Origin: Hymenobacter tibetensis
Lineage (GTDB): Bacteria; Bacteroidota; Bacteroidia; Cytophagales; Hymenobacteraceae
Direction: 5' to 3'
Length of the DNA: 64,000 nt
NCBI RefSeq assembly: GCF_022827545.1
Contig: NZ_CP094669.1
Coordinates: forward strand, 3,376,001-3,440,000
Positions 1 through 64,000 of this stretch are shown here, piece after piece. The notes under the pieces were generated by a model. The model saw nothing but the letters and a program-made list of their open reading frames with translations, was not told the DNA's origin and searched no databases. The translations under genes were made by a program, and so were the position numbers. The first letter of the stretch is position 1; every line of letters begins with the position of its first letter.

Positions 1-144
1 CAAACTCCCGGCAATACCTACCGCGTTGGGCTGAAACCGCGACATGTGGCCGTTACGGCACTTGTCACAGTAGAACTTAAACTGGAAGCCTTTATCAGTG
101 GATAAGTCGTCATGATTGGCGACAAACTGAATCATGTTGCTCAT
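1..144 (-). CDS. Zinc-ribbon hypothetical protein, N-terminal part (3' end outside window)
   Basis: The reverse strand reads an open frame of 48 codons from an ATG at 144 to the window edge. The peptide begins MSNMIQFVANHDDLSTDKGF and contains a CDKC knuckle followed by a basic stretch (RNGHMSRFQ). That is the first half of a treble-clef or zinc-ribbon fold seen in short Bacteroidota hypothetical proteins. The second cysteine pair would lie beyond the window. It is divergent from the outer-membrane gene at 271, and the interval between them should hold both promoters. The function is unknown. The reading frame is convincing because it is open to the edge and carries the Cys pair. Confidence 0.6.
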   Translation of the reverse strand, partial: MSNMIQFVANHDDLSTDKGFQFKFYCDKCRNGHMSRFQPNAVGIAGSL

Positions 145-270
145 GCTGGATGTATGGAAGGTGACACCCAAAAGTAGCATATCTGAATACTTGATTACAC
201 CTATCGGCCGACTAAGCACTGAATTCCTTCCGTATACTGGCGAACATCACAGGCCTTACGGTCTAGCTTC

Positions 271-1122
271 ATGCGTATTTGTTACTTTCTGCTTGCTTTT
301 TTTCTGTTTTACACCAACACTTCCACGGCCCAGGTACTCCCCCCCGATACCACCATTATTCGCTATGCGGGGCAGCTTACGGGCCAATACACCTCCGGGG
401 GCGTGAACCGGACCTTACTGGCTACCACCCACACCCTCACGCTGTTGCGCGGCCAGCATTTCGGAGCCCCCGTTACGGGCAGCTTCACCTACGGCAGACA
501 AGACGGCTTGCTTAAGGAGCGGGAGTTGCTCTTTAACGCCACTCCTTACTACTGGCTCGGCCATTTCCGGGCCTATGGCATCGGGGGGTACGAGCAAAGC
601 AATCTGCGCGGCATAAACCAGCGCATTCAGTTGGGCCTTGGTCCTGGTTGGGCCTTCTACACCGACTCGCTGGGGCGGGAAGTGTCGGTGAGCAACCTGT
701 TTATCCGCGAAGCAACCTACTTTCAGGATGGCAGCCAACGCATTGTGTCGCGTAGTTCGTTGCGGCTACGGTTGGTGTACAACCAGGGCGTGTTCTCGCT
801 TCATTCCACCACGTTCTATCAACCCAACCTGAGCGGTTTCGCCGACTACCGCATCAACCAGCTTTCCACGCTGGCGTTGCGGTTCACGGCTCGCTTTGCC
901 ATTACGGCCTCTTACACCTATACCTACGAGAGCCGCGTGCTGGAAGGCAAACCCAACGACAACACCAACCTGACTGTGGGCGTGGCCTTTAGCACCAAGC
1001 AAGTGCAGCCACCTATTTCCACCACTGCTCTGACTCCTGCTTTCGAGCAGCCAAGTTGTGCTCAACCCATGCGCTGCGGTACGACTGCCACCCATGGCTT
1101 ACGTAGTTGTCGGCGGGGCTAA
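271..1122 (+). CDS. DUF481-like outer-membrane beta-barrel protein
   Basis: The 283-residue product starts with a hydrophobic signal peptide (MRICYFLLAFFLFYTNTSTAQ). Alternating polar/aromatic segments follow (for example SFTYG, RAYGIGGYEQSNL, QLGLGPGWAFY, LRLRLVYN, ITASYTYTYESR), typical of transmembrane beta-strands in DUF481-type barrels. The last barrel strand appears to end near residue 245 (NLTVGVAFST). The final 35 or so residues are Cys/Arg-rich and not barrel-like. They overlap the 3' end of the convergent gene that stops at 1013, so the native stop may have been lost. Role inferred only as an outer-membrane protein. Confidence 0.65.
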   Translation: MRICYFLLAFFLFYTNTSTAQVLPPDTTIIRYAGQLTGQYTSGGVNRTLLATTHTLTLLRGQHFGAPVTGSFTYGRQDGLLKERELLFNATPYYWLGHFRAYGIGGYEQSNLRGINQRIQLGLGPGWAFYTDSLGREVSVSNLFIREATYFQDGSQRIVSRSSLRLRLVYNQGVFSLHSTTFYQPNLSGFADYRINQLSTLALRFTARFAITASYTYTYESRVLEGKPNDNTNLTVGVAFSTKQVQPPISTTALTPAFEQPSCAQPMRCGTTATHGLRSCRRG

Positions 1123-1803
1123 ACTCCCCCACTCCCTGATCTAAGTCGCCACAGTTCGGAATACGGTAGTCGCCCCAATTGCTGCGCTTCACAAGCTCGC
1201 TCTTATAAGATTTCCACGTGCCAACGTATTGATTATTACAGAATCCGTCGGAATAGTTGTTGCTATCATCGTACCGTATCCTTATAGTGCGGTCCAGATA
1301 CCAGTTGGTGCGCAACACTCCTTGGAAAGTACCGGCGCCAGACAGGCCTACAGGTTCGTGTAGCTTGTATTCGGCCAGTGCCAAGCCAGCTTTTACTGCT
1401 GGTACAGAAGCCCCATCTAAGCCAACAGGCAGAGCCGCGGCTTCCCGGACATCGAGTAGGGTAAACGTTCCGCGAAACGGCAGCACATTTTCTCCCACCT
1501 TCGACTTTCCGGTCACCAGGTAGCGCCCGGCTGCTGAGGGTCTGGCCGCACTGTCAGCAGCTTTATGCGCAGACGTTGATAGTTGCCTCCGATAAAACCG
1601 TACACATTTTCATTGTTGGTTTTCAGCCAGAGAGCCGAGAAGTCGTAGCGTTTGTACCTGTTGATGAGTTCAACTGGTTTCAACTTCTTATCAGCAAGAA
1701 CAGCTAGCCGGTATTGCGCACTTTCCGGCGGCAGCGTCACTGGTGCAGCCGCAAGCATAACCACCATCATGGCAGCTCTCGTTTTCAAGCCAGGAAACAG
1801 CAT
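1013..1803 (-). pseudogene. Conserved Bacteroidota hypothetical protein broken by a frameshift
   Basis: Two minus-strand frames together make one protein. The upstream part starts at the ATG at 1803 (MLFPGLKTRAAMMVVMLAAA, a signal peptide) and runs through VYGFIGGNYQRLRIKLLTV before stopping just after DPQQPGATW near 1513. The downstream part, in another frame, supplies RYLVTGKSKVGENVLPFRGT and continues to WGDYRIPNCGDLDQGVGEFSP and a stop at 1013. From memory this arrangement is continuous in homologues, so a one-base deletion (or two-base insertion) lies at about 1520-1545. It could be a true pseudogene or a sequencing error. The function of the family is unknown. Its 3' end overlaps the convergent barrel gene by about 110 bases. 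Confidence 0.6.
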
Positions 1804-1947
1804 AAAGTACAGACTGGTAGACTTCAACGTTAAATGTAACAGGCCGTGGCCGACTCCCACACCGCATTTCTCTGGCTCCTCATTAAACCCTACCCTGCTG
1901 GCTGCCTCTAACCCGCTACATCCGCCGCTCTAATCTACCTTTCCTGC

Positions 1948-2487
1948 TTGGAAGACCAGGACATACTCGCCAAGTTTGCCGATCCGGCCGCGCGCAACGT
2001 GGCATTCAACCAACTGGTGCGCAAGTACCAGACAAAAGTGTACTGGCATATCCGCAAGATGGTGGTTGACCACGACGACGCCGACGACCTCACGCAGGAT
2101 GTGTTTGTGAAAGTGTGGAAGCACCTCGAGAACTTCCGGCAGGATGCCTCCCTCTACACCTGGATTTACCGCATTGCCACCAACGAATGCCTGAGCTTTC
2201 TGGCCAGCAAGCGGCGCAAGTTTTTCCTGCCTCTCAACGACGTGGGCGCCGAACTAGCCGCCAAAATGGAAGCCGACCCCAGCGTAGCAGGCGACGATAT
2301 TGAGCTACGGCTGCAGAAAGCCATCCTCAAGTTGCCCGACAAACAACGCTTGGTTTTCAACCTACGCTACTACGATGAGATGCCCTACGAGCAAATGGCC
2401 GAAGTGACGGGCACCAGCGTAGGCGCTTTAAAAGCTTCCTATCATCACGCCGCCAAAAAAATAGAGCAGTTCATCAACGACCAATGA
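1948..2487 (+). CDS. ECF-family RNA polymerase sigma factor
   Basis: The 179-residue protein has the two conserved sigma-70 regions. Region 2 is at about residues 25-90 (FNQLVRKYQTKVYWHIRKMV, then DADDLTQDVFVKVWKHLENF and YTWIYRIATNECLSFL). Region 4 is at about 125-175 (LPDKQRLVFNLRYYDEMPYEQMAEVTGTSVGALKASYHHA), with the helix-turn-helix that binds the -35 element. The apparent start is a TTG (EDQDILAKF...); I see no nearby ATG in frame. It heads a co-directional set with a single-pass membrane protein at 2588 and a Spy-like periplasmic protein at 3080. This suggests an envelope-stress regulon in which the membrane protein is the anti-sigma partner. Confidence 0.9.
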   Translation: MEDQDILAKFADPAARNVAFNQLVRKYQTKVYWHIRKMVVDHDDADDLTQDVFVKVWKHLENFRQDASLYTWIYRIATNECLSFLASKRRKFFLPLNDVGAELAAKMEADPSVAGDDIELRLQKAILKLPDKQRLVFNLRYYDEMPYEQMAEVTGTSVGALKASYHHAAKKIEQFINDQ

Positions 2488-2587
2488 TTCTCGCCTACTG
2501 GCAGGCCCAATAACTAGGACTCTAAATAAAGATGCGAGAAGCAAGAACCTCTTTAAACCTGAAGGCCTTACGTGCCTCTAAAGCAGT

Positions 2588-3046
2588 ATGAAAACACCCT
2601 TCCGTCTGGACGACCATCCTCGCCGGCCGCAGCCCCTGGCAGCGCCCCCCGACGGTTACTTCGACCAGTTGCCTTCTCGCGTTATGCAACGGGTACAGCC
2701 CCTCGCCGACGACGCTACCCGGCCTGGCTTGCACTGGCTAGCCACGTTGTCGGCGCCGTTGCGCACCACGTTGGCTGCCAGTGTGGTGTTGGGCGGCTTT
2801 GTGGGCTCCTTTCTCTTAAGTGATGCTTCAACTCCTGCCGCTGGTAGTTCTAGTGCTGCTACCTTGGCCGCAGTATCACACACCGAAATGATAGAATATT
2901 TGCTAGCCAACGAGCGGGTGACCCTCACTGATCTGGCCGAATTGCCCAGCACAGCGCATCCTCTTCCCGAAACGTACCTGCGAGCCTCCCCATCAGAGCT
3001 GCAGGAAGCGTTGGATGCTCAACCCGCCGAGGAAACCTATCTGTAA
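2588..3046 (+). CDS. Single-pass membrane protein, probable anti-sigma partner
   Basis: The 152-residue protein has a Pro-rich cytoplasmic N-terminus (PFRLDDHPRRPQPLAAPPDGYFDQLPSRVMQRV), one transmembrane segment at about residues 59-77 (TTLAASVVLGGFVGSFLL) and an acidic C-terminal part. The motif PPDGYFDQLPSRVMQRV is common in Bacteroidota proteins encoded just after ECF sigma factors. The gene starts 100 bases after the sigma gene. No zinc-binding HxxxCxxC motif is present, so it would not be a classical ZAS anti-sigma factor. The anti-sigma role is inference from position and topology. Confidence 0.7.
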   Translation: MKTPFRLDDHPRRPQPLAAPPDGYFDQLPSRVMQRVQPLADDATRPGLHWLATLSAPLRTTLAASVVLGGFVGSFLLSDASTPAAGSSSAATLAAVSHTEMIEYLLANERVTLTDLAELPSTAHPLPETYLRASPSELQEALDAQPAEETYL

Positions 3047-3079
3047 CCGTTTTTTGTCACCGCTTTACCTGTTACCCAC

Positions 3080-3559
3080 ATGAAATTTCTGTTCTGTAGT
3101 TTGCTGATGTTCAGCTTACTGGCAGTCACTCCGGTAGTGGCCCAACCTAGCCCCGGTGGACGGCAAGGCCGCATGAGCCAGCTCGAAAACGCCAAGATTG
3201 CCTACATCACCGAGAAAGTTTCGTTGACTCAAGACCAAGCCCAACGCTTTTGGCCCGTCTACAACGAATTTTCCTCTAAGCGCCGCGACCTCAACCACCG
3301 CATGCGCGAACTTCGCACCAGCGACCAGGATGCCCTTTCCGATGACCAAATCAAGGACAACCTAACGCAAGCCCTAGCCATGCGCCAGCAAGAGGTGAAT
3401 CTAGAGAAAGAGTACTTCAACAAGTTTCAGAAAGTGCTCAGTATTCGGCAGGTAGGCAAGTTGTTTCAGGCCGAGCGTCAGTTCACCAAAGAAGTGCTCA
3501 AGCGCGTAACCGACCGACGTGGCGGGCCACCAAGTGCTGGCGCAGGAGCCGCCGACTAA
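3080..3559 (+). CDS. Spy/CpxP-like periplasmic protein
   Basis: The 159-residue product has a cleavable signal peptide (MKFLFCSLLMFSLLAVTPVVAQ). A mostly helical, charged domain follows: KIAYITEKVSLTQDQAQRFW, NEFSSKRRDLNHRMRELR, then a long helix with EVNLEKEYFNKFQKVLSIRQ. The sequence SLTQDQAQRFWPVYNEF plus a downstream LSIRQVGKLFQAERQFTKEVL is the pattern of Bacteroidota Spy/CpxP/LTXXQ relatives, which act as periplasmic chaperones or stress sensors. It closes the sigma / membrane protein / periplasmic protein set and could be its output or its input. Function by analogy. Confidence 0.7.
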   Translation: MKFLFCSLLMFSLLAVTPVVAQPSPGGRQGRMSQLENAKIAYITEKVSLTQDQAQRFWPVYNEFSSKRRDLNHRMRELRTSDQDALSDDQIKDNLTQALAMRQQEVNLEKEYFNKFQKVLSIRQVGKLFQAERQFTKEVLKRVTDRRGGPPSAGAGAAD

Positions 3560-3672
3560 TACTACGTAACCTACCATTGCATGAAAGGCTGCCTATTGGC
3601 AGCCTTTTGTTTTTTGTGTGGCCCAGAGTAGCACGCAAGCCACAAGAACTCTGTTGGGTGTTCTTGCACCCG

Positions 3673-3680
3673 TACCTTTG
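3673..3680 (+). promoter_or_regulatory. Bacteroidota -7 promoter motif (TACCTTTG)
   Basis: TACCTTTG matches the TAnnTTTG -7 consensus of Bacteroidota housekeeping sigma factors and lies only 4 bases before the ATG at 3685. A TTG at 3654-3656 is a possible -33 element, though the spacing is slightly short. The position implies a very short or absent leader, which supports 3685 as the start rather than the longer upstream frame. Confidence 0.5.
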
Positions 3681-3684
3681 CGTT

Positions 3685-4878
3685 ATGCTTACTCCTCGCC
3701 AGCTTTTCCTGCGCCACCAAGCTCAAACTTCCGACTTTCCATTGCTCGTTGAAATCGAACGAGCTGAGGGAGTGTATATGTACGGCCCGGAAGGGCAGCG
3801 TTACCTTGATGTCATTTCCGGCATCGGCGTCAGCAACGTAGGGCACCGCCACCCTCGCGTTATCGAGGCCATTAAAGACCAGCTCGACAAGTACTTACAC
3901 TTAATGGTGTACGGCGAATTCGTGCAGGCCCCGCCCGCTCAGCTGGCGCATGCCCTACACGAAACTCTCCCCGCCCACCTCGACAACGTGTACTTCACCA
4001 ACTCAGGCACAGAGGCCATTGAGGGAGCCTTGAAGCTGGCCAAACGCTACACCGGCCGCACTGGCTTCGTGTCGTGCCAGAACGCGTACCATGGCTCCAC
4101 GCACGGCGCGCTGAGCATCACCGGCTCCGAAGGCTTCAAGAACAGCTACCGCCCGCTGCTGCCCGACGTACGCCACATTCGTTTCAATCAGCTTGCGGAT
4201 CTAAAGCTGATTGACGAGCATACAGCCGCCGTTGTCGTTGAAACGGTGCAGGGTGAGGCGGGGGTGCGCGTGCCAGAACCGGGCTATCTGCCAGCCTTGC
4301 GTCGGCGCTGCACCGAGGTTGGCGCCTTGCTGATACTAGATGAAATTCAGTGCGGCTTCGGGCGGACGGGTACTTTCTGGGCGTTCGAGCAGTTCGACGT
4401 TACACCTGATATCTTGGTGTGTGCTAAGGGCATGGGCGGTGGTATGCCCATCGGGGCCTTTATTTCCTCCCAGGAAATTATGGCCGGCTTGAAAACGAAC
4501 CCCATTCTGGGGCACTGCACCACGTTCGGTGGCCACCCGGTGTCGTGTGCGGCTTCGTTGGCAACGCTACGGGTATTGCAGGAAGAAAACCTGCTAGCGG
4601 GTGTGGCCGAAAAAGCCACTCGTTTTCGGCGGCAGCTCGTGCATCCAGCCATCCGCGATGTGCGAGGGTGTGGGTTGCTCATGGCTGTAGAGTTCGACTC
4701 GTTTGATGTGCTCAAACCCATCATCGACCGCGCCCTCTGGCACGAGGGCGTCCTAACCGACTGGTTTTTGTTCTGCGACAATTCGTTGCGCTTGGCTCCT
4801 CCTCTGATTATCACCAACGACGAAATTGACGAGGCCTGTGCCGCCTTGCTTCGGGCCATAACGTTTGTGTGCGGATAG
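3685..4878 (+). CDS. Class III PLP-dependent aminotransferase (acetylornithine/ornithine type)
   Basis: The 397-residue enzyme has fold-type I aminotransferase hallmarks: YFTNSGTEAIEGALKLAKRYTG (PLP phosphate binding), NAYHGSTHGALS, LLILDEIQCGFGRTG with the PLP-pyridine Asp, and VCAKGMGGGMPIGAF carrying the Schiff-base lysine. Length and motifs fit the acetylornithine/4-aminobutyrate/ornithine aminotransferase group; I cannot tell the substrate from sequence. An in-frame upstream extension to 3577 exists, but its peptide is not conserved-looking and a promoter motif lies inside it. No arginine or lysine biosynthesis genes are adjacent. A strong hairpin terminator follows. Confidence 0.88.
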   Translation: MLTPRQLFLRHQAQTSDFPLLVEIERAEGVYMYGPEGQRYLDVISGIGVSNVGHRHPRVIEAIKDQLDKYLHLMVYGEFVQAPPAQLAHALHETLPAHLDNVYFTNSGTEAIEGALKLAKRYTGRTGFVSCQNAYHGSTHGALSITGSEGFKNSYRPLLPDVRHIRFNQLADLKLIDEHTAAVVVETVQGEAGVRVPEPGYLPALRRRCTEVGALLILDEIQCGFGRTGTFWAFEQFDVTPDILVCAKGMGGGMPIGAFISSQEIMAGLKTNPILGHCTTFGGHPVSCAASLATLRVLQEENLLAGVAEKATRFRRQLVHPAIRDVRGCGLLMAVEFDSFDVLKPIIDRALWHEGVLTDWFLFCDNSLRLAPPLIITNDEIDEACAALLRAITFVCG

Positions 4879-4893
4879 CACTCCCCCAACAAG

Positions 4894-4956
4894 AAACCGC
4901 CCTTCCTGGCTTGCTCTTCTCATCGAAGACATGCCAAGAAGGGCGGTTTGTTTTTT
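4894..4956 (+). terminator. Rho-independent terminator after the aminotransferase
   Basis: AAACCGCCCTTC (4894-4905) pairs with GAAGGGCGGTTT (4938-4949), with further pairing inward across one mismatch, followed by GTTTTTT. It lies between convergent genes and could serve both. Confidence 0.85.
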
Positions 4957-4970
4957 AGGTGGTATAGCGG

Positions 4971-5408
4971 CTAGCCGCAGGCAGTTTTCAAAAAGGCTTG
5001 GGTTTCGTCCTTGATGTCTCCTCTTTCTCGGCCATCTTTCACGCCTTGCGAAATCTTTTTTACGAGCAGACCCACAATATCTTTTCGGAAGCCGAGCTTC
5101 TCGGCCATGATGGTGCAAAAGTCCATTTCGCTGTCGTCCACGATGCCGTCGGCTAACATCATGTCCACCATGTCGAATATTTGATCGAAGCGTTCGGAAT
5201 CGTTGTCGGGTACGATCAGCTGGTTTAGGCTGCTGTTGGCCACAATGGTGCGCACTTGATCGGCGCGAATGCCATTTCTCTTGCCTACAGTCACAATGAA
5301 GCTCATTTCTCGTTCATCGAGGTGGCCATCGGCTTTGGCCAGCGCGGCCAGATTCTGGATGTGGCTTTTTACTTTCCGAGTCTGCTCATTTTCAAAAAAA
5401 CCGAACAT
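4971..5408 (-). CDS. TerB-like protein
   Basis: The 145-residue all-helical protein starts MFGFFENEQTRKVKSHIQNL and shows the TerB/co-chaperonin-like pattern: AALAKADGHLDEREMSFI and, repeated, VDMMLADGIVDDSEMDFC. These are two DGxxDxxE metal-binding-type helices as in the tellurite-resistance TerB fold. I chose the start at 5408 because the longer frame to 5510 adds a non-conserved hydrophobic stretch. It is convergent with the aminotransferase and divergent from pfkA. TerB-fold proteins are metal-ion-associated scaffolds; the specific role here is unknown. Confidence 0.75.
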   Translation of the reverse strand: MFGFFENEQTRKVKSHIQNLAALAKADGHLDEREMSFIVTVGKRNGIRADQVRTIVANSSLNQLIVPDNDSERFDQIFDMVDMMLADGIVDDSEMDFCTIMAEKLGFRKDIVGLLVKKISQGVKDGRERGDIKDETQAFLKTACG

Positions 5409-5670
5409 AAGGGAGGGACTATGTAAAAGAACGGGGTAAAAAGAACGGAAAAACAGAAACCGCCAGAAGGCGGCGAGTGGGAAGTTACTCGGCGATGCGC
5501 TGGATTCCAATAGGTCAGCTTACGCAACATAAAACAAAATAGTCGTATTTCAGCTAGGAAATTTCACAGCAGCTTTACAGAAAGCGAGCGGCAGTTTGCC
5601 AACGATTTACCACCTTTGCCCGTTCCGTGCGCCGGGTTTTCAACCGGACGCCTTCTGAAGCATAAGAGTT

Positions 5671-6645
5671 ATGATGAAACGCATCGCAGTTTTCACCAGT
5701 GGCGGCGACTCGCCGGGTATGAACGCCTGCATCCGCGCCGTAGTACGTACGGCCGTGTACCATGGCATTGAAGTGTATGGCATTATGCGCGGCTACAGCG
5801 GCATGATCAAGGGCGAGTTTGTGCGGCTGGACTCCGCCTCCGTGGCCAACACCATTCAAAAAGGAGGCACTATCCTCAAATCAGCCCGTAGCCAGAAGTT
5901 TTTGACCAAGGAAGGACGCCAGCAGGCGTTCGACCAATTGGTGAACAATGGCATCGAAGGTCTTATAGCTATTGGGGGGAACGGCACCTTCACCGGAGCC
6001 ACTATTTTCGAGCAGGAATTTGGCATTCCAACCGTAGGAGCGCCCGGTACCATCGACAACGACCTGTTCGGCACCGACTACACCATCGGCTACGACACGG
6101 CCGTGAATACGGCCCTAGAAGCCATCGATAAAATCCGTGACACCGCAGACTCCCACGACCGGTGCTTCTTTGTGGAGGTGATGGGCCGCGACTCCGGCTA
6201 TATTGCTATTCCATGTGCTATTGGCGGAGGAGCTGAAATTGTGATGGTGCCGGAAACGCAAATGTCGACGGAGTCTGTGATTGACACGCTGCAATCCAGC
6301 TGGCAGCGCTCCAAAACCTCCTTTATTGTGATTGTGGCCGAGGGTGAAGTGGAAGGCAACGCGCAGTTGGTTGCCCAGCGCGTGAAAGAAGCTATTCCTC
6401 AGCTTGATACCCGCGTAACGGTTATTGGGCATATCCAGCGGGGCGGTGCCCCCTCGGCCGCCGACCGGATGCTGGCTTCGCAGATTGGTATTGCGGCCGT
6501 TGAAGGGCTGCTCAATGGCATGCGCAACGTCATGGCGGGCATTGTGAACCGCCAGTTGGTGTACACTCCCTTCAACGACACCATTCACAAGAAAAAACTA
6601 ATCAACCAGAGCTTCATGCGCATGGTGGAGATTCTAAGCGTGTAA
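5671..6645 (+). CDS. pfkA: ATP-dependent 6-phosphofructokinase
   Basis: The 324-residue protein carries the full PfkA signature. ATP-binding GGDSPGMNA lies at residues 11-19. GNGTFTGA is next. The catalytic PGTIDNDL follows, with fructose-6-phosphate contacts MGRDSGYIA and IGHIQRGGAPSAADR. It phosphorylates fructose-6-phosphate in glycolysis. The start is ATGATG at 5671, so initiation could be at either codon. The 260-base gap to the divergent TerB gene should contain its promoter. A terminator follows at 6677. Confidence 0.97.
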   Translation: MMKRIAVFTSGGDSPGMNACIRAVVRTAVYHGIEVYGIMRGYSGMIKGEFVRLDSASVANTIQKGGTILKSARSQKFLTKEGRQQAFDQLVNNGIEGLIAIGGNGTFTGATIFEQEFGIPTVGAPGTIDNDLFGTDYTIGYDTAVNTALEAIDKIRDTADSHDRCFFVEVMGRDSGYIAIPCAIGGGAEIVMVPETQMSTESVIDTLQSSWQRSKTSFIVIVAEGEVEGNAQLVAQRVKEAIPQLDTRVTVIGHIQRGGAPSAADRMLASQIGIAAVEGLLNGMRNVMAGIVNRQLVYTPFNDTIHKKKLINQSFMRMVEILSV

Positions 6646-6676
6646 CGCGTGTAGTTACTTAACTGCAATAAATGAC

Positions 6677-6715
6677 GGGCGGCAACCAACTATCCAGTTG
6701 ATTGCCGCCCCTTTT
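6677..6715 (+). terminator. Rho-independent terminator after pfkA
   Basis: GGGCGGCAA (6677-6685) pairs with TTGCCGCCC (6702-6710), with an inner pairing of CAACT with AGTTG, followed by CTTTT. Confidence 0.8.
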
Positions 6716-6772
6716 GTGTGCACCTGCTTTCAGCGCTTGTTGCTTTCTTGTTCTACGGCTGCCTCTTACTGC

Positions 6773-7408
6773 ATGAAACATTCTTACGCTTTCTTCTCCC
6801 TCGGTCCGTTGTTGGCCGCCGCTGCCCTACCCGCACAAGCTCAATCAGAGCCCGGTACTGCCACGCACCGCCCGGCCTTGCTGCGCCTCGGGGTAGGCAG
6901 TTGCCTGAACGGCTCCGGCGACTACGGTGTAGTGAAAATGCACGCGGAATATGCGCCGCAATTTGGTCGGCACTTGCGGCTAGGGTCTCGGTTGGCGGTC
7001 ATCAGTGGTTCAACCACCTACGATTTTGGATATGGCTATGTAGTGCCAGAATCATACAGAGCCGTGAACCTGGAGCAGGAAGTGTATTGGGTGCCCTTCG
7101 GGGTAAATAAACCGGTGGAATTTAGCGTGGGCGTGGGAGCTTTCGGCGGGTACGGCAGCTCGAAAGGTCTTCGCTATGGCGGCCTGCGGCACAATGATTA
7201 CAACGGAAACCCCTTGGCCTATCCGGAGTTTGAGTACGTTTCCTTCCACAATCGTGGATTCCACGCAGGCTATATTGCTTCCTTAAACCTCGATGTAGCT
7301 ATTGACCAGGCACGGACTTGGCGCGTAGGTGGGCGCTTGTCTCTGCAAAATGACACGCGGGCTACGATCCTGCCTGGCGGCCAATTCCAGATCAGCCGTG
7401 CGTGGTAG
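6773..7408 (+). CDS. Secreted/outer-membrane beta-rich hypothetical protein
   Basis: The 211-residue product begins MKHSYAFFSLGPLLAAAALPAQAQ, a signal peptide with an AQA-Q cleavage site; this fixes the start at 6773 rather than the upstream in-frame ATG. The mature part is rich in Gly/Tyr/aromatic alternation (LRLGSRLAVISGSTTYDFGYGY, FSVGVGAFGGYGSSKGLRYGG, GYIASLNLDVAI, VGGRLSLQNDTR) and ends in an aromatic residue (ISRAW). That is typical of an eight-stranded outer-membrane barrel. I do not recognise the family. Confidence 0.6.
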   Translation: MKHSYAFFSLGPLLAAAALPAQAQSEPGTATHRPALLRLGVGSCLNGSGDYGVVKMHAEYAPQFGRHLRLGSRLAVISGSTTYDFGYGYVVPESYRAVNLEQEVYWVPFGVNKPVEFSVGVGAFGGYGSSKGLRYGGLRHNDYNGNPLAYPEFEYVSFHNRGFHAGYIASLNLDVAIDQARTWRVGGRLSLQNDTRATILPGGQFQISRAW

Positions 7409-7506
7409 AACAGTCAAATACACTTGGCCTTCCACCCCACTTGATGCGTGGAATGTTGGAAGGACAGACTTTGGTCTGATTGAATAGCCACTACATCAGC
7501 TTCTCG

Positions 7507-8427
7507 CTACTTCGCCTCCACCCACTGATAGTCTGGGTCGCGGCGCAGCCACGTGAGCTGCCGCTTAGCATAGCGCCGGGTGTTGCGCTTGAGCAGGCGT
7601 ACGGCTTCCGGCCAGTCGTGGAGGCCGTCGAGAAAATCGAAGATTTCCTGATACCCTACCGTTTGGAGGGCATTGTGGTGCCGGTACGGCAACAACGAGT
7701 TCACTTCTTCCAGCAGACCGGCTTCTAGCATCTGGTCTACGCGCTGGTCGATGCGGTGGTAGAGTTCCTCTCGCTCGCGCGTGAGGGCCACCTTGCTGAT
7801 TCGGAACGGCCGTTGCGTGGCCAACCGGCCGGTATGAAAGCTGGAAAATGGCTGCCCAGTGGCCCGGCATATTTCCACGGCCCGCAGCACCCGCTGGGGG
7901 TTCTGCCGGTCGATGCGGCTGTGTGCTACGGGGTCCAGACGGGCCAGCTCTGCTACCAACGGCTCCAAACCCAGTGTGGCTAGCTCTAACTGAAGCTGTA
8001 CCCGTATGGCCGGATCAACAGCAGGCAGCTCATCAAGCCCATCGGTAACGGCCTGCAAGTACAGCCCCGAGCCGCCCGTGAGTATTATCAGGCGGTGCTG
8101 CTTGAACAATTCATCCAGCAAGGCCAGGCAGTCAACTTCGTAACGGCCAGCATTGTACTCCTGCGTGATGCTATGCGAATCAATGAAATGGTGCGGCACC
8201 CCTTGCATTTCCTGGGGCGTCGGCTTGGCCGTGCCAATGCTCATCTCCCGGAAAAACTGCCGTGAGTCGGCCGATACTATCTCAGTGCGAAAATGCTGAG
8301 CCAGCTGGACGCAAAGCGCCGTTTTGCCCACGGCAGTAGGGCCAGCCACCACCGCCAACAGCGGCTGACTTGGGTACGCCGTCAATTCCACTTCAAGCGC
8401 GGCTATCAACTCCATTAAAGTGCTCAT
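7507..8427 (-). CDS. miaA: tRNA dimethylallyltransferase
   Basis: The 306-residue enzyme transfers a dimethylallyl group to N6 of A37 in tRNAs that read U-starting codons. The P-loop GPTAVGKTALC lies near residue 29. It is followed by IVSADSRQFFREMSIGTAKP (DSRQ binds the tRNA A37 region), GGSGLYLQAVTDGL and QNPQRVLRAVEI. The tail (KRNTRRYAKRQLTWLRRDPD) is the family C-terminal tRNA-binding motif. It is downstream of the glycosyltransferase on the same strand with a 23-base gap. An alternative start is the Met at residue 5. Confidence 0.96.
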   Translation of the reverse strand: MSTLMELIAALEVELTAYPSQPLLAVVAGPTAVGKTALCVQLAQHFRTEIVSADSRQFFREMSIGTAKPTPQEMQGVPHHFIDSHSITQEYNAGRYEVDCLALLDELFKQHRLIILTGGSGLYLQAVTDGLDELPAVDPAIRVQLQLELATLGLEPLVAELARLDPVAHSRIDRQNPQRVLRAVEICRATGQPFSSFHTGRLATQRPFRISKVALTREREELYHRIDQRVDQMLEAGLLEEVNSLLPYRHHNALQTVGYQEIFDFLDGLHDWPEAVRLLKRNTRRYAKRQLTWLRRDPDYQWVEAK

Positions 8428-8450
8428 TGCTAGCAGAAAGTCAAGTAAGA

Positions 8451-9581
8451 TTAGTGCGCGGGCTTCCCAAGCAAAGTGGCGTACAGGGCTAGCAGTTGCT
8501 GCTCTTCGTGCTGCCAGTTCAGCTCGTGGCGGGCACGGCGGCAGTTTTCAGCTAATTGCTGGTACCGCGCTGGCTCATCACGCAGCAGGCGGTTGAGGGC
8601 AGTTGCCAGCGTGGCAGGCGCAAGGTTGGTTACCATTTCCGCCACGTCGTACCGCTCGTTAAGGGCACGGTACTCAGGAAAATCAATAACCACTTGCGGC
8701 ACACCGGCGTGCAGGTAGTCGAAGAATTTGTTGGCTAAAGAATAATAATAGCTTAAGCCTTGGTTTTCTAGCAGCATCACCCCCACCGACGCGTGCCGGG
8801 TCACGTCGCGCAGCGCGTCGGGCAGCACAAAGCCCCTGAATTCCACTTTGCCGCTCTCCAATAGGCCGAGTGCCGCTGCCCGCGCCCGCAATTCCTCTGA
8901 CAAATCACCTTCGCCACATAATACCAGTCGGCCGGCTACGTGCGGCATAGCGTCCAGCAAGGCCTCAAGCCCGCGGCCCACGTTCAGTACCCCTTGGTAG
9001 AGTATATAGCCGGTGGCAGGTGCCGCTAAAGGCGGTGCGGGCAATGTCGTTTCGGTGAGGCGGCTAATATTGCGTATCACCGAAAACGGACGGCCATACC
9101 GCTGCTCGAACAGCTGGGCCAGCGCCGGGCCCACCGTGTAGGCCAACTGCGCACGCGCCACCACAAAGCGCTCCACCCATTGCCACACCCGCTGCACGGC
9201 CGGGCGCACCACCACTTCCGGTACTTCCGTGAATAGCTCGTGCGCATCGTATATCAGCGGCTGACCGCCTAGCCATGCCCGCAGCCACACCGGCATGGCG
9301 GTATCCAAATCAATGGCGCACCACGCAGAGGCGCGGCGCGGCAGCAGATACAGGAAGAGGCGCAGGTTGAATTCCAGGTAGAAAAGCTTCCCCCGCTGAA
9401 ACCAACAGCGCAACCGATGCTGTTGGTAAGGTTGTGGTACTAGGGGTTGCGAATGATTCCATTGGCGCCCAATAAGCCATACGTCGTAGCCTGCCCGAGC
9501 TAAACTCCCGCAAATACGCTGCATGCGCTGATCATAGTTTAGGTCAGTCGTGACGGTAAAGTACAGGCGGGAAGCAGTCAT
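8451..9581 (-). CDS. Glycosyltransferase, GT4-like
   Basis: The 376-residue protein has a two-Rossmann GT-B layout. The N-terminal half includes YDVWLIGRQW and IYDAHELFTEVPE. The C-terminal half carries the donor-binding region with LYQGVLNVGRGLEALLDAM, RLVLCGEGDL, FRGFVLPDAL and a GxxxxxxNxxFxY-like HAGVPQVVIDFPEYRAL. This fits family GT4 sugar transferases. Substrate not determinable. It appears co-transcribed with miaA; no polysaccharide gene cluster is adjacent. Confidence 0.85.
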   Translation of the reverse strand: MTASRLYFTVTTDLNYDQRMQRICGSLARAGYDVWLIGRQWNHSQPLVPQPYQQHRLRCWFQRGKLFYLEFNLRLFLYLLPRRASAWCAIDLDTAMPVWLRAWLGGQPLIYDAHELFTEVPEVVVRPAVQRVWQWVERFVVARAQLAYTVGPALAQLFEQRYGRPFSVIRNISRLTETTLPAPPLAAPATGYILYQGVLNVGRGLEALLDAMPHVAGRLVLCGEGDLSEELRARAAALGLLESGKVEFRGFVLPDALRDVTRHASVGVMLLENQGLSYYYSLANKFFDYLHAGVPQVVIDFPEYRALNERYDVAEMVTNLAPATLATALNRLLRDEPARYQQLAENCRRARHELNWQHEEQQLLALYATLLGKPAH

Positions 9582-9718
9582 AGAGTGGATTGCGCAACAT
9601 CCGGACGATAACGGCCATGCAAAGCGCGGAGGTTCGGGATATTTTCGTCAAATTTAGGGGTTAAAACCGGCCCAGTGGGAGTTTCGTGTTTGCTCCTGTT
9701 AAGCCTCTTGTTACCCTG

Positions 9719-12700
9719 ATGTCTCAATCCGCTGCCTCGCCTTCTACTGCTGCCGCGGCCCCGCCGACAGATTATTACCGCGCTTTGTTTGATGACGCCT
9801 ACGATGCCCAACTCCTCTACAATGAGCAAGGCAACCTAGTCGACTGCAATAAGGCTGCCTTGCATCTGCTTGGGGTTAGTCGCGCCGATCTGCAAACCAA
9901 TGGTCTGATGGCCCTCACTGTGCCAACCGCCATTACGGGGCAGTGGCACACCGAAGCTACGCTACGGGAGGCCATCCGATACACCGCCCGCACGGGCAAA
10001 GAAGCGGCGCGGCCTTGGCAAGCACGGCGGCCCAACCAGCGGCTGTTGTCGGCTCAGTTGATGCTGCGCCGCTTGGCGCTGCCGGATGGCGCCGTGCGCG
10101 TGCTGATGATTTTGCGCGAAAGCCTTGCTATTGGTCCGCCGCAGCCCATTGAGGCGGATATCAATGTGCAGCAGCTTGTTATCGAGCGGACGCAGACCCA
10201 GCTGCGCGACCTGCTCTCCCGCACCACGCTCAGCTACGTGCTCATCGACCGTGCGGGCTTGGTGGTGGATACCAACGACTTCTTCCTGGAGTTCACGGGG
10301 TACACGCGCGAGGAAATCGTCGGTCAACCCTACCACGACATCTTCTCGCCGCCCACCGAGCGGGAAAGCCGCTTCACCTCCTACCTGACGTGTATTCGGG
10401 AAGAGCGTTTGCAGGATTTCTATGAGCGGTCCTTGCTCACGAAGAACGGCCAGATGCGCATGGTGCACTGGCACGCCGAGTTTGCCCGTGACGCCGCCAA
10501 CACCATCAACGGCATCTTCGTGGTGGGCCGCGACTTCACGGAGCGCCACGTAGCCGCCCGAGCCCTCACCGATAACCGCAATCGGCTTCAGGACTTTCTT
10601 GACAACGCCCACGACCTCATTCAGAACCTGAGCATTGACAATCGGCTTTTGTTCGTGAACAAGGCCTGGAAAGAAAAGCTCGGTTACTCCGACGAGGACT
10701 TGCCCAACCTCACTCTCTCGGATGTGGTACACCCTTATTATAAGGCCAAGTTGCTGTATCAGCTACGCAACCTGTACAAGGGCGAGAAAGTCAACAAGCT
10801 TGAAACTGTATTCCTCACTAAAACGGGCAAGCCCGTTCACCTGATCGGTTCCATTTCCTGCTCCTGGCAGGATAGTGAGCCGGTGAGCACCCGCGCTATT
10901 CTGCACGACATCACCGACCGCATCAAGGCGGAACGGCTGCAGAAAGTGTACTACAGCATTGCCAACCTGGCAATTAGCTCCAAAGACTTGCACTCGCTTT
11001 ACGGGGCTATTCACCGGGAGCTAAGCAAAATCATTGAAACCAATAACTTCTTTATTGCTCTTTGCGACGAAGCTCGGACGCAGTTGCAGTTTGCGTACTT
11101 CGTCGACCAGAACTCGCCAGGCGAAGTAGGAGCGGTATCACGGCCCTTCTCCTCGGGCATGTCAGAGTACATTATCCGGACCGGCCGGCCGCAGTACATG
11201 CTGCGCAACGAGCTGGAAGAGCTTATCAGCAGTAGCACTATTACAGCTTACGGCCTGATTCCGGAGGTAATGCTTTGCTCGCCGCTTAGCATTGGGGAGC
11301 GTATCATTGGCGTGATTGCCGTGCAGGACTATCACAAGGCCGACGCCTATGCCCCAACCGACCTGGAAATTCTGCACTTTATTTCCAACCAGGTGGCTTT
11401 GGCCATTGAGCGCAAGCGCAACGAGGTTCAGATTCAAAAGCAGAACGCTCGTCTGAACGCCATTTTCGAAAGCGGCTCGCACTTGATGTGGTCCGTGGAT
11501 ACGCACTCTCGCCTCACATCTTTCAACCGCAATTACGCCGCCTACTTCCTGCGGCGCAACGGTGTGTACCCGGCGCCCAACGTGAACTTGTTCCAAGCCG
11601 ATCTGGCCATGATGGAAGAAGATGCGCGCGAGCTATTCGTGGAGAACTACCGGCTGGCGTTCCAGGGGCAGCCACAGCGCTTCGAGGTGCGCCTGCAAGA
11701 TGCGCGTGGGGCCGACTCGTGGCGTGAAATCTTCCTCAACCCCATCTACCTTGATGACGGCTCGTTCGAGGAAATTTCGGGTATTGCCCACGACATCACC
11801 GACAAAAAACGCTCGCAATTGGAGCTGGCCGCTCAGGAAGAGAAATTCCGCGCCATCTTCGAGTCGTTCCAGGACGTGTACTACCGCACCGATGAGAACG
11901 GCGTGTTGGCGCTGATCAGCCCATCGGTAGCCGATATACTGGGCTACACCCCGGAGGAAGTGATAGGTACGCTTATCTCCGACTTCTACACCTGCCCCGT
12001 AGAGAGCGACAATCTGCTGCGTACAATTCGAGAGCAAGGCAAGGCCAGCAACTTCCCCATTGAAATGCGCCACAAGCAGGGCCACGGCGTGAGCATGCTG
12101 GTAAATGCCCGCGCAGTAGGTGATGGCAACGAAGGTACGGAAGGCATCGGGCGCGACGTCACGGGCTTGAAACGCATGGAAGTGGACCTGCGCCGCGCCA
12201 AAGACGAGGCTGAATCGGCGCTGGAAGCCAAAACGCTGTTCTTGGCCAACATGAGCCACGAGCTGCGGACCCCAATGAACGGTATCATTGGTATGATTGA
12301 CTTGCTGCACCAGACGGTAAGCAGTGAGGAGCAGGAAGAGTACGTTGATACGCTACGCAAGTCGAGTGATGCGCTGTTGGCTATTCTGAACGACATTCTG
12401 GACCTCTCCAAGATCCAGGCCGGCAAGCTGCAGCTCAACGAGGAGGGCATGGACCTGCACTACACGCTGGAAAAGATCCACTCGCTGTTTGCCAACCGGG
12501 CGCAGCAGAAGCGCCTCACGTTCTCTTACCATATTGCACCAAACACGCCGCGCTTTATCGTAACCGACGAAACACGGCTGCTGCAAATCCTGAGCAACCT
12601 CACCTCGAACGCCATCAAGTTTACGGCGCAGGGCACGGTCAGCATCATTGTATCCACGGACAGGCGCGAGGGCGACGAATACCGGCTGCGCATTGCCGTA

Positions 12701-13789
12701 CAAGATTCCGGCATCGGTATTTCGATGGACAATGCCAAGCTGCTGTTCACCAACTTCACCCAGCTTGATACTACGCCCACGAAAGCATTCGGTGGTACTG
12801 GGCTTGGCCTTGCCATTAGCAAGCAATTGGCGGAACTGCTAGGCGGCGAGATTGGCGTCCTCTCCAACGAGGGCGACGGTAGCACGTTCTGGTTTACTCT
12901 GCGTTGCCGCGCGGCGCACAACGAAAACGAGATAGTGCAGGAGCGGCTGGCCTCGCGTGAGCGGGCCCCCGACATCAGCCGCTTCGACACCGCACCGCGC
13001 GTATTGCTCGTCGATGACAACCCAATCAACCTGAAAGTAGCTATCCGCCTGCTCGATAAGCTGGGCTGCGAGGTGGCAGTAGCTGATAATGGGTTTGAAG
13101 CCATTAGCAAGGCTACCGCTCCCGACGCCGAGTTCGACTTGGTGTTTATGGACATTCAAATGCCGGAGATGGATGGCGTGGCGGCCATGCAGGAAATCCG
13201 GCGGCGTTTGGGCGCGGCCTGCCCGCCTGTGGTGGCCATGACGGCTTATTCCATGAAGGAAGATGCCGAACGGTTTGTGCGCGAAGGCATGGACGACTAT
13301 GTTTCCAAGCCTGTGAAAAGCCAGGATCTGCACTCGGTGCTGCGGCGCTGGGTAACTGCTGGACCGGCTATGGTGCGTGCGGGTTCCACTACGTCAGCAA
13401 GCCCGGCAATGGCTGTAGAACCAGAAAGTGCAGCCGTAATAGAGGCCCCGTTCATTGACCCGGATGTGGTGGAGCAACTCCGGCAATTGGGCGGTGCCGA
13501 GTTTGCTGCGCAGCTGTACCAAGACTTTGAAGTGGAAGTAACGCAGCTCCTCGATGACGCACAGATTATAGTTGAAAGTGGGCAGTACGAACAGATTTTA
13601 CCACATTTGCACCAATTAAAGGGAACTGGCTTTACTTTAGGCCTTACTTTGTTGGCGGAATGTGCTAGAGACATCGAACATGACCTCAAAAAGGGCGACC
13701 AGAGCAACGTCAAGCAAGATTTTCAGAAGCTATTAGCTTACTTCACTCAATTCAAAACCGTATATCCGGGTGTGATGAGCAACTTGTAA
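9719..13789 (+). CDS. Hybrid sensor histidine kinase with five PAS, GAF, REC and HPt domains
   Basis: The product is about 1,356 residues. In order I see PAS-like modules at about residues 17-80, 158-274 and 289-400; a GAF domain at about 410-567; two more PAS modules at about 575-697 and 706-817; HisKA with SHELRTPMNGI (phospho-His near 846); HATPase with NAIKFT, DSGIGI and GGTGLGLAISKQL; a receiver with VDDNPIN and VFMDIQMPEMDG (phospho-Asp near 1143); and a C-terminal HPt with HQLKGTG near 1297. There is no transmembrane segment, so it is cytosolic. I chose ATG 9719 over an upstream GTG at 9686. A stand-alone receiver follows directly and is its likely phosphorelay partner. Confidence 0.93.
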   Translation: MSQSAASPSTAAAAPPTDYYRALFDDAYDAQLLYNEQGNLVDCNKAALHLLGVSRADLQTNGLMALTVPTAITGQWHTEATLREAIRYTARTGKEAARPWQARRPNQRLLSAQLMLRRLALPDGAVRVLMILRESLAIGPPQPIEADINVQQLVIERTQTQLRDLLSRTTLSYVLIDRAGLVVDTNDFFLEFTGYTREEIVGQPYHDIFSPPTERESRFTSYLTCIREERLQDFYERSLLTKNGQMRMVHWHAEFARDAANTINGIFVVGRDFTERHVAARALTDNRNRLQDFLDNAHDLIQNLSIDNRLLFVNKAWKEKLGYSDEDLPNLTLSDVVHPYYKAKLLYQLRNLYKGEKVNKLETVFLTKTGKPVHLIGSISCSWQDSEPVSTRAILHDITDRIKAERLQKVYYSIANLAISSKDLHSLYGAIHRELSKIIETNNFFIALCDEARTQLQFAYFVDQNSPGEVGAVSRPFSSGMSEYIIRTGRPQYMLRNELEELISSSTITAYGLIPEVMLCSPLSIGERIIGVIAVQDYHKADAYAPTDLEILHFISNQVALAIERKRNEVQIQKQNARLNAIFESGSHLMWSVDTHSRLTSFNRNYAAYFLRRNGVYPAPNVNLFQADLAMMEEDARELFVENYRLAFQGQPQRFEVRLQDARGADSWREIFLNPIYLDDGSFEEISGIAHDITDKKRSQLELAAQEEKFRAIFESFQDVYYRTDENGVLALISPSVADILGYTPEEVIGTLISDFYTCPVESDNLLRTIREQGKASNFPIEMRHKQGHGVSMLVNARAVGDGNEGTEGIGRDVTGLKRMEVDLRRAKDEAESALEAKTLFLANMSHELRTPMNGIIGMIDLLHQTVSSEEQEEYVDTLRKSSDALLAILNDILDLSKIQAGKLQLNEEGMDLHYTLEKIHSLFANRAQQKRLTFSYHIAPNTPRFIVTDETRLLQILSNLTSNAIKFTAQGTVSIIVSTDRREGDEYRLRIAVQDSGIGISMDNAKLLFTNFTQLDTTPTKAFGGTGLGLAISKQLAELLGGEIGVLSNEGDGSTFWFTLRCRAAHNENEIVQERLASRERAPDISRFDTAPRVLLVDDNPINLKVAIRLLDKLGCEVAVADNGFEAISKATAPDAEFDLVFMDIQMPEMDGVAAMQEIRRRLGAACPPVVAMTAYSMKEDAERFVREGMDDYVSKPVKSQDLHSVLRRWVTAGPAMVRAGSTTSASPAMAVEPESAAVIEAPFIDPDVVEQLRQLGGAEFAAQLYQDFEVEVTQLLDDAQIIVESGQYEQILPHLHQLKGTGFTLGLTLLAECARDIEHDLKKGDQSNVKQDFQKLLAYFTQFKTVYPGVMSNL

Positions 13790-13862
13790 GCACCCGGCTT
13801 ATCCTTTTCAAATTCACTTTTCTCAACCCGAACCTTCCTACATTACTACTTTCTCTCTCCCC

Positions 13863-14240
13863 ATGAGCGACGCGAAAACAATACTGATTGCCGAAGACAG
13901 CTCCGTTATTCTGAATCTGACCAAGAAGATTCTCGAGCTCCAGAAATACCGCATTGTGTCGGCCAAGAATGGTGGTGAAGTCCTTAAGCAAGTGGAAAGC
14001 CAGCCTATTGACTGCGTGCTGATGGATATTAACATTCCAGTGAAAGATGGTATGGAGTGCACCCGCGAAATCCGGGCCCATCATGACGAGCGGATTTCTA
14101 AAATTCCAATCATTGCTATTACGGGCAACGCCAACAACTACTCTATGGAGCAGTTCCGCGAAGCCGGCGTAACCGATTATTTACCGAAGCCGCTTGACTT
14201 TGATGCACTGGTACGCGTTGTGAAGCAGTACGTTGGGTAA
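13863..14240 (+). CDS. Stand-alone response regulator receiver domain
   Basis: The 125-residue CheY-like protein has acidic residues ED at 11-12, phospho-acceptor Asp55 within VLMDINIPVKDG, Thr in IIAITGNAN and Lys in YLPKPLDFD. No output domain is present. The gene starts 73 bases after the hybrid kinase, so it is the natural acceptor from that kinase's HPt domain. Confidence 0.93.
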   Translation: MSDAKTILIAEDSSVILNLTKKILELQKYRIVSAKNGGEVLKQVESQPIDCVLMDINIPVKDGMECTREIRAHHDERISKIPIIAITGNANNYSMEQFREAGVTDYLPKPLDFDALVRVVKQYVG

Positions 14241-14259
14241 TTATTAAGGAGCTATAGGT

Positions 14260-14333
14260 TAGGAGCTAGGAGCTGGAATTCACTGAAACATAGCCGTTAC
14301 AGCTGTTCCACTCGTTCTAACTCCTAGCTCCTA
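14260..14333. repeat. Intergenic inverted repeat (TAGGAGCTAGGAG arms)
   Basis: TAGGAGCTAGGAG at 14260-14272 is the exact complement of CTCCTAGCTCCTA at 14321-14333. The flanks contain further partial copies of the AGGAGCT unit. The element fills the gap between the receiver gene and the metallohydrolase. It resembles short palindromic intergenic repeats rather than a terminator, as there is no T tract at the stem. Confidence 0.7.
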
Positions 14334-14347
14334 CTTCTAGCTCTCCT

Positions 14348-15115
14348 ATGCAAATCACCTTTCTCGGCACGGGTACGTCGCAAGGCGTACCCGTGATTGG
14401 GTGCCATTGTGCGGTATGCCGCTCTCTGGACTACCGCGACAAGCGGCTGCGGGTATCAGTTCATCTGCAAACCCAAGGCAAAAGTATCATTATTGATTCA
14501 GGGCCGGACTTTCGGCAGCAGGTACTGCGCGAACGGGTCGACCGGCTTGACGCGTTGGTGTTCACCCACGAACACAAAGACCACACGGCCGGTATGGACG
14601 ACATCCGGGCCTACAATTTCAAGCAGCAGCAAGACATGCCCGTGTATGCCGAACCCCGGGTACTGGAGCAGCTGCGGCGCGAATACGCTTACATTTTCGC
14701 CGAAAACAAGTATCCGGGTGTACCCCAGGTGCAAACCATCCCCATCGTCGACGACAGCACGTCCTTTGATGTGCAGGGCGTACTCTTCCAGCCCATTCGG
14801 GCTTTACACTATAAGTTGCCGGTGTTGGGCTTTCGGGTTGGTGGGTTTGCGTACGTGACGGACGCCAATTTTCTGGAACCAGCATCGTTGGAACGAATGC
14901 GAGGCGCTGATATCATTGTGCTCAATGCGCTACGCCACGAGCCGCATATTTCCCACTTTTCACTTAGCGAGGCGGTAGCGGTACTCGAAGACCTCGCTCC
15001 TAGAAAGGCGTATCTGACGCATATCAGCCACCTGCTGGGCCGCCATCGGGAGGTGGAAGCTACCCTGCCAGATTTTATTAGGCTGGCATATGATGGGTTG
15101 CGGGTAGAGGTGTAA
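14348..15115 (+). CDS. PhnP-like metallo-beta-lactamase-fold hydrolase
   Basis: The 255-residue protein has the MBL metal motif THEHKDHTAGMDDIR near residues 75-89, an N-terminal MQITFLGTGTSQGVPVIGC, and further ligands SGPDF, VTDANF and LTHISHLLGRH. The CHCAVC cluster near residue 20 is the structural zinc site of the PhnP branch, whose characterised member is a cyclic-phosphate phosphodiesterase. No phosphonate genes are nearby, so a general cyclic phosphodiesterase role is more likely. It follows the intergenic inverted repeat. Confidence 0.85.
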   Translation: MQITFLGTGTSQGVPVIGCHCAVCRSLDYRDKRLRVSVHLQTQGKSIIIDSGPDFRQQVLRERVDRLDALVFTHEHKDHTAGMDDIRAYNFKQQQDMPVYAEPRVLEQLRREYAYIFAENKYPGVPQVQTIPIVDDSTSFDVQGVLFQPIRALHYKLPVLGFRVGGFAYVTDANFLEPASLERMRGADIIVLNALRHEPHISHFSLSEAVAVLEDLAPRKAYLTHISHLLGRHREVEATLPDFIRLAYDGLRVEV

Positions 15116-15344
15116 ACCCAACATAATAAGTAGTAGCTGTTCTGAGCGGCATGGGCTCGTCTGTATTGGCTTGGTAGATATCCGGGAGCAAACATGTAAC
15201 GGAGGGTATGCTTATCCACTGGAGTCTAGTGCGCTGTTGGTTACGCAAGGGCAACCCGTTGGCAAGACACTGAAGCTCAAGCCGGCAATGCCCTAAGATA
15301 CCCCGATACTACCGCTTCGTTTTCGTCTTTGACTGCTCTCTTCT

Positions 15345-16961
15345 GTGCACAACAACTATTATTTCCTACGCCAGCTTGCCCCAGCCCTCACTCGTCAGTT
15401 AGTCGGCTATAGAGTAGTGACGTGCTTTTCACAGGAAAAGGACGAACTGGTAATAGGCTTGACCAATGGCACAGCGGAATTTTGGGTGCGGGCACAGCTT
15501 TCGGCCACTTTCACGGTGCTGGCTTTACCCGAAACCTTCCACCGGGCCCGCGCTAACTCCGTGGACCTATTGCCAGACCTGCTCGGCCAGGAAGTAGCGG
15601 ACATCAGCGCACTCCCCAATGACCGGGTACTGCAGCTACGTTTCCAGAGCGGCGCGACACTGCTGTTGAAATTATACGGTCCCCGCCCGAACGCCATCTT
15701 CCGCCTCACCCCCGACTCGCCAGTCGAGTTGTTCCACCAGCGCTACACTGCCGACGCTGCTATTCAACCGCTAGTGGGTGCTGAGGGCAAGGACGTACTC
15801 TCTATCTCGGATGCTGAAAGCCCCAAAGAAACAGCTGATGCGCCCCTGCCAGCAAATCCGCTAAAGCGGTACCCTGCCCTGGCCGATTTGCCAACCCGCT
15901 ACCTCCGCGCCCACGGTTACGACCCCGCTCCGCTAAGTGTTAAAGAGCAGTTAACCCAGGAGGTAATTACATTGCTCGAAAACCCTACTGCCTTCTATAT
16001 AGTGGTGGTAGAAGGCCGTGCGCGCTTGAGTTTGCTACCTATAGGCGAGGTGGAACGCACTCTACCCCTCGACCCAATTGCTGCCCTACGCGTCTTTGTA
16101 CCGCTAACACTAAGCCGTCGGGCGCACGAAACAGAGTTACGGCAGGTACGGCAGCTATTAGAGCGGCGCGCCGAAGAAGCAACGACCAGTGCCAGTATGG
16201 CTCGTACGCGCCTCTATGCACTAGAGCACACCGCTGGCTACCGCCAAACTGCTGACCTTATTATGGCCCATTTGAGCGTTATTCCAGCTGGCGCCAGCAG
16301 TGTGGAAATTGTGGATTTCTATCAAAACAATCAGCCCCGGATTATCAAACTGAAGCCCACTGAAACACCACAACGCACCGCCCAAAATCTTTACCGTAAA
16401 GCCAAAAACCAGCAGATTGAAACCCAGCAGCTAACAGAACGAATAGAGCGGCGAGAAACAGAAGCGTTGTGGTGCTTGGAACGGTTAGAAGAACTGGAAA
16501 CCCTTCCCTCCGACCTACGCGCTTTACGCACTTGGCGCAAACAACACCAGTTAGAGCCAGAAACCAAGACCAAAACAGCCCAAGAATTGCCATTCAAGGT
16601 GTTCGAGGACGCCGGTTTCACCATCCTTGTTGGCCGCAACGCGCAGAACAACGATTTGCTTACGCAGCGCTACGCTCATAAAGATGACCTGTGGCTGCAT
16701 GCCAAAGACGTGAGCGGGTCGCACGTGGTTATTCGGCACCGAGCGGGCCAGCCCGTACCCCAGCCCGTGATGGAGCACGCAGCACAGCTAGCTGCCTGGT
16801 ACTCCCGCCGCCAGAACGACTCACTTTGCCCAGTTACGATTACACCCAAGAAGTTTGTGCGTAAACCCAAAGGCGCGTTGCCAGGACAAGTAGTTGTGGA
16901 ACGAGAAAAGGTGGTGCTTGTGGTGCCAGTCAATCCGTTTGAACGAAACGGAACGTTATAA
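15345..16961 (+). CDS. NFACT/RqcH-like ribosome quality-control protein
   Basis: The 538-residue protein starts at a GTG (HNNYYFLRQLAPALTRQL). The N-terminal NFACT-N region (about 1-190) contains ALPNDRVLQLRF, with the Asp-Arg pair that in RqcH-type proteins is needed for tRNA-dependent tail synthesis. A central charged coiled-coil region (about 240-390) follows. The C-terminal NFACT-R/DUF814 domain has DLWLHAKDVSGSHVVIRHR and TPKKFVRKPKGALPGQV. Relatives bind split 50S subunits carrying stalled peptidyl-tRNA and add C-terminal Ala tails. Length and domain order match RqcH. The functional call is by family. Confidence 0.85.
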   Translation: MHNNYYFLRQLAPALTRQLVGYRVVTCFSQEKDELVIGLTNGTAEFWVRAQLSATFTVLALPETFHRARANSVDLLPDLLGQEVADISALPNDRVLQLRFQSGATLLLKLYGPRPNAIFRLTPDSPVELFHQRYTADAAIQPLVGAEGKDVLSISDAESPKETADAPLPANPLKRYPALADLPTRYLRAHGYDPAPLSVKEQLTQEVITLLENPTAFYIVVVEGRARLSLLPIGEVERTLPLDPIAALRVFVPLTLSRRAHETELRQVRQLLERRAEEATTSASMARTRLYALEHTAGYRQTADLIMAHLSVIPAGASSVEIVDFYQNNQPRIIKLKPTETPQRTAQNLYRKAKNQQIETQQLTERIERRETEALWCLERLEELETLPSDLRALRTWRKQHQLEPETKTKTAQELPFKVFEDAGFTILVGRNAQNNDLLTQRYAHKDDLWLHAKDVSGSHVVIRHRAGQPVPQPVMEHAAQLAAWYSRRQNDSLCPVTITPKKFVRKPKGALPGQVVVEREKVVLVVPVNPFERNGTL

Positions 16962-16978
16962 CCGCAAATTAGGCCATT

Positions 16979-17013
16979 AAAAAAGCCCGCTTCGATTATC
17001 GAAGCGGGCTTTT
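16979..17013 (+). terminator. Rho-independent terminator between rqcH-like gene and tRNA-Leu
   Basis: AAGCCCGCTTCGAT and ATCGAAGCGGGCTT form a near-perfect hairpin flanked by A and T tracts, usable from both strands. Confidence 0.88.
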
Positions 17014-17021
17014 CGTTGGAG

Positions 17022-17103
17022 TGCGCGCGGGGAGATTCGAACTCCCACACCCGAAGGCACCACCCCCTCAAGATGGCGTGTCTACCAGTTTCACCACGTG
17101 CGC
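17022..17103 (-). tRNA. tRNA-Leu (anticodon GAG)
   Basis: The reverse strand folds as a type II tRNA. The acceptor strand is GCGCACG, followed by TG, a D-arm region with AAACTGGTAGAC, and an anticodon stem CCATC/GGTGG with loop TTGAGGG (anticodon GAG). A long variable arm with a TTCG cap follows, then T-arm GGGAG-TTCGAAT-CTCCC, acceptor strand CGCGCGC and discriminator A. One A-C mismatch occurs in the acceptor stem. CCA is not encoded. Confidence 0.92.
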
Positions 17104-17478
17104 AGATGACGGCAAGCACTCCTTTGTTCGTTGAAAACCGAAGCTTTCCGCTCTACTGAGGCGGTAGAGCGAGGACAAAAGTAGGTAGCTGAGGCGCTAG
17201 GTGCAAGCCCAGGAACGTATTTTTTGCTTTCCAATGCCCTCCAAGCGCCACGCAAAACTCTTTGCAGCCTCATTTTCAGTTGGAACCGCTACTTTCTTTG
17301 CCTTGAAAAAAATGAAAGAATTATTGAGTGAACTTCAGTAGCTAAGCATTGAAAGCCCCCGTTCAGCAATTTCAACTGGATTTCAGCTTGGCCTGAAACA
17401 CTAACTGCCAACAAAAAACGACTCCAGTCATGATGACTGGAGTCGTTTTGCTTGATAAAGCAGATGTGGGCTAATTCA
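17104..17478. other. Intergenic region between tRNA-Leu and dps
   Basis: I see no convincing gene here. The tRNA-Leu promoter must lie in the first 100 bases and the dps terminator is at 17415-17449. A short minus-strand frame (17289-17489) has no recognisable features. Confidence 0.5.
17415..17449 (-). terminator. Rho-independent terminator after dps
   Basis: AAAACGACTCCAGTCAT and its exact complement ATGACTGGAGTCGTTTT are adjacent. The A-rich flank gives a U tract on the minus strand, 30 bases past the dps stop. Confidence 0.85.
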
Positions 17479-18165
17479 CTATTCAGCACGCACGAGTGGC
17501 GTATCTACTACGTGCTCTGACACGAACCATACTTGCAATTCGTTGGTGCGCATTACGTCGCTTACTACCACGTCGTTGGTGCCGTCATCGCCAGCATCAG
17601 CGGCCGTTTTAGCAAATTCGTGGCAGTTCTTGAGGATGATTTGATGCGCTTCCAGCAAACGAGACACCTGTACAGGCGCTTCTTCCCGGTCGCGGGGTGG
17701 GCGCGGGATGCTGGTTAGTTCGGCTACGTCGTGGGCCATAGCTACGGCTACACCGCCTAAAATCTGAATGCGCTCTGCGATGATGTCAACCAAGCCGCTT
17801 TGCTCTTCATAATGCTTGTCATAGAGCAAGTGCAGCTGATAGAACGTTGGGCCCACTACCTGCCAATGGTGCTTCTTGTAGAGGTCGCGCAGCGTAATCG
17901 TGTCGGCCAACAACTGGTTGAGGTTGGTTACACTCTGCTGGCGGGTGTTGGTATCGAGCCCAATGGGCAGGCGCTGCGATACAGTACCGAATTTCTGCAG
18001 AGCTGCTGGTGCGTCGAACTGCTGGTTGAGCACTGGCTGCAACATCGGAGTTGAACGGCCGTCGGAGGCAGCCTTGTCATTGGAAGGTGCTGCCTTTTTT
18101 GCAGCAGAGGATTTTGGAGCTGCTACTGGGGCAGCGGCAGTATTGTTGGCAGGAGCTTTGGCCAT
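17479..18165 (-). CDS. dps: Dps-family ferritin-like DNA-protection protein
   Basis: The 228-residue protein has a ferritin-like helical domain with the inter-subunit ferroxidase pattern: KKHHWQVVGPTFYQLHLLYDKHYEEQSGLVDIIAERI, where His, Asp and Glu bind iron. PRPPRDREEAPVQVSRLLEAHQ and the closing helix follow. An N-terminal extension of about 50 residues (KAPANNTAAAPVAAPKSSAAKKAAPSNDK) is rich in Ala, Pro and Lys and resembles DNA-binding tails of other Dps proteins. Expected role: iron storage and protection of DNA against oxidants. Promoter presumably in the 278-base gap upstream. Confidence 0.92.
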   Translation of the reverse strand: MAKAPANNTAAAPVAAPKSSAAKKAAPSNDKAASDGRSTPMLQPVLNQQFDAPAALQKFGTVSQRLPIGLDTNTRQQSVTNLNQLLADTITLRDLYKKHHWQVVGPTFYQLHLLYDKHYEEQSGLVDIIAERIQILGGVAVAMAHDVAELTSIPRPPRDREEAPVQVSRLLEAHQIILKNCHEFAKTAADAGDDGTNDVVVSDVMRTNELQVWFVSEHVVDTPLVRAE

Positions 18166-18443
18166 GGTACCTAAAGGATTGTTATCGAAAGAACAAGCCG
18201 CAACCGAATTGCAGTCAACTGGTCAGCTTATGGTATGTCAATACGCACAAAACCACTACAGGTTAAATTTACTTTTCAAATTTTTAGGGCATTATTACAA
18301 GCTTTACAGCAATTTGGCCGGCTGAATCCAACAGAATACAGTGCGCAACAAGCATCAACTAGTACTCTGTTGGCTAACGTTTACGGATGACGTTCTTTGC
18401 GTTACCACTTACGTACATCAGCTAACCAGAAACTTGCAGCCTT

Positions 18444-18995
18444 ATGCCTTTCCCTTTCTTTGGCGACGATAAATCAACTATTGCTAGCCTCCTGAATACC
18501 TTGCCACAGGTTGGGCGCCTAGAGTGGATCGGCTTGCGACCCGTGCGTCGGGACGCGGTGCTCTCCGTATGGGAAGCCACCGCCGAAACCGACCGACACT
18601 TGGAAGGCGACCACGCACGGCCTAAAGCTGGCGGGAAGCGCCAAGTGACCCTTATGCAGGGCGAACATCTAGCGGCAGTGGGTAGCTACCTCGGTCATGA
18701 TGCGCCGGTAGATCCTGCTCGGCTGCGACGGAACCTGGTTGTAACGGGTTTAAATCTTTTGTCACTCAAGAACCGTCAAATTCAAATTGGGGAGGAAGTG
18801 GTGCTCGCCATCACAGGAGAATGCCATCCTTGCTCTCGCATGGAAGAGGAGTTAGGGCCAGGAGGCTATAACGCCATGCGTGGCCACGGAGGCTTAACCG
18901 CACGTATCGTGCAAGGTGGTGCGTTGCGGGTCGGCGACTTAGTACGGGTGGTGCCCGCTGAAAGCACTGTTCCTGATACCACAGCCGAACAGTAG
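18444..18995 (+). CDS. MOSC-domain protein
   Basis: The 183-residue protein shows the MOSC beta-barrel signatures DPARLRRNLVVTGLNLLSLK, IQIGEEVVLAITGECHPCSRMEEELGPG with the conserved cysteine, and GGLTARIVQGGALRVGDLVRV. MOSC domains receive or carry sulfur for molybdenum cofactor chemistry. This stand-alone form matches the YiiM/short MOSC group. No molybdopterin genes are adjacent, so the substrate is unknown. Confidence 0.85.
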   Translation: MPFPFFGDDKSTIASLLNTLPQVGRLEWIGLRPVRRDAVLSVWEATAETDRHLEGDHARPKAGGKRQVTLMQGEHLAAVGSYLGHDAPVDPARLRRNLVVTGLNLLSLKNRQIQIGEEVVLAITGECHPCSRMEEELGPGGYNAMRGHGGLTARIVQGGALRVGDLVRVVPAESTVPDTTAEQ

Positions 18996-19673
18996 CCACA
19001 GGTGAATACTAGCTTGCAGCACCAGTTGCTGCATCGTTTACATCCAGTATACGAGGTCGTAGTAGGCAGCATGGGCTGATGCTTTCAAGCTACCTATGCT
19101 CATTTTCGTGTCGGGAGTAAACGGACCAGTGGCCCCCACGTTCTTCGCTATTCAAGAAAATCCAGAAAACTACCGACATGTTTTTCACTGCTTGCATACA
19201 CCCATAGCACAACAAGTACACAAATTTTACACAAGTGGTTTTTTTGTTGTTTTTTGGCATATATTCACCCAAAGCTCCGCGAACCACGTTTTCTATCTTG
19301 ATTTTGTTGTTATTTCAATATAAATCTTGACTAACGTGTTCTGATAGGCCAGTTTTTTCATAGCATTTCTTTGCTCTTTCTGTAGCTTCTACCTACAATG
19401 GCCCTTCACCTATCTAGTTCTTCTTTAACTGCCACCGCCATAGCACTGTTACTGTTAAAGAGCGGGCTGCTGGCTCCTAAGAACTTGGCTAATGCTGTTA
19501 TGCTGGGGTATAAACCCTCTGGTTGCAAGAAGTTGGCGCGCTTGAGCGACGTAGGCAAACGGTTCACTGAACAGCGTCATCGACGCCGAGCTGTGCCCTG
19601 CCAGGTCGCCAGCAACCGGTAGCGGTACGGCAGCGAATATCCGAAAGCCTACGGTTCTTACTCGTGATTTACT
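18996..19673. other. Long intergenic region after the MOSC gene
   Basis: Nothing here is convincing as a gene. A 74-codon plus-strand frame at 19398-19622 begins with a hydrophobic stretch (LTATAIALLLLKSGLLA) but becomes basic and compositionally random. The opposing frame at 19455-19679 is no better. The stretch 19200-19330 is AT-rich with T runs. Confidence 0.4.
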
Positions 19674-19723
19674 AACCATTAAAAAAGGCCCCTCCTACAT
19701 AGGAGGGGCCTTTTTTAATGGTT
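19674..19723 (-). terminator. Rho-independent terminator after rtcB
   Basis: AACCATTAAAAAAGGCCCCT and its complement form a stem of about 23 bp around ACAT, with A and T tracts inside the stem. It sits 5 bases past the rtcB stop codon and would end the whole minus-strand RNA-repair transcript. Confidence 0.9.
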
Positions 19724-19728
19724 GAACG

Positions 19729-21132
19729 CTAGGCACCACCTTCCATCCGCACGATACGCGGGGTGAAAGAGCCCAGCACATCTACCAGGTCCGTCTGGCT
19801 GGCCATGACGGCCCGGATGTCTTTGTAGGCTTGCGGCGCTTCATCTAGGCCACCGCCGATTAGCTCGATGTTGTGCTGCTGGAGGTAACGCTTCACTTCT
19901 GCTTCGCCTAGCTCCTGCTTGGCCCGCGTCCGCGACATAGCCCGGCCGGCACCGTGCGAGGCCGAGGCCAACGACGCGGCGTTGCCCCGACCACGAACGA
20001 TAAAACCAGGGGCTGTCATCGAACCAGGGATGATACCGAGCACACCTTCGCCGGCAGGCGTTGCGCCTTTGCGGTGCACGATTACCTCGCGGCCATCTAC
20101 TAGGCGCTCTTTCCAAGCGAAATTGTGGTGGTTTTCCACTTTTGCCAGGGGCCGTTCGCCGAGGGCTTTGGCCAAGCGCTGGTGAATCTGGTGGTGGCAA
20201 GCCGAAGCGAAATCACCGGCCAAGTTCATGGCCGCCCAATATTCCTGTCCAGCTTCGCTGTCGAGGGAGAGCCAAGCCAGGTGCTGCGCCTCCGAAGGCA
20301 GCTGGCATACGTCTTTGGCAAGCTTGGTGTAGTGAGTGGCCACGCTGGCGCCCAAGCCCCGCGAGCCGGAGTGCGAAAGCAGCCCGAGGTACTCCCCTGG
20401 CGGCACGCCTAGTTCGTTGCGGGGGTCGGTGATGTTAACGATGCCCCACTCCACGAAGTGGTTGCCGCCGCCCGACGTACCGATTTGCTCGGCGGCCGTG
20501 GCTTGTTTGTTGCGCAGGAACCCGATATTCGTAAACTCGGCACGGTCGAGCACGGCGTGGTCGAGCTTTTGGCCGCGCTGAAACCCCTGTTTGTTGCCGA
20601 ACCGGGTGTTGTCGAGGAGGAGCTTGCGCATTTCCTGCACTCGTTGTTCCAAGTGCTTGGGTGGCAAGGCAAACACCGACAACGCCATCCGGCACCCAAT
20701 GTCAACGCCCACAGCATAAGGAATGACGGCATTATCAGTAGCAAGCACGCCGCCGATAGGCAAGCCATAGCCGTGGTGAGCGTCGGGCATGAGGGCACCG
20801 GCCACGGTGACGGGCAGTTTCATGGCCGTTTCCATTTGGTGAATAGCTCCGTGCTCGATGTACTCAGCTCCGAACACGGCGTACTCCTTGCGCTCGGCGA
20901 GAGCAATGTGGCGGCTGGGCGGTGGCAACAAGGCAGCCGCCGTATGGCTCCAGTCGAGGTCGGTGAGGAAATCGTTCGGGGTATTGAGTAGGCGCTGCAA
21001 CAGTGCCAGTTGGTCGGTTTGCGAGAGTTTTTTGAGGTGCTTGCGCTGCAGTTGTGCTAGCGCCAGCCCGATGGCCCGTCCTTCCGGGAAGCCAAGCTGC
21101 CGGAGGTCGTTGCCACGTAAAAGATTGCCCAT
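19729..21132 (-). CDS. rtcB: RtcB RNA ligase
   Basis: The 467-residue protein joins RNA 2',3'-cyclic phosphate or 3'-phosphate ends to 5'-OH ends using Mn2+ and GTP. Metal ligands and active-site motifs are present: VGVDIGCRMAL (Asp144, Cys147), GGGNHFVEWG (His225), LLSHSGSRGLG (His254), ENHHNFAW (His335) and ASHGAGR (His393, the residue expected to carry GMP). No archease or RtcA gene is seen nearby. It is the last gene of the minus-strand locus, starting about 90 bases past the last Y-RNA-like unit. Its leader shares the 13-mer CAAACAATCAACC with the Ro gene. Confidence 0.95.
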   Translation of the reverse strand: MGNLLRGNDLRQLGFPEGRAIGLALAQLQRKHLKKLSQTDQLALLQRLLNTPNDFLTDLDWSHTAAALLPPPSRHIALAERKEYAVFGAEYIEHGAIHQMETAMKLPVTVAGALMPDAHHGYGLPIGGVLATDNAVIPYAVGVDIGCRMALSVFALPPKHLEQRVQEMRKLLLDNTRFGNKQGFQRGQKLDHAVLDRAEFTNIGFLRNKQATAAEQIGTSGGGNHFVEWGIVNITDPRNELGVPPGEYLGLLSHSGSRGLGASVATHYTKLAKDVCQLPSEAQHLAWLSLDSEAGQEYWAAMNLAGDFASACHHQIHQRLAKALGERPLAKVENHHNFAWKERLVDGREVIVHRKGATPAGEGVLGIIPGSMTAPGFIVRGRGNAASLASASHGAGRAMSRTRAKQELGEAEVKRYLQQHNIELIGGGLDEAPQAYKDIRAVMASQTDLVDVLGSFTPRIVRMEGGA

Positions 21133-21141
21133 ATAGAGGGG

Positions 21142-21154
21142 GGTTGATTGTTTG
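21142..21154 (-). promoter_or_regulatory. Shared 5' leader motif upstream of rtcB
   Basis: On the minus strand CAAACAATCAACC lies 9 bases before the rtcB start. The identical 13-mer occurs upstream of the Ro/TROVE gene (25071-25083). No purine-rich Shine-Dalgarno is visible at either start, which is usual for Bacteroidota. Confidence 0.4.
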
Positions 21155-21223
21155 TTGATGATTGTGGGAAGGCAGCTATGCTAGCTTGTAAAAGCATGGC
21201 GACCTTCTGATTGACACTTATTT

Positions 21224-21326
21224 CTTCTCTAGGCGCTGGAGCAACTAACAGCCCGCGCAACGGGCCAAGCGGCCCGACTTAATAGAGTCGGAGTAGCGCG
21301 CACCTACGGCATCCGGCCCAGAGAAG
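21224..21326 (-). ncRNA. Y-RNA-like unit 1 (short, no T-arm)
   Basis: A terminal stem CTTCTCT/AGAGAAG closes a 103-nt unit. Inside the 5' strand is GATGCCGTAG followed by CGCGC...CTACTCCG. The 3' strand has GTTGCGCG and TGTTAGTTGC. CGCGC can pair with GCGCG as the second stem. The interior folds into CCGACT/AGTCGG and GGCC-GCTT-GGCC hairpins. There is no GTTCGA T-arm, so the tRNA-like part is missing. It is the last unit before rtcB and the most diverged from the motif consensus. Confidence 0.55.
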
Positions 21327-21328
21327 TA

Positions 21329-21407
21329 GAAATCGGGAAAGGCAACCATCGGCTAGCCGCTTGGATTTTCAGACGAAGTAAGACTAACCTACGACACCCT
21401 CCCTTTC
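21329..21407 (-). ncRNA. Y-RNA-like unit 2 (short, no T-arm)
   Basis: The 79-nt unit is closed by GGGAGGG/CCTTTCCC plus GAAA/TTTC. It has the 5' motif GTGTCGTAG, then TTACTTCG, and the 3' motif GGTTGCC. The second stem GGTTAGTC/GGCTAGCC is eight pairs including two G-U. No T-loop or D-arm is present, so it looks like a Ro-binding module alone. Only 2 nt separate it from unit 1. Confidence 0.6.
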
Positions 21408-21418
21408 TCTGAAATAAA

Positions 21419-21550
21419 CCGACAGGGCAACGGGCACAAAGCCCACTGATTGTGCTTAACCAACTGAGCTACTGCCTTGCGGCAAGTGGGACTTGAACCC
21501 ACGACCCCATCGTCCCAAACGAAGTAAGGCTTCGCTACGGCACCTGTCGG
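21419..21550 (-). ncRNA. Y-RNA-like unit 3 with permuted tRNA mimic
   Basis: The 132-nt unit has perfect terminal stem CCGACAGG/CCTGTCGG. It has the motif GTGCCGTAG, second stem GCGAAGCC/GGCTTTGT, then TTACTTCG, and the 3' motif CGTTGCCC. The middle reads T-arm GTGGG-TTCAAGT-CCCAC, acceptor-like TTGCC-GCAA-GGCAG closed by a GNRA tetraloop, then the dinucleotide TA and a D-arm (GCTCAGTTGGTTAAGC at 21454-21469). This is tRNA geometry with the natural ends joined and new ends opened in the anticodon/variable region. Confidence 0.8.
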
Positions 21551-21560
21551 GTAGTATTTA

Positions 21561-21707
21561 TGTACGGGGCAACAAGCGCCAAGCCTCCTGATAACCTGCT
21601 CTGCCAGTTGAGCTACAGCACCACCGAAGGGGCAGCACCAGCAGGACTCGAACCTGCAACCTGGGCAATGGAAATGCGAAGTATGGCCCGGCTACGGCAC
21701 CCGTACA
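21561..21707 (-). ncRNA. Y-RNA-like unit 4 with permuted tRNA mimic
   Basis: The 147-nt unit is closed by TGTACGGG/CCCGTACA. It has the motif GTGCCGTAG, second stem GCCGGGCC/GGCTTGGC, TACTTCG, and the 3' motif TTGTTGCCC. T-arm GCAGG-TTCGAGT-CCTGC is followed by a seven-pair, wobble-rich acceptor-like stem TGGTGCT/GGTGCTG with a TTCG-containing cap. Then come the dinucleotide TA and a four-pair D-arm GCTC-AACTGGCA-GAGC (21598-21613). Confidence 0.8.
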
Positions 21708-21720
21708 AGACAATAAAGTA

Positions 21721-21860
21721 ATGGGGTAACATGCGGTGGCCGTTTTTATAGCGCGTCTACCAGTTTCGCCACTCACAGCTTTGCGAGCTATGAGGCAGGA
21801 CTCGAACCTGCACATCTTTACAGAACTACACCGAAGTATCGGCTACCTACGACACCCATT
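21721..21860 (-). ncRNA. Y-RNA-like unit 5 with tRNA-Leu-like D module
   Basis: The 140-nt unit is closed by AATGGG/CCCATT. It has the motif GTGTCGTAG, second stem GGTAGCC/GGCCACC (one mismatch), TACTTCG, and the 3' motif TGTTACCC. T-arm GCAGG-TTCGAGT-CCTGC abuts a nine-pair acceptor-like stem CTCATAGCT/AGCTGTGAG with loop CGCAA, then linker TG and D module GCG-AAACTGGTAGA-CGC. Over 21 positions (21751-21771) the D module differs from the real tRNA-Leu at 17022-17103 at only two bases. Confidence 0.8.
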
Positions 21861-21889
21861 CCGAGGAACTGTTTTCCTTAAGATTTCGC

Positions 21890-22042
21890 GGCTTTCTACT
21901 AGGGCAACAGGCGCTAGCCACTCGGTTTTGCCCTACCAATTTCCGGCGCAATACGTTACCGCATCACTTCGGGAGTCGAACCCGCGACAAGAACCTATGT
22001 GGTGGCGAAGTAAGGCCAGCTTACGGCACCTAGTTGAAAGCC
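21890..22042 (-). ncRNA. Y-RNA-like unit 6 with permuted tRNA mimic
   Basis: The 153-nt unit has the long terminal stem GGCTTTCAACTAGG/CCTAGTAGAAAGCC (one A-A mismatch). It has the motif GTGCCGTAAG, second stem GCTGGC/GCTAGC, TTACTTCG, and the 3' motif CTGTTGCCC. T-arm CGGG-TTCGACT-CCCG is followed by an acceptor-like stem GTGATGCG-GTAA-CGTATTGC with a GNRA cap. A D-like GCC-GGAAATTGGTAG-GGC follows. Confidence 0.78.
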
Positions 22043-22062
22043 TTGGAAACCAAGGAAAAAAT

Positions 22063-22205
22063 CTGCTGGGGTGAAAAGCGCGAAGCGGTGGCCGAAGCCT
22101 TTCTGCTCTACCAAACTGAGCTACAGGCCCGGTTTGTATGCGAACTGGACCTGATACGATTCGAACGTACGACCCGAAGGAATGCTTTGCAACGACACCC
22201 AGCAG
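22063..22205 (-). ncRNA. Y-RNA-like unit 7 with permuted tRNA mimic
   Basis: The 143-nt unit has perfect stem CTGCTGGG/CCCAGCAG. The motif is GTGTCGTTG, with a weaker second stem (AAAGC/GCTTT) and diverged 3' motif (TTTTCACCCC). The tRNA-like core is the clearest: T-arm GTACG-TTCGAAT-CGTAT, immediately a seven-pair acceptor CAGGTCC/GGGCCTG with an extended capped tip, then TA, then D-arm GCTC-AGTTTGGTA-GAGC (22105-22121). ATTTTTT follows the 3' closing strand, so this unit alone could end like an intrinsic terminator. Confidence 0.8.
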
Positions 22206-22214
22206 GGTGATTTT

Positions 22215-22371
22215 CAGCTGAACCCACCAACTTCGGGGCAACAGGCGGCCGGCGTATTGTTCACGGCCGAAGCCGCGAAGTGGGACTCGAACCCGGCAAA
22301 CCTTCCAAAGAGGATTTGCTTCACCAGCGAAGTAACGCCCGCCTACGGCACCCGAAGTGGTGGCTCAGCTG
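22215..22371 (-). ncRNA. Y-RNA-like unit 8 (first transcribed) with permuted tRNA mimic
   Basis: The 157-nt unit has the longest terminal stem: CAGCTGA/TCAGCTG, ACCA/TGGT and CTTCGGG/CCCGAAG in series. It has the motif GTGCCGTAG, second stem GGCGG/CCGCC, TTACTTCG, and the 3' motif CTGTTGCCC. T-loop TTCGAGT on a short GGG/CCC stem is followed by an eight-pair acceptor-like TTCGCGGC-TTCG-GCCGTGAA with a UUCG tetraloop. No clear D-arm follows, so the mimic may be partial. Confidence 0.75.
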
Positions 22372-22374
22372 TTT

Positions 22375-22454
22375 GGAACGGCAAGCCGAAGCCATGTGCC
22401 TCGGCCAGCTGCCGTTCCGGCTGGCGGCTGCCGTAAGCTGGTCAGCCGCCAGCC
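22375..22454 (-). other. Two abutting long hairpins at the head of the Y-RNA-like array
   Basis: GGAACGGCA (22375-22383) pairs exactly with TGCCGTTCC (22410-22418), with an inner GCCGAGGC/GCTTCGGC stem. Directly adjacent, the 12-base GGCTGGCGGCTG (22419-22430) pairs exactly with 22443-22454. Neither is followed by a T tract on the minus strand. They could be processing sites, a regulatory leader or a degenerate ninth unit. Confidence 0.5.
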
Positions 22455-22596
22455 CAATTATAATAACGCAAGAATTAACATGATTATTGAGTGTTTTATG
22501 AAATAAATGTTTCCATTGATTTCTGTTGAGTTTACCTCCACACACTTCAGCTTCAATTACTATCCGTTCTATTACCCTGTTGCGGGCAGTTAGCTC

Positions 22597-23433
22597 TTAC
22601 GCCGACACCGTTGCAAAGGCTTTTTCAAACGCCGAAAGCGTTTCGTGTGGCGGCTTAGGGTCAAACACAGCAAAGTCGATGCGTTGGAAATGGCCGCGGA
22701 TATTGGGTTCAGCTACAGCCGTTGCAAACAAACTAGCTATCTGCTGCGGGCTGTTTTGAAATACGCCGCAGCCCCAGGCTCCTAGCACGAGCACCTCGCA
22801 CTTGTGAGAGGCAGCTATGGCCAGCACTTGCCGGATGCGCCGTTGCATGGTGGGCACCAGTTCGGGCAGCAGTTCCGGGTTGTTTCGGCTTAGAGCCCCC
22901 GCGTTGACGGCCGGGGACGTAATGAAATCAATCTGCACCGGTTGCGAAAGCCAGTTCCCGGCATCGTCGCGGAAGACGGGCACGCCAGGCGAATAGATGG
23001 CATGGTCGCTGTAGAGGCCAGTGTGGGCGGTGAGCGTGTTATGGCTGTACATTTCCCGGAATTGCTTTAGGCACGGATACAGCCCCGAAGAGCGGGCCAG
23101 GCTTTCTTCCTGGGCCTGACTGCCGCCCAAAAAGCCGCCACCCGGGTTGCGGGCCGAAGCAAAGTTCAGGCAGCCCACTCGCTTGAATTCTGCGGCGAGT
23201 TTGGTTGCGGCTTCGAGCGTAGTAGCCTGGTACACCCGGATTGGAGCTGGTTGGCCGGCAACTGGTTGAAACACCTCAAGCAACTGCGGCACGTCGGCAG
23301 GTTTGTACAGCACGCTTCCTTGCTCGGCTGCTTGTTGCCAAGGCGTCAGGTCGATGGTTCCGCCTGCGGAATTGCTGTAGCTGCCGCGTTGTAGGGCATC
23401 TAGGGTTTCGCGGGCTATGTGTCGGCGGTTCAT
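22597..23433 (-). CDS. Bacterial-type poly(ADP-ribose) glycohydrolase (TIGR02452-like macro domain)
   Basis: The 278-residue protein starts MNRRHIARETLDALQRGSYS. It contains the bacterial PARG signature GGG-X7-QEE (NPGGGFLGGSQAQEESLARSSGLY, about residues 97-120). Further macro-domain motifs are YSPGVPVFRDD, IDFITSPAVNAGALS and VLVLGAWGCGVFQNSP. Such enzymes remove ADP-ribose chains or modifications. I chose 23433 as start because the longer frame to 23586 overlaps the Ro gene and is not conserved-looking. Its position, 85 bases after Ro and just before the Y-RNA-like array, suggests a role in reversing ADP-ribosylation linked to RNA damage; this is inference. Confidence 0.9.
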   Translation of the reverse strand: MNRRHIARETLDALQRGSYSNSAGGTIDLTPWQQAAEQGSVLYKPADVPQLLEVFQPVAGQPAPIRVYQATTLEAATKLAAEFKRVGCLNFASARNPGGGFLGGSQAQEESLARSSGLYPCLKQFREMYSHNTLTAHTGLYSDHAIYSPGVPVFRDDAGNWLSQPVQIDFITSPAVNAGALSRNNPELLPELVPTMQRRIRQVLAIAASHKCEVLVLGAWGCGVFQNSPQQIASLFATAVAEPNIRGHFQRIDFAVFDPKPPHETLSAFEKAFATVSA

Positions 23434-23518
23434 GGTAGAAAGAGAAAGTATTCGGGCAGTTACCCGGGAGTGGCGGCAGCTTGTACTGGGTCGGATGCCA
23501 CTCCCGGGGCCGCATAGT

Positions 23519-25045
23519 TTAAAACTCAATGGCTTCGATTTCCGTGAGGGCGGAGCCGCCGTTGTCGAGGGCTTCGAGCACGCCAAACACTTTGTCGGAC
23601 CAGCCAGCTATCAGGGCCACTCCGTCTTCGGCGCGTACGTCGAGGGGGGCGGTGCCGTGGCCGGCGAGGTCGAAGAGGTACAGGCGAGCCTGGGGCGCCA
23701 CAGTACGGCGGTATTCTGCCCATTCCTGGGCTAACGTGCCACCGTCGGCGTTGCTGTTCCAGAGTTGCACGTCGGTGAACAGCATCACTTTATCAACCAC
23801 TTCCTGGCGCTGGCGCAGGTCGCGCACCACCAAGTAGCCGTTGGTGCTGTAGCCTACCTCGCCTTCGCGGCGGTAGAACTCGTCCACGTTGCGCAACACC
23901 GGGCCGCGGGGCATGCTGATGCGCTTCCACGTGTCGCCGAACATGCCGGCCGTGACGTGCTGGCAGCGGCTTTGGAGCAACATTCCCAGCACCAAGCTCA
24001 CATCGTAGAGCAGCACTTTGCTGCGCGGCGAAATGGGCGTTTGCATGGAGCTCGACACGTCGCAGGCCACTACCACGCGGGTTTCGGGGCCGAAACCACG
24101 CAGGTTGGCAGCACTGTACGAAATGGCATCTTCCAGCGCCGTAAGCACCGCCGATACGTGGCCGTTCTGCAACGCTTTCACCTCCCGGTAAGCGGCCAAG
24201 TAGCGGAACGGCAACTGCTTGCTGCGCGCCACTGCGGCCCGGTCTGAGAGGGCTGCGCACACCTCTACCACTGCCTCCGCCGACACGCCGGCTTCGAGGA
24301 TGTTGCGTAGGTTGCGCAGCAAGGCCATGTAGCCCAGCTTGCCGCTAGCAATCAGCGTTTCCCACTTCTCTTGAAAAGCCGCCGTGCGCTCTTCTTGCGT
24401 GGCGTAGGTGGCCTGCCCTAGCGCCGACAACTCGGTTTCCCAGGTGTAAGGCGTGGGCAAGGTGCCCGCCACCAACTGGTTGAACAGGGCTTGCTGCGCC
24501 TCGTTGCGAGGCGTGGGGTGCACCAAGAACAGCGCGTCGCGCAACCGCACGGCACCGGCTCGGTCGTACTTAGCCAACTGGTAGCCGTCGAAACGGTTGA
24601 AGCTAACGGCCAAGCCTTTCTGGAGCTGCTTGGAGAGGCGGTTGAGGGTTTTCACCCCGGTGCGCTGGTTCACCTGCGCATAGCATGCCAGCAACTCCGT
24701 GATTTCATCGGGGCGCTGCACGATGCGGGCCACCAAGCGGCTCACGAGGTTGTCGCCGCGGTGCAAACGCGCCAGTTCTACGGCCAACACCAGCGGCACC
24801 GAACGCAGGTACATCTGCTCACGAGCGTATACCGCCAATTGCGCCACAAACGTGGGGTCGTTGCGGGCCACCAACTCGCGCAAGCGGGCCAGCCGCGTGT
24901 CGGCTTTCTCGTAGAACTGGTCGCTGAGGGCGGCCGTAGCTACGGCGGCGTACAGTTCCAATTGCGGCGTGAGCGTGAAGGCGGGTGCACCCTCGTGGTT
25001 CACGGTGTTAGGTTGAGCTTTGCGGAAAGTAAAGTTGAAACGCAT
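23519..25045 (-). CDS. rsr: Ro60-like TROVE-domain protein
   Basis: The 508-residue protein has an N-terminal TROVE module of helical HEAT-like repeats (about 25-310, for example DPTFVAQLAVYAREQMYLRSVPLVLAVELAR and KLGYMALLRNLRNILEAGVS). A C-terminal von Willebrand A domain follows, whose MIDAS motif is DVSSSM (Asp329, Ser331, Ser333). This is the architecture of Ro60/Rsr, a ring that binds Y RNAs outside and misfolded RNA ends through its central hole. It lies 108 bases after the PcfJ-like gene and upstream of the PARG and Y-RNA-like array, which supplies probable RNA partners. Family name rsr used by analogy. Confidence 0.93.
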   Translation of the reverse strand: MRFNFTFRKAQPNTVNHEGAPAFTLTPQLELYAAVATAALSDQFYEKADTRLARLRELVARNDPTFVAQLAVYAREQMYLRSVPLVLAVELARLHRGDNLVSRLVARIVQRPDEITELLACYAQVNQRTGVKTLNRLSKQLQKGLAVSFNRFDGYQLAKYDRAGAVRLRDALFLVHPTPRNEAQQALFNQLVAGTLPTPYTWETELSALGQATYATQEERTAAFQEKWETLIASGKLGYMALLRNLRNILEAGVSAEAVVEVCAALSDRAAVARSKQLPFRYLAAYREVKALQNGHVSAVLTALEDAISYSAANLRGFGPETRVVVACDVSSSMQTPISPRSKVLLYDVSLVLGMLLQSRCQHVTAGMFGDTWKRISMPRGPVLRNVDEFYRREGEVGYSTNGYLVVRDLRQRQEVVDKVMLFTDVQLWNSNADGGTLAQEWAEYRRTVAPQARLYLFDLAGHGTAPLDVRAEDGVALIAGWSDKVFGVLEALDNGGSALTEIEAIEF

Positions 25046-25153
25046 GGCGGTTGATTGCTGCTTGTTGGATGGTTGATTGTTTGACGGGCACTACTTGGCG
25101 CTGGTAGCCGGCGGTTTGTTTTGCGGTTGTCCTGCATCGCCGACCTTTTCACG

Positions 25154-26458
25154 CTACTCCCCAAGCAAGTGCTTGGGAACCAGCAGGCGGTTTTCGGTAG
25201 CCCAACGCCGAATCCAGACGCCTTCCTCATCGTTGGGGCGGCGGTTGAACAGCCCACGGGCCTGCACTATCGTGCGGTTGGCTTGTACTTCCAGCGTCAC
25301 GGCGCGGGTACCGTTGAGGGTGAGCGAGAAAATAGCGCTACGCCCCCGCCGACAGGAATCGAAGTAGGAAGCCACGCAGTGCCGCAGGGTGCGCCCCTCA
25401 TCGAGCAGGTTCCAGTAGGTGCGCAACTGGGTGATACGCACTGGGCACTTGCTCCCTCCGGAAAAGTCCGGTACTGGTAGCGGCACCCAGGTGGTATCCA
25501 GCGTTAGGGTGGTTTCAGGCACCCGGTACGGAGCCTGAGCTAGCTCGCGGTGCCACTGCGCCGTTTGCGTCAGTACACTGCTCATCGAGCGACCCTTCAA
25601 GGAAAAGCCCGGCTGAGCTGGTTCATCCTTGATGCCTACCGCGCGCTTCTGATGAATCCAGTCGCACACGGGCCCCAGTTGGTAGGGGTCGACCATGGGT
25701 GTGGCGGCAAAGAAGTCCACCACCCGCAGCCAAAACTCGTCGTCGCGCCCCAACTGGCGGCTCAGGCGGGAGTCGAGCACCGGCCCGAGCCAAGCCAGCT
25801 GGTCGCGGGCTGCGAGTTGGGCGTAGCGCAGGGCATGCAGAAAAGAATACCCCGCCGGAGCCAGGCGCAGGTGGTGTTCTACCTTGCGGCTAAGCGGCAC
25901 CGGCAGCCCCCGAAAGGTGCGCAATGCCCCACCCCGCCCTAAGTGCACAGTTAGCTCCGCAATGTTGAGGCCATCGTGCAGGCGGCCGGCAGTCCAGGAG
26001 TTGATAACCCAGGCTGGTATGTCGCCATAGTGGTCGAAAAGGTGGCGCACCAGGCTTTCCAGCTGCCGAAAAGGGTTCCGGCTGCGGGGCTGCCAGTCGG
26101 TGAGTTCCCGGCAGCGCTGGGGCAGCCACCGGGCCACTGCCGCCAAGGCCGGGGCCAGTTCGGGGCGCCAAAGTAGTTCGGTACGCTTAGTGGCCAGGCC
26201 ACGCAATAGACTAGCACATTGGGTGCGCTGCTGCTCTTTCTGTTCGTGGATACAGTGCCGGTAAAACTGCGCCAGCGCTGAATTATCGCCCAACTGGGCA
26301 TTGATAACGGGCAGCGAGCCGTAGAGCGAAAACAAGTATTCCACCTGTTGAGGGAGCGGCCAGCGGCGCCAGTCGAGGCGCTTGGCCGCAGAGAGTACTA
26401 TCCGCGCCTGCTGGGCTTCCCAGGCGGCGTGGGATAAGGGTTTGAGACGGTTGGACAT
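25154..26458 (-). CDS. PcfJ-like protein
   Basis: The 434-residue protein carries the PcfJ-type C-terminal region (about 345-425): YWNLLDEGRTLRHCVASYFDSCRRGRSAIFSL, then AVTLEVQANRTIVQARGLFNRRP. The His360-Cys361 pair and the LEGxxxxHCVxSY pattern are the family signature. The N-terminal 340 residues are helical and Trp/Leu-rich without recognisable domains. PcfJ was named from a conjugative plasmid, and to my knowledge its biochemistry is unknown. Here it is the first gene of the Ro-PARG-RtcB locus, so an RNA-related role is plausible. Confidence 0.75.
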   Translation of the reverse strand: MSNRLKPLSHAAWEAQQARIVLSAAKRLDWRRWPLPQQVEYLFSLYGSLPVINAQLGDNSALAQFYRHCIHEQKEQQRTQCASLLRGLATKRTELLWRPELAPALAAVARWLPQRCRELTDWQPRSRNPFRQLESLVRHLFDHYGDIPAWVINSWTAGRLHDGLNIAELTVHLGRGGALRTFRGLPVPLSRKVEHHLRLAPAGYSFLHALRYAQLAARDQLAWLGPVLDSRLSRQLGRDDEFWLRVVDFFAATPMVDPYQLGPVCDWIHQKRAVGIKDEPAQPGFSLKGRSMSSVLTQTAQWHRELAQAPYRVPETTLTLDTTWVPLPVPDFSGGSKCPVRITQLRTYWNLLDEGRTLRHCVASYFDSCRRGRSAIFSLTLNGTRAVTLEVQANRTIVQARGLFNRRPNDEEGVWIRRWATENRLLVPKHLLGE

Positions 26459-26700
26459 CGGGGCAGGTTCCCTTCACGAGGGTGGTTACCGATTGAAAAA
26501 TCAAACTGAGAAGTGGCCCCGGCGGTGGGTGCACTAAGTAGAATCCGGAAGCTTTCGTACATGACAGAAATTATAAAGAGTGATGACTGTAATTAGCGGT
26601 TTAAAGTAAACGCAATTATTATTTGTTAATTAATTATTACCGAAAAGACATAGCTCATCCAGGTCGCATGAAATTAATTTTCAGCGAATAAATAATATGA

Positions 26701-26735
26701 AAAAAGCCCGGCTTCTAGGTGAAGCCGGGCTTTTT
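26701..26735. terminator. Strong bidirectional hairpin terminator
   Basis: AAAAAGCCCGGCTTC and GAAGCCGGGCTTTTT flank TAGGT. The hairpin is perfect and U tracts are available on both strands. It insulates the PcfJ-Ro-PARG-RtcB transcript from the region to the right. Confidence 0.85.
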
Positions 26736-26890
26736 CACGGATACGTCACGAGGAATTTACCTACGCGAATCGTTCAACGAAAAATCCCGGCCATACCAAT
26801 CCCGCTTGCTGCCTATTGGCCGCTGATCCGGTGATTGATAAAGAAAACTGTTGTGTAACAGGCGCATGGCCAAAGGGGATGAGGGGGCTG

Positions 26891-26925
26891 AAAACAAACC
26901 ACCCGAACCTTCTGGGTCCGGGTGG
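26891..26925 (-). terminator. Hairpin terminator, minus strand
   Basis: Read on the minus strand, CCACCCGGACC pairs with GGTTCGGGTGG (one bulge region), followed by TTTGTTTT. It implies a minus-strand transcript arriving from about 27.0 kb. Confidence 0.6.
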
Positions 26926-26954
26926 CGGAAGTATCAGAGGAAGTCTGCTACTAC

Positions 26955-27032
26955 TTAGCTATACCGAACCGCGCATGAAACCATTGGTTCCTTGTCGTCT
27001 TGCTTACTGATATAATTGAAGTGGCGTAGCAT
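26955..27032 (-). CDS. Possible 25-residue small protein
   Basis: ATG at 27032 opens MLRHFNYISKQDDKEPMVSC and ends in AVRYS and a TAA. The next minus-strand hairpin terminator follows about 30 bases later. The only support is the compact start-stop-terminator arrangement; I know of no homologue. It could equally be an untranslated small RNA or chance. Confidence 0.2.
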   Translation of the reverse strand: MLRHFNYISKQDDKEPMVSCAVRYS

Positions 27033-27638
27033 GGGGTTGTTGTGTTTAGTGTGACAAATATGGGAGGAGTTTTTGTATTCACCAAACTGCATTCAAAAAT
27101 ATTTTAATTATTTTTTATTTGGAATAATTCAATCAGAATAAACACCGCAATAAATACGAATTCAAACACTGATACTTCATGATTTTTCACGCGTCAGCAG
27201 CATTCATGTAATTAGTGTATTTGTTGCGGAAGTAGTTGTTATAACTGCTTACCCTTCCGTTCTGCTGTGCAGTGCTTGAGCCAAGTGTCGCGTCTCTACA
27301 CCGTGCAGGAAACAGTTGTAACCACCTTCTTCCCTTTCTTACAGGCTTGGAAATGCTTGACAACCATTGTTTGCTAAGAGTCTTGTGCTGAGCGAAGCTA
27401 GAGTATGCCAGGTAGTACCGCAAAGCCAGCACATGATACGTTAGCTGCTGGTGTTACCTGTTATCCTAGTATCGTCGGTCAACCACCCCTACTCCTTCCT
27501 CATCTGATGAGGGGTAGTAGCTCTCTAACGCTTTCGTCTTTTAGCTTTGAAACAACGCTCCTTGGGTACGTTGACGCTGCTTTTGCTCGATGCTGCTTGT
27601 TTTGCGTACTCAGTTGCGTATCCACTCTAACCGCCTGC

Positions 27639-28541
27639 ATGCCCCGCCTTGCCACTTCCGAACGTTACAGCATCAGTTTGCCTACCGGCCATCGGTTCCC
27701 GATTGCCAAGTACGAGCTGATTCGGGAGCAGCTGCTGTGGCAGGGCGTTGCGCCGGCCGAGGACTTTTACGACCCCGGACTAGCCAGTGAGGACGACATT
27801 TTGCGCGCGCACTCCACGGACTACTGGCACCGGGTGCGCGACTTGCGCCTTTCTTCGGCCGAGGTGCGACGCTTAGGCTTGCCGCAAAGTCCGGAATTGG
27901 TGCGCCGCTCGTTGAGTAGTGTGGCTGGCACGGTACAGTCGGCGTTGCAGGCGCTGCAAGATGGAATTGGGATGAGCTTGGCTGGTGGCACGCACCACGC
28001 GTTTCGAGACCGGGGCGAAGGATTTTGCGTGCTCAACGATATTGCTGTGGCTGCCATGCATTTGCTGCACCACAAGCTAGTCCGACAAATTATAGTGGTG
28101 GACCTCGACGTACACCAGGGCGACGGTACGGCCAGCATCTTCCGGGACGAGCCGCGCGTATTCACGTTTTCGATGCACGCTGGCGCCAACTACCCGTTGC
28201 GTAAAGAGCAGTCCGACCTTGATGTGGCCTTGGACTTGGGCACCGATGACGCCACGTACCTCCGCATCCTACAGGAAACGCTGCCGGGGCTGCTGGCGCA
28301 GGTACAGCCAGATTTCCTCTTCTTCCAGGCCGGGGTGGATGTGCTAGCCACTGACAAGTTGGGCAAGCTGGCCCTCACGCCCAAAGGCTGCCGCCAGCGC
28401 GACGAATACGTGCTAACCCTGTGCCGCCAGCACCAGCTGCCCGTAGCCGTGAGCATGGGCGGGGGCTACTCCGAGCGCCTCTCCGACATTGTGGATGCGC
28501 ACTGCAATACGTTCCGAGTGGCGTATGAGGTGTTTGGATGA
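27639..28541 (+). CDS. Histone-deacetylase-family (AcuC/HDAC-like) deacetylase
   Basis: The 300-residue enzyme has the arginase-deacetylase motifs: LAGGTHHAFRDRGEGFCVLND with the catalytic His pair at 119-120; VVDLDVHQGDGTA with zinc ligands Asp157 and His159; FFQAGVDVLATDKLG with zinc ligand Asp234; and SMGGGYS with Tyr277. The N-terminal start MPRLATSERYSISLPTGHRFP is typical of bacterial HDACs. I chose 27639 because upstream in-frame residues are Cys/Leu-rich and unlike the family. Substrate (acetyl-lysine, acetylpolyamine or small molecule) not evident. Confidence 0.88.
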   Translation: MPRLATSERYSISLPTGHRFPIAKYELIREQLLWQGVAPAEDFYDPGLASEDDILRAHSTDYWHRVRDLRLSSAEVRRLGLPQSPELVRRSLSSVAGTVQSALQALQDGIGMSLAGGTHHAFRDRGEGFCVLNDIAVAAMHLLHHKLVRQIIVVDLDVHQGDGTASIFRDEPRVFTFSMHAGANYPLRKEQSDLDVALDLGTDDATYLRILQETLPGLLAQVQPDFLFFQAGVDVLATDKLGKLALTPKGCRQRDEYVLTLCRQHQLPVAVSMGGGYSERLSDIVDAHCNTFRVAYEVFG

Positions 28542-28580
28542 ACCTAGCAAGACCCTTCCTCTGTTCGACGACGTGCGCCC

Positions 28581-28588
28581 TACCTTTG
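28581..28588 (+). promoter_or_regulatory. Bacteroidota -7 promoter motif (TACCTTTG)
   Basis: TACCTTTG lies 4 bases before the ATG at 28593, the same spacing as at 3673-3680. It suggests a nearly leaderless transcript. Confidence 0.45.
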
Positions 28589-28592
28589 TCTT

Positions 28593-29621
28593 ATGAACCT
28601 GCACAACCCCGCCACCGACCTTCCTGCCGCCAACTCCCTGCCCACGCTGGCACCAGCTGAAGCGCCGGGCACCCCGGCGCAGCAGGCGTTCCGAGAGGCG
28701 GTGCAGCAGGTGGAGGGCTTGCGCCAGCGGCTTCGCGAGGTACAGCAAGAGCAAGCCGAGGCCCGTCGGCGCTACTGGCAGCAAGTAGGGCCGGGGGCGC
28801 GGGCGGTAGTAGAAGCCCGGCGCGCGTTGTTTGCCCCGCTGGAAGACGCATTGCTTCTACCCTATTTCAGCCGTAAAGAGGAACGCCAAATCACAGAGTT
28901 TATCGTGGGCAATGCCCGCTCCCTGCACACCCGATTTGGGGAGGACACGGCGGACATCGTGCTGAAATACGCCCCCAGCCGCCGTGCCGCAGCCGAAGCC
29001 GAAGCGGAGGCTACGCCAGCGGAGGAGAAGCCCATCGACTTCGTCCCGGACCCCAACTCCGACCTGCCCCCACACGAGCAGGCCGCCGCGCATGCCCGTG
29101 CCCGACGCAAAACCAAAGCCCAGAAAGCTCACGAAATTGCCGAGAAAGCCGCCCGCGAAGAACAGCAAAAGCTGCTTTCCAATACCAAAACGCTGTATCG
29201 GCAGCTCGCTCGCACCCACCACCCCGACCTGGAGCGTGACCCGGAAACCCAAGCCCAGAAAACGGCCCTCATGCAGCGCATCACCGAGGCCTACGAAGCC
29301 AACGACCTCTACACGCTGCTCCAGTTGCTCTCTGAATCGGGGCCGGCGGCCCGCGCCGATGACGATGTACTGGCCCGTTACACGCAAGCCCTACACCAGC
29401 AGCAGCTCGAGCTAAAGCAACAGCTCAACGAACTGAAATATGGTGATAATGGCTTCAGCGGCAGCACCGGCAAAAAGCGGGAAATAGAATTGCGCGAGCT
29501 GAAGCGCCACCTGCGCACCGAAGCCGACTACCTAGAGCACATCCTCCGCCTGATCCAGGAGCCCGAAGGCTTGCGTGAAGTGCTACGCGAATTAAGTGCC
29601 ACCGGCCACGACACTGTGTAA
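28593..29621 (+). CDS. J-domain-like protein
   Basis: The 342-residue, highly charged, mostly helical protein has a region near residues 200-245 reading LYRQLARTHHPDLERDP...ALMQRITEAYEANDLYTLLQLL. This matches helices II-IV of a J domain with the HPD tripeptide (HHPD) that stimulates Hsp70. The rest is coiled-coil-like with Glu/Gln/Arg-rich segments and no Gly/Phe or zinc-finger regions. It is a specialised J-protein at most; the Hsp70 partner is not in the window. Confidence 0.7.
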   Translation: MNLHNPATDLPAANSLPTLAPAEAPGTPAQQAFREAVQQVEGLRQRLREVQQEQAEARRRYWQQVGPGARAVVEARRALFAPLEDALLLPYFSRKEERQITEFIVGNARSLHTRFGEDTADIVLKYAPSRRAAAEAEAEATPAEEKPIDFVPDPNSDLPPHEQAAAHARARRKTKAQKAHEIAEKAAREEQQKLLSNTKTLYRQLARTHHPDLERDPETQAQKTALMQRITEAYEANDLYTLLQLLSESGPAARADDDVLARYTQALHQQQLELKQQLNELKYGDNGFSGSTGKKREIELRELKRHLRTEADYLEHILRLIQEPEGLREVLRELSATGHDTV

Positions 29622-29639
29622 GGCCCTTACAACTGAGTT

Positions 29640-30581
29640 TCAGCTTAGAAACTCCACCACCTCTTTAATGACGGCTGGCTCCCGCATAATGCGGTTGTGG
29701 CCGAGGCCGTTGGTCGGGCGGAAATCCAGGGCGGGCCAGCTGGCGGCAATGGCTTCACCGTCGGCGAAGGGCACGTTCAGGTCCTGGCGGTCGTGGAGGA
29801 GCAAAGCACGCTGCACGGGCAGGTGGCGGCCGGCTTCAACCAAGCTGAAGCTTTCGGCGCTGCGGTTGAACTGCTGCTGAATAAAGCGGCTCATCCGCTC
29901 CACCACGCTATGGGGCAGGCGGAGCAGATCAGCAAACCGCTCGGCTACGTTGCGGGTGCTGCTGGGGGCACTCATCAGCACCAGCCGCGGCAACTCGCCG
30001 CCAGCAGCTTGGTTGAAGCGCACGGGAACCCCAGCTGTACAAGCAGCCCCAAAGGAATGGGCGACAACGCCGTACACCGGGCCGCTAGCATTTGCTACCG
30101 CCTGCACGGCGTCCCCAAAGCTTACCAAGGTAGCCCGCACTCCGGCCGATGCGCCGTGGGCTGGTCCGTCGAGGGCTAACACCCGAAAGCCGGCCGCAAC
30201 CAGCCCAGCCGCCATATAGCCCCAAAAACTGGCCCGGTGCTCCCACCCGTGCACCAACAGGATGGTGCGGGCACCCGCTGGGTTCCACTCGTAGTAAACT
30301 ATCCGTCCGCTTTCTGCCTGCACGGCATGCTGTGTGGCCTGCGCCAGTGCGGCAGCTTCCCAGGCTTTGGTGGGCAGCTGCCGGGGCGTAGTAAACAACT
30401 GCCACGCCGAGCGAAACGCCCATTCTCCTGACACCAGTGCTTGCAGCCGCAGCTTCAGGCGCAGGAATTTCAAGCCGGGCGGCACCGAAGGATACTGCAC
30501 TTTCGTGGGGTGGGCTGCAACGGGCTCGGCAACAGTTTCCAAAGGGTAGAGGTCGGAGGCGGGCGAAAAGGCGTTGACCAT
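29640..30581 (-). CDS. Alpha/beta hydrolase
   Basis: The 313-residue protein has the fold's oxyanion HG motif (LLVHGWEHRASFWGYM), the nucleophile elbow AHSFGA and a late acidic/His pair (DRQDLNVPFAD; NGLGHNRIM). It resembles lysophospholipase-like Bacteroidota hydrolases. The first credible ATG is at 30581 (MVNAFSPASDLYP). It follows the TetR regulator by 29 bases on the same strand and is likely controlled by it. Substrate unknown. Confidence 0.85.
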   Translation of the reverse strand: MVNAFSPASDLYPLETVAEPVAAHPTKVQYPSVPPGLKFLRLKLRLQALVSGEWAFRSAWQLFTTPRQLPTKAWEAAALAQATQHAVQAESGRIVYYEWNPAGARTILLVHGWEHRASFWGYMAAGLVAAGFRVLALDGPAHGASAGVRATLVSFGDAVQAVANASGPVYGVVAHSFGAACTAGVPVRFNQAAGGELPRLVLMSAPSSTRNVAERFADLLRLPHSVVERMSRFIQQQFNRSAESFSLVEAGRHLPVQRALLLHDRQDLNVPFADGEAIAASWPALDFRPTNGLGHNRIMREPAVIKEVVEFLS

Positions 30582-30610
30582 AACAAGCACAGCTATAGAG
30601 GAGAAACGAG

Positions 30611-31210
30611 TTACTCTGGCAGCAATTCCAAGCGCAACTGCTCGAAAACCAGGTGGAATTGGCGTTCATCATGGACGCGGGCCATTTGGAGCGCGCCCGC
30701 CAGCGTCGTGAGCACCTGCGCGGCTTTGGCCGTGGGCTGGCCTTTGAATACTAGGGTGCCGGCAACGCGGCCGGCCTCTAGCACACCAGCCAGAAAGTCG
30801 GTTAGCTCCAGCGTCAGGAGGCGCAGTTCCTGCTGCATGGCCTCGGGTAGAGTCCGAAACTCGGCGGCCAACGAGCCAAACAGGCACACGCGCTGCTCAT
30901 GTTGCACGTGCCCAAGGTAGACTTCGAAAAGCGCCTCTAGCTGCTGCTGAGCCGGCAAATCGGTTAGGCGAGGTAGGTTGCGCCACTTGTTGAGGCGCTT
31001 GCGCTGCCGCTGAATAATGGCCACTCCCAAGTCTTCCTTGGCGGGGTAGTGATAATGAATGGCGGCGGGTTTCACTTCCAGCTCCTTAGCAATGTGCTGG
31101 TAGCTGAACGCATTGAAGCCCCGATTAAGCAGCAGTTGCTCTGCCACATTGAGGATGCGGGTGCGGGTGTCGGGAATAAGTGTTGCAGGCTGTTCTAAGG
31201 GCATAGCCAA
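30611..31210 (-). CDS. TetR-family transcriptional regulator
   Basis: The 199-residue protein has an N-terminal TetR helix-turn-helix (residues 16-62: TRTRILNVAEQLLLNRGFNAFSYQHIAKELEVKPAAIHYHYPAKEDL). The C-terminal helical ligand domain includes CLFGSLAAEFRTLPEAMQQEL, typical of the AcuR/YsmB-like branch. A perfect 20-base palindrome sits just before its start codon, implying autoregulation and control of the downstream hydrolase. Confidence 0.92.
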   Translation of the reverse strand: MAMPLEQPATLIPDTRTRILNVAEQLLLNRGFNAFSYQHIAKELEVKPAAIHYHYPAKEDLGVAIIQRQRKRLNKWRNLPRLTDLPAQQQLEALFEVYLGHVQHEQRVCLFGSLAAEFRTLPEAMQQELRLLTLELTDFLAGVLEAGRVAGTLVFKGQPTAKAAQVLTTLAGALQMARVHDERQFHLVFEQLRLELLPE

Positions 31211-31215
31211 ACATA

Positions 31216-31235
31216 CTTACTTACTAGTAAGTAAG
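31216..31235. promoter_or_regulatory. Palindromic TetR operator
   Basis: A perfect 20-bp palindrome made of CTTACTTACT and its complement lies 5 bases upstream of the TetR start. Size and ACTTACT half-sites fit a TetR dimer site that would repress tetR and the hydrolase. Confidence 0.75.
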
Positions 31236-31443
31236 CAAATAACGACACGATATTGTAGGCCGTCGTCCGCTACTCACGATGGCTACCCCACATCAAATCA
31301 GCGGCGACATGCAGAATGCGTCAGGGGAGTTGCCGTACTTTGCCGCTTGCGCACGTTGCTTGCCGGAGTAAGTGCGCGTCTTTTTTGTGGGTCAGCTGGC
31401 CTCGTTCGAATCTGGTTGAGCGGGACAACGGGCCCTACAGTGC

Positions 31444-32556
31444 TTGGCCTCTTGTTTCTTAGTGCTCTTGTTATCTAGATTTCTCCGCCCTCATTTCAGC
31501 TTGTTGCTTTTGCGAACGGCGTATCTCTCCCTGCTTTTTCTGCTGGCTTCGGTACTTGCCTTCAGTCAGACTGCTTACCGGCAAGTGGTAGCCCGCCGGG
31601 GCGACGGTACGCACACGTTGCTACGCCGCTACGGCCTCCCGCCGGCCACGTACCTGCGGCCTTTTCTGGCGTTGAACCGAAAATCCATCGGCAAAAACAA
31701 CAGCCTAGTTGCCGGCCGCAAATACCGCCTGCCGCGGCCCGCCGACCGCTCCCTGGGTGCCACGCGCCGGTTGAAGCCCCATACGGCGGCCAGGGCTACC
31801 ACAGCCCTTCCAAAATCGGTAGCCATGCCGCTGCCCGCTCTGTTTGGCAAGGCCTACGGGGCAGTGCCTTCCGACGGCTTGTTGCGCGGTGCCGTGTTCT
31901 ACCTCTCCTCGGGGCATGGGGGCCCCGATCCGGGGGCTATTGGCAAGTACGGCGGCCACTCCCTGGCCGAAGACGAGTACGCCTATGACGTAACGCTGCG
32001 GCTGGCCCGCGTGCTGTACATGCATGGGGCGCTGGTGTACCTTATTATCCGGGACCCCAACGATGGTATCCGCGACCAAGCCGTTTTGCTCACCGATTAC
32101 GACGAAGTCACGTATCCGAGCCAGACGATTCCGCGCAGCCAGCTGGCCCGCTTACGGCAGCGCATCAACGCCGTAAATGCTCTTTACCCCAAACACAAGG
32201 GAGCGTATCAGCGCTTTCTGGGGTTGCACGTAGATAGCCGCAGCGAAGGCAAGAACATTGACGTGTTCTTCTACCACAACTCCAACAGCGCAGCGGGCAA
32301 ACGATTAGCTCAGAACATTCACAAGATGTTCACGGCCCGGTACAAGCGCGCTCAGCCCAACCGTCCGTACTCCGGCACCGTATCGGCCCGCAACTCTTTA
32401 TATGTGGTGCGCAACAGCCACGCTCCGGCCGTATTTATGGAGCTAGGCAACATCCGCAACAACAAAGACCAGCGCCGCTTCCTCATCCCCGACAACCGCC
32501 AAGCCATGGCCAACTGGATGTATGAGGGCATTCTGGCCGACTACCGGAGCCGCTAG
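31444..32556 (+). CDS. N-acetylmuramoyl-L-alanine amidase (Amidase_3) with LysM-like region
   Basis: The product has an N-terminal hydrophobic export signal (LLLLRTAYLSLLFLLASVLAFSQ) and a LysM-like segment (THTLLRRYGLPPATYLRPFLALNR...VAGRKYRLPR). The zinc amidase domain has SSGHGGPDPGAIGKYG (His), LAEDEYAYDVTLRLA (Glu), LHVDSR (His) and FMELGNIRNNKD (catalytic Glu). It cleaves the amide between muramic acid and the stem peptide during cell separation. The start is uncertain: the frame opens at a TTG and other TTG codons lie just before the signal peptide. Confidence 0.85.
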   Translation: MASCFLVLLLSRFLRPHFSLLLLRTAYLSLLFLLASVLAFSQTAYRQVVARRGDGTHTLLRRYGLPPATYLRPFLALNRKSIGKNNSLVAGRKYRLPRPADRSLGATRRLKPHTAARATTALPKSVAMPLPALFGKAYGAVPSDGLLRGAVFYLSSGHGGPDPGAIGKYGGHSLAEDEYAYDVTLRLARVLYMHGALVYLIIRDPNDGIRDQAVLLTDYDEVTYPSQTIPRSQLARLRQRINAVNALYPKHKGAYQRFLGLHVDSRSEGKNIDVFFYHNSNSAAGKRLAQNIHKMFTARYKRAQPNRPYSGTVSARNSLYVVRNSHAPAVFMELGNIRNNKDQRRFLIPDNRQAMANWMYEGILADYRSR

Positions 32557-32566
32557 AGAAGCAGCC

Positions 32567-33007
32567 TCATAGCTTAACCATGCTTTCCGAATTCATGCAA
32601 TAGCGCAAGCCGCTGGGCTCCGGGCCATCCGGAAACACATGGCCTAGATGGCCGTCGCAGACGTTGCAGATAGCTTCGAGACGCTGCATATTGTGGCTGT
32701 CATCGAAGGCGTACTTGATGGCGTTTTTGGCGAGGGGCTGCGTGAAACTGGGCCAGCCCGATATGGCGTGGTATTTCTCCGAAGAGTTGAACAACAGGCT
32801 ACCGCAGCCACGGCAAGCGTATACGCCGGGCTCGTACAAGCGGCAATACGCATTGCGGTAAGGTGGCTCGGTTCCTTTCTGGCGCAACACCTGAAACTGC
32901 GCGGACGTCAGACAGGCCTGCCACTCCACCTCCGACCTTTCCACGCGGCGCGGCGGTTCGGGGTTGCTGTATTTGGCAAATTTCAAGACATCAATCCAGC
33001 GCAGCAT
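32567..33007 (-). CDS. msrB: Peptide-methionine (R)-S-oxide reductase
   Basis: The 146-residue enzyme repairs methionine-R-sulfoxide. Structural zinc pairs CRGC (Cys65, Cys68) and CNVC (Cys114, Cys117) and the active-site RYCMNS (Cys137) are present, with the family motifs GWPSFTQP and GHLGHVFPDGP. I chose the start at 33007 (MLRWIDVLKFAKYSNPEPP); the longer frame adds unrelated residues. Convergent with the amidase gene, with only 10 bases between stops. Confidence 0.95.
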   Translation of the reverse strand: MLRWIDVLKFAKYSNPEPPRRVERSEVEWQACLTSAQFQVLRQKGTEPPYRNAYCRLYEPGVYACRGCGSLLFNSSEKYHAISGWPSFTQPLAKNAIKYAFDDSHNMQRLEAICNVCDGHLGHVFPDGPEPSGLRYCMNSESMVKL

Positions 33008-33305
33008 CAGGTATATACTCGGGTGTGGCCACGAAGTTAGTGCTAGCTTTTCCAGTCTTCTCAAGCCAAGGGTGCCCCAACACAGTCGTGTTTCAAACAA
33101 CTTTAGTAGCTAAAACGCTTCTCTTTCCTGATCCATTTGTGGAGAAAAGAGTGCAAAGGAGTAGCACGGGTTTATAACTTATTGATGAGCTTACACAGAT
33201 CTGCACCGTAGAGACTAGCTCATCAGGAAGTAGGAATTTTCTGTTTGCGCATAGAATTTTTGTTAGGTTTAACGCAGAAAATTCCACCCCCTACTCACTT
33301 ACCTA

Positions 33306-34112
33306 ATGAAGCACTTGCTAGCATCCGAACGGCCACACAAGGTCGGTTTGCTTTCTCTACTTGTGATGGCGCTGCTAACCTTACAGGTCACTGTAGCCGC
33401 CGCTGCCGATAAAGAGCTCTATCAACTCAGGATTTACCACTTAAAAGACAAGCAGCAGGAAGAGCGGGTCGATGCCTTCTTGAAGGAAGCCTACCTACCC
33501 GCCCTGCACAAGCTCGGCCTCCAGAAAATTGGCGTTTTCAAGCCCATCGGCAACGACACGGCCGTCGACCGCCGGATTATGGTGCTGGTGCCGTTCAAGT
33601 CTTACAGCCAATTGCTGAGCGTGACCGACCGCCTAGAGCAAGACAAAAGCTTCGAGAGCAACAGCCAATACTGGACGGCTGCCTACAACAACCCGCCCTA
33701 TACCCGCCTCGAAGTTGTTCAGATTCAGTCTATGTCGGATAAGCTGCAGTTGCAGGAGCCGCCCTTGAAAGGCCCACGAGCAGAGCGGGTGTACGAGCTG
33801 CGCAGCTACGAAAGCTCCAACGAGAAAATCCACATGAACAAGGTGCAGATGTTTGTGCAGGGCAACGAAATCGGTTTGTTCAAGCGCCTGGGGTTCAACG
33901 GCGTGTTCTACGGCCGGGTAATAGCGGGTAGCCATATGCCCAACCTGATGTACATGACCAGCTTCGAAAATAAAGCCGCCCGCGACGAGCACTGGAAAAC
34001 CTTTGGCTCCGACCCAGAGTGGAAAAAGCTTTCGGCCCTGCCGGAATACCAGAACAACGTTTCCAAGAACCAGCAAATGTTCTTGTACCCTGTCGCGTAC
34101 TCTGATTACTAA
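33306..34112 (+). CDS. NIPSNAP-family protein with signal peptide
   Basis: The 268-residue product has a signal peptide (SLLVMALLTLQVTVAAAA). Two ferredoxin-like NIPSNAP repeats follow: LYQLRIYHLKDKQQEERVDAFLKEAYLPALHKLG and, after residue 160, VYELRSYESSNEKIHMNKVQMF...ARDEHWKTFGSDPEWKKL. NIPSNAP domains form dimeric alpha-beta barrels of uncertain function. Here the protein would be periplasmic. Confidence 0.85.
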   Translation: MKHLLASERPHKVGLLSLLVMALLTLQVTVAAAADKELYQLRIYHLKDKQQEERVDAFLKEAYLPALHKLGLQKIGVFKPIGNDTAVDRRIMVLVPFKSYSQLLSVTDRLEQDKSFESNSQYWTAAYNNPPYTRLEVVQIQSMSDKLQLQEPPLKGPRAERVYELRSYESSNEKIHMNKVQMFVQGNEIGLFKRLGFNGVFYGRVIAGSHMPNLMYMTSFENKAARDEHWKTFGSDPEWKKLSALPEYQNNVSKNQQMFLYPVAYSDY

Positions 34113-34460
34113 GAGGCCATCCAACTAGGCCTTCTCATTCCGACCTGTTCGGATGGGCTACGAATGGTCATCCAACCACAGTACCGCCTGCACTATCACA
34201 GAACGTCATGCTGAGCGCAGTTCCAGTATCTCTAGCTCACCTCCAACACAGGGGCGAAGCGGGCGAGATGCTGGAACTGCGCTCAGCGCGTAATGCCCTG
34301 TTGACACGCCCTTGGCTGCTCCTATTTTCGGTTAGCTTCGGAAGCGCTAAATGCCTACGCAACAACTCAGGTCAGTCGCCCCAAGTGGAACCTGCGGGAG
34401 CGAATCGGGCTTAGGTAGTACTTTCATGCCTGCACCATTGCCACACTCTGTTCCTTACCC
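34113..34460. other. Intergenic region containing an inverted-repeat element
   Basis: No credible gene. The region is occupied by the inverted repeat at 34210-34287 and must contain the promoter of the M3 peptidase. Confidence 0.5.
34210..34287. repeat. Intergenic inverted repeat (GCTGAGCGCAGTTCCAG arms)
   Basis: GCTGAGCGCAGTTCCAG at 34210-34226 is the complement of 34271-34287, and the pairing extends with one mismatch to 23 bases. The left arm is preceded by GAACGTCATG, a decamer also present in the inverted repeat at 36784-36848. Confidence 0.8.
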
Positions 34461-36719
34461 ATGTTTGACTCTAGTACTTTTCCAGGTGGACGGCTGTTTA
34501 CTCATGCGTTGTTCGCCTTTAGTTTAGTTGCCTACGTGAACCCAACGTCTAGCCTGGCCCAAGCGGCCCCTGGCACCACCATAGCCACCCCTGCTAACCC
34601 TCTCCTAGCCTCCTGGACTGGCCCGTATGGCGGCTTTCCGGCCTTCGATAAAATGCAGGCTAACCAATTCAAGCCGGCATTGGAAGCGGCAATGGCTGAG
34701 AACCTGAAGGAAATCCAAGCCATTGCCAGCAACCCGCAGCCCGCTACGTTCGAGAATACCATTGCGGCTCTAGAGCGGGCCGGCAACACGCTGGAGCAAG
34801 TACAAACGGTATATGGCATTTGGTCGGGCTCCTTGAGCAGCCCGGAAATGCAGGCTATTCAGCGCGAAATGGCCCCGCGCATGGCTGCTTTCGGTGACCA
34901 GATAACGCAGAATACGGCGCTGTTCAAGCGCATCGAAACGGTGTACAACTCACCCGACAAGCAGAAGCTGACGCCCGAGCAGCAGCGCCTTACCTACGTG
35001 CGCTACAACGCCTTCGTGCGGGCCGGGGCCAAGCTCGATGCCACCGCCAAAAAGCGCCTGTCGGCCATCAACCAGCAGCTGGCGGGCCTGTTCACCAAAT
35101 TCAGCCAGAACGTGCTAGCCGACGAAACTGACTCGGTGCTGGTGCTGAAAACGCCCGCCGACCTCGGCGGCTTGTCGGCTGGCCTGCGTGATGATGCGGC
35201 CAGCGCGGCTACCACCCGCAAGATTACGGCGCCCGGCGTCATCACCAACACTCGCTCCAGCGTCGAACCGTTCCTGACCTATTCCGACCAGCGCAAGTTG
35301 CGCGAAAAGGCCTGGCGCATGTTCTACAACCGCGGCGACAATGGCGGCGCCCACGACAACAACGCCCTGATTACCGAGATTCTGCAATTACGCGCCGAGC
35401 GGGCCAAGCTTCTGGGCTACAAAACCCACGCCCACCTACGCCTCGACAACACCATGGCCAAAACGCCCGAAGCCGCCATGCAGCTCATGGAGCAGGTGTG
35501 GGCGCCGGCCGTGGCCCGCGTGAAAGAGGAAGTGGCTGACATGCAGGCCCTTGCCAAAAAGGAAGGCGCCCCCGCCGACTTCAAAATCGAGCCCTGGGAC
35601 TACCGCTACTACGCCGAGAAAGTGCGCAAAGCCCGCTACGACCTCGACCAAAACGAAGTACAGCAGTATTTGCAGCTCGACAAAATGCGGGAAGGCATGT
35701 TCTGGGTGGCCGGCGAACTGTTCAACTTCACCTTCAGCCCCGTTACCGATGTGCCCGTGTACCACCCCGACGTGAAGGTGTGGGAAGTGAAAGACAAAAC
35801 CAGCGGCAAGCACGTGGGTCTGTGGTACTTCGACCCCTACGCGCGGCCCGGCAAACGCTCGGGTGCTTGGATGAATGCCTACCGCAAGCAAGAGCGTATG
35901 GGCGGCAAGGAAGTCGCGACTATTGTGTCCAATAACTCCAATTTCGTGAAAGGCAAGGACGGCGCCCCCACCCTCATTTCCTGGACCGACGCCACCACCC
36001 TGTTTCACGAGTTCGGTCACGCCCTGCACGGCTTGTCGTCGAACGTGACCTACCCCACCCTCTCGGGCACCAGCGTGGTGCGCGATTACGTAGAGTTTCC
36101 GTCGCAGGTGCTGGAAAACTGGCTGCCCACGCCGCAGGTGTTGCAGCGCTTTGCCTTGCACTACCAAACCGGCAAGCCCATTCCGCAGGCCCTCGTCGAC
36201 CGTATCGAAAAGGCTTCCACCTTCAACCAGGGCTTCGAGACCACCGAGTTCTTGGCCAGTGCCCTCATCGACATGAAACTGCACTTGGCCGGCGACCAGA
36301 AGATTGACGCCGACAAGTTCGAGCGCGAAACCCTGGCGCAGTTGGGCATGCCGAGCGAGATTGTGATGCGCCACCGCACACCGCAGTTCTCGCACGTTTT
36401 CTCGTCCGATGGCTACTCGGCTGGCTACTACAGCTACCTGTGGTCGGTGGTGCTGGCCTCCGATGCGTATGGTGCCTTCACCGAAGCCGGCGGCCCCTAC
36501 GACAAAGCCGTCGGCCAGCGCCTAACCAAGTACATCTTCTCGGTCGGCAATACTGTGGACCCCGCCGACGCTTACCGCAGCTTCCGCGGCCGCGACCCGA
36601 AAATTGATGCCCTCATGCGGGAGCGTGGCTTCCCGATGAAAGGCGCAAAAGCTGGCAGTAAGCAAGGTCCGGGTAGGCCAGTTGACGTACTGCCGAGGCA
36701 GCAAGCAAAGCGCAAGTAG
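34461..36719 (+). CDS. dcp: M3-family peptidyl-dipeptidase (Dcp-like)
   Basis: The 752-residue metallopeptidase has a signal peptide (HALFAFSLVAYVNPTSSLAQA). The catalytic HEFGHALHG motif is at residues 516-524, where two His and one Glu bind zinc and activate water, followed by EFPSQVLENW supplying the third ligand. Upstream YFDPYARPGKRSGAWMNAY is typical of Dcp. It removes C-terminal dipeptides from oligopeptides in the periplasm. A basic tail of about 25 residues (KAGSKQGPGRP...) extends beyond the usual end. Confidence 0.92.
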   Translation: MFDSSTFPGGRLFTHALFAFSLVAYVNPTSSLAQAAPGTTIATPANPLLASWTGPYGGFPAFDKMQANQFKPALEAAMAENLKEIQAIASNPQPATFENTIAALERAGNTLEQVQTVYGIWSGSLSSPEMQAIQREMAPRMAAFGDQITQNTALFKRIETVYNSPDKQKLTPEQQRLTYVRYNAFVRAGAKLDATAKKRLSAINQQLAGLFTKFSQNVLADETDSVLVLKTPADLGGLSAGLRDDAASAATTRKITAPGVITNTRSSVEPFLTYSDQRKLREKAWRMFYNRGDNGGAHDNNALITEILQLRAERAKLLGYKTHAHLRLDNTMAKTPEAAMQLMEQVWAPAVARVKEEVADMQALAKKEGAPADFKIEPWDYRYYAEKVRKARYDLDQNEVQQYLQLDKMREGMFWVAGELFNFTFSPVTDVPVYHPDVKVWEVKDKTSGKHVGLWYFDPYARPGKRSGAWMNAYRKQERMGGKEVATIVSNNSNFVKGKDGAPTLISWTDATTLFHEFGHALHGLSSNVTYPTLSGTSVVRDYVEFPSQVLENWLPTPQVLQRFALHYQTGKPIPQALVDRIEKASTFNQGFETTEFLASALIDMKLHLAGDQKIDADKFERETLAQLGMPSEIVMRHRTPQFSHVFSSDGYSAGYYSYLWSVVLASDAYGAFTEAGGPYDKAVGQRLTKYIFSVGNTVDPADAYRSFRGRDPKIDALMRERGFPMKGAKAGSKQGPGRPVDVLPRQQAKRK

Positions 36720-36747
36720 CAGAGTTTGTCTTTCGTTATAGCTTCAG

Positions 36748-36776
36748 GAAAGCCCCATTATTGGGGCTTTCTTTTT
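36748..36776 (+). terminator. Rho-independent terminator after the M3 peptidase
   Basis: GAAAGCCCC-ATTA-TTGGGGCTTTC followed by TTTTT, 28 bases past the stop. Confidence 0.9.
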
Positions 36777-36783
36777 GCGTCAA

Positions 36784-36848
36784 GCGTAATTGTAGGAGAA
36801 CGTCATGTAGAGGCGGAGCCGAAGCATGACGTTCTCCTACAATTACGC
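36784..36848. repeat. 24-bp perfect inverted repeat
   Basis: Bases 36784-36807 are the exact complement of 36825-36848 around a 17-base loop (GCGTAATTGTAGG...CGTCATG arms). The length and perfection exceed a normal terminator, and there is no U tract. It shares GAACGTCATG with the element at 34.2 kb. Confidence 0.85.
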
Positions 36849-36972
36849 ACTGGCGACTTTCCAAAGGACTCTTTATTCTGCCAACCTTAATGCATGGGGA
36901 ATAAAGCCTTGAACCACCATGCAGCCTCTGTGGCCTCACTGCTCTTTTGCGCTTTCTCGAAGCATAGTTGCC

Positions 36973-37020
36973 AACTATCCTGATTAGCTAAATTCAGGAA
37001 GCTAGCTAATCAGGATAGTT
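36973..37020. repeat. 18-bp perfect inverted repeat before the SNF2 gene
   Basis: AACTATCCTGATTAGCTA (36973-36990) is the exact complement of 37003-37020. It ends 30 bases before the helicase start codon, so it would form a hairpin in the leader or act as a protein-binding site. Confidence 0.75.
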
Positions 37021-37050
37021 ACCTACCTTGCGGGGCTGCAACTTCTATTT

Positions 37051-40000
37051 ATGTCGAAGCCCACGGAAACACCGCCTTTACCCAACGGCACCCCGCATCC
37101 ACACCAGTATTTTCTGGCGGCTGCTACGGTTTCCACGCTCACCGACGCTGCTGTGGCCCGGCACTACCCACCGCTATTCGTTACCGACTCTTACGCCCTG
37201 ACGGCCGTTCAGCCGGAAAGTCTAACGCTGGATTTCGGTTCGTTTACCAGCTCGGCACCCGCTCCCGGCCTGTCACGATTTCCTTCGGTGATTGTAGAGC
37301 AGCAGGCGCAGGGAGTACTACTTTCCTGTGCCTGCCTCACGGAAAAAACCACCTTGTGCGAGCACCAAGCGCAAGTGCTGCTTAGCGTGATGCGCCGCAA
37401 AGAGTTCCGGGTGTTCTTCGACCCGGCACAGCGCCGCACGCTGCTGCAAGCCACCGCCCGCGACTACGGTCTGGAGCACGCGCCCGACTTGGACGAGCAT
37501 TTTCAGCTAACCTACGTGCGGCCCTCGGTGGTGGTAAGCCCGCGGCACGCCGGGCTCTACCCCGTCACGGCGGCGACCAAGCAGGAACTGGTGGGGCAGC
37601 TGTTGCCGCAGCGCCATAACGTGCTGCCTACGCCCGATGAAACACGACGCTTTGTGGTGTTTGGCAAACACAAGTACTACGGCCACCTAACCATTCAGCT
37701 GGCGGAAGCGCCGTTTACGCCGGCTGGCAAAGTCAAGAATCCGGTAGCAGTCCTCAACCCCTTGGATGCTAGCTGGAAAACTGATGATGCGGCAGAATTG
37801 AAGTTTTACACCGGCCTGGCCCGCTTCCAAAACAACTACGACGACTCCCGCTCCACGGTGGCCGTGGAGGCGCTACGGGCGGTGTTGCACAACCCCATCA
37901 GCCTGCCCATTTTCGGCCACAACCCTACCGTATCGGAGAAGCTGACGGCACCTTCGCTCACGCGGCTGCGGCTGCGCACGGCTCCGGCCGACTTACGCTT
38001 ATCCGTGCATCTGAAGGGGGAATTTTACGAGGTAACGGGGGTGCTGCAACTCGATAAGCAGCCGGTGGACCTGAAAACGCTGGCGGTACGCTACGACTAT
38101 TTTGTGGTGGTGCAGGAGGTGTTGTACCTGGTGGAAGACCCGGACATTTGGCGGGTTATCGAGTTTTTCAAGAAGCGCAACAACACCCTGCTTGTCCACC
38201 AAAGCAAGTTTGCGGAGTTTCAGTTGGACGTGCTGGCCAACCTGGAAGACCGGCTGCGCATCACCTACTCCTACGCCCGCCCTGCCACGCCCCAACAGCT
38301 CCTGTCCAGCGGCTTTCTAGAGGCGCCCGAGAAGCTGCTCTACCTCACCGATGCTGGCGCGCATGTAGAGGTGCTGCCCGTGATGCGCTACGGCACGATG
38401 GAGGTTTCTATTCTATCGCGCAAGCAGCTATTCGGGGTGGATGAGCTAGGCAACCCGTTTGCGCTGGAGCGTGACGAGGTGCAGGAACAGCGCTTCGCCG
38501 CGGCCCTGCTGCGCCACTACCCCGAGTTTCAGGAGCAGATGCAGTACAGCTCCTTGTATGTACCCAAGGCACTGTTTTTGGAGGAAGAATGGTTTCTGAC
38601 AGCTTTCGAGGACTGGCAAAATCAGCAGATCAGCATCCTCGGCTTCAACCAGCTCAAGAAAAACGACCTCAACCCGAACCGGGCGCGCATCTCGGTGCGC
38701 GTAACCGGCGAAACCAACTGGTTTGACACCCAGCTCCGGGTCCGCTTCGGCAAGCAAAAAGCCACCCTCAAGCAACTGCATCAAGCCGTCCGCAATAAAA
38801 GCCACTATGTGCGCCTCGACGACGGCACCCGCGGCATCCTGCCCAAAGAATGGGTGGAAAAGTTTGCGCGCTACTTCGCCGCCGGCCACGTCGTGGATGA
38901 CCAACTCCGAACGCCCAGCATCAATTTCTCGGCCATTCAGGAACTCTACGACCCCGAAGCTCTAGCCGCCGAAGCGCAAGCGCAGCTAGCCACCTACCAA
39001 CACGCAGTAGTTGACTTGGCCGCCATCGAGCCCGTGGCGGTGCCGCCCGGCTTGCAGGCCACCATGCGTGAGTACCAGCGGCAGGGCCTCAACTGGCTGA
39101 ACTTCCTGGATACGTTCAACTTCGGTGGCTGCCTCGCCGATGATATGGGCCTCGGCAAAACCTTGCAAGTATTGGCCTTCATCCTACTCCAACGCGCCAA
39201 AGGCCGCACGGCCGCCAACTTGGTGGTTGTCCCTACTTCGCTGGTGTTCAACTGGCAGGCCGAGGTGAAGAAGTTTGCACCGGCGTTGCGCGTACACGTG
39301 CTGCACGGCACCGCCCGCAGCCTCACCCCCAAGGAGTTTGAGGCCTTTGACATTGTGCTGACCACCTACAACACCATGGTTTCCGACGTTCGGCAGCTCA
39401 AGGAATACTGCTTCAACTACGTGTTTCTGGACGAGTCGCAGGCCATCAAGAACCCGGAGTCGCAGCGCTACAAGGCGGCTTGTTTGCTGCAAGCCCGTAA
39501 CCGGGTGGTGCTTACGGGTACGCCCGTAGAGAACAATACCTTCGATTTGTACGGGCAGCTTTCTTTTGCCTGCCCTGGCTTACTCGGCAGCAAGCAGCAC
39601 TTCAACGACATCTATGGGAGCCCCATCGACAAGTTCAAGGACGACAAGAAGGCGCGGGCGCTGCAACGCAAAATCAGCCCTTTCGTGCTGCGCCGCACTA
39701 AGGCCCAAGTGGCCCGCGAGCTACCCGACAAAACCGAGATGGTGCTCTACTGCGAAATGGCCGACGAGCAGCGGCGTATCTATGAAGCCTGCAAAAAAGA
39801 GTACCACGACCTGCTGATGGGCATTCACGAGGAAAACCTACCCAAAAGCAGCATGCACATCTTGCAAGGCCTCACCAAGCTGCGCCAGATCTGCAACTCC
39901 CCCGCCCTACTGCCCGACGAAGCCAGCTACGGCCACCAGTCCGCCAAGCTGGATGCTCTAATGGAAGAAATCCGCAGCAAGGCTCCGCAGCACAAAATCC

Positions 40001-40443
40001 TGGTTTTCTCGCAGTTCGTGACCATGCTCGACCTCATCAAGCAAGAGTTACAAACGCATGGCATAGCCTTCGAGTACCTAACCGGCCAAACCAGAAACCG
40101 CGCTGCCACCGTCAACAACTTCCAGCAAAACGAGGCTGTGCGCGTGTTTCTAGTAAGCCTAAAAGCGGGCGGCACCGGCTTGAACCTCACCGAAGCCGAC
40201 TACGTGTACCTCGTGGACCCGTGGTGGAACCCGGCCGTGGAAAACCAGGCCATTGACCGCAGCCACCGCATCGGCCAAGACAAAGCCGTGGTAGCCGTGC
40301 GCCTCATCTGCCCCGACACCATCGAAGAAAAAATTATGAAGCTCCAGGAAATGAAGCGCGAACTAGCCGACGGCCTTATCAAGACCGACGCCGGCTTTAT
40401 CAAGGCGCTAACTCAACAAGAGTTGCTGGATTTATTCAATTAG
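37051..40443 (+). CDS. SWIM zinc-finger SNF2-family helicase
   Basis: The 1,130-residue protein has an N-terminal SWIM-type zinc finger (CACLTEKTTLCEH, about residues 93-107), a long middle domain and a C-terminal SNF2 ATPase. Walker A is ADDMGLGKTLQV (about 695-706), motif II is DESQ in LDESQAIKNPES, and motifs III-VI are LTGTPVENN, LVFSQF, SLKAGGTGLNL and QAIDRSHRIGQ. It is a double-stranded DNA translocase of the RapA/HepA-like SNF2 superfamily. No restriction or defence partners are adjacent, so a general transcription or repair role is more likely. Confidence 0.93.
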   Translation: MSKPTETPPLPNGTPHPHQYFLAAATVSTLTDAAVARHYPPLFVTDSYALTAVQPESLTLDFGSFTSSAPAPGLSRFPSVIVEQQAQGVLLSCACLTEKTTLCEHQAQVLLSVMRRKEFRVFFDPAQRRTLLQATARDYGLEHAPDLDEHFQLTYVRPSVVVSPRHAGLYPVTAATKQELVGQLLPQRHNVLPTPDETRRFVVFGKHKYYGHLTIQLAEAPFTPAGKVKNPVAVLNPLDASWKTDDAAELKFYTGLARFQNNYDDSRSTVAVEALRAVLHNPISLPIFGHNPTVSEKLTAPSLTRLRLRTAPADLRLSVHLKGEFYEVTGVLQLDKQPVDLKTLAVRYDYFVVVQEVLYLVEDPDIWRVIEFFKKRNNTLLVHQSKFAEFQLDVLANLEDRLRITYSYARPATPQQLLSSGFLEAPEKLLYLTDAGAHVEVLPVMRYGTMEVSILSRKQLFGVDELGNPFALERDEVQEQRFAAALLRHYPEFQEQMQYSSLYVPKALFLEEEWFLTAFEDWQNQQISILGFNQLKKNDLNPNRARISVRVTGETNWFDTQLRVRFGKQKATLKQLHQAVRNKSHYVRLDDGTRGILPKEWVEKFARYFAAGHVVDDQLRTPSINFSAIQELYDPEALAAEAQAQLATYQHAVVDLAAIEPVAVPPGLQATMREYQRQGLNWLNFLDTFNFGGCLADDMGLGKTLQVLAFILLQRAKGRTAANLVVVPTSLVFNWQAEVKKFAPALRVHVLHGTARSLTPKEFEAFDIVLTTYNTMVSDVRQLKEYCFNYVFLDESQAIKNPESQRYKAACLLQARNRVVLTGTPVENNTFDLYGQLSFACPGLLGSKQHFNDIYGSPIDKFKDDKKARALQRKISPFVLRRTKAQVARELPDKTEMVLYCEMADEQRRIYEACKKEYHDLLMGIHEENLPKSSMHILQGLTKLRQICNSPALLPDEASYGHQSAKLDALMEEIRSKAPQHKILVFSQFVTMLDLIKQELQTHGIAFEYLTGQTRNRAATVNNFQQNEAVRVFLVSLKAGGTGLNLTEADYVYLVDPWWNPAVENQAIDRSHRIGQDKAVVAVRLICPDTIEEKIMKLQEMKRELADGLIKTDAGFIKALTQQELLDLFN

Positions 40444-40483
40444 CTAGCGCACGTTGCAGAGTAATTGCAACGTGCGCTAGCTA
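40441..40483. terminator. 18-bp perfect hairpin between convergent genes
   Basis: TAGCTAGCGCACGTTGCA, beginning at the helicase stop codon, pairs exactly with 40466-40483 around GAGTAAT. No long U tract follows, so termination is likely but not certain. Confidence 0.6.
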
Positions 40484-40494
40484 GTTGCCTACGC

Positions 40495-43400
40495 TTAGCG
40501 CGTGACGAGCAACTTCACCGTTTCGCGCTTGTTGTTGACTCGTAGCACGCACGTGTACAAGCCCGCGGTTAGCTTCTGGCTGTTGAGCGGCAGCTCATAC
40601 CGCTGACCTTTGCGCACGGTGCCCTCGTACAAGCTGGCTACCTGTTGGCCCAGTTGGTTGTAGACCAGCACCTGCGCGGCCCCATTCTGCACTGGCCGGA
40701 AACTCACCGAGGCTTGGTCGGCAGCTGGGTTAGGGTACACCAACAGGTCCTGCACAGCAGCGCTAGTGGCAGCCAAAGCTGGGCGAGTAGTTAAAATAGC
40801 AGCCGGGGCGCTAAGCTGATTGTATTTGATGATGAGGTAGTCGGGGTCGGAGCTAGTGGTGAAGGCGGTGCCGCCCACGTAGACATTGCCAGTAGCATCC
40901 ACTACTATACCAACCGGCCTGTTGTTGGTGATGCTGGGACTGTTGTCGCGCGTTTCCCACAGGACCTGGCCGCTGGCCCCGGCGTACTTGATGGTGTTGT
41001 AGTTGATGCTACCGGCAACGGAAATGCCCGTTACGTAGGCGTTGCCGGCACCATCCGTAGCCAGATCAACGGCCTGATCGGTGCTATTGCCAGCTCCGTT
41101 GATGACCTGCCAGAGCTGCTGGCCGGTAGCCCCATCACACTTGGCCGTCACCCACACGCGCTGGTTACTACTACCATTGAGGAAGCCCGTGCCAGTCACC
41201 AACACGTTGCCGGCCGCATCGGCCGCTATGGCGGCGCCGTCGGCGAAGTATTGGGCGGTCCAGAGGAGTTGACCGCCGGGCGAATACTTGAGCGTGTTCG
41301 TACCCGTCACGTACACGTTGCCCGTTGCATCTACGGCTATGTCGGTGGGGTTTTCTTGGCGCACGGGGTCGTTGTATCGCGCCTCCCACAGTTCCTCGCC
41401 ACCAGCCGAGTACTTGATGGTGACCATGATAAAGTCGTTCGGTGGTGGCGCCGAAGAAGTTCCGGTTACGTACACATTGCCAGCGGCATCCAGCGTTATG
41501 CGAGAAGGCACCTCGTTGCTACTGACCCCCTGACCAAAATACTGTCTGCGCCAAAGCTGCTCGCCGCTGGGAGAATATTTGATGGTCGTGTAATCGTAGC
41601 GAGTAGAAAGGCCCATGACCGAAGCACCCGTGACGTACGCGTTGCCGACCGCATCGACCACCAAGTCTTTCACCTCGTTTCCGCGGTTCAGGGTACTTCC
41701 GAAGTAGCGTCTGCTCCAAATTACTTTTCCACTGGCACCGTCGTATTTAATAGTATAGTACTCGTTGTTATTGGTGCCGGCCATGTACACATTGCCGGCC
41801 GCATCCATGTCCACCACCGGGTTACTCTCGAGAGTTAGTGCAATCGGAAGGCGTGCCTCCCAGAGCTTTTGCCCGCTAGCCGTGTACTTGACAGTGGCAT
41901 AGACGAGGATGCCCCGAACGTTGCGGGAGCGGCCCGTCACGGCTACGTTGCCGGCCGGATCCACGGCCATGTCCGTGGCCTGGCTGGGAATACCGCCAAG
42001 CCGGGTGCCTTCATAACGAGTGGCCCACAGCTGTTCACCGCTGCTTTGGTCGTACTGAAGGGTGGCATAGTCGAAGTTGTTGGGGCCGGCAAACGAAGTA
42101 CCCGTGACTGCCACCCCGCCGTTTCCGGTCACGGCGATGCTGGTTGGTTCGTCGTCACCGTTGGCGGGGCCACTGTAGCGACTAACCCAGGTGGAGCGAC
42201 CCACGAATTGCTCTATATACCGCACGGTAACGTAGTCGCACTGGCTGCCTTGATACGAGCGCCCGGTTACATACACGTTGCGGTTTGCATCTACGGCGAG
42301 GTCAGTAGCTTCGTCGTAACTTCTATCAGGCCCAGCATAACTGTTTCCCCACCGTGTCTGTCCGGTGGTCCCGATGTACTGGATAGTCATGTAGTTCCAG
42401 TCGCCGTTTCCGGTATCCGCGTAGCCCGTAACGGTCACGTTGCCGACGTTATCTACTACGACAGCCGTGGCTTCGTCGTAGCTATTGCCGTTGCCATTGT
42501 AGCGGGCAGTCCAGAGTTGCTGGCCGCTGCTGGTGTAGCGCACGGTGGCATAGTCGTAGCTGGTGCCGCTGTCGGAGGTACCCGTTATGGCTACGTTGCC
42601 AGCCGCATCCACGGCCAGGTCGCGCACCAAGTCGTAGCTGTTGGCGGGGCCGTTGTAGGCCGCCTCCCATACCTGGGCGCCACTGCTGCCGGCGTACTTG
42701 AGGGTAGTATAATTGCTCTGGTTGCCGTTGTAGGCAGTGCCCGTTACGTACACGTCGCCGGCGCCATCAACGCCTAAGGTGGTGGGCACCTCGTCGCTGG
42801 TTCCGCTACCAGTGTAGCGCGTTGCCCAAAGCTGAGTGCCACTCTCCGAATATTTCACCGTCGCGTAGTCGTAGCTGGTGGTGGGGCCATTGTAGGAAGT
42901 CCCGGTTACGTACACATTGCCGGCGGCGTCCACGGCCAGGCTGGTGGCCAGATCGTCTCGGTTGGCGGGGCCGTTATAGCGGGCCGTCCACAGTTGCTGG
43001 CCAGCGGCCGAGTACTTGATGGTGGTGTAGTCATAAGTGCCGAAGTTCTCCACTGAATAGCCGGTCACGTACACATTGCCACTGGCATCCACGGCTATGT
43101 CGGTGGCTATATCGTCTTGGCTACCAGGGCCGTTAAAACTAGCTACCCATTGCTGTTGACCACTAGGTGAATATTTCACCGTGACGTAGTTGTAGTCGCC
43201 GGGCGATGCTTCGAGGGAGGTATATTCTTCAAACGAGTAGCCAGTAACATACACATTGCCGGCAGGGTCCACGGCCGTGCTGGTGGCCACGTCGAAGCTT
43301 GTTTCGGGTGCATTGTAGCGGGCTACCCACTGCTCACTTACCGGGCCCGAAGCCACACCCTGCGCACGAACTGCATGCGCCAGGTCGGCCGGTTTGAGGG

Positions 43401-43638
43401 AAGTACCCAGCAGAGCGCGTTGCTGGGCCAATTGCTTAGCCGACATGCCGCCAAGGGCAGGTAAGGGTTGGCGCAAAGGCACCGCTCCCTTTGGCACTGT
43501 AACCTGCGGTAGCAGAGCAGGCACCGGCTTTTGCATCCTGCCAGCCGACAGCGGCGAATCAATTTGGGCCTGAGCGGTTAGCCCACAGAGGAGCCAGACA
43601 GCTGCCAGCGGCAGCATACGGGTGGAAGCATGTCTCAT
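40495..43638 (-). CDS. Secreted 16-repeat SBBP beta-propeller protein A with T9SS sorting domain
   Basis: The 1,047-residue protein has signal peptide RMLPLAAVWLLCGLTAQAQ and a Pro-rich linker. Sixteen tandem repeats follow, each centred on D-x-x-GNVYVTGxS, then YDYxTVKYxxSGQQLWxARYNGPxN; these are SBBP-type propeller blades of about 52-60 residues. The C-terminal 75 residues (LLVYPNPAADQASVSF...GLYTCVLRVNNKRETVKLLVTR) are a type A T9SS sorting domain. Expected location is the cell surface or outside. Repeats 5-7 (GTSDSG, GYADTG, GRSYQG) match the same numbered repeats in proteins E, F and G. Ligand unknown. It converges with the SNF2 gene. Confidence 0.92.
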   Translation of the reverse strand: MRHASTRMLPLAAVWLLCGLTAQAQIDSPLSAGRMQKPVPALLPQVTVPKGAVPLRQPLPALGGMSAKQLAQQRALLGTSLKPADLAHAVRAQGVASGPVSEQWVARYNAPETSFDVATSTAVDPAGNVYVTGYSFEEYTSLEASPGDYNYVTVKYSPSGQQQWVASFNGPGSQDDIATDIAVDASGNVYVTGYSVENFGTYDYTTIKYSAAGQQLWTARYNGPANRDDLATSLAVDAAGNVYVTGTSYNGPTTSYDYATVKYSESGTQLWATRYTGSGTSDEVPTTLGVDGAGDVYVTGTAYNGNQSNYTTLKYAGSSGAQVWEAAYNGPANSYDLVRDLAVDAAGNVAITGTSDSGTSYDYATVRYTSSGQQLWTARYNGNGNSYDEATAVVVDNVGNVTVTGYADTGNGDWNYMTIQYIGTTGQTRWGNSYAGPDRSYDEATDLAVDANRNVYVTGRSYQGSQCDYVTVRYIEQFVGRSTWVSRYSGPANGDDEPTSIAVTGNGGVAVTGTSFAGPNNFDYATLQYDQSSGEQLWATRYEGTRLGGIPSQATDMAVDPAGNVAVTGRSRNVRGILVYATVKYTASGQKLWEARLPIALTLESNPVVDMDAAGNVYMAGTNNNEYYTIKYDGASGKVIWSRRYFGSTLNRGNEVKDLVVDAVGNAYVTGASVMGLSTRYDYTTIKYSPSGEQLWRRQYFGQGVSSNEVPSRITLDAAGNVYVTGTSSAPPPNDFIMVTIKYSAGGEELWEARYNDPVRQENPTDIAVDATGNVYVTGTNTLKYSPGGQLLWTAQYFADGAAIAADAAGNVLVTGTGFLNGSSNQRVWVTAKCDGATGQQLWQVINGAGNSTDQAVDLATDGAGNAYVTGISVAGSINYNTIKYAGASGQVLWETRDNSPSITNNRPVGIVVDATGNVYVGGTAFTTSSDPDYLIIKYNQLSAPAAILTTRPALAATSAAVQDLLVYPNPAADQASVSFRPVQNGAAQVLVYNQLGQQVASLYEGTVRKGQRYELPLNSQKLTAGLYTCVLRVNNKRETVKLLVTR

Positions 43639-43726
43639 AGTAAATAAGGTTGGAAGGAGGAAAGGAAGTGTACAAGCACCTTGTATCGGAGCAGGTCCTG
43701 AATAGTATAATCCAACGGGATATCAC

Positions 43727-43741
43727 ACTACGTCACGTAGT
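43727..43741 (-). repeat. Short palindrome after propeller gene B
   Basis: ACTACGTCACGTAGT lies 6 bases past the stop of gene B. A related hairpin follows gene C (47072-47091), and the two share ACGTCACGTAGT. They may serve as weak terminators or 3' end stabilisers. Confidence 0.5.
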
Positions 43742-43747
43742 TGTAAC

Positions 43748-46700
43748 CTAATGCGCAACAACTAGACGCACGGTTTCGCGCTGCCCATTCACAAGCAACG
43801 AGCAGGTGTAGAGGCCCGGAGCCAAGTGCTGACCATCCAGAGCCAGCGTATACCGCTGGCCCTTGTGTACGACACCCTCATACAGGGACGTCACCTGCCG
43901 GCCCAGCTGGTTGTAGACCAGCACCTGCGCGGCCCCATCCTGCACCGGACGGAAGCTCACCGAGGCGGCCCCAACCGTGGGGTTAGGGTACACTGATAAG
44001 TCTTGCGCGCGCTTGCGCGCGGTGGCCACGACCAGTGGAGCACTAGTTGGGGGTGTCGCGGCCAAGGCCATTGGCCGTGTGGAAAGGCCGACTGAACCAT
44101 ACTTGAGGGTGGCAAAATCGTACCCTGTGCTGCCGCCTAACGAGAAGCCCGTTACGTACACATGGTTGGATGCGTCCACGGCTATTGCCGCCGGCTCGTC
44201 GTAGCTGTTGCCGGAGCCGTTGTAGCGGGCCTGCCAGAGCTGCCGCCCGCTGGCTGCCGCATACTTCACTGTCGCGTAGTCAGAGGTACCGTCGCTGTTA
44301 TAGGATAAGCCGGTTACATAGGCGTTGCCCGCCGCATCCAGAGCCAGAGCGGCCGCCTCATCGTAGCTGCTGTCGGGGCCGTCGTAGCGGGCTTCCCAGA
44401 GTTGCTGGCCGCTGGCCGAATACTTGAGCGTCATGTAGTCCCAACCGCTGCCCGTGTAGGAAGTGCCGCTCACATACGCGTTGCCGGCCGCGTCCAGTGC
44501 TAAGTCGGTCGACAGGTCATAACTGTTACCAGGCCCGTTGTAGCGGGCCACCCAGAGCTGCTCACCACTGGGTGAGTACTTGAGCGTGGCGTAGTCATAC
44601 TTGCTTGCATCACTCTCACTTTCTGAGCTACCCGTTACATACACATTACCCGCCGCGTCTACGGCCAGGGCCGTAGCGATGTCCTCTTTGCGGGAAGAGC
44701 TCGGACTGAGGCCGTCATAGCGAGCCACCCAGAGCTGCTGGCCGCTGGCCGAGTACTTCACGGTGGCGTAGTCTAAACTCGATTGGTAGAAACTATACCC
44801 CGTTACATAGGCATTGCCCGCGGCATCTACAGTTATGGCGGTGGCCCCACTAGTAGAATAAGGATAGCCGCTATAGCGTTGAGCCCATACTTGCTGCCCA
44901 CTGGCCGAGTACTTCAGCGTCAGGTATTCGATGCTGCCCCGGGGACTGGCGTCAATGCCCGCGGCTTCCCCGGTCACGAACACGTTGCCGGCAGCGTCTA
45001 CGGCCAGCGCAAAGGCATACTTGTTTCCTTGGCCCAAACCGCTGTAGCGGGCACTCCACAGCTCTTGGCCGCTCGGTGAGTACTTGACGGTAATGTAGTC
45101 ATAGCGGCTGCCATTGCCCAAGGAATAGCCCGTCACGACTACATTGCCGGCCGCGTCCACGGCCAGGGCGGTAGGAATTTCGTCGCCATTGGCGGGCCCG
45201 TTGTAGGTGGCCTTCCATAGTTGCTGGCCGGCGGCCGAGTACTTGACGGTGGCATAGTCGTAGTTGCGCCCGTTGTAGGCATAGCCCGTCACGTACACGT
45301 TGCCGGCCGCGTCGGTTACCACGTCGGAGGCCACCTCGTCGCTGGTGCCAGTGCCCGTGAAGCGCGCTTCCCAAAGCGGAGGCAGGTTGCTGGGCTCATA
45401 CTTGACAATGGCGTAATCGGAATTACTTTGCTGGGATGTGTTATAAGAGCTTCCTGCTACGTACACGTTGCCCACCGCGTCCAGCGCTATTCTAGAGGCG
45501 TAGTCATTGTTGCCGCTAGGGCCGTTGTAGCTGGCTTCCCAGAGCTGCTGCCCTGTAGCGCCATTGTATTTGAGGGAGGCATAGTCGCTCTGGCCGTTGC
45601 TAAAGGAATAGCCGGTCACGTACACGTTGCCGGCGCCGTCTAGGGCTAAATCGTTGGCTTGGTCGTAGGTACTACCCGCTTTGTTGTAGCGCGCTTCCCA
45701 GAGTTGCTGGCCGCTGGCCGAGTACTTGAGCGTGGCTGCATTGTACACCTGGCTAACGCTGGTACCAGAGTAACCAGTTACGTATACACTACCGGCTGCA
45801 TCTACGGCCAGGCCTGTGGGCAAGTCTGAGTTATTGCTGGGCCCGTTGTAGGTGGCCACCCAGAGCTGCTGCCCGCTCGGCGCGTACTTGACGGTGGCGT
45901 AGTCAGGGTTGTTCGAGCCCGAGGAAATACCCGTCACATACACGTTGCTGCCCGCGTCCACGGCAATATGAGTGGCCGTGCTGTTGTTAACCGGACCACC
46001 ATAGAAGCTGGCCCACACTTGGGTTCCGGTTGCACTGGCGTACCGGCAAGTGAAATAACGTACGCCGGAAGCTCCGCTCGTACCCGTCACGTACACGTCG
46101 CCAGCGGCATCCAGGGCCAAGTCGGTGGCCGAGTCGCTGTTGCGGCCGGCCACTGAGTCCAGCGTCGACCAAAGCTGCTGGCCCGTGGCGCCATCGTACT
46201 TGACGGTGGCATAGTTGCGGAAAAACGTGCGTGGTTCGTTGGGAGGGCTAAAGGTGGACGTGCCGGCCACAACCACGTTGCCGGCCGCATCCACCGCCAA
46301 GCCAGCCGGCGCATCCAGGGCTCCTCTTCCGTCGCCCAAACCGCTGTAGCGGGCCACCCAGAGCTGCTGCCCGCTCGGCGAGTACTTGACGGTGGCATAA
46401 TCGTAATTCCGGCCGCCCAAGTCACCTGGACCGTATATAATTGACGTACCGGTTACGTACACATTGCCGGCCGCATCTAGCGCAATAGCAGTAGCTTGGT
46501 TGTTGCTGTTTGGGGTGCTCATCCCAACGGTTGCATTGTAGCGCACTGTCCATAGCTGCTGTCCACTGGGCGAGTACTTCACGGTCACGTAGTCGGCGTA
46601 GGCGCCGGAGTTGCCGGTTACGTACACGTTACCCGCGGCGTCCACGGCCATGTCCTTGAACGTATTATTGTCACTACCCGGGGCGTGGTAGCGAGCCACC

Positions 46701-46990
46701 CACGCTTCGCGCACCGTTTCTGTGGTGCGGGCTTGGTCGCGGGCTTCTTCAGCCCGGGTGGCTTGCATTGCCCCGGGGCGGGCAACCGGATGCCGCTGGA
46801 TCAGCCCGGCGGGTGTGTTGCCGGCTGAGGCGCGGCGGACAGCCAATTCTTTGAACGGTGACGGCTCTTGCGGCAACGCAGGCATGGGCTGCTGCGCTTG
46901 GTGAGTTGGCACGGCCTGCGCCCGAACTGCGGACACTTGAACAAGTAACCCTGCTGCTAAAAGCAGCAAACGCGTATAAGCACGTCTCAT
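43748..46990 (-). CDS. Secreted 16-repeat SBBP beta-propeller protein B with T9SS sorting domain
   Basis: The 1,080-residue protein starts MRRAYTRLLLLAAGLLVQV (signal peptide); a longer upstream frame to 47092 lacks a signal and is rejected. I count sixteen blades. The last two (GLSYNSDGTSDYATVKY and GFSLGGSTGYDFATLKY) are near copies of the last two of protein C. The sorting domain reads LSVYPNPTVGAASVSF and ends GLYTCSLLVNGQRETVRLVV. Only about 100 bases separate it from gene C, and no strong terminator intervenes, so B and C may be co-transcribed. Confidence 0.92.
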   Translation of the reverse strand: MRRAYTRLLLLAAGLLVQVSAVRAQAVPTHQAQQPMPALPQEPSPFKELAVRRASAGNTPAGLIQRHPVARPGAMQATRAEEARDQARTTETVREAWVARYHAPGSDNNTFKDMAVDAAGNVYVTGNSGAYADYVTVKYSPSGQQLWTVRYNATVGMSTPNSNNQATAIALDAAGNVYVTGTSIIYGPGDLGGRNYDYATVKYSPSGQQLWVARYSGLGDGRGALDAPAGLAVDAAGNVVVAGTSTFSPPNEPRTFFRNYATVKYDGATGQQLWSTLDSVAGRNSDSATDLALDAAGDVYVTGTSGASGVRYFTCRYASATGTQVWASFYGGPVNNSTATHIAVDAGSNVYVTGISSGSNNPDYATVKYAPSGQQLWVATYNGPSNNSDLPTGLAVDAAGSVYVTGYSGTSVSQVYNAATLKYSASGQQLWEARYNKAGSTYDQANDLALDGAGNVYVTGYSFSNGQSDYASLKYNGATGQQLWEASYNGPSGNNDYASRIALDAVGNVYVAGSSYNTSQQSNSDYAIVKYEPSNLPPLWEARFTGTGTSDEVASDVVTDAAGNVYVTGYAYNGRNYDYATVKYSAAGQQLWKATYNGPANGDEIPTALAVDAAGNVVVTGYSLGNGSRYDYITVKYSPSGQELWSARYSGLGQGNKYAFALAVDAAGNVFVTGEAAGIDASPRGSIEYLTLKYSASGQQVWAQRYSGYPYSTSGATAITVDAAGNAYVTGYSFYQSSLDYATVKYSASGQQLWVARYDGLSPSSSRKEDIATALAVDAAGNVYVTGSSESESDASKYDYATLKYSPSGEQLWVARYNGPGNSYDLSTDLALDAAGNAYVSGTSYTGSGWDYMTLKYSASGQQLWEARYDGPDSSYDEAAALALDAAGNAYVTGLSYNSDGTSDYATVKYAAASGRQLWQARYNGSGNSYDEPAAIAVDASNHVYVTGFSLGGSTGYDFATLKYGSVGLSTRPMALAATPPTSAPLVVATARKRAQDLSVYPNPTVGAASVSFRPVQDGAAQVLVYNQLGRQVTSLYEGVVHKGQRYTLALDGQHLAPGLYTCSLLVNGQRETVRLVVAH

Positions 46991-47071
46991 AGTAAAATAG
47001 CTAAAAGTGGGGAAGGAAGTTTGCAAGTAGCCTATGTCCGAGAAGAGCCTGAACAGTGCAACCTTAGAGCA

Positions 47072-47091
47072 TGCCACGTCACGTAGTGGCA
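47072..47091 (-). repeat. Short hairpin after propeller gene C
   Basis: TGCCAC...GTGGCA flanks GTCACGTA just past the gene C stop codon. It is related to the palindrome after gene B. Confidence 0.5.
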
Positions 47092-47093
47092 TC

Positions 47094-50000
47094 TTAATGG
47101 TTGATTTGGAGCCTTACGGTTTCGCGCTGGTCATTCACAAGCACCGAGCAAGTGTACAAGCCCGGCGCTAACTGCTGCCCGTCCAGGACCAGGGTGTAGC
47201 GCTGACCTTTGCGCACGGCCCCGTGATAGAGTGAGGCTACTTGCCGGCCTAGCTGGTTGTAGACCAGCACCTGCGCCGCGCCGTCCTGCACCGGCCGGAA
47301 GCTCACTGAGGCCTGCCCCGCCGCAGGATTAGGATACACCGACAGGCCCTGCACATGCTTGCTGGCTACCGGTCCCACGGCTAGCGGAGTGCTGGCTTGA
47401 GCTTGAGGTGCCGAAGCCAGCGGCTTGGCAAAGAGGTTGACGAAGCCATAGGTCAGGGTGGCAAAATCATAGCCTGTGCTGCTGCCCAATGAAAAGCCCG
47501 TCACGTGTACACGGTTGGCTGCATCTACAGTTATTGCCGCCGGCTCGTCGTAGCTGTTGCCGGAGCCGTTGTAGTGGGCAACCCACTGTAGCCGGCCGGT
47601 GGTAGTGTTCGGGCTGGGACCGGGCGCATACCGAACCGTGGCAAAGTCGCTGGTGCCATCGGTGTTGTACGACAAGCCCGTGACATAAGAATTACCTGCC
47701 GCGTCGAGGGCTAGCGCGGTAGCTTCGTCGTAGCTGTTGGCGGGACCATCATAGCGGCTCGCCCAGATACGTTGGCCCTCCCGATTGTAACGCACGGTGC
47801 TATAGTCGGCACTGGAGCCCCCGTATGAGGTACCGGCTACCACGATGTCGCCCTGGCTGGTAACAGCTAGGTCTGCCAGTATATCGTCTCCATTAGCAGG
47901 GTCGTTATACTGGTTTGCCCAGGCTTGCGAGCCGCCAAACGTCTCGTACAGAACCGTGGTAAAGTCGGAGCCGGTGCTCTCCCCCTCGGAGGTACCCGCC
48001 ACGACGACACGGCTTGGCGAACCAATGAGAACTAGTTTCGTGGCCTCGTCATACCCGTTGTTGGGGCCGTTGTAGATGCTTTCCCACACTGGCTGCCCAC
48101 TGGTACTAGCGTACTTGACCGTAGCGCAGTCACTGCTGCTACTTGAGTAAGTGGTGCCGGTCACGTATACATCTCCTACCTCATCCACCACCAAGTCAGC
48201 GGCCAGATCGAAGCTGTTGGTGGGCCCGTTGTAGGTGGCCTGCCATAGTTGCTGGCCGGTGGCTGCGTTGTATTTGACTGTGGCGTAATCATAACTAGTA
48301 GTGCTACCGTTATCAGACGAGCCGGTCACGTACACGGTGCCTCTCCTGCCTACCTCTACCTTAGTCGCTAGGTTGTAGCCGTTAACTGGACCGCTGTAGT
48401 GCGCTTGCCATATTTGCTGGCCGGTAGGCGAATACTTGATGGTAGCATAATCGCTCTTGGCTAGGCCATGCGAAGTGCCACTTACGTACACGTTGCCTGC
48501 GGAATCCACTACCACGTTGGTGGGCAGGTCTTCGCCGTCGGCGGGCCCGTTGTAGCGGGCCTCCCACAGTTGTTGGCCGGTAGGAGTATACTTCACCGTG
48601 GCATAATCGTAGTTGCGCCCATTGTAGGCGTAGCCGGTTACATACACGTTGCCAGACGTATCCGTAACCACGTCTTCAGCCCCCTCCGTACTGGTGCCGG
48701 GGCCGGTGAAGCGCGCTTCCCATAGCTGCCGTAACTCAGATTGGGTGTACTTGACGGTGGAGAAACTGCGGGTGAAGACGCCGCTGAAAGAGGTCGTTCC
48801 CGTTACATATACGTTGCCCGTTGCATCAACGGCGAGGTCCGCCACCTCGTCCATATTACGACGGACCGTAACCCTGTCGTAGCGGATGTCCCACACCTGC
48901 TGCCCGGTGGCCCCGTTATACTTCACGGTGAGGTAGTCGGTCGGAATGCTGAGCAGAGGCTGTGAATCACCGCTCACGTACACGTTGCCAGTCGCATCCA
49001 GTACCAGGCGCCGAGCTACGTCAAAGAAAACACCGGCAGGAGCCGGGGAATCAGGGTATACGCTGAGGTAGATAGCTTCCCAAAGCTGCTGGCCAGCGGT
49101 TGAAAATTTAACAGTGGCATAACGGGTGCCGGAACTGTTACCATTAGTGGTGGTACCCGTGATGTACACGTTGCCGGCCGCATCCACGGCCGCGTCTACC
49201 ATTTCGTCGCGGCCATTGCCGGAGCTGTTGTAGCGGGCCTCCCATACTCGCTGGCCCGTGGCTCCATTGTACTTGCGCGCCACATAATCAAGATTGTTGT
49301 TGCCACTATCCACGCTGCCCGTCACGTACGCATTGCCGGCCGCATCCAGGTCCACTGCGCCGCCCGGGCCAGGTGTAGCCCAAATTAATTGCCCGCTAGC
49401 CGTGTATTTGCTGACGCCGTTTCCCGTCAGGTACACGTTGTTTGCTGCATCCAGCGCTATATCTCCGCCCGTTGCCGTCCAGAGTTGCTGCCCGCTCGGC
49501 GAGTACTTGACGGTAGTAGTGCCCGCTACATACACATCACCCAATCCATCGACCACTACTTTAGATGGTACATCAGTGCTGTTGCCTGGCCCATTATAGA
49601 CGGCCACCCAGAGCTGCTGGCCGCTAGCCGAATACTTGATGGTGGCATAGTCGGAGGCAGAACTAGTAGCTCGAGTGGGGCCCGTCACGTACACGTTGCC
49701 CATCGCATCCACTGCTACGTCAGTAGCTCCACCAGTATCTGAATTTGGCGCCGTGTTATAGCGTGCTGTCCAAAGTAGTTGGCCGCTGGGAGAATATTTA
49801 AGGGTAATGAAATCGTTACGTGAGTCGCCAGCGCGAAGCCCAATCCCAACCACGTAAAAATTGCCGGCCGCGTCCACGGTCAAGCCTGTAGCCCTATCAC
49901 TTCGGCTACCAGGTCCTTGATACTCAAAGAAGCCCGTTTCAGTTACCGTTTCAAAATTCAAAGTTGATTCCTGGGTTCTGCGCACCGAGGCGCCAAGCTG

Positions 50001-50252
50001 AGGCAGCTCTCCCATTTGAGGGCGTTGCGGGAGTCGCCCGCCCTTGGTGGCCGCAGCCGCGGCTTTGGCAGTGAGCAACGACGGGTGCAAGGCCGGGATG
50101 CCAGAAGGCCGGGCTGGCGCATGGGGTAGAACAGGAAGTGGCCGCCGCGTTTGGACATCCGATGCGGCTGAACTGAGTTGTGCTTGGGCAGTTGGCACTT
50201 GAACAAGCAACCCTGCTGCTGCTAGCAGCAAACGCGTAAAAGAGTGTTTCAT
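47094..50252 (-). CDS. Secreted 16-repeat SBBP beta-propeller protein C with T9SS sorting domain
   Basis: The 1,052-residue protein starts MKHSFTRLLLAAAGLLVQV (signal peptide). Sixteen blades are present; blades 3 and 4 are shortened (GTTTVKYSPSGQQLW, GNGVSKYTASGQLIW) and lack the usual loop. Blade 9 (GYAYNGRNYDYATVKY) and blades 15-16 are close to those of protein B. It ends with sorting domain LSVYPNPAAGQASVSF...TVRLQINH. Predicted surface or secreted; ligand unknown. Confidence 0.92.
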   Translation of the reverse strand: MKHSFTRLLLAAAGLLVQVPTAQAQLSSAASDVQTRRPLPVLPHAPARPSGIPALHPSLLTAKAAAAATKGGRLPQRPQMGELPQLGASVRRTQESTLNFETVTETGFFEYQGPGSRSDRATGLTVDAAGNFYVVGIGLRAGDSRNDFITLKYSPSGQLLWTARYNTAPNSDTGGATDVAVDAMGNVYVTGPTRATSSASDYATIKYSASGQQLWVAVYNGPGNSTDVPSKVVVDGLGDVYVAGTTTVKYSPSGQQLWTATGGDIALDAANNVYLTGNGVSKYTASGQLIWATPGPGGAVDLDAAGNAYVTGSVDSGNNNLDYVARKYNGATGQRVWEARYNSSGNGRDEMVDAAVDAAGNVYITGTTTNGNSSGTRYATVKFSTAGQQLWEAIYLSVYPDSPAPAGVFFDVARRLVLDATGNVYVSGDSQPLLSIPTDYLTVKYNGATGQQVWDIRYDRVTVRRNMDEVADLAVDATGNVYVTGTTSFSGVFTRSFSTVKYTQSELRQLWEARFTGPGTSTEGAEDVVTDTSGNVYVTGYAYNGRNYDYATVKYTPTGQQLWEARYNGPADGEDLPTNVVVDSAGNVYVSGTSHGLAKSDYATIKYSPTGQQIWQAHYSGPVNGYNLATKVEVGRRGTVYVTGSSDNGSTTSYDYATVKYNAATGQQLWQATYNGPTNSFDLAADLVVDEVGDVYVTGTTYSSSSSDCATVKYASTSGQPVWESIYNGPNNGYDEATKLVLIGSPSRVVVAGTSEGESTGSDFTTVLYETFGGSQAWANQYNDPANGDDILADLAVTSQGDIVVAGTSYGGSSADYSTVRYNREGQRIWASRYDGPANSYDEATALALDAAGNSYVTGLSYNTDGTSDFATVRYAPGPSPNTTTGRLQWVAHYNGSGNSYDEPAAITVDAANRVHVTGFSLGSSTGYDFATLTYGFVNLFAKPLASAPQAQASTPLAVGPVASKHVQGLSVYPNPAAGQASVSFRPVQDGAAQVLVYNQLGRQVASLYHGAVRKGQRYTLVLDGQQLAPGLYTCSVLVNDQRETVRLQINH

Positions 50253-50618
50253 AGAGTGGGGATAAGAAACAGAACAACAGAAATGAAAAGGAAGACCAGC
50301 CTTAGGCACAAGGCACACTATAAAAGCAGAAGGACAGTTTCAATCCGGGCATTCCTCTAGTCAGCTATTCTAGGTGGTTGCGCCACGCCAATAACTTGCC
50401 TCTACTAGCATCCGATTTATTGTAAAATATCAAAAAATAATATGCAAAATACTACATATAATTTAGGTAATATTTACAGCAGCAAGTGCGTACCGCCCGC
50501 TCCTTCCGGGCCCCCACCCTCTGCACGTAGCACTAGTTAACACGCACAAAAAAGCCCTCCAGATTTAGTCCAGAGGGCTTTTTGTAGATACTAATGCTAC
50601 CTAGTAGTTGCCGTTCAT
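50253..50618. other. Intergenic region upstream of propeller gene C
   Basis: No gene seen. The stretch 50400-50475 is AT-rich and likely holds the gene C promoter. The gene D terminator is at 50548-50584. Confidence 0.5.
50548..50584 (-). terminator. Rho-independent terminator after propeller gene D
   Basis: AAAAGCCCTC (left arm) pairs with GAGGGCTTTT (right arm). The A tract on the plus strand gives a U tract on the minus strand. Confidence 0.85.
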
Positions 50619-53600
50619 TTAGTGGCCGATAACCAGACGCACGGTTTCGCGCTTGCCATCTACCAGCAACGAGCAGGTGTAGAGACCCGGCGCTAACTTC
50701 TGGCCATCAAGAGCTAGGGTATAGCGCTGGCCTTTGTGCACGGCTCCGGTATAGAGCGAGGCCACTTGCCGGCCCTGTTGATTGTAGACTAACACTTGCG
50801 CCACGCCGTCCGAGGCAGGGCGGAAGCTCACCGAAGTTTCACCTACAGCGGGGTTAGGGTACACTGACAGGTCCTGCTCGCTCTTGCTGGCGGGTGTTAC
50901 GGCCAGCACGCTCGCCGCGTCGCTTGGGGAGGCCGCAACTAGCGCCGCCATGGCACCGCTCTGGGGATACTTGAGCGTAGCAAAGTCATAGCCCGTGCCC
51001 GCGCCCACCGAGAAGCCGGTCACGTAAGCGTTGCCGGTGCCGTCAACTACCAGAGCGGCGGGTTCGTCGTAGCTGTTGCCGGGCCCGTTGTAGCGCTCCT
51101 CCCACTCCTGCTGTCCGCTGCCCGAGTACCTCACCGTGGCGTAGCCGTCGGTACCATCGGGGGTGGTGGAGTAACCAGTTACGTACACGTTGTTGGCGTA
51201 GTCAATGGCCACGGCCGTGGCCTCATCGTTGCCGGTAGCCGAGCCGTTGTACACCGTGGCCCACAGCTGCTGCCCTGTTACCCTTACGTACTTAACCGTG
51301 GCGTAGTCGCTGTTGCCGCTGCTGTTGTACGACCGACCAGTTACGACGATGTTGCCGCCTAGGTCGGCGGCTATGTCACTGGCCTCGTCGTAGCTGTTGG
51401 CAGGGCCGTTGTAGCGCGCCGTCCACGAAAGCAGGCCGTTGGCGGCGGTGTACTGGAGCGTGGTGTAGTCGTAGCCGCTGCCGTTATCGGCGTAGCCCGT
51501 CACGGTCACGTAGCCCGGGCCATCGGTAGTCAGAGCCGTGGCCTCGTCGTAGCTGCTGCCCGCGCCGGCGTGGCGCGCCACCCACTGCTGCTGGCCATTG
51601 ATACCGTTGTACTTCACGGTGGCGTAGTCGTAGCCGCTAGTAGCACCGGCATCGGAGGTGCCGGTTACGGCCACGTTGCCTTGGTTATCGACGCCCAGAT
51701 CTTTCACTAAATCGTAGCTGTTGGCCGGGCCGTTGTAGGTGGCCGCCCACACTTGCGTGCCGGTGGCCGCGGCGTATTTGCGCGTCACGTAGTCGCTCTG
51801 GCTGCCGCTGTAGGAGGTGCCCGTCACCACGGGGTTGCCATCTGGGCCGATGACGACGTCCGTGGCCAGATCGTCGCTGCTGGCGGAAGCAAAGGAATGG
51901 GCCTCCCAGAGCAGTTGGCCGGTGGTCGAATACTTGAGCGTCACGTAGTCGTAGCGCCCACGGGCGCTACTGTAGCTGGTGCCCGTCACGTACACGGTGC
52001 CGTCCCTTTCCACAGCGATGCTTGAGGGCAAATCGTCACTGCTGGCCGCCCCGTTGTAGGTGACGGCCCACAACGGCGTGCCGATGGCCGAATACTTGGC
52101 GGTAACATAGTCCCAGCTGCTGCCATTGTAGGAGTAGCCCGCTACGTACGCATTGCCTACCCTATCGATGGCCACATCCACCGCCAGATCGTCACTGTTA
52201 GCCGCGCCGTTGAAGCGCGCTGCCCACGTGTCCTGTATGGTGCTTTGCTCGTACTTCACGATCGTACGGCCGCCGCCTACATACACGTTGTCGTTGGCAT
52301 CTAACGCAATTTCAGTGGCTACGTCATTCGTGTTATTTGGGCCACTGTACTGTATCTGCCATAACTGCTCGCCTATAGGTGAATACTTGACCGTGTTGAA
52401 GTCTCTGTCGCCGTTGGCCGTCACAGACGAACCCGTCACGTACGTGTTGCCTGCTCTATCCGGCACGAGCTCGTAGGCGACATCATTCCCGCCAATTGGG
52501 CTATTGTAGCGCGCTTCCCAGAGCTGCTGACCAGTGGTCTTGTTGTACTTGAGCGTGGCAAAATCGTTGCCGGAAGAACCGGTCACGAATACATCGCCGT
52601 AATCATCCATCACTAGGTTCGCCGCCCCATCCACTGCATTGCCCGGCCCGTCGTACGTCGCTTGCCACAGCTGCTGACCAGTAGCTTCGCTGTATCTAGC
52701 CGTAACGTAATCGTTGTTGGAGGTACCTGTAGTAAACACATCGGCGCCTATAAAGATGCTGGTGAATGCGCCGAAGATCGCCCACAACTGCTGACCGGTC
52801 TCGCTGGAATATTTCCTGAGTGCGCCCCCCGACGTTACGAACACACTCGCACTAGCTCCGCTCACGGCAACATTGCGGGCAGTCGTCAACCCGCTGCTGT
52901 TGGTGGTGGTAGTGGTCCATTGTTGCGTCCCATTCACCGAATACTTCACTGTTACCGCCTCGGAATTCTGGCTGTTAAAAGTGAGCCTCGTCGTACCGGT
53001 CACATACACGTTGCCCAACCCGTCGATGGCCACGTCCGCGGCTATATCTTGGTAATTTCCGCCGTTGTAGCGCGCCGTCCAGAGCAATTGCCCGCTCGGC
53101 GAATACTTGACGGTGGCAAAGTCTTCGCGCGAACCCGAAGAGGTGGGAGGCGGCGAGATAAACGAGGTACCCGTCACGACTACATTGCCGGACCCGTCCA
53201 GGGCCATTGCAACCGGCGTGTCGGTGCTGCTGGTGGCGGGAGACCCGTTGTAAATTCTTTGCCACACGCGCTGGCCCGTGGGCGAATACTTTTCGGTGAT
53301 GTAGTCGGAGTTGTTGCCACCGGTTCCGGTTACATAGGTGTTGCCGGCGTCGTCTACCACCATATCAACCAGGGTAAAGTTATCTGGTCCCGTGGCCCAT
53401 GCCTGCCTTACGGGTTCGGTGATGTTGGCCCGCGTTTGGGTTGGAGTTGCATCGGCTAGGCTGGCTGACTTGGCACTAGCGCGGGCTAACGAATGGTGGC
53501 TGGCCTGCGGCTTAGCGGGCCTGTTGCCCACTACCGGCAAGGCATGACGCAAAGCCGGCGCGCCAGCTGGCAGCACCAGTTCACTACTGCTGCGCGTAGG

Positions 53601-53717
53601 GGATAATTTCAGCCCCCGGCTGGCGGCCTGGGAGGGGCTGTTCTGCGCCTGGGTTGCAGGCACACAAAGGAGCAAGCCTGCTGCCACGGGCAGCAAACGG
53701 GTAAACGCTTGTTTCAT
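50619..53717 (-). CDS. Secreted 16-repeat SBBP beta-propeller protein D with T9SS sorting domain
   Basis: The 1,032-residue protein starts MKQAFTRLLPVAAGLLLCV (signal peptide). Sixteen blades are counted, including three atypical ones: 4 (SASVFVTSGGALRKY), 5 (ADVFTTGTSNNDY) and 8 (NVYVGGGRTIVKY). Blades 12-14 (GTSDAG, GYADNG, GRSYNSS) correspond by sequence to blades 5-7 of A, E, F and G, so this block sits seven positions later. The sorting domain is LSVYPNPAVGETSVSF...TVRLVIGH. Confidence 0.92.
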   Translation of the reverse strand: MKQAFTRLLPVAAGLLLCVPATQAQNSPSQAASRGLKLSPTRSSSELVLPAGAPALRHALPVVGNRPAKPQASHHSLARASAKSASLADATPTQTRANITEPVRQAWATGPDNFTLVDMVVDDAGNTYVTGTGGNNSDYITEKYSPTGQRVWQRIYNGSPATSSTDTPVAMALDGSGNVVVTGTSFISPPPTSSGSREDFATVKYSPSGQLLWTARYNGGNYQDIAADVAIDGLGNVYVTGTTRLTFNSQNSEAVTVKYSVNGTQQWTTTTTNSSGLTTARNVAVSGASASVFVTSGGALRKYSSETGQQLWAIFGAFTSIFIGADVFTTGTSNNDYVTARYSEATGQQLWQATYDGPGNAVDGAANLVMDDYGDVFVTGSSGNDFATLKYNKTTGQQLWEARYNSPIGGNDVAYELVPDRAGNTYVTGSSVTANGDRDFNTVKYSPIGEQLWQIQYSGPNNTNDVATEIALDANDNVYVGGGRTIVKYEQSTIQDTWAARFNGAANSDDLAVDVAIDRVGNAYVAGYSYNGSSWDYVTAKYSAIGTPLWAVTYNGAASSDDLPSSIAVERDGTVYVTGTSYSSARGRYDYVTLKYSTTGQLLWEAHSFASASSDDLATDVVIGPDGNPVVTGTSYSGSQSDYVTRKYAAATGTQVWAATYNGPANSYDLVKDLGVDNQGNVAVTGTSDAGATSGYDYATVKYNGINGQQQWVARHAGAGSSYDEATALTTDGPGYVTVTGYADNGSGYDYTTLQYTAANGLLSWTARYNGPANSYDEASDIAADLGGNIVVTGRSYNSSGNSDYATVKYVRVTGQQLWATVYNGSATGNDEATAVAIDYANNVYVTGYSTTPDGTDGYATVRYSGSGQQEWEERYNGPGNSYDEPAALVVDGTGNAYVTGFSVGAGTGYDFATLKYPQSGAMAALVAASPSDAASVLAVTPASKSEQDLSVYPNPAVGETSVSFRPASDGVAQVLVYNQQGRQVASLYTGAVHKGQRYTLALDGQKLAPGLYTCSLLVDGKRETVRLVIGH

Positions 53718-53840
53718 ACAAAAAAGGGAAAGGGAGCGAAAAACAGGCAACTGCTTGCGAATAAGAAAAAAGATAAAAGCGGTACTAATGCGGTGTTCTG
53801 TACTTAGGCGCCTTGGGGCTCCTATAGCGAGAATTTCATG
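53718..53840 (-). repeat. Upstream region of gene D duplicated upstream of gene E
   Basis: About 120 bases directly upstream of D are nearly identical to 57237-57360 upstream of E: shared blocks include AAAAAAGGGAAAGGGAGCGA, GTGTTCTGTACTTAGGCG and GGCTCCTATAGCG. A shorter conserved block, TAATTAATGATAA, lies further upstream of both. This indicates tandem duplication of gene plus promoter. Confidence 0.8.
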
Positions 53841-53950
53841 GAAGATATGGTGCTGTAAGTATCAAGAAATAAGCATAATAAACCAATAATTAATGATAAT
53901 ATAATTCAGGTAGAATATATACAAAGCAACCCATGTATCTCAACAGGACT

Positions 53951-53999
53951 TTACAGCAAAAGCGCCCCTGAATTGCATTCAGAGGCGCTTTTGCTGTAA
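53951..53999 (-). terminator. Rho-independent terminator after propeller gene E
   Basis: TTACAGCAAAAGCGCC...CTGAAT pairs with ATTCAG...GGCGCTTTTGCTGTAA with a single mismatch. The same GCGCCCCTGAAT core is used after gene F. Confidence 0.88.
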
Positions 54000-54017
54000 G
54001 CTGTAGTCTAACTGTAC

Positions 54018-57000
54018 TTATTTATTGATTACGAGCCGCACGGTTTCGCGCTTGCCATCCACCAGCAACGAGCAGGTGTACAAGCCCGGTGCTAACTTCT
54101 GACCGTCAAGAGCTAGAGTATAGCGCTGGCCTTTGTGCACGGTGCCGTTGTAGAGCGAGGCCACCTGCCGGCCCTGTTGGTTGTAAACCAACACCTGCGC
54201 GGCCCCATCCTGCACCGGCCGGAAACTTACTGACGCCTGTCCAACCATAGGATTTGGGTACACCGATAGGTCTTGCACGTGCTTGCTGGAAGTTACCGAC
54301 GTTGCGCGAACTGTTGCTAGAGCTAAAGAAGTGCTACCGCTGGCTTGTACATATTTAATGGTAGCAAAGTCGGCGTTGGAGAAAGCGCTGTTAAATGAAG
54401 CACCCGTGACAAACACGTTACCCACTGAATTAACAGCCACGCTAGCTGGTGCGTCATTCAGGCTGTTTGGTCCATTGTAGCGCACCTCCCAGAGTTGCTG
54501 GCCACTGGCGGCAGCATATTTCACCGTCGCGTAATCCTCGTTGCTATTACCCGTTATATACACATCACCGGCGGCATCTACGGTCAGGTCAGAAGGCTGA
54601 TCAAACCCTTTGGTAATCCCGGCATAACGCGCTTCCCAGAGTTGCTGGCCACTAGCCGCCGCGTATTTAACAGTTGTATAATCGGCGTCGGTGCTCGTGT
54701 CGCTGTAAGAAGTACCGGCGACGTACACGTTGCCTAGTGCGTCAACCACCAGATCGGTTGCGCTATCACTCAGGTCGTTGGAACTGTTGTAGATGGCGAC
54801 CCACAGTTGCTGGCCGCTGGCACCAGCATATTTTACCGTCGCGTAATCCTCATTGTAAAAGAGCTTGCTGTTTTCAGTTTCCCCCGTTACGTAGACATCG
54901 CCAGCGGCATCTACGGCTATATCCTTCGCCACATCAGCGCTCCGGCCAGGGCCCTGGCCGGCGTAGCGGGCTTCCCACAACTGCTGGCCGCTGGCCGAAT
55001 ATTTTATTGTGGCATACTCCTGGTTGGTGGCAACTTCATCACTGTCAATAGCACCGGTCACGTACACGTTGCCGGTTGCGTCTAACGCCAGCGCATTGGC
55101 TTCATCATTGCCATTGCCAGGTCCCGTGTAACGGGTAGCCCACAGCTGTTGGCCGCTGGCCCCGTTATACTTGACCGTAGCATAATCGTCGCTGGTGCTG
55201 GCTCCGCCATAGGAGGTACCCGTTATCACCACGTTGCCCGCCGCATCTACCGCTATATCAGTCGGCAGGTGCGTACCGATATAGCCGGTGCTCGTTCCGT
55301 AGGTAGCTACCCAGAGCTGCTGGCCGCTAGCGCCGTCGTACTTGAGGGTGGTGTAGTCATTCGTTCCTCCCAGAACGTACGTATTACGTCCCGTTACAAA
55401 CACGTTTCCAGCGGCATCCAAGGCAATCTTTGTTGAATTGCTGGCATCACTTCTTCCTTCTAATCGGGCTACCCACAGCTGCTGCCCGCTGGCCGAATAT
55501 TTTATGGTGAGATAGTTCCAGTTACTGCCATTATAGGAGCTCCCCGTCACATATACGTTGCCCGCCGCGTCCGCCACCAGGTCTGTTGCTTCATTGCTTG
55601 TGTTGGCAGCTGAAGGGCCCGTGTAGCGCGCCACCCACAGTTGCTGCCCACTAGCGCCAGCGTATTTAACAGTAGCGTAGTCGATGTCGAGGTTGCTGTT
55701 TGCTGGCGAGGCGCCCGACACAGCTACATTACCGGACCCATCTACGGCGAGGCTGGTGGGAGCTTGGTCGCCCGCAATGGTGCCGCTGTAGCGTGAGGCC
55801 CACACCTGTTGCCCATTGGCAGCGTACTTAACCGTGGCGTAGTCGCTCCGGCCACTACCATTATAAGAGCGCCCAGTCACAAAAATATTGTTGTTAGCGT
55901 CTATGGCCACATCCCGGGCCTCGTCGTAGCTATTATCGGGCCCGTTGTAGTGGCCTACCCACGCTTGTTGGCCACTAGCGGCCGTGTATTTGAGGGTGGT
56001 ATAGTCGTAGCCACTGCCCGTGTCAGCGTACCCCGTTACAACCACATTGCCTTGCCCATCAGTGGCCAGGGCCGTGGCCTCGTCGTATGTGTTACCTGCC
56101 CCGTTATAGCGCGCGACCCAGAGTTGCTGGCCGTTAGCTGAGTAACGTACCGTGGCATAGTCGTAGCTGCTACCCGCATCGGAAGTGCCCGTGACGTACA
56201 CGGTGCCTGACCCGTCAACCGCTACATCCCGCACCAAGTCGTAGCCGTTGGCGGGGCCGTTATAGCGGCTGACCCAGAGTTGCTGGCCACTGTTGTTGTA
56301 CTTGACGGTGGCGTAGTCGCTCTCACTGTTGCGGTAGGAAGTACCCGTCACATACACGTTGCCCGTGCCATCGAGTACGAGTTTGGTGGCCACGTCACTT
56401 TCGTTGCTGAACCCGGAGCCCGTATAGCGGCTCACCCACACTTGCTGGCCCGAGCTAGAGTATTTGACTGTGGCATAATCATAGGCCGTATTTGCCCCAA
56501 ACGAAGAACCGGTGACATAAACATTACCGGCGGCGTCCACGGCCAGGCTGGTAGCTAGGTCGTCACTGCTAATGGTCGAGAAGCGCGGCTCACTGGTATA
56601 AATGGTCGCCCAGAGTTGCTGCCCCGTGCTGGAGTACTTAACCGTGGCGTAGTTGTAACTGGTGCTTGATGTGCCATAGGAATAGCCGGTCACATAGACG
56701 TTGCCGGCCGCATCTACAGCTACACCGGTTGGTATATCATCACCGGAACTTCCCCCATTATAACGGGCTGTCCAGAGTTGCTGACCACTAGGCGAATACT
56801 TCACCGTGGCATAATCATAGGTGTTGCCTTGGAAGGAATAACCGGTCACGTACGTGTTACCAGCCGCATCTGCCACCACGCTCGTGACGCCGTCATAGCT
56901 GTTGCCGTCTCCAGCGTAACGTGCTACCCACTCTCCAGTAACAGGTCCACTGGCAAGTGCTGCCTTTGTGCTGTTGCCCTTCCGCTCAGCGGGGAGCGTA

Positions 57001-57236
57001 GGCGTAAGGGCATGTTTGGTAAGAATGTTTTTTTTCACTGCTGTTCCTTTAGCCAGCGGTAAAGCATGGCGCAAAGCCGGGGCGCCAGTTGGCAGCACCA
57101 GTTCACTACTTTGAGTGAGAGGTGACTTCGACTCTCGACTGGCAGCTTGGCGTTGGCTGTTCTGCGCCTGGGCAGTAGGCACATACAGGAGCAAGCCTGC
57201 TGCTACAGGCAGCAAACGGGTAAACGCTTGTTTCAT
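54018..57236 (-). CDS. Secreted 16-repeat SBBP beta-propeller protein E with T9SS sorting domain
   Basis: The 1,072-residue protein starts MKQAFTRLLPVAAGLLLYV, almost identical to D. Sixteen blades are counted. Blades 1-7 align position by position with F and G (for example 5 GTSDAGSSYDYATVRY, 6 GYADTGSGYDYTTLKY, 7 GRSYNGSGRSDYATVKY). The sorting domain is LSVYPNPMVGQASVSF and ends TVRLVINK. Expected export by T9SS to the surface. Confidence 0.92.
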   Translation of the reverse strand: MKQAFTRLLPVAAGLLLYVPTAQAQNSQRQAASRESKSPLTQSSELVLPTGAPALRHALPLAKGTAVKKNILTKHALTPTLPAERKGNSTKAALASGPVTGEWVARYAGDGNSYDGVTSVVADAAGNTYVTGYSFQGNTYDYATVKYSPSGQQLWTARYNGGSSGDDIPTGVAVDAAGNVYVTGYSYGTSSTSYNYATVKYSSTGQQLWATIYTSEPRFSTISSDDLATSLAVDAAGNVYVTGSSFGANTAYDYATVKYSSSGQQVWVSRYTGSGFSNESDVATKLVLDGTGNVYVTGTSYRNSESDYATVKYNNSGQQLWVSRYNGPANGYDLVRDVAVDGSGTVYVTGTSDAGSSYDYATVRYSANGQQLWVARYNGAGNTYDEATALATDGQGNVVVTGYADTGSGYDYTTLKYTAASGQQAWVGHYNGPDNSYDEARDVAIDANNNIFVTGRSYNGSGRSDYATVKYAANGQQVWASRYSGTIAGDQAPTSLAVDGSGNVAVSGASPANSNLDIDYATVKYAGASGQQLWVARYTGPSAANTSNEATDLVADAAGNVYVTGSSYNGSNWNYLTIKYSASGQQLWVARLEGRSDASNSTKIALDAAGNVFVTGRNTYVLGGTNDYTTLKYDGASGQQLWVATYGTSTGYIGTHLPTDIAVDAAGNVVITGTSYGGASTSDDYATVKYNGASGQQLWATRYTGPGNGNDEANALALDATGNVYVTGAIDSDEVATNQEYATIKYSASGQQLWEARYAGQGPGRSADVAKDIAVDAAGDVYVTGETENSKLFYNEDYATVKYAGASGQQLWVAIYNSSNDLSDSATDLVVDALGNVYVAGTSYSDTSTDADYTTVKYAAASGQQLWEARYAGITKGFDQPSDLTVDAAGDVYITGNSNEDYATVKYAAASGQQLWEVRYNGPNSLNDAPASVAVNSVGNVFVTGASFNSAFSNADFATIKYVQASGSTSLALATVRATSVTSSKHVQDLSVYPNPMVGQASVSFRPVQDGAAQVLVYNQQGRQVASLYNGTVHKGQRYTLALDGQKLAPGLYTCSLLVDGKRETVRLVINK

Positions 57237-57539
57237 ACAAAAAAGGGAAAGGGAGCGAAAAGCAGGCGGAGGCCTACGAATAAGAAAAAAGGATAAAAGT
57301 GGTACTGATGCAGTGTTCTGTACTTAGGCGTCTTGAGGCTCCTATAGCGGGTGTTTCTCAAGACAATAACTGGATGCAAGTATAAATGAATAATTAAATT
57401 AAATAGCTAATTAATGATAAAATAATTTACATGGAGATATAGATAAAATTACATGACCAACTCAATAAACTTTTACAACAAAAGCGCCCCTGAATACGAT
57501 TCAGGGGCGCTTTTGTTGTAAAAGATGGAACTAGTGTGC
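57237..57539. other. Intergenic region upstream of propeller gene E
   Basis: Contains the copy of the duplicated upstream block (57237-57360), an AT-rich promoter-like stretch (57375-57460) and the gene F terminator. No gene seen. Confidence 0.6.
57471..57524 (-). terminator. Rho-independent terminator after propeller gene F
   Basis: TTTTACAACAAAAGCGCCCC...TGAAT and its exact complement form a stem of about 25 bp around a 3-base loop. It is very close in sequence to the terminator after gene E. Confidence 0.92.
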
Positions 57540-60500
57540 TTAGTGCGCAACGACCATACGTACTGTTTCGCGCTGCCCATCTACAAGCAATGAGCAAGTG
57601 TAGAGGCCGGGTGCTAATTGCTGGCCATCCAGAGCCAGGGTGTAGCGCTGGCCCTTGTGCACAACCCCATTGTAGAGCGAGGCCACCTGCCGCCCCAGTT
57701 GGTTGTAGATCAGCACCTGCGCGGCCCCATCCTGCACCGGACGGAAGCTCACCGAGGCCTGCCCCACCGTGGGGTTCGGGTACACCGATAGGTCTTGCAC
57801 GTGCTGGCTCGCGGCGGCCCAGACATCCTGCGTGGCGAGAGGCTGCAACGCTGTGGTACTAGTTTGGGTGTATTTAATGGTGAGGAAGTCGGAGTAGCTG
57901 GCGCTGACCGAGGAATAGCCGGTCACATACACGTTGCCGGTGGCATCTAGCGCAATGGCGCTGGCTTGGTCGGAACCGTTGTCGGGGCCGTCGTAGCGGG
58001 CATTCCAGAGGAGCTGGCCGGTGGCGGAATAGGCTAGTGTTGCATAATCGTTGCTGAAGTTACCGAGGGTGTTGTCGGAGTAACCGGTTACGTACACGCT
58101 GCCTGTGGCGGCGTCCAGGGCCAGGTCGGTGGCTACGTCGGGGCCGTTGGCGGGGCCGTTGTAGCGGGCCAGCCAGAGCTGCGTCCCATCGGCGGCAGCG
58201 TACTTGAGGGTGGCGTAGTCGGAGCTGGTGAAGCTGTTGGAGCCGTAGGAACGCCCGGTCACGTACACGTTGCCGGTGGAAGGGTCTACGGCTAGTTTGG
58301 CGGCCTGGTCTTCGCGGTTGCCGGGGCCGTTGTAGCGACTGGCCCACAGCTGCTGCCCGCTGGCGGAGTATTTCACGGTAGCATAGTCGTGGCTGCTGCT
58401 ACCGCCGTTGGAGTAGCCGGTCACGTACACGTTGCCAGCGGCATCCACCGCCACGTCGGTGCCAGCACCGTTGCCGTTGCCGATGCCGCTGTAGGGCGCA
58501 ATCCAGAGGAGCTGGCCGCTGGGCGAGTATTTCACCGTCACGTAGTCGAAGCGCCCGAAGGAGGCCCCCGTCACGTACACATTGCCGGCGGCATCTACGG
58601 CCAACGAGCTAGCCTGCTCGATGCTGGCGCCGGCGCCGTTGTAGCGGGCTACCCAGAGCTGTTCGCCGGTGTTGGAGTACTTGATGGTGAGGTAGTCGTA
58701 GCTGGTGCTGCTGTCAATGGAGTAGCCAGTTACGTACACGTTGCCGGCCGCATCTACCACCACCTCTTTCGGATCGTCCATGCTGTTGGCGGGACCATTG
58801 TAGCGGGCCACCCACAGCTGCTGGCCGCTGGGCGAGTACTTGATGGTGGCGTAGTCGGAATTGCTGGTACCCGTCACGTAGACGTTGCCGGCGGCATCCA
58901 CTGCTAAGCTGATAGCGGTGTCGAAACTATCACCGGGAGCATCGTAGCGGGCTTCCCAGAGCTGCTGGCCGTTGGGCGAGTACTTGATAGTGGAGTAATC
59001 GTAGCGGGTGCCGCTACCGGCCGAGGAGCCGGTTATGTACACGTTGCCCGCGGCATCTACGGCTATGTCCTTGGCGGCATCGTCGTTGCTGTTGGCCAGG
59101 GAGTTGCTGTAGCGCCCTTCCCACAGTGGCTCGCCGGTGGCGGCAGCGTACTTGAGGGTGGCGTAATCGAAGTCGTTGCTGCTGGTGAAGGAAGTACCCG
59201 TCACGGCTACGTTACCGGCTTTATCCAGGCCTAGGCTTACGGCTTCTTCGTCGCCGTTGGTGGGGCCGTTGTAGCGCGCCACCCACAGCTGTAGGCCATC
59301 CGCACCGCTGTACTTCACGGTGGCGTAGTCGGTGTTGCCGCTGCTGTTATAGGAGCCTCCGGTTACCACCACGTTGTTGCTGGCATCCACCACTACATCC
59401 TTGGCTTCGTCGTAGCTGTTGGCGGGGCCGTTGTAGCGCGTCGTCCAGAGAGGCTGGCCGGTGGCGGCGGCGTACTTGAGCGTGGTGTAGTCGTAGCCGG
59501 TGCCGGCATCGGCGTAGCCGGTTACTATCACGTTGCCGGCGGCATCCGTGGTGAGGGCGGCGGCTTCGTCGTAGCTGGTGCCGGCCCCGGTGTGGCGCGC
59601 CGTCCAGAGGGGTTGGCCGGTGGCACCGGTATACTTCACGGTGGCGTAGTCGTAGCCGGTGCCACTGCCCGCGTCGGAAGTGCCCGTTACGGCCACGTTG
59701 CCCGCCGCGTCTACGGCGAGGTCGCGCACTAAGTCGTAGCCGTTGGCGGGGCCGTTATAGCGGGTCGCCCAGAGTTGCTGGCCGGTGCTGGAGTATTTGA
59801 GGGTGGCATAGTCGCTCTGGCCGTTGCTGTAGAGCGTGCCCGTCACCAGCACGTTGCCAGCCCCATCCAGGGCCACATCGGTGGGTACTTCATCACTGCC
59901 GGTACCGGTACCGCTGTAGCGCGCTGTCCAGAGCTGCTGCCCGCTGCCCGAGTACTTCACGGTGAGGTAGTCGTAAGTAGCGGTGCTACCATAGGACGTA
60001 CCCGTCACGACTACGTTGCCGGCCGCATCTACGGCCACGCCGGTGGCCATATCGTCGCCGTTGGCTGCGCCATCGTAGCGGGCCGCCCACAGCTGCTGCC
60101 CGCTGGAAGAATATTTTACCGTGGCGTAGCCATAGTTGGTGCTGCGGCCCAGGGAGTAGCCGGTCACGTACACATTGCCCAGGGTGTCCGCTGCGATGCT
60201 CGTGGGTATATCGTCGCTAGTGCCAGAGCCGCTGTAGTGCACGGCCCACACTTCCAAGCCGCTGGGGTCGTACTTGGTGGTTACGTAATCGTAGTCGATG
60301 GACAGGACGCTGATGGCGTAGCCGGTCACGTACACGTTGCCGGCGGCATCGGAGGTGGTGCTGGTGGCTACATCGTAGCTGTAGGTTGGGCCTTTGAAGC
60401 GGGCGGTCCAGGCCTCACTAACCGGCCCCGCAAGTGCTGCTTGGGTGCGGTCTTGTAGCGTGGCCGCGGCTTGCTTGGCAGTGGGAGGCGCGAGGAGGCG

Positions 60501-60725
60501 CTGGGCAGGCCGCCCGGGCCGGGCCGACGCGGGGGCGGCTTTGCCCAGCGTGGGCAGGGCGTGGCGCAGAGCGGGAGCCCCGGGTAAGGTGCGTTCCTGA
60601 GGCAACACTGGAAATGGCCGCGGCGCTTTGCCAACCGGCGCGGAGCTGCTCGCCTGCGCATGCGCGCCCAACGATTGAACCAGGAAGCCCGCTGCCAACA
60701 GCAAACTTGTAAAAGCTTGTTTCAT
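57540..60725 (-). CDS. Secreted 16-repeat SBBP beta-propeller protein F with T9SS sorting domain
   Basis: The 1,061-residue protein starts MKQAFTSLLLAAGFLVQSL (signal peptide) and has a Pro/Ala-rich linker with APALRHALPTLG, a motif also in D and E. Sixteen regular blades follow. The C-terminal sorting domain reads LSVYPNPTVGQASVSF...GLYTCSLLVDGQRETVRMVV. It is the most regular of the array and a good reference for blade boundaries. Confidence 0.93.
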   Translation of the reverse strand: MKQAFTSLLLAAGFLVQSLGAHAQASSSAPVGKAPRPFPVLPQERTLPGAPALRHALPTLGKAAPASARPGRPAQRLLAPPTAKQAAATLQDRTQAALAGPVSEAWTARFKGPTYSYDVATSTTSDAAGNVYVTGYAISVLSIDYDYVTTKYDPSGLEVWAVHYSGSGTSDDIPTSIAADTLGNVYVTGYSLGRSTNYGYATVKYSSSGQQLWAARYDGAANGDDMATGVAVDAAGNVVVTGTSYGSTATYDYLTVKYSGSGQQLWTARYSGTGTGSDEVPTDVALDGAGNVLVTGTLYSNGQSDYATLKYSSTGQQLWATRYNGPANGYDLVRDLAVDAAGNVAVTGTSDAGSGTGYDYATVKYTGATGQPLWTARHTGAGTSYDEAAALTTDAAGNVIVTGYADAGTGYDYTTLKYAAATGQPLWTTRYNGPANSYDEAKDVVVDASNNVVVTGGSYNSSGNTDYATVKYSGADGLQLWVARYNGPTNGDEEAVSLGLDKAGNVAVTGTSFTSSNDFDYATLKYAAATGEPLWEGRYSNSLANSNDDAAKDIAVDAAGNVYITGSSAGSGTRYDYSTIKYSPNGQQLWEARYDAPGDSFDTAISLAVDAAGNVYVTGTSNSDYATIKYSPSGQQLWVARYNGPANSMDDPKEVVVDAAGNVYVTGYSIDSSTSYDYLTIKYSNTGEQLWVARYNGAGASIEQASSLAVDAAGNVYVTGASFGRFDYVTVKYSPSGQLLWIAPYSGIGNGNGAGTDVAVDAAGNVYVTGYSNGGSSSHDYATVKYSASGQQLWASRYNGPGNREDQAAKLAVDPSTGNVYVTGRSYGSNSFTSSDYATLKYAAADGTQLWLARYNGPANGPDVATDLALDAATGSVYVTGYSDNTLGNFSNDYATLAYSATGQLLWNARYDGPDNGSDQASAIALDATGNVYVTGYSSVSASYSDFLTIKYTQTSTTALQPLATQDVWAAASQHVQDLSVYPNPTVGQASVSFRPVQDGAAQVLIYNQLGRQVASLYNGVVHKGQRYTLALDGQQLAPGLYTCSLLVDGQRETVRMVVAH

Positions 60726-61122
60726 AGAATAAGAGGGTAAGGAAAGGAAGTATATAGCCTATCAGAAGGCCGGGGGAAACGAATCTGCTCGATTATACAT
60801 CAACACGTATGCCTTCTACTCCCGTCGTCAGACCGGCAGCCTACTATGCGCTGCCGCGTACCAGCCACAGCAGCTGGTGGCGCGCTTGGGGCCGCCAAAT
60901 AAGCGAACTATAACAACATTCTATAGTGAATAAATTAAATTTACTGTATTCTACTCTTGTCCTACACTTGTTGAAGCCAGCTGGGCAAAGAAGCCCGCTA
61001 CTGCCTGGCGTTGAGCTTACAAGACAAGCATCCTGTTGATTTCGGAAACCCTGTAACCAGCAGAAGCCCCCGCAGGCTACTGCTACGGGGGCTTCTGTTG
61101 GTTACGAGTGCGGCGGGCGTGA
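60726..61122. other. Intergenic region upstream of propeller gene F
   Basis: No gene seen. The AT-rich part (60900-60960) is the probable promoter of F. The terminator of G lies at 61053-61105. Confidence 0.5.
61053..61105 (-). terminator. Hairpin terminator after propeller gene G
   Basis: GTAACCAGCAGAAGCCCCCG pairs with CGGGGGCTTCTGTTGGTTAC with one mismatch, forming a stem of about 20 bp just past the stop of G. Confidence 0.85.
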
Positions 61123-64000
61123 CTATCGGTTGATGACCAGACGAGTTGTCTGGCGCTGATTGCCGATCCAAAGGGTGCAGGTATACAAGCCAGCGGGCAC
61201 GTGCTGGCCACTAAGCGGCAAGGTATAGAACTGGCCTCGGCGCACCGCTCCGGCGTAGAGCGTGGCTACCGGCTGGCCTAGTTGGTTGTACAGCAGCACT
61301 TGGGCCCGGCCGTCGAGGGCGGCGCGAAACGATACGGTGGCTTGCTCGGCGGCCGGGTTGGGGTACACGGCCAACTGGTGTTTGCTGCTGTTGAGGCTTG
61401 GTGCGAGTAGGGCCAGCGCAGTTTGGGGTACGCCCTCTCCTACTCGCGCCAGCTTGCCGCTGGGCTGGGCGTACTTAAGGGTGGCGTAGTCGTAGCTGTT
61501 GGTAAGGCCGCCAGTGGAGCTTCCTGTCACGTACACGTTGCCGGCGCCGTCTACGGCCACGGCAGTGGCATGGTCATCGGCAATGCCCACGCCGTTGTAG
61601 CGCACCTCCCAGAGCTGCTGGCCGCTGGACCCGGCATACTTAAGCGTGGTGTAGTCGTTGCTGCTGTTGCTTCGGGAGGTGCCCGTTACGTACACGTTGC
61701 CGGCCACATCCACAGTTAGGGCAGCGGCCACGTCGGACAGGGCGTTTGGCCCCGAGTAACGGGCCTGCCAGAGTTGCTGGCCGCTGGCGCTGGCGTACTT
61801 GATGGTAGCGTAGTCATAGCTGGCACTGCTACCCACTGAGCGTCCGGTCACGTACACGTTGCCGGCGGCATCCACGGCCAGGCCAGTGGCCTGGTCTTCT
61901 CCGTTGGCGGGGCCGTTGTAACGCGCCTCCCACAGGGGCTGGCCCGTTGTTCCGGTGTACTTCACCGTAACGTAGTCGGCGGCGCTGCCGCTACCCGACG
62001 TTCCCGTTACTACCACGTTGCCGGCCACGTCCAGGGCTATCCTGCTCGCCTGATCTGTGCTGCTGCCGGGACCCGAGTAGTGGGCCTGCCAGAGTTGCTG
62101 GCCGCTGGCGCTGGCGTACTTGAGGGTTGTATAGTCGAAGTCGTCGTTGTTGCGCCGCGCGCTGCCCGTCACGTAGGCGTTGCCGGCGGCGTCCAGGGCC
62201 AAGCCAGTGGCCTGGACGCCGTTATTGAAGCCCGTGTAAAGCGCCGTCCACAGCAGCTGGCCGCCGGTTGAGTACTTGAGGGTAGCCGCGGTATTGTTGC
62301 TGAGGCCTTCGGAATGGCCCGTTACGTATGCATTACCCGCCGCATCCACGGCTACAGCAGTAGGAATATAGGCAAGTATGCCCCCGCCGCTGTAGCGCGC
62401 CACCCACAGTTGCTGACCACTGGCCGAGTATTTCACCGTTGCGTAGTGGTAAGCGGCACCGCTGCCCGCCGAGCGCCCGGTCACGTACACGTTGCCGGCG
62501 GCGTCCAGCGCCAGGCCAGTGGCTTGGTCTTCCCCGTTGGCGGGGCCGTTGTAGCGCGCTTCCCACAGCAGTTGGCCGCTGGCCGAGTATTTAAGTGTGG
62601 CATAGTCGGAGCTGCTGCTGCCGGTCACGTACACGTTGCCGACGGCATCCACTACCAGGCCCTCCGCATTATCGGCGCCGGGAGTTAAGCCCGCATACGG
62701 AGTTACCCATAACTGCTGGCCGTTGGCTTCGGCGTAGGTGATGGTGGCGAAGTCGGTGTCGGAGGTGCTGCTGCCGTTGTAGACGGCCCCTGCCACCACC
62801 ACGTTCCCGCCCCGAGCCACGGCTACCGCCGCCGCGGCCTGGTTGCCGCCATCCGGCCCCGAGTAGCAGGCCTGCCAGAGTTGCTGGCCACTGCCCCCCG
62901 CGTAGCGAACGGTAGCGAAGTCGCTGGTGCCGCTGCTGTTGTAGGAGCGGCCCGTTACGGCCACATTGCCCGCGGCGTCTACGGCCAGGCTTTTGGCTTC
63001 ATCATAGCTGTTGGCCGGCCCGTTGTAGCGCGCCTGCCACAGCTCTTGCCCGTTGCTCTGGGCGTACTTGACGGTGGCATAATCCCAGTTGTTGTTGCCG
63101 GTGTTGGCAAACCCCGTTACCAACACGTTGCCGGTGGCATCCAGGGCTATAGCAGTGGCTTCGTCGTAGCCGTTGCCCCCGCCGTTGTAGCGGGCCACCC
63201 ACAGTTGCTGGCCGCTGGCCGTAGCGTATTTCACCGTTGCGTAGTCGTAGCTGCTGCCACTGTCGGAAGTGCCCGTTACAGCCACGTTGCCGGCGGCATC
63301 CACGGCCAGGCCCGTTGCCAGGTCGTAGCTGCTGCCGGGTCCTGCGTAGCGGGCCTGCCAGAGCTGCTGCCCAGTGGCACCAGCGTAGGCAAGAGTCACA
63401 TAGTCGCTTTGGCTGCCTTGGTAGGAAGTGCCGGTTACCAGCACTTCGCCGGTGGCAGTTACAGCCACGGCGGCGGCCAGGTCGTCGGTCCCGAGGCCGG
63501 TGTAGCGGGCTTCCCAGAGCTGCTGGCCGCTGGGTGCGTATTTGAGGGTAACGTAGTCGTAGCTGCCACTAGCGCTGCCGTAGGAGGTACCCGTTACGTA
63601 CACGTTGCCGGTTGTATCCACGGCCACGCTGGTGGGTATGTCGTCGCTGTTCGCTGACCCATTGTATTGTACCACCCAGGCCTGCCCGCCACTCTTCCAA
63701 TACTTCACGGTCGTATAATCCCAATTGCTCCCGCTGTACGAATAGCCAGTCACGTACACGTTGCCGGCGCCGTCTACGGCCAGGCTGGTGGGTATGTCGT
63801 CCCCGTTGCCTGGATTGTTGTAGCGCCCCACCCAGTATTGGAGCCCTGCGGGCGCATACACCACCGTGGCGTAGTCATAGCTGCTGCCGTTGTAGGAGTA
63901 GCCTGTTACGGCCACGTTGCCGGCCCCATCTACGGCCAAGCTGGTGGGCTGATCGTAGCGGATGCCGCCTCCGGTGTAGCGGGCCGCCCATTCTTGGCTC
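61123..64000 (-). CDS. Secreted 16-repeat SBBP beta-propeller protein G with T9SS sorting domain (5' end outside window)
   Basis: The frame is open to the window edge; the first visible residues, SQEWAARYTGGG then IRYDQPTSLAVD, match the linker-to-blade-1 junction of the other paralogues. All sixteen blades and the sorting domain (LAVYPNPAAEQATVSF...GLYTCTLWIGNQRQTTRLVI) are therefore inside the window. Only the signal peptide and linker are missing. A TTG at 63939 is an internal codon, not a start. Blades 5-7 again read GTSDSG, GFANTG, GRSYNSS. Confidence 0.92.
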   Translation of the reverse strand, partial: SQEWAARYTGGGIRYDQPTSLAVDGAGNVAVTGYSYNGSSYDYATVVYAPAGLQYWVGRYNNPGNGDDIPTSLAVDGAGNVYVTGYSYSGSNWDYTTVKYWKSGGQAWVVQYNGSANSDDIPTSVAVDTTGNVYVTGTSYGSASGSYDYVTLKYAPSGQQLWEARYTGLGTDDLAAAVAVTATGEVLVTGTSYQGSQSDYVTLAYAGATGQQLWQARYAGPGSSYDLATGLAVDAAGNVAVTGTSDSGSSYDYATVKYATASGQQLWVARYNGGGNGYDEATAIALDATGNVLVTGFANTGNNNWDYATVKYAQSNGQELWQARYNGPANSYDEAKSLAVDAAGNVAVTGRSYNSSGTSDFATVRYAGGSGQQLWQACYSGPDGGNQAAAAVAVARGGNVVVAGAVYNGSSTSDTDFATITYAEANGQQLWVTPYAGLTPGADNAEGLVVDAVGNVYVTGSSSSDYATLKYSASGQLLWEARYNGPANGEDQATGLALDAAGNVYVTGRSAGSGAAYHYATVKYSASGQQLWVARYSGGGILAYIPTAVAVDAAGNAYVTGHSEGLSNNTAATLKYSTGGQLLWTALYTGFNNGVQATGLALDAAGNAYVTGSARRNNDDFDYTTLKYASASGQQLWQAHYSGPGSSTDQASRIALDVAGNVVVTGTSGSGSAADYVTVKYTGTTGQPLWEARYNGPANGEDQATGLAVDAAGNVYVTGRSVGSSASYDYATIKYASASGQQLWQARYSGPNALSDVAAALTVDVAGNVYVTGTSRSNSSNDYTTLKYAGSSGQQLWEVRYNGVGIADDHATAVAVDGAGNVYVTGSSTGGLTNSYDYATLKYAQPSGKLARVGEGVPQTALALLAPSLNSSKHQLAVYPNPAAEQATVSFRAALDGRAQVLLYNQLGQPVATLYAGAVRRGQFYTLPLSGQHVPAGLYTCTLWIGNQRQTTRLVINR

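What the first reader, a model, noticed from the sequence alone, without database searches (positions are those of the whole stretch)
21224..22371. Tandem array of eight Y-RNA-like genes between PARG and rtcB
Read on the minus strand, this 'empty' 1.15 kb resolves into eight consecutive units of 79-157 nt. Each is closed by its own, different terminal stem. All share GGTGYCGTAG near the 5' end, TWACTTCG about 8 nt later in most units, and TGTTGCCC near the 3' end. A second stem between these motifs is kept in most units by different bases (for example GCGAAGCC/GGCTTTGT, GCCGGGCC/GGCTTGGC, GGTTAGTC/GGCTAGCC), which is compensatory change. A Ro60 homologue is encoded just upstream. Bacterial Y RNAs are usually described as one or two genes; an eight-member array in an RtcB/PARG locus would be unusual. 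Spacers of 2-29 nt suggest one precursor cut into units.
Basis: partly seen in the sequence, partly recalled or inferred. Interest (0 to 1): 0.95.

Follow-up and report, generated by a model that had tools for sequence, protein, structure and literature searches.

The report
Y RNA array wearing tRNA anticodons
Between the genes for a Ro60-like RNA-binding protein and the RNA-repair enzyme RtcB, a Hymenobacter-type bacterium carries eight short predicted RNA genes, six of them built partly like rearranged tRNAs and two of these with complete anticodon-type arms, which likely act as repairable decoys that would be cut in place of real tRNAs.

Summary
The eight-unit array is real. A covariance model finds all eight units, with strong compensatory change in every helix. 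The order is Ro60 - PARG - array - RtcB. Similar arrays sit at Ro60 in 47 Hymenobacter-type loci (3-11 units, median 7) and 33 other loci, nearly all Bacteroidota (1-8, median 5). In 150 family genomes the array is found in exactly the 65 with near-full-length Ro60, and in none of 4 with only Ro60 fragments.

Many add a complete anticodon arm (2+3 bp, 7-nt loop), absent from the Rfam YrlA consensus. Put back in linear order, 58 of 61 such units are called tRNAs with the expected anticodon (shuffled 0 of 610). U33 and purine 37 are kept (59 and 60 of 63) while the triplet varies: 12 triplets among 34 loci with one such unit. Eight units carry an exact 19-nt tRNA-Asn anticodon arm.

Best reading: Ro60-bound, RtcB-repairable decoys for anticodon nucleases. 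The structure is well supported; expression, Ro60 binding and decoy function are untested.

The parts
22222..22365 (-). Unit 1: terminal stem, second stem, T loop on a 3-bp stem, acceptor-like hairpin; no D arm recognised. Preceded by a hairpin whose apex can be read as CCT-CTTTGGA-AGG (7-nt loop, triplet UUG). In 8 relatives a unit of this kind carries an exact tRNA-Asn anticodon arm.
   Evidence: R1, R2; sequence; relatives; the apex reading is by eye
22055..22213 (-). Unit 2: YrlA-like unit with T arm, acceptor and D arm, no anticodon arm; diverged 5' and 3' motifs
   Evidence: R1, R2; Rfam YrlA 40.9 bits, E 3.1e-7, below cut-off
21888..22044 (-). Unit 3: T arm and a D-arm-like part (GGAAATTGGTAGGGC); no canonical anticodon arm
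   Evidence: R1, R2; a seed of both models
21716..21864 (-). Unit 4: T arm; Leu-like D arm (GTGGCGAAACTGGTAGACGCGC against GTGGCGAAATTGGTAGACGCGC of this genome's tRNA-Leu(cag)); spacer resembles a long variable arm (by eye)
   Evidence: R2; sequences
21553..21715 (-). Unit 5: complete circularly permuted tRNA with anticodon arm
   Evidence: R1, R2 (a seed of both models); re-ordered, ARAGORN calls Gly(tcc)
21665..21677 (-). Anticodon arm tip of unit 5, GCA-TTTCCAT-TGC (anticodon UCC)
   Evidence: geometry
21410..21558 (-). Unit 6: complete circularly permuted tRNA with anticodon arm (D stem 3 of 4 pairs by eye)
   Evidence: R2 21417-21552, (a seed of both models); re-ordered, not called by ARAGORN
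21510..21522 (-). Anticodon arm tip of unit 6, TCG-TTTGGGA-CGA; the loop equals that of this genome's tRNA-Pro(UGG)
21326..21412 (-). Unit 7: short unit without T or D arm; carries CTGAAAA, the tRNA-Phe loop, on a weak stem
   Evidence: R1, R2; sequences; 13 of 86 short units have CTTCG-N0-2-CTGAAAA
21225..21325 (-). Unit 8: short unit with an anticodon-like hairpin; here a 6-nt loop (CGACT-CTATTA-AGTCG), in relatives often CGAC-CTGTCAC-GTCG, the tRNA-Asp loop
   Evidence: R1, R2
23519..25045 (-). Ro60 homologue (Rsr): TROVE, and a weak match to the Ro60 vWA domain
   Evidence: Pfam: TROVE 1.3e-29; vWA_Ro60 1.4e-5 at 25.5 bits, under its cut-off of 27.7
22597..23586 (-). Microbial-type PARG (the ORF as listed starts at a TTG inside Ro60; the true start may lie further in)
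   Evidence: Pfam, PARG_cat_microb 3.8e-46
19729..21132 (-). RtcB RNA ligase, downstream of the array
   Evidence: Pfam, 1.4e-84; in 47 of 47 Hymenobacter-type loci

Best explanation
It is a tandem array of eight predicted Ro60-linked Y-RNA-like genes, most of them holding the T arm, acceptor and usually the D arm of a tRNA in circularly permuted order and two holding a complete anticodon arm as well, and it likely works as a set of tRNA decoys that anticodon nucleases would cut in place of real tRNAs and that the neighbouring RtcB would re-seal. Shown from sequence: the array, its helices, the permuted tRNA geometry, the anticodon-type loops, their variation between species, and co-occurrence with Ro60. 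Inferred: the RNAs are made; Ro60 binds the outer stem; the anticodon loops are bait. The inserted Y stem joins the two sides of the anticodon arm, so a cut loop should leave both ends held together, which would suit re-joining by RtcB.
For: Helices: covariation 0.578 and 0.717 against shuffled 0.19-0.20 and slid at most 0.186. Anticodon-arm geometry: in 270 distinct T-arm units, a 3-bp hairpin with a 7-nt loop exactly 7 nt before the T stem occurs 63 times (53 in Hymenobacter-type loci with the window, 10 in others); the other 95 gap/loop combinations give 0-22, mostly under 10. In 111 units chosen only by spacer length, 66 have all three stem pairs, against 18.9 (max 32) with partners shuffled and 0-29 slid. 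U33 in 59 of 63, purine 37 in 60 of 63; in the 111, 80 and 91. Loops equal a loop of this genome's tRNAs in 24 of 63, against 7.1 (max 16) column-shuffled. Re-ordered: 58 of 61 called tRNAs with the expected anticodon, shuffled 0 of 610. Exact 19-nt tRNA-Asn anticodon arm in 8 units of 8 loci (7 met the motif filter, where 20 shuffles reached at most 15 nt). CTGTCAC (Asp loop) in 20 of 86 short units, 0.28 expected, max 2 in 200 shuffles. In one class of unit (42 units in 38 loci) U33 is kept in 41 and purine 37 in 40, with 15 triplets; 12 triplets in the 34 loci with a single such unit. Array and Ro60 co-occur 65 of 65. RtcB downstream in 47 of 47 Hymenobacter-type loci. Hughes 2020 proposed YrlA's tRNA-like domain as a possible competitive inhibitor of an anticodon nuclease and showed that tRNA fragments induce a Ro60/Y RNA/RtcB operon (PMC7790460, passages).
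Against: No expression or binding data. At the level of distinct loops, matches to real tRNA loops are not clearly above chance (5 of 32 against 1.7 expected, up to 6 in shuffles; 5 of 32 against 2.6 with a wider but less reliable reference). The Asn arms apart, no other of 540 scanned unit starts shares 12 nt or more over positions 33-37 with this genome's tRNAs. Of the 63 loops, four lack U33 and three have U37, and some triplets (UUA, AUU, AAU) are, as I recall, not used by bacterial tRNAs. Positions other than the anticodon vary as much (38, and 50, 59, 64 in the T arm). In short units a 7-nt loop is no unique peak (35 of 86; 9-nt 38, 6-nt 23), though these counts overlap. Several unit types have no anticodon arm (units 2, 3, 4 here). 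Outside Hymenobacter-type loci only 7 of 33 loci pass the strict loop test. In E. coli the related RtcB2-PrfH module does not protect against the tRNA-cutting colicins E5 and D (PMC9223846, section 2.4).
Confidence: 0.5

Rival explanations
1. Ordinary Y RNA function in several copies: each unit tethers Ro60 to an effector such as PNPase or gates RNA entry to Ro60, and the anticodon arm only stabilises the tRNA-like fold.
For: Tethering Ro60 to PNPase is the studied role of bacterial Y RNAs (passages of PMC7790460 and PMC8394870). Units without an anticodon arm stand in the five arrays printed (by eye). Co-occurrence with Ro60.
Against: A purely structural arm would not need U33 and purine 37 (59 and 60 of 63), nor short units that are little more than a Y stem and an anticodon-type loop, nor many different triplets in one class of unit.
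Confidence: 0.22
2. Sensors rather than decoys: cleavage of a unit in its anticodon loop is the signal that switches on repair or a response.
For: tRNA fragments with cyclic phosphate ends activate RtcR in Salmonella (PMC7790460, passages). Arrays offer several different loops.
Against: No RtcR or similar sensor was looked for; Ro60 and RtcB lie next to the array rather than a known effector.
Confidence: 0.12
3. Permuted tRNA genes: a nuclease removes the Y stem, RtcB closes the anticodon stem, and RNases P and Z open the acceptor loop to give spare working tRNAs.
For: Order 3' half - intervening sequence - 5' half and a circular intermediate are known for algal permuted tRNA genes (PMC3978253, passages). 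Helix lengths are canonical by construction of the search. Outside Hymenobacter-type loci CCA stands at 74-76 in 4 of 83 units (mean 0.9, max 3 at other offsets). The body follows the anticodon's amino acid slightly better than chance (below).
Against: In Hymenobacter-type units CCA is not enriched (2 of 190; mean 2.65, max 8 at other offsets). On 57 units the body follows the anticodon's amino acid only weakly (mean rank 0.243 against 0.288 permuted, 4 of 500 permutations as low). Triplets such as UUA and AUU would be useless or harmful. Many acceptor stems have mismatches (26 of 61).
Confidence: 0.07
4. Mimics for tRNA-modifying enzymes (for instance those that read U33-G34-U35 or the D and T arms), soaking up or guiding them.
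For: YrlA is modified by DusA and TruB (PMC8394870, passages). CTGT-loops are the commonest among short units with a 7-nt hairpin (20 of 35).
Against: The other loops (UUU, CUU, UGG, UCC, CAG and more) call for many different enzymes.
Confidence: 0.06
5. Decaying tRNA fragments with no function.
For: Some loops are degenerate (unit 8 here has 6 nt; see evidence against the decoy).
Against: Covariation, retained U33 and purine 37, co-occurrence with Ro60.
Confidence: 0.02

Closest known systems
YrlA / bacterial Y RNA (Rfam RF02553; Salmonella rsr-yrlBA-rtcBA)
   Same: Ro60 and RtcB neighbours; closing stem; T arm, acceptor hairpin and D arm in permuted order; partial match to the model
   Different: Below the Rfam cut-off; arrays of up to 11; GGTGYCGTAG / TACTTCG / GTTGCCC motifs; short units; many units add a complete anticodon arm, for which the YrlA consensus has no room (11 nt between inner stem and T stem, against about 27 nt in unit 5)
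Circularly permuted tRNA genes of algae and an archaeon (PMC3978253, passages)
   Same: 3' half before 5' half, acceptor ends joined by an intervening sequence
   Different: A long Y stem is inserted at 28/29; linked to Ro60; body only weakly matched to the anticodon; CCA not enriched in Hymenobacter-type units; not expected to be charged
tmRNA (recalled)
   Same: A tRNA-like domain in a larger bacterial RNA
   Different: No message part seen; full anticodon arms
RtcB-based resistance to RNA-cutting toxins (RtcB2-PrfH against colicin E3, PMC9223846, abstract and section 2.4)
   Same: RtcB as a shield against ribotoxins
   Different: There the repaired RNA is 16S rRNA and tRNA-cutting colicins are not countered; here the proposed target is a decoy

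Membership tests
YrlA (Rfam RF02553) | Score at or above the curated cut-off (69 bits) | tested here: not met
   Best 40.9 bits, E 3.1e-7; no array match in the gathering scan
YrlA (Rfam RF02553) | Permuted tRNA-like domain: T arm - acceptor - D arm | tested here: met
   (T stem 98.6% and 99.0%, D stem 87.9% and 91.3% of cells paired). Seeds were chosen to have a T loop; units 7 and 8 of the window lack the domain.
YrlA (Rfam RF02553) | No anticodon arm in the tRNA-like domain | tested here: not met
   Consensus printed; anticodon arms. Units 2-4 of the window do lack it.
Bacterial Y RNAs in the wide sense | Encoded with a Ro60 homologue | tested here: met
   65 of 65 genomes; 0 of 4 with only Ro60 fragments
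Bacterial Y RNAs in the wide sense | Ro60 binds the closing stem | not testable with these tools
   Needs co-immunoprecipitation; a review reports Y RNAs in Ro60 complexes of Bacteroides thetaiotaomicron (PMC11277228, passage)
Circularly permuted tRNA genes | 3' half precedes 5' half, joined through the acceptor | tested here: met
   61 of 63 units selected by their anticodon hairpin
Circularly permuted tRNA genes | Gives a mature, chargeable tRNA | tested here: inconclusive
   CCA not enriched in Hymenobacter-type units, body only weakly matched to isotype; the product itself cannot be tested here
Canonical tRNA genes | Linear order 5' half then 3' half | tested here: not met
   native order called on the plus strand in 10 of 61, re-ordered in 58 of 61

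The most novel reading that the evidence does not exclude
Bacteroidota keep, on a constant Ro60-bound scaffold, a genomic repertoire of anticodons on permuted tRNAs: a set of repairable decoys whose targets are switched by single loop changes, tracking whichever anticodon nucleases the lineage meets.
Probability: 0.35. Interest if true: 0.97.

Novelty: new variant of a known kind. Interest (0 to 1): 0.9.

Why it matters
What bacterial Y RNAs beside RtcB are for is open; the 2020 paper says its studies did not address it. Anticodon arms of many kinds on one scaffold make one proposal directly testable: take a unit and the nuclease that cuts the tRNA with that anticodon, and ask whether the unit is cut and re-sealed. 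If true, it would be a defence made of RNA bait with changeable specificity. It also warns annotators: these arrays can look like tRNA genes (ARAGORN calls a tRNA-Gly inside unit 5).

Tried and rejected
Rfam at gathering scores finds nothing in the array. Model R1 (14-nt flanks) reported only 6 of 8 units in the window, most likely because neighbouring matches overlap; R2 with shorter flanks finds 8.

A wider tRNA loop reference from ARAGORN on the fetched loci looked unreliable (odd loops, 51 of its calls dropped by filters). Against it the distinct-loop match was 5 of 32, 2.6 expected, with 190 of 2000 shuffles as high: not significant.

Viral contigs: 4 motif matches, none with an R2 match at E <= 0.01 and none with Ro60, PARG, RtcB or PcfJ-like proteins at E <= 1e-3; taken as chance. 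A first attempt to list short units by motif gave only 18, some false. A regular expression for short-unit loops found nothing because it was badly written; one search replaced it. Selection by the TACTT anchor is looser (U33 50 of 67, purine 37 53 of 67) and takes in mis-registered units; its '16 triplets in 44 units' includes two such units and becomes 15 in 42 without them. The motif filter missed one Asn-arm unit (L103), found.

Literature: no paper seen that describes anticodon arms in Y RNAs or such arrays. The searches were made, in an open-licence library only; of the papers listed I saw passages, abstracts or single sections of six. The key 2014 YrlA paper is not held, so absence from print is not shown.
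Full report
Observation. On the minus strand between PARG and rtcB lie eight units, each with its own closing stem. A covariance model with short flanks (R2) finds all eight and nothing else in the window at E <= 0.01, E 1.2e-26 to 3.1e-6. Units 3, 5 and 6 are among R2's 40 seed sequences; the other five are not. Compensatory change is strong in every helix: on 29 units 88.2% of cells pair, with a covariation score of 0.578 against 0.192 in shuffles and at most 0.183 with partners slid; on 40 units 90.8%, 0.717, 0.203 and at most 0.186. The neighbours are a TROVE-domain Ro60 homologue, a microbial PARG and RtcB. The shared motifs are real, but not exact in all eight units.

Conservation. Eighty named loci with a Ro60 relative were fetched (176 candidates, the best 80 kept). 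R2 finds 3-11 units (median 7, 324 in all) in 47 Hymenobacter-type loci (one of them Solirubrum; one species twice) and 1-8 (median 5, 153 in all) in 33 other loci, including Chitinophaga, Mucilaginibacter, Chryseobacterium and Emticicia; two of the 33 are metagenome bins titled Williamsia and Limnohabitans (counted). Sixteen partial matches were left out. RtcB lies downstream in 47 of 47 Hymenobacter-type loci and somewhere in 9 of 33 others, PARG in 20 of 47. Among 150 family genomes Ro60 matches 69 and the array 65 at E <= 1e-9. The 65 are exactly the genomes with a near-full-length Ro60 match. The four others with a Ro60 match (G031, G036, G060, G087) have only fragments of it, and no array match. 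Two of the 65 (G056, G065) have stop codons inside the Ro60 match. The strict filter may hide weak arrays.

Anatomy. Rfam YrlA matches two units clearly and two weakly, all below its cut-off. Outside in, the full unit reads: closing stem; GGTGYCGTAG opposite GTTGCCC; second stem; TACTTC(G); then a tRNA in permuted order. That order is positions 29-31, 7-nt loop, 39-41, 42-43, five-nt variable loop, T arm, acceptor 3' strand, linker, acceptor 5' strand, UA, D arm, 26, 27-28. The Y stem therefore enters the 5' side of the anticodon stem between 28 and 29, and the acceptor is closed by a linker. In A2, whose seeds were not chosen for it, the 27-28/42-43 pairs form in 93.7% of cells, with change on both sides.

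The anticodon arm. In 270 distinct T-arm units a 3-bp Watson-Crick hairpin with a 7-nt loop lies exactly 7 nt before the T stem 63 times, 53 of them in Hymenobacter-type loci or the window; the other 95 combinations of gap and loop length give 0-22. To avoid choosing by the hairpin, 111 units were taken by spacer length alone: 66 have all three pairs, against a mean of 18.9 and a maximum of 32 in 2000 partner shuffles and 0-29 slid; U33 stands in 80 and purine 37 in 91 of these 111. In the 63, position 33 is U in 59 and position 37 a purine in 60. Of 63, an acceptor partner and D arm were found in 61; re-ordered, ARAGORN of 61 as tRNAs with the expected anticodon, shuffled versions 0 of 610, native order 10 of 61. 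These 61 were chosen by the hairpin, so this measures completeness of the tRNA, not its frequency. One of the three failures is unit 6 of this window.

Which anticodons. The commonest loop is CTTTTAA (Lys UUU, 15 of 63), then CTCTTAA (8), TTTGGGA (Pro UGG, 4) and CTGTTAA (Asn GUU, 3). With their multiplicity, 24 of 63 loops equal a loop of this genome's tRNAs (column shuffles 7.1, max 16); counted once each, 5 of 32 do (1.7, max 6), which is not compelling. Stronger single cases: eight units of eight loci contain 19 nt identical to the whole anticodon arm of tRNA-Asn(GUU), positions 26-44; seven of them were the only ones of 540 motif-picked starts with 12 nt or more over 33-37, where each of 20 shuffles gave 0-3 such starts and at most 15 nt. 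And 20 of 86 short units contain CTGTCAC, the tRNA-Asp loop, where 0.28 is expected. The loop-length test is weak for short units: 35 of 86 have a 7-nt loop on 4 or more pairs, 38 a 9-nt loop; in the 35, U33 stands in 30 and purine 37 in 23.

Variation. One class of unit in the Hymenobacter-type arrays (positions 42-43 CC, TC or CT; 42 units in 38 loci after two mis-registered ones were dropped) has 15 triplets, with U33 in 41 and purine 37 in 40; in the 34 loci with a single such unit there are 12 triplets, UUU in 16. Before that drop, entropy was 1.3-1.5 bits at 34-36 and 0.42 at 33; but 38 and T-arm positions 50, 59 and 64 are as variable (1.3-1.5), so the anticodon is not the only variable part. 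Between close species one letter can switch the triplet: unit 5 is TTTCCAT here and in H. norwichensis (L061) and TTTCGAT in L062.

In the window. Units 5 (UCC) and 6 (UGG) are complete permuted tRNAs with anticodon arms. By eye, unit 1 has a 7-nt apex loop CTTTGGA, unit 7 the Phe loop sequence on a weak stem, and unit 8 a 6-nt loop where relatives have 7. Unit 4 has a D arm that differs from that of tRNA-Leu(cag) by one base in 22. Units 2 and 3 show no anticodon arm.

Mechanism. Hughes and others suggested that YrlA's tRNA-like domain might competitively inhibit an anticodon nuclease (PMC7790460, passages). These arrays supply what that idea needs and YrlA lacks: anticodon loops, often of several kinds per genome, beside RtcB. 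Colicin E5 cuts tRNA-Tyr, His, Asn and Asp, and colicin D tRNA-Arg (PMC9223846, section 2.4); the Asp loop is the commonest among short units with a 7-nt hairpin (14 of 35). Because the Y stem joins both sides of the anticodon arm, a cut loop should stay held together, which should ease sealing by RtcB; this is inference. Against it: the related RtcB2-PrfH module does not protect against those two colicins in E. coli; not all units have a loop; nothing is known of expression.

Rivals. A pure Ro60/PNPase tether explains the stem but not U33, purine 37 and changing triplets. Permuted tRNA genes giving real tRNAs fit the topology, but CCA is not enriched in Hymenobacter-type units (2 of 190; 4 of 83 elsewhere, where 0.9 is the mean at other offsets), the body follows the anticodon only weakly, though better than in 496 of 500 permutations (57 units), and triplets such as UUA and AUU occur. 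Sensing rather than baiting remains open.

Novelty. The units work like, and probably descend with, bacterial Y RNAs, but fail the Rfam YrlA threshold and differ from its consensus by the anticodon arm. I file them as a new variant of a known kind. Ten literature searches in an open library found no description of such arms or arrays, but the 2014 YrlA paper is not held.

Noticed in passing
window 21631-21701: ARAGORN calls a tRNA-Gly(tcc) inside unit 5; ten of 61 anticodon-arm units are called in native order. Genome annotations of this clade may list array units as tRNA genes.
   Followed up: yes
L065, L068, L070, L079, L084, L085, L101, L103: An exact copy of the 19-nt tRNA-Asn anticodon arm in Y RNA units of eight loci, as if copied from the tRNA gene.
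   Followed up: partly
L074, L083, L087, L096 and window unit 4: A unit type with (in the units printed) a Leu-like D arm and, in relatives, a stretch like the long variable arm of tRNA-Leu (GCCGCAAGGCGT), without a canonical anticodon arm.
   Followed up: partly
genomes G031, G036, G060, G087: Four family genomes match Ro60 only in fragments and show no array.
   Followed up: partly
16 of 47 Hymenobacter-type loci, e.g. L063, L065, L067: A second, more distant RtcB gene lies further downstream (in L083, L090, L098 and L108 it reaches the end of the locus).
   Followed up: no
window 25154-26458: A PcfJ-like protein gene lies just before Ro60 and recurs beside it in many relatives.
   Followed up: no
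window 22372-22470: Two strong inverted repeats between PARG and unit 1; similar hairpin-rich stretches stand before the arrays of L065 and L101 (by eye). Possibly a leader or terminator.
   Followed up: no
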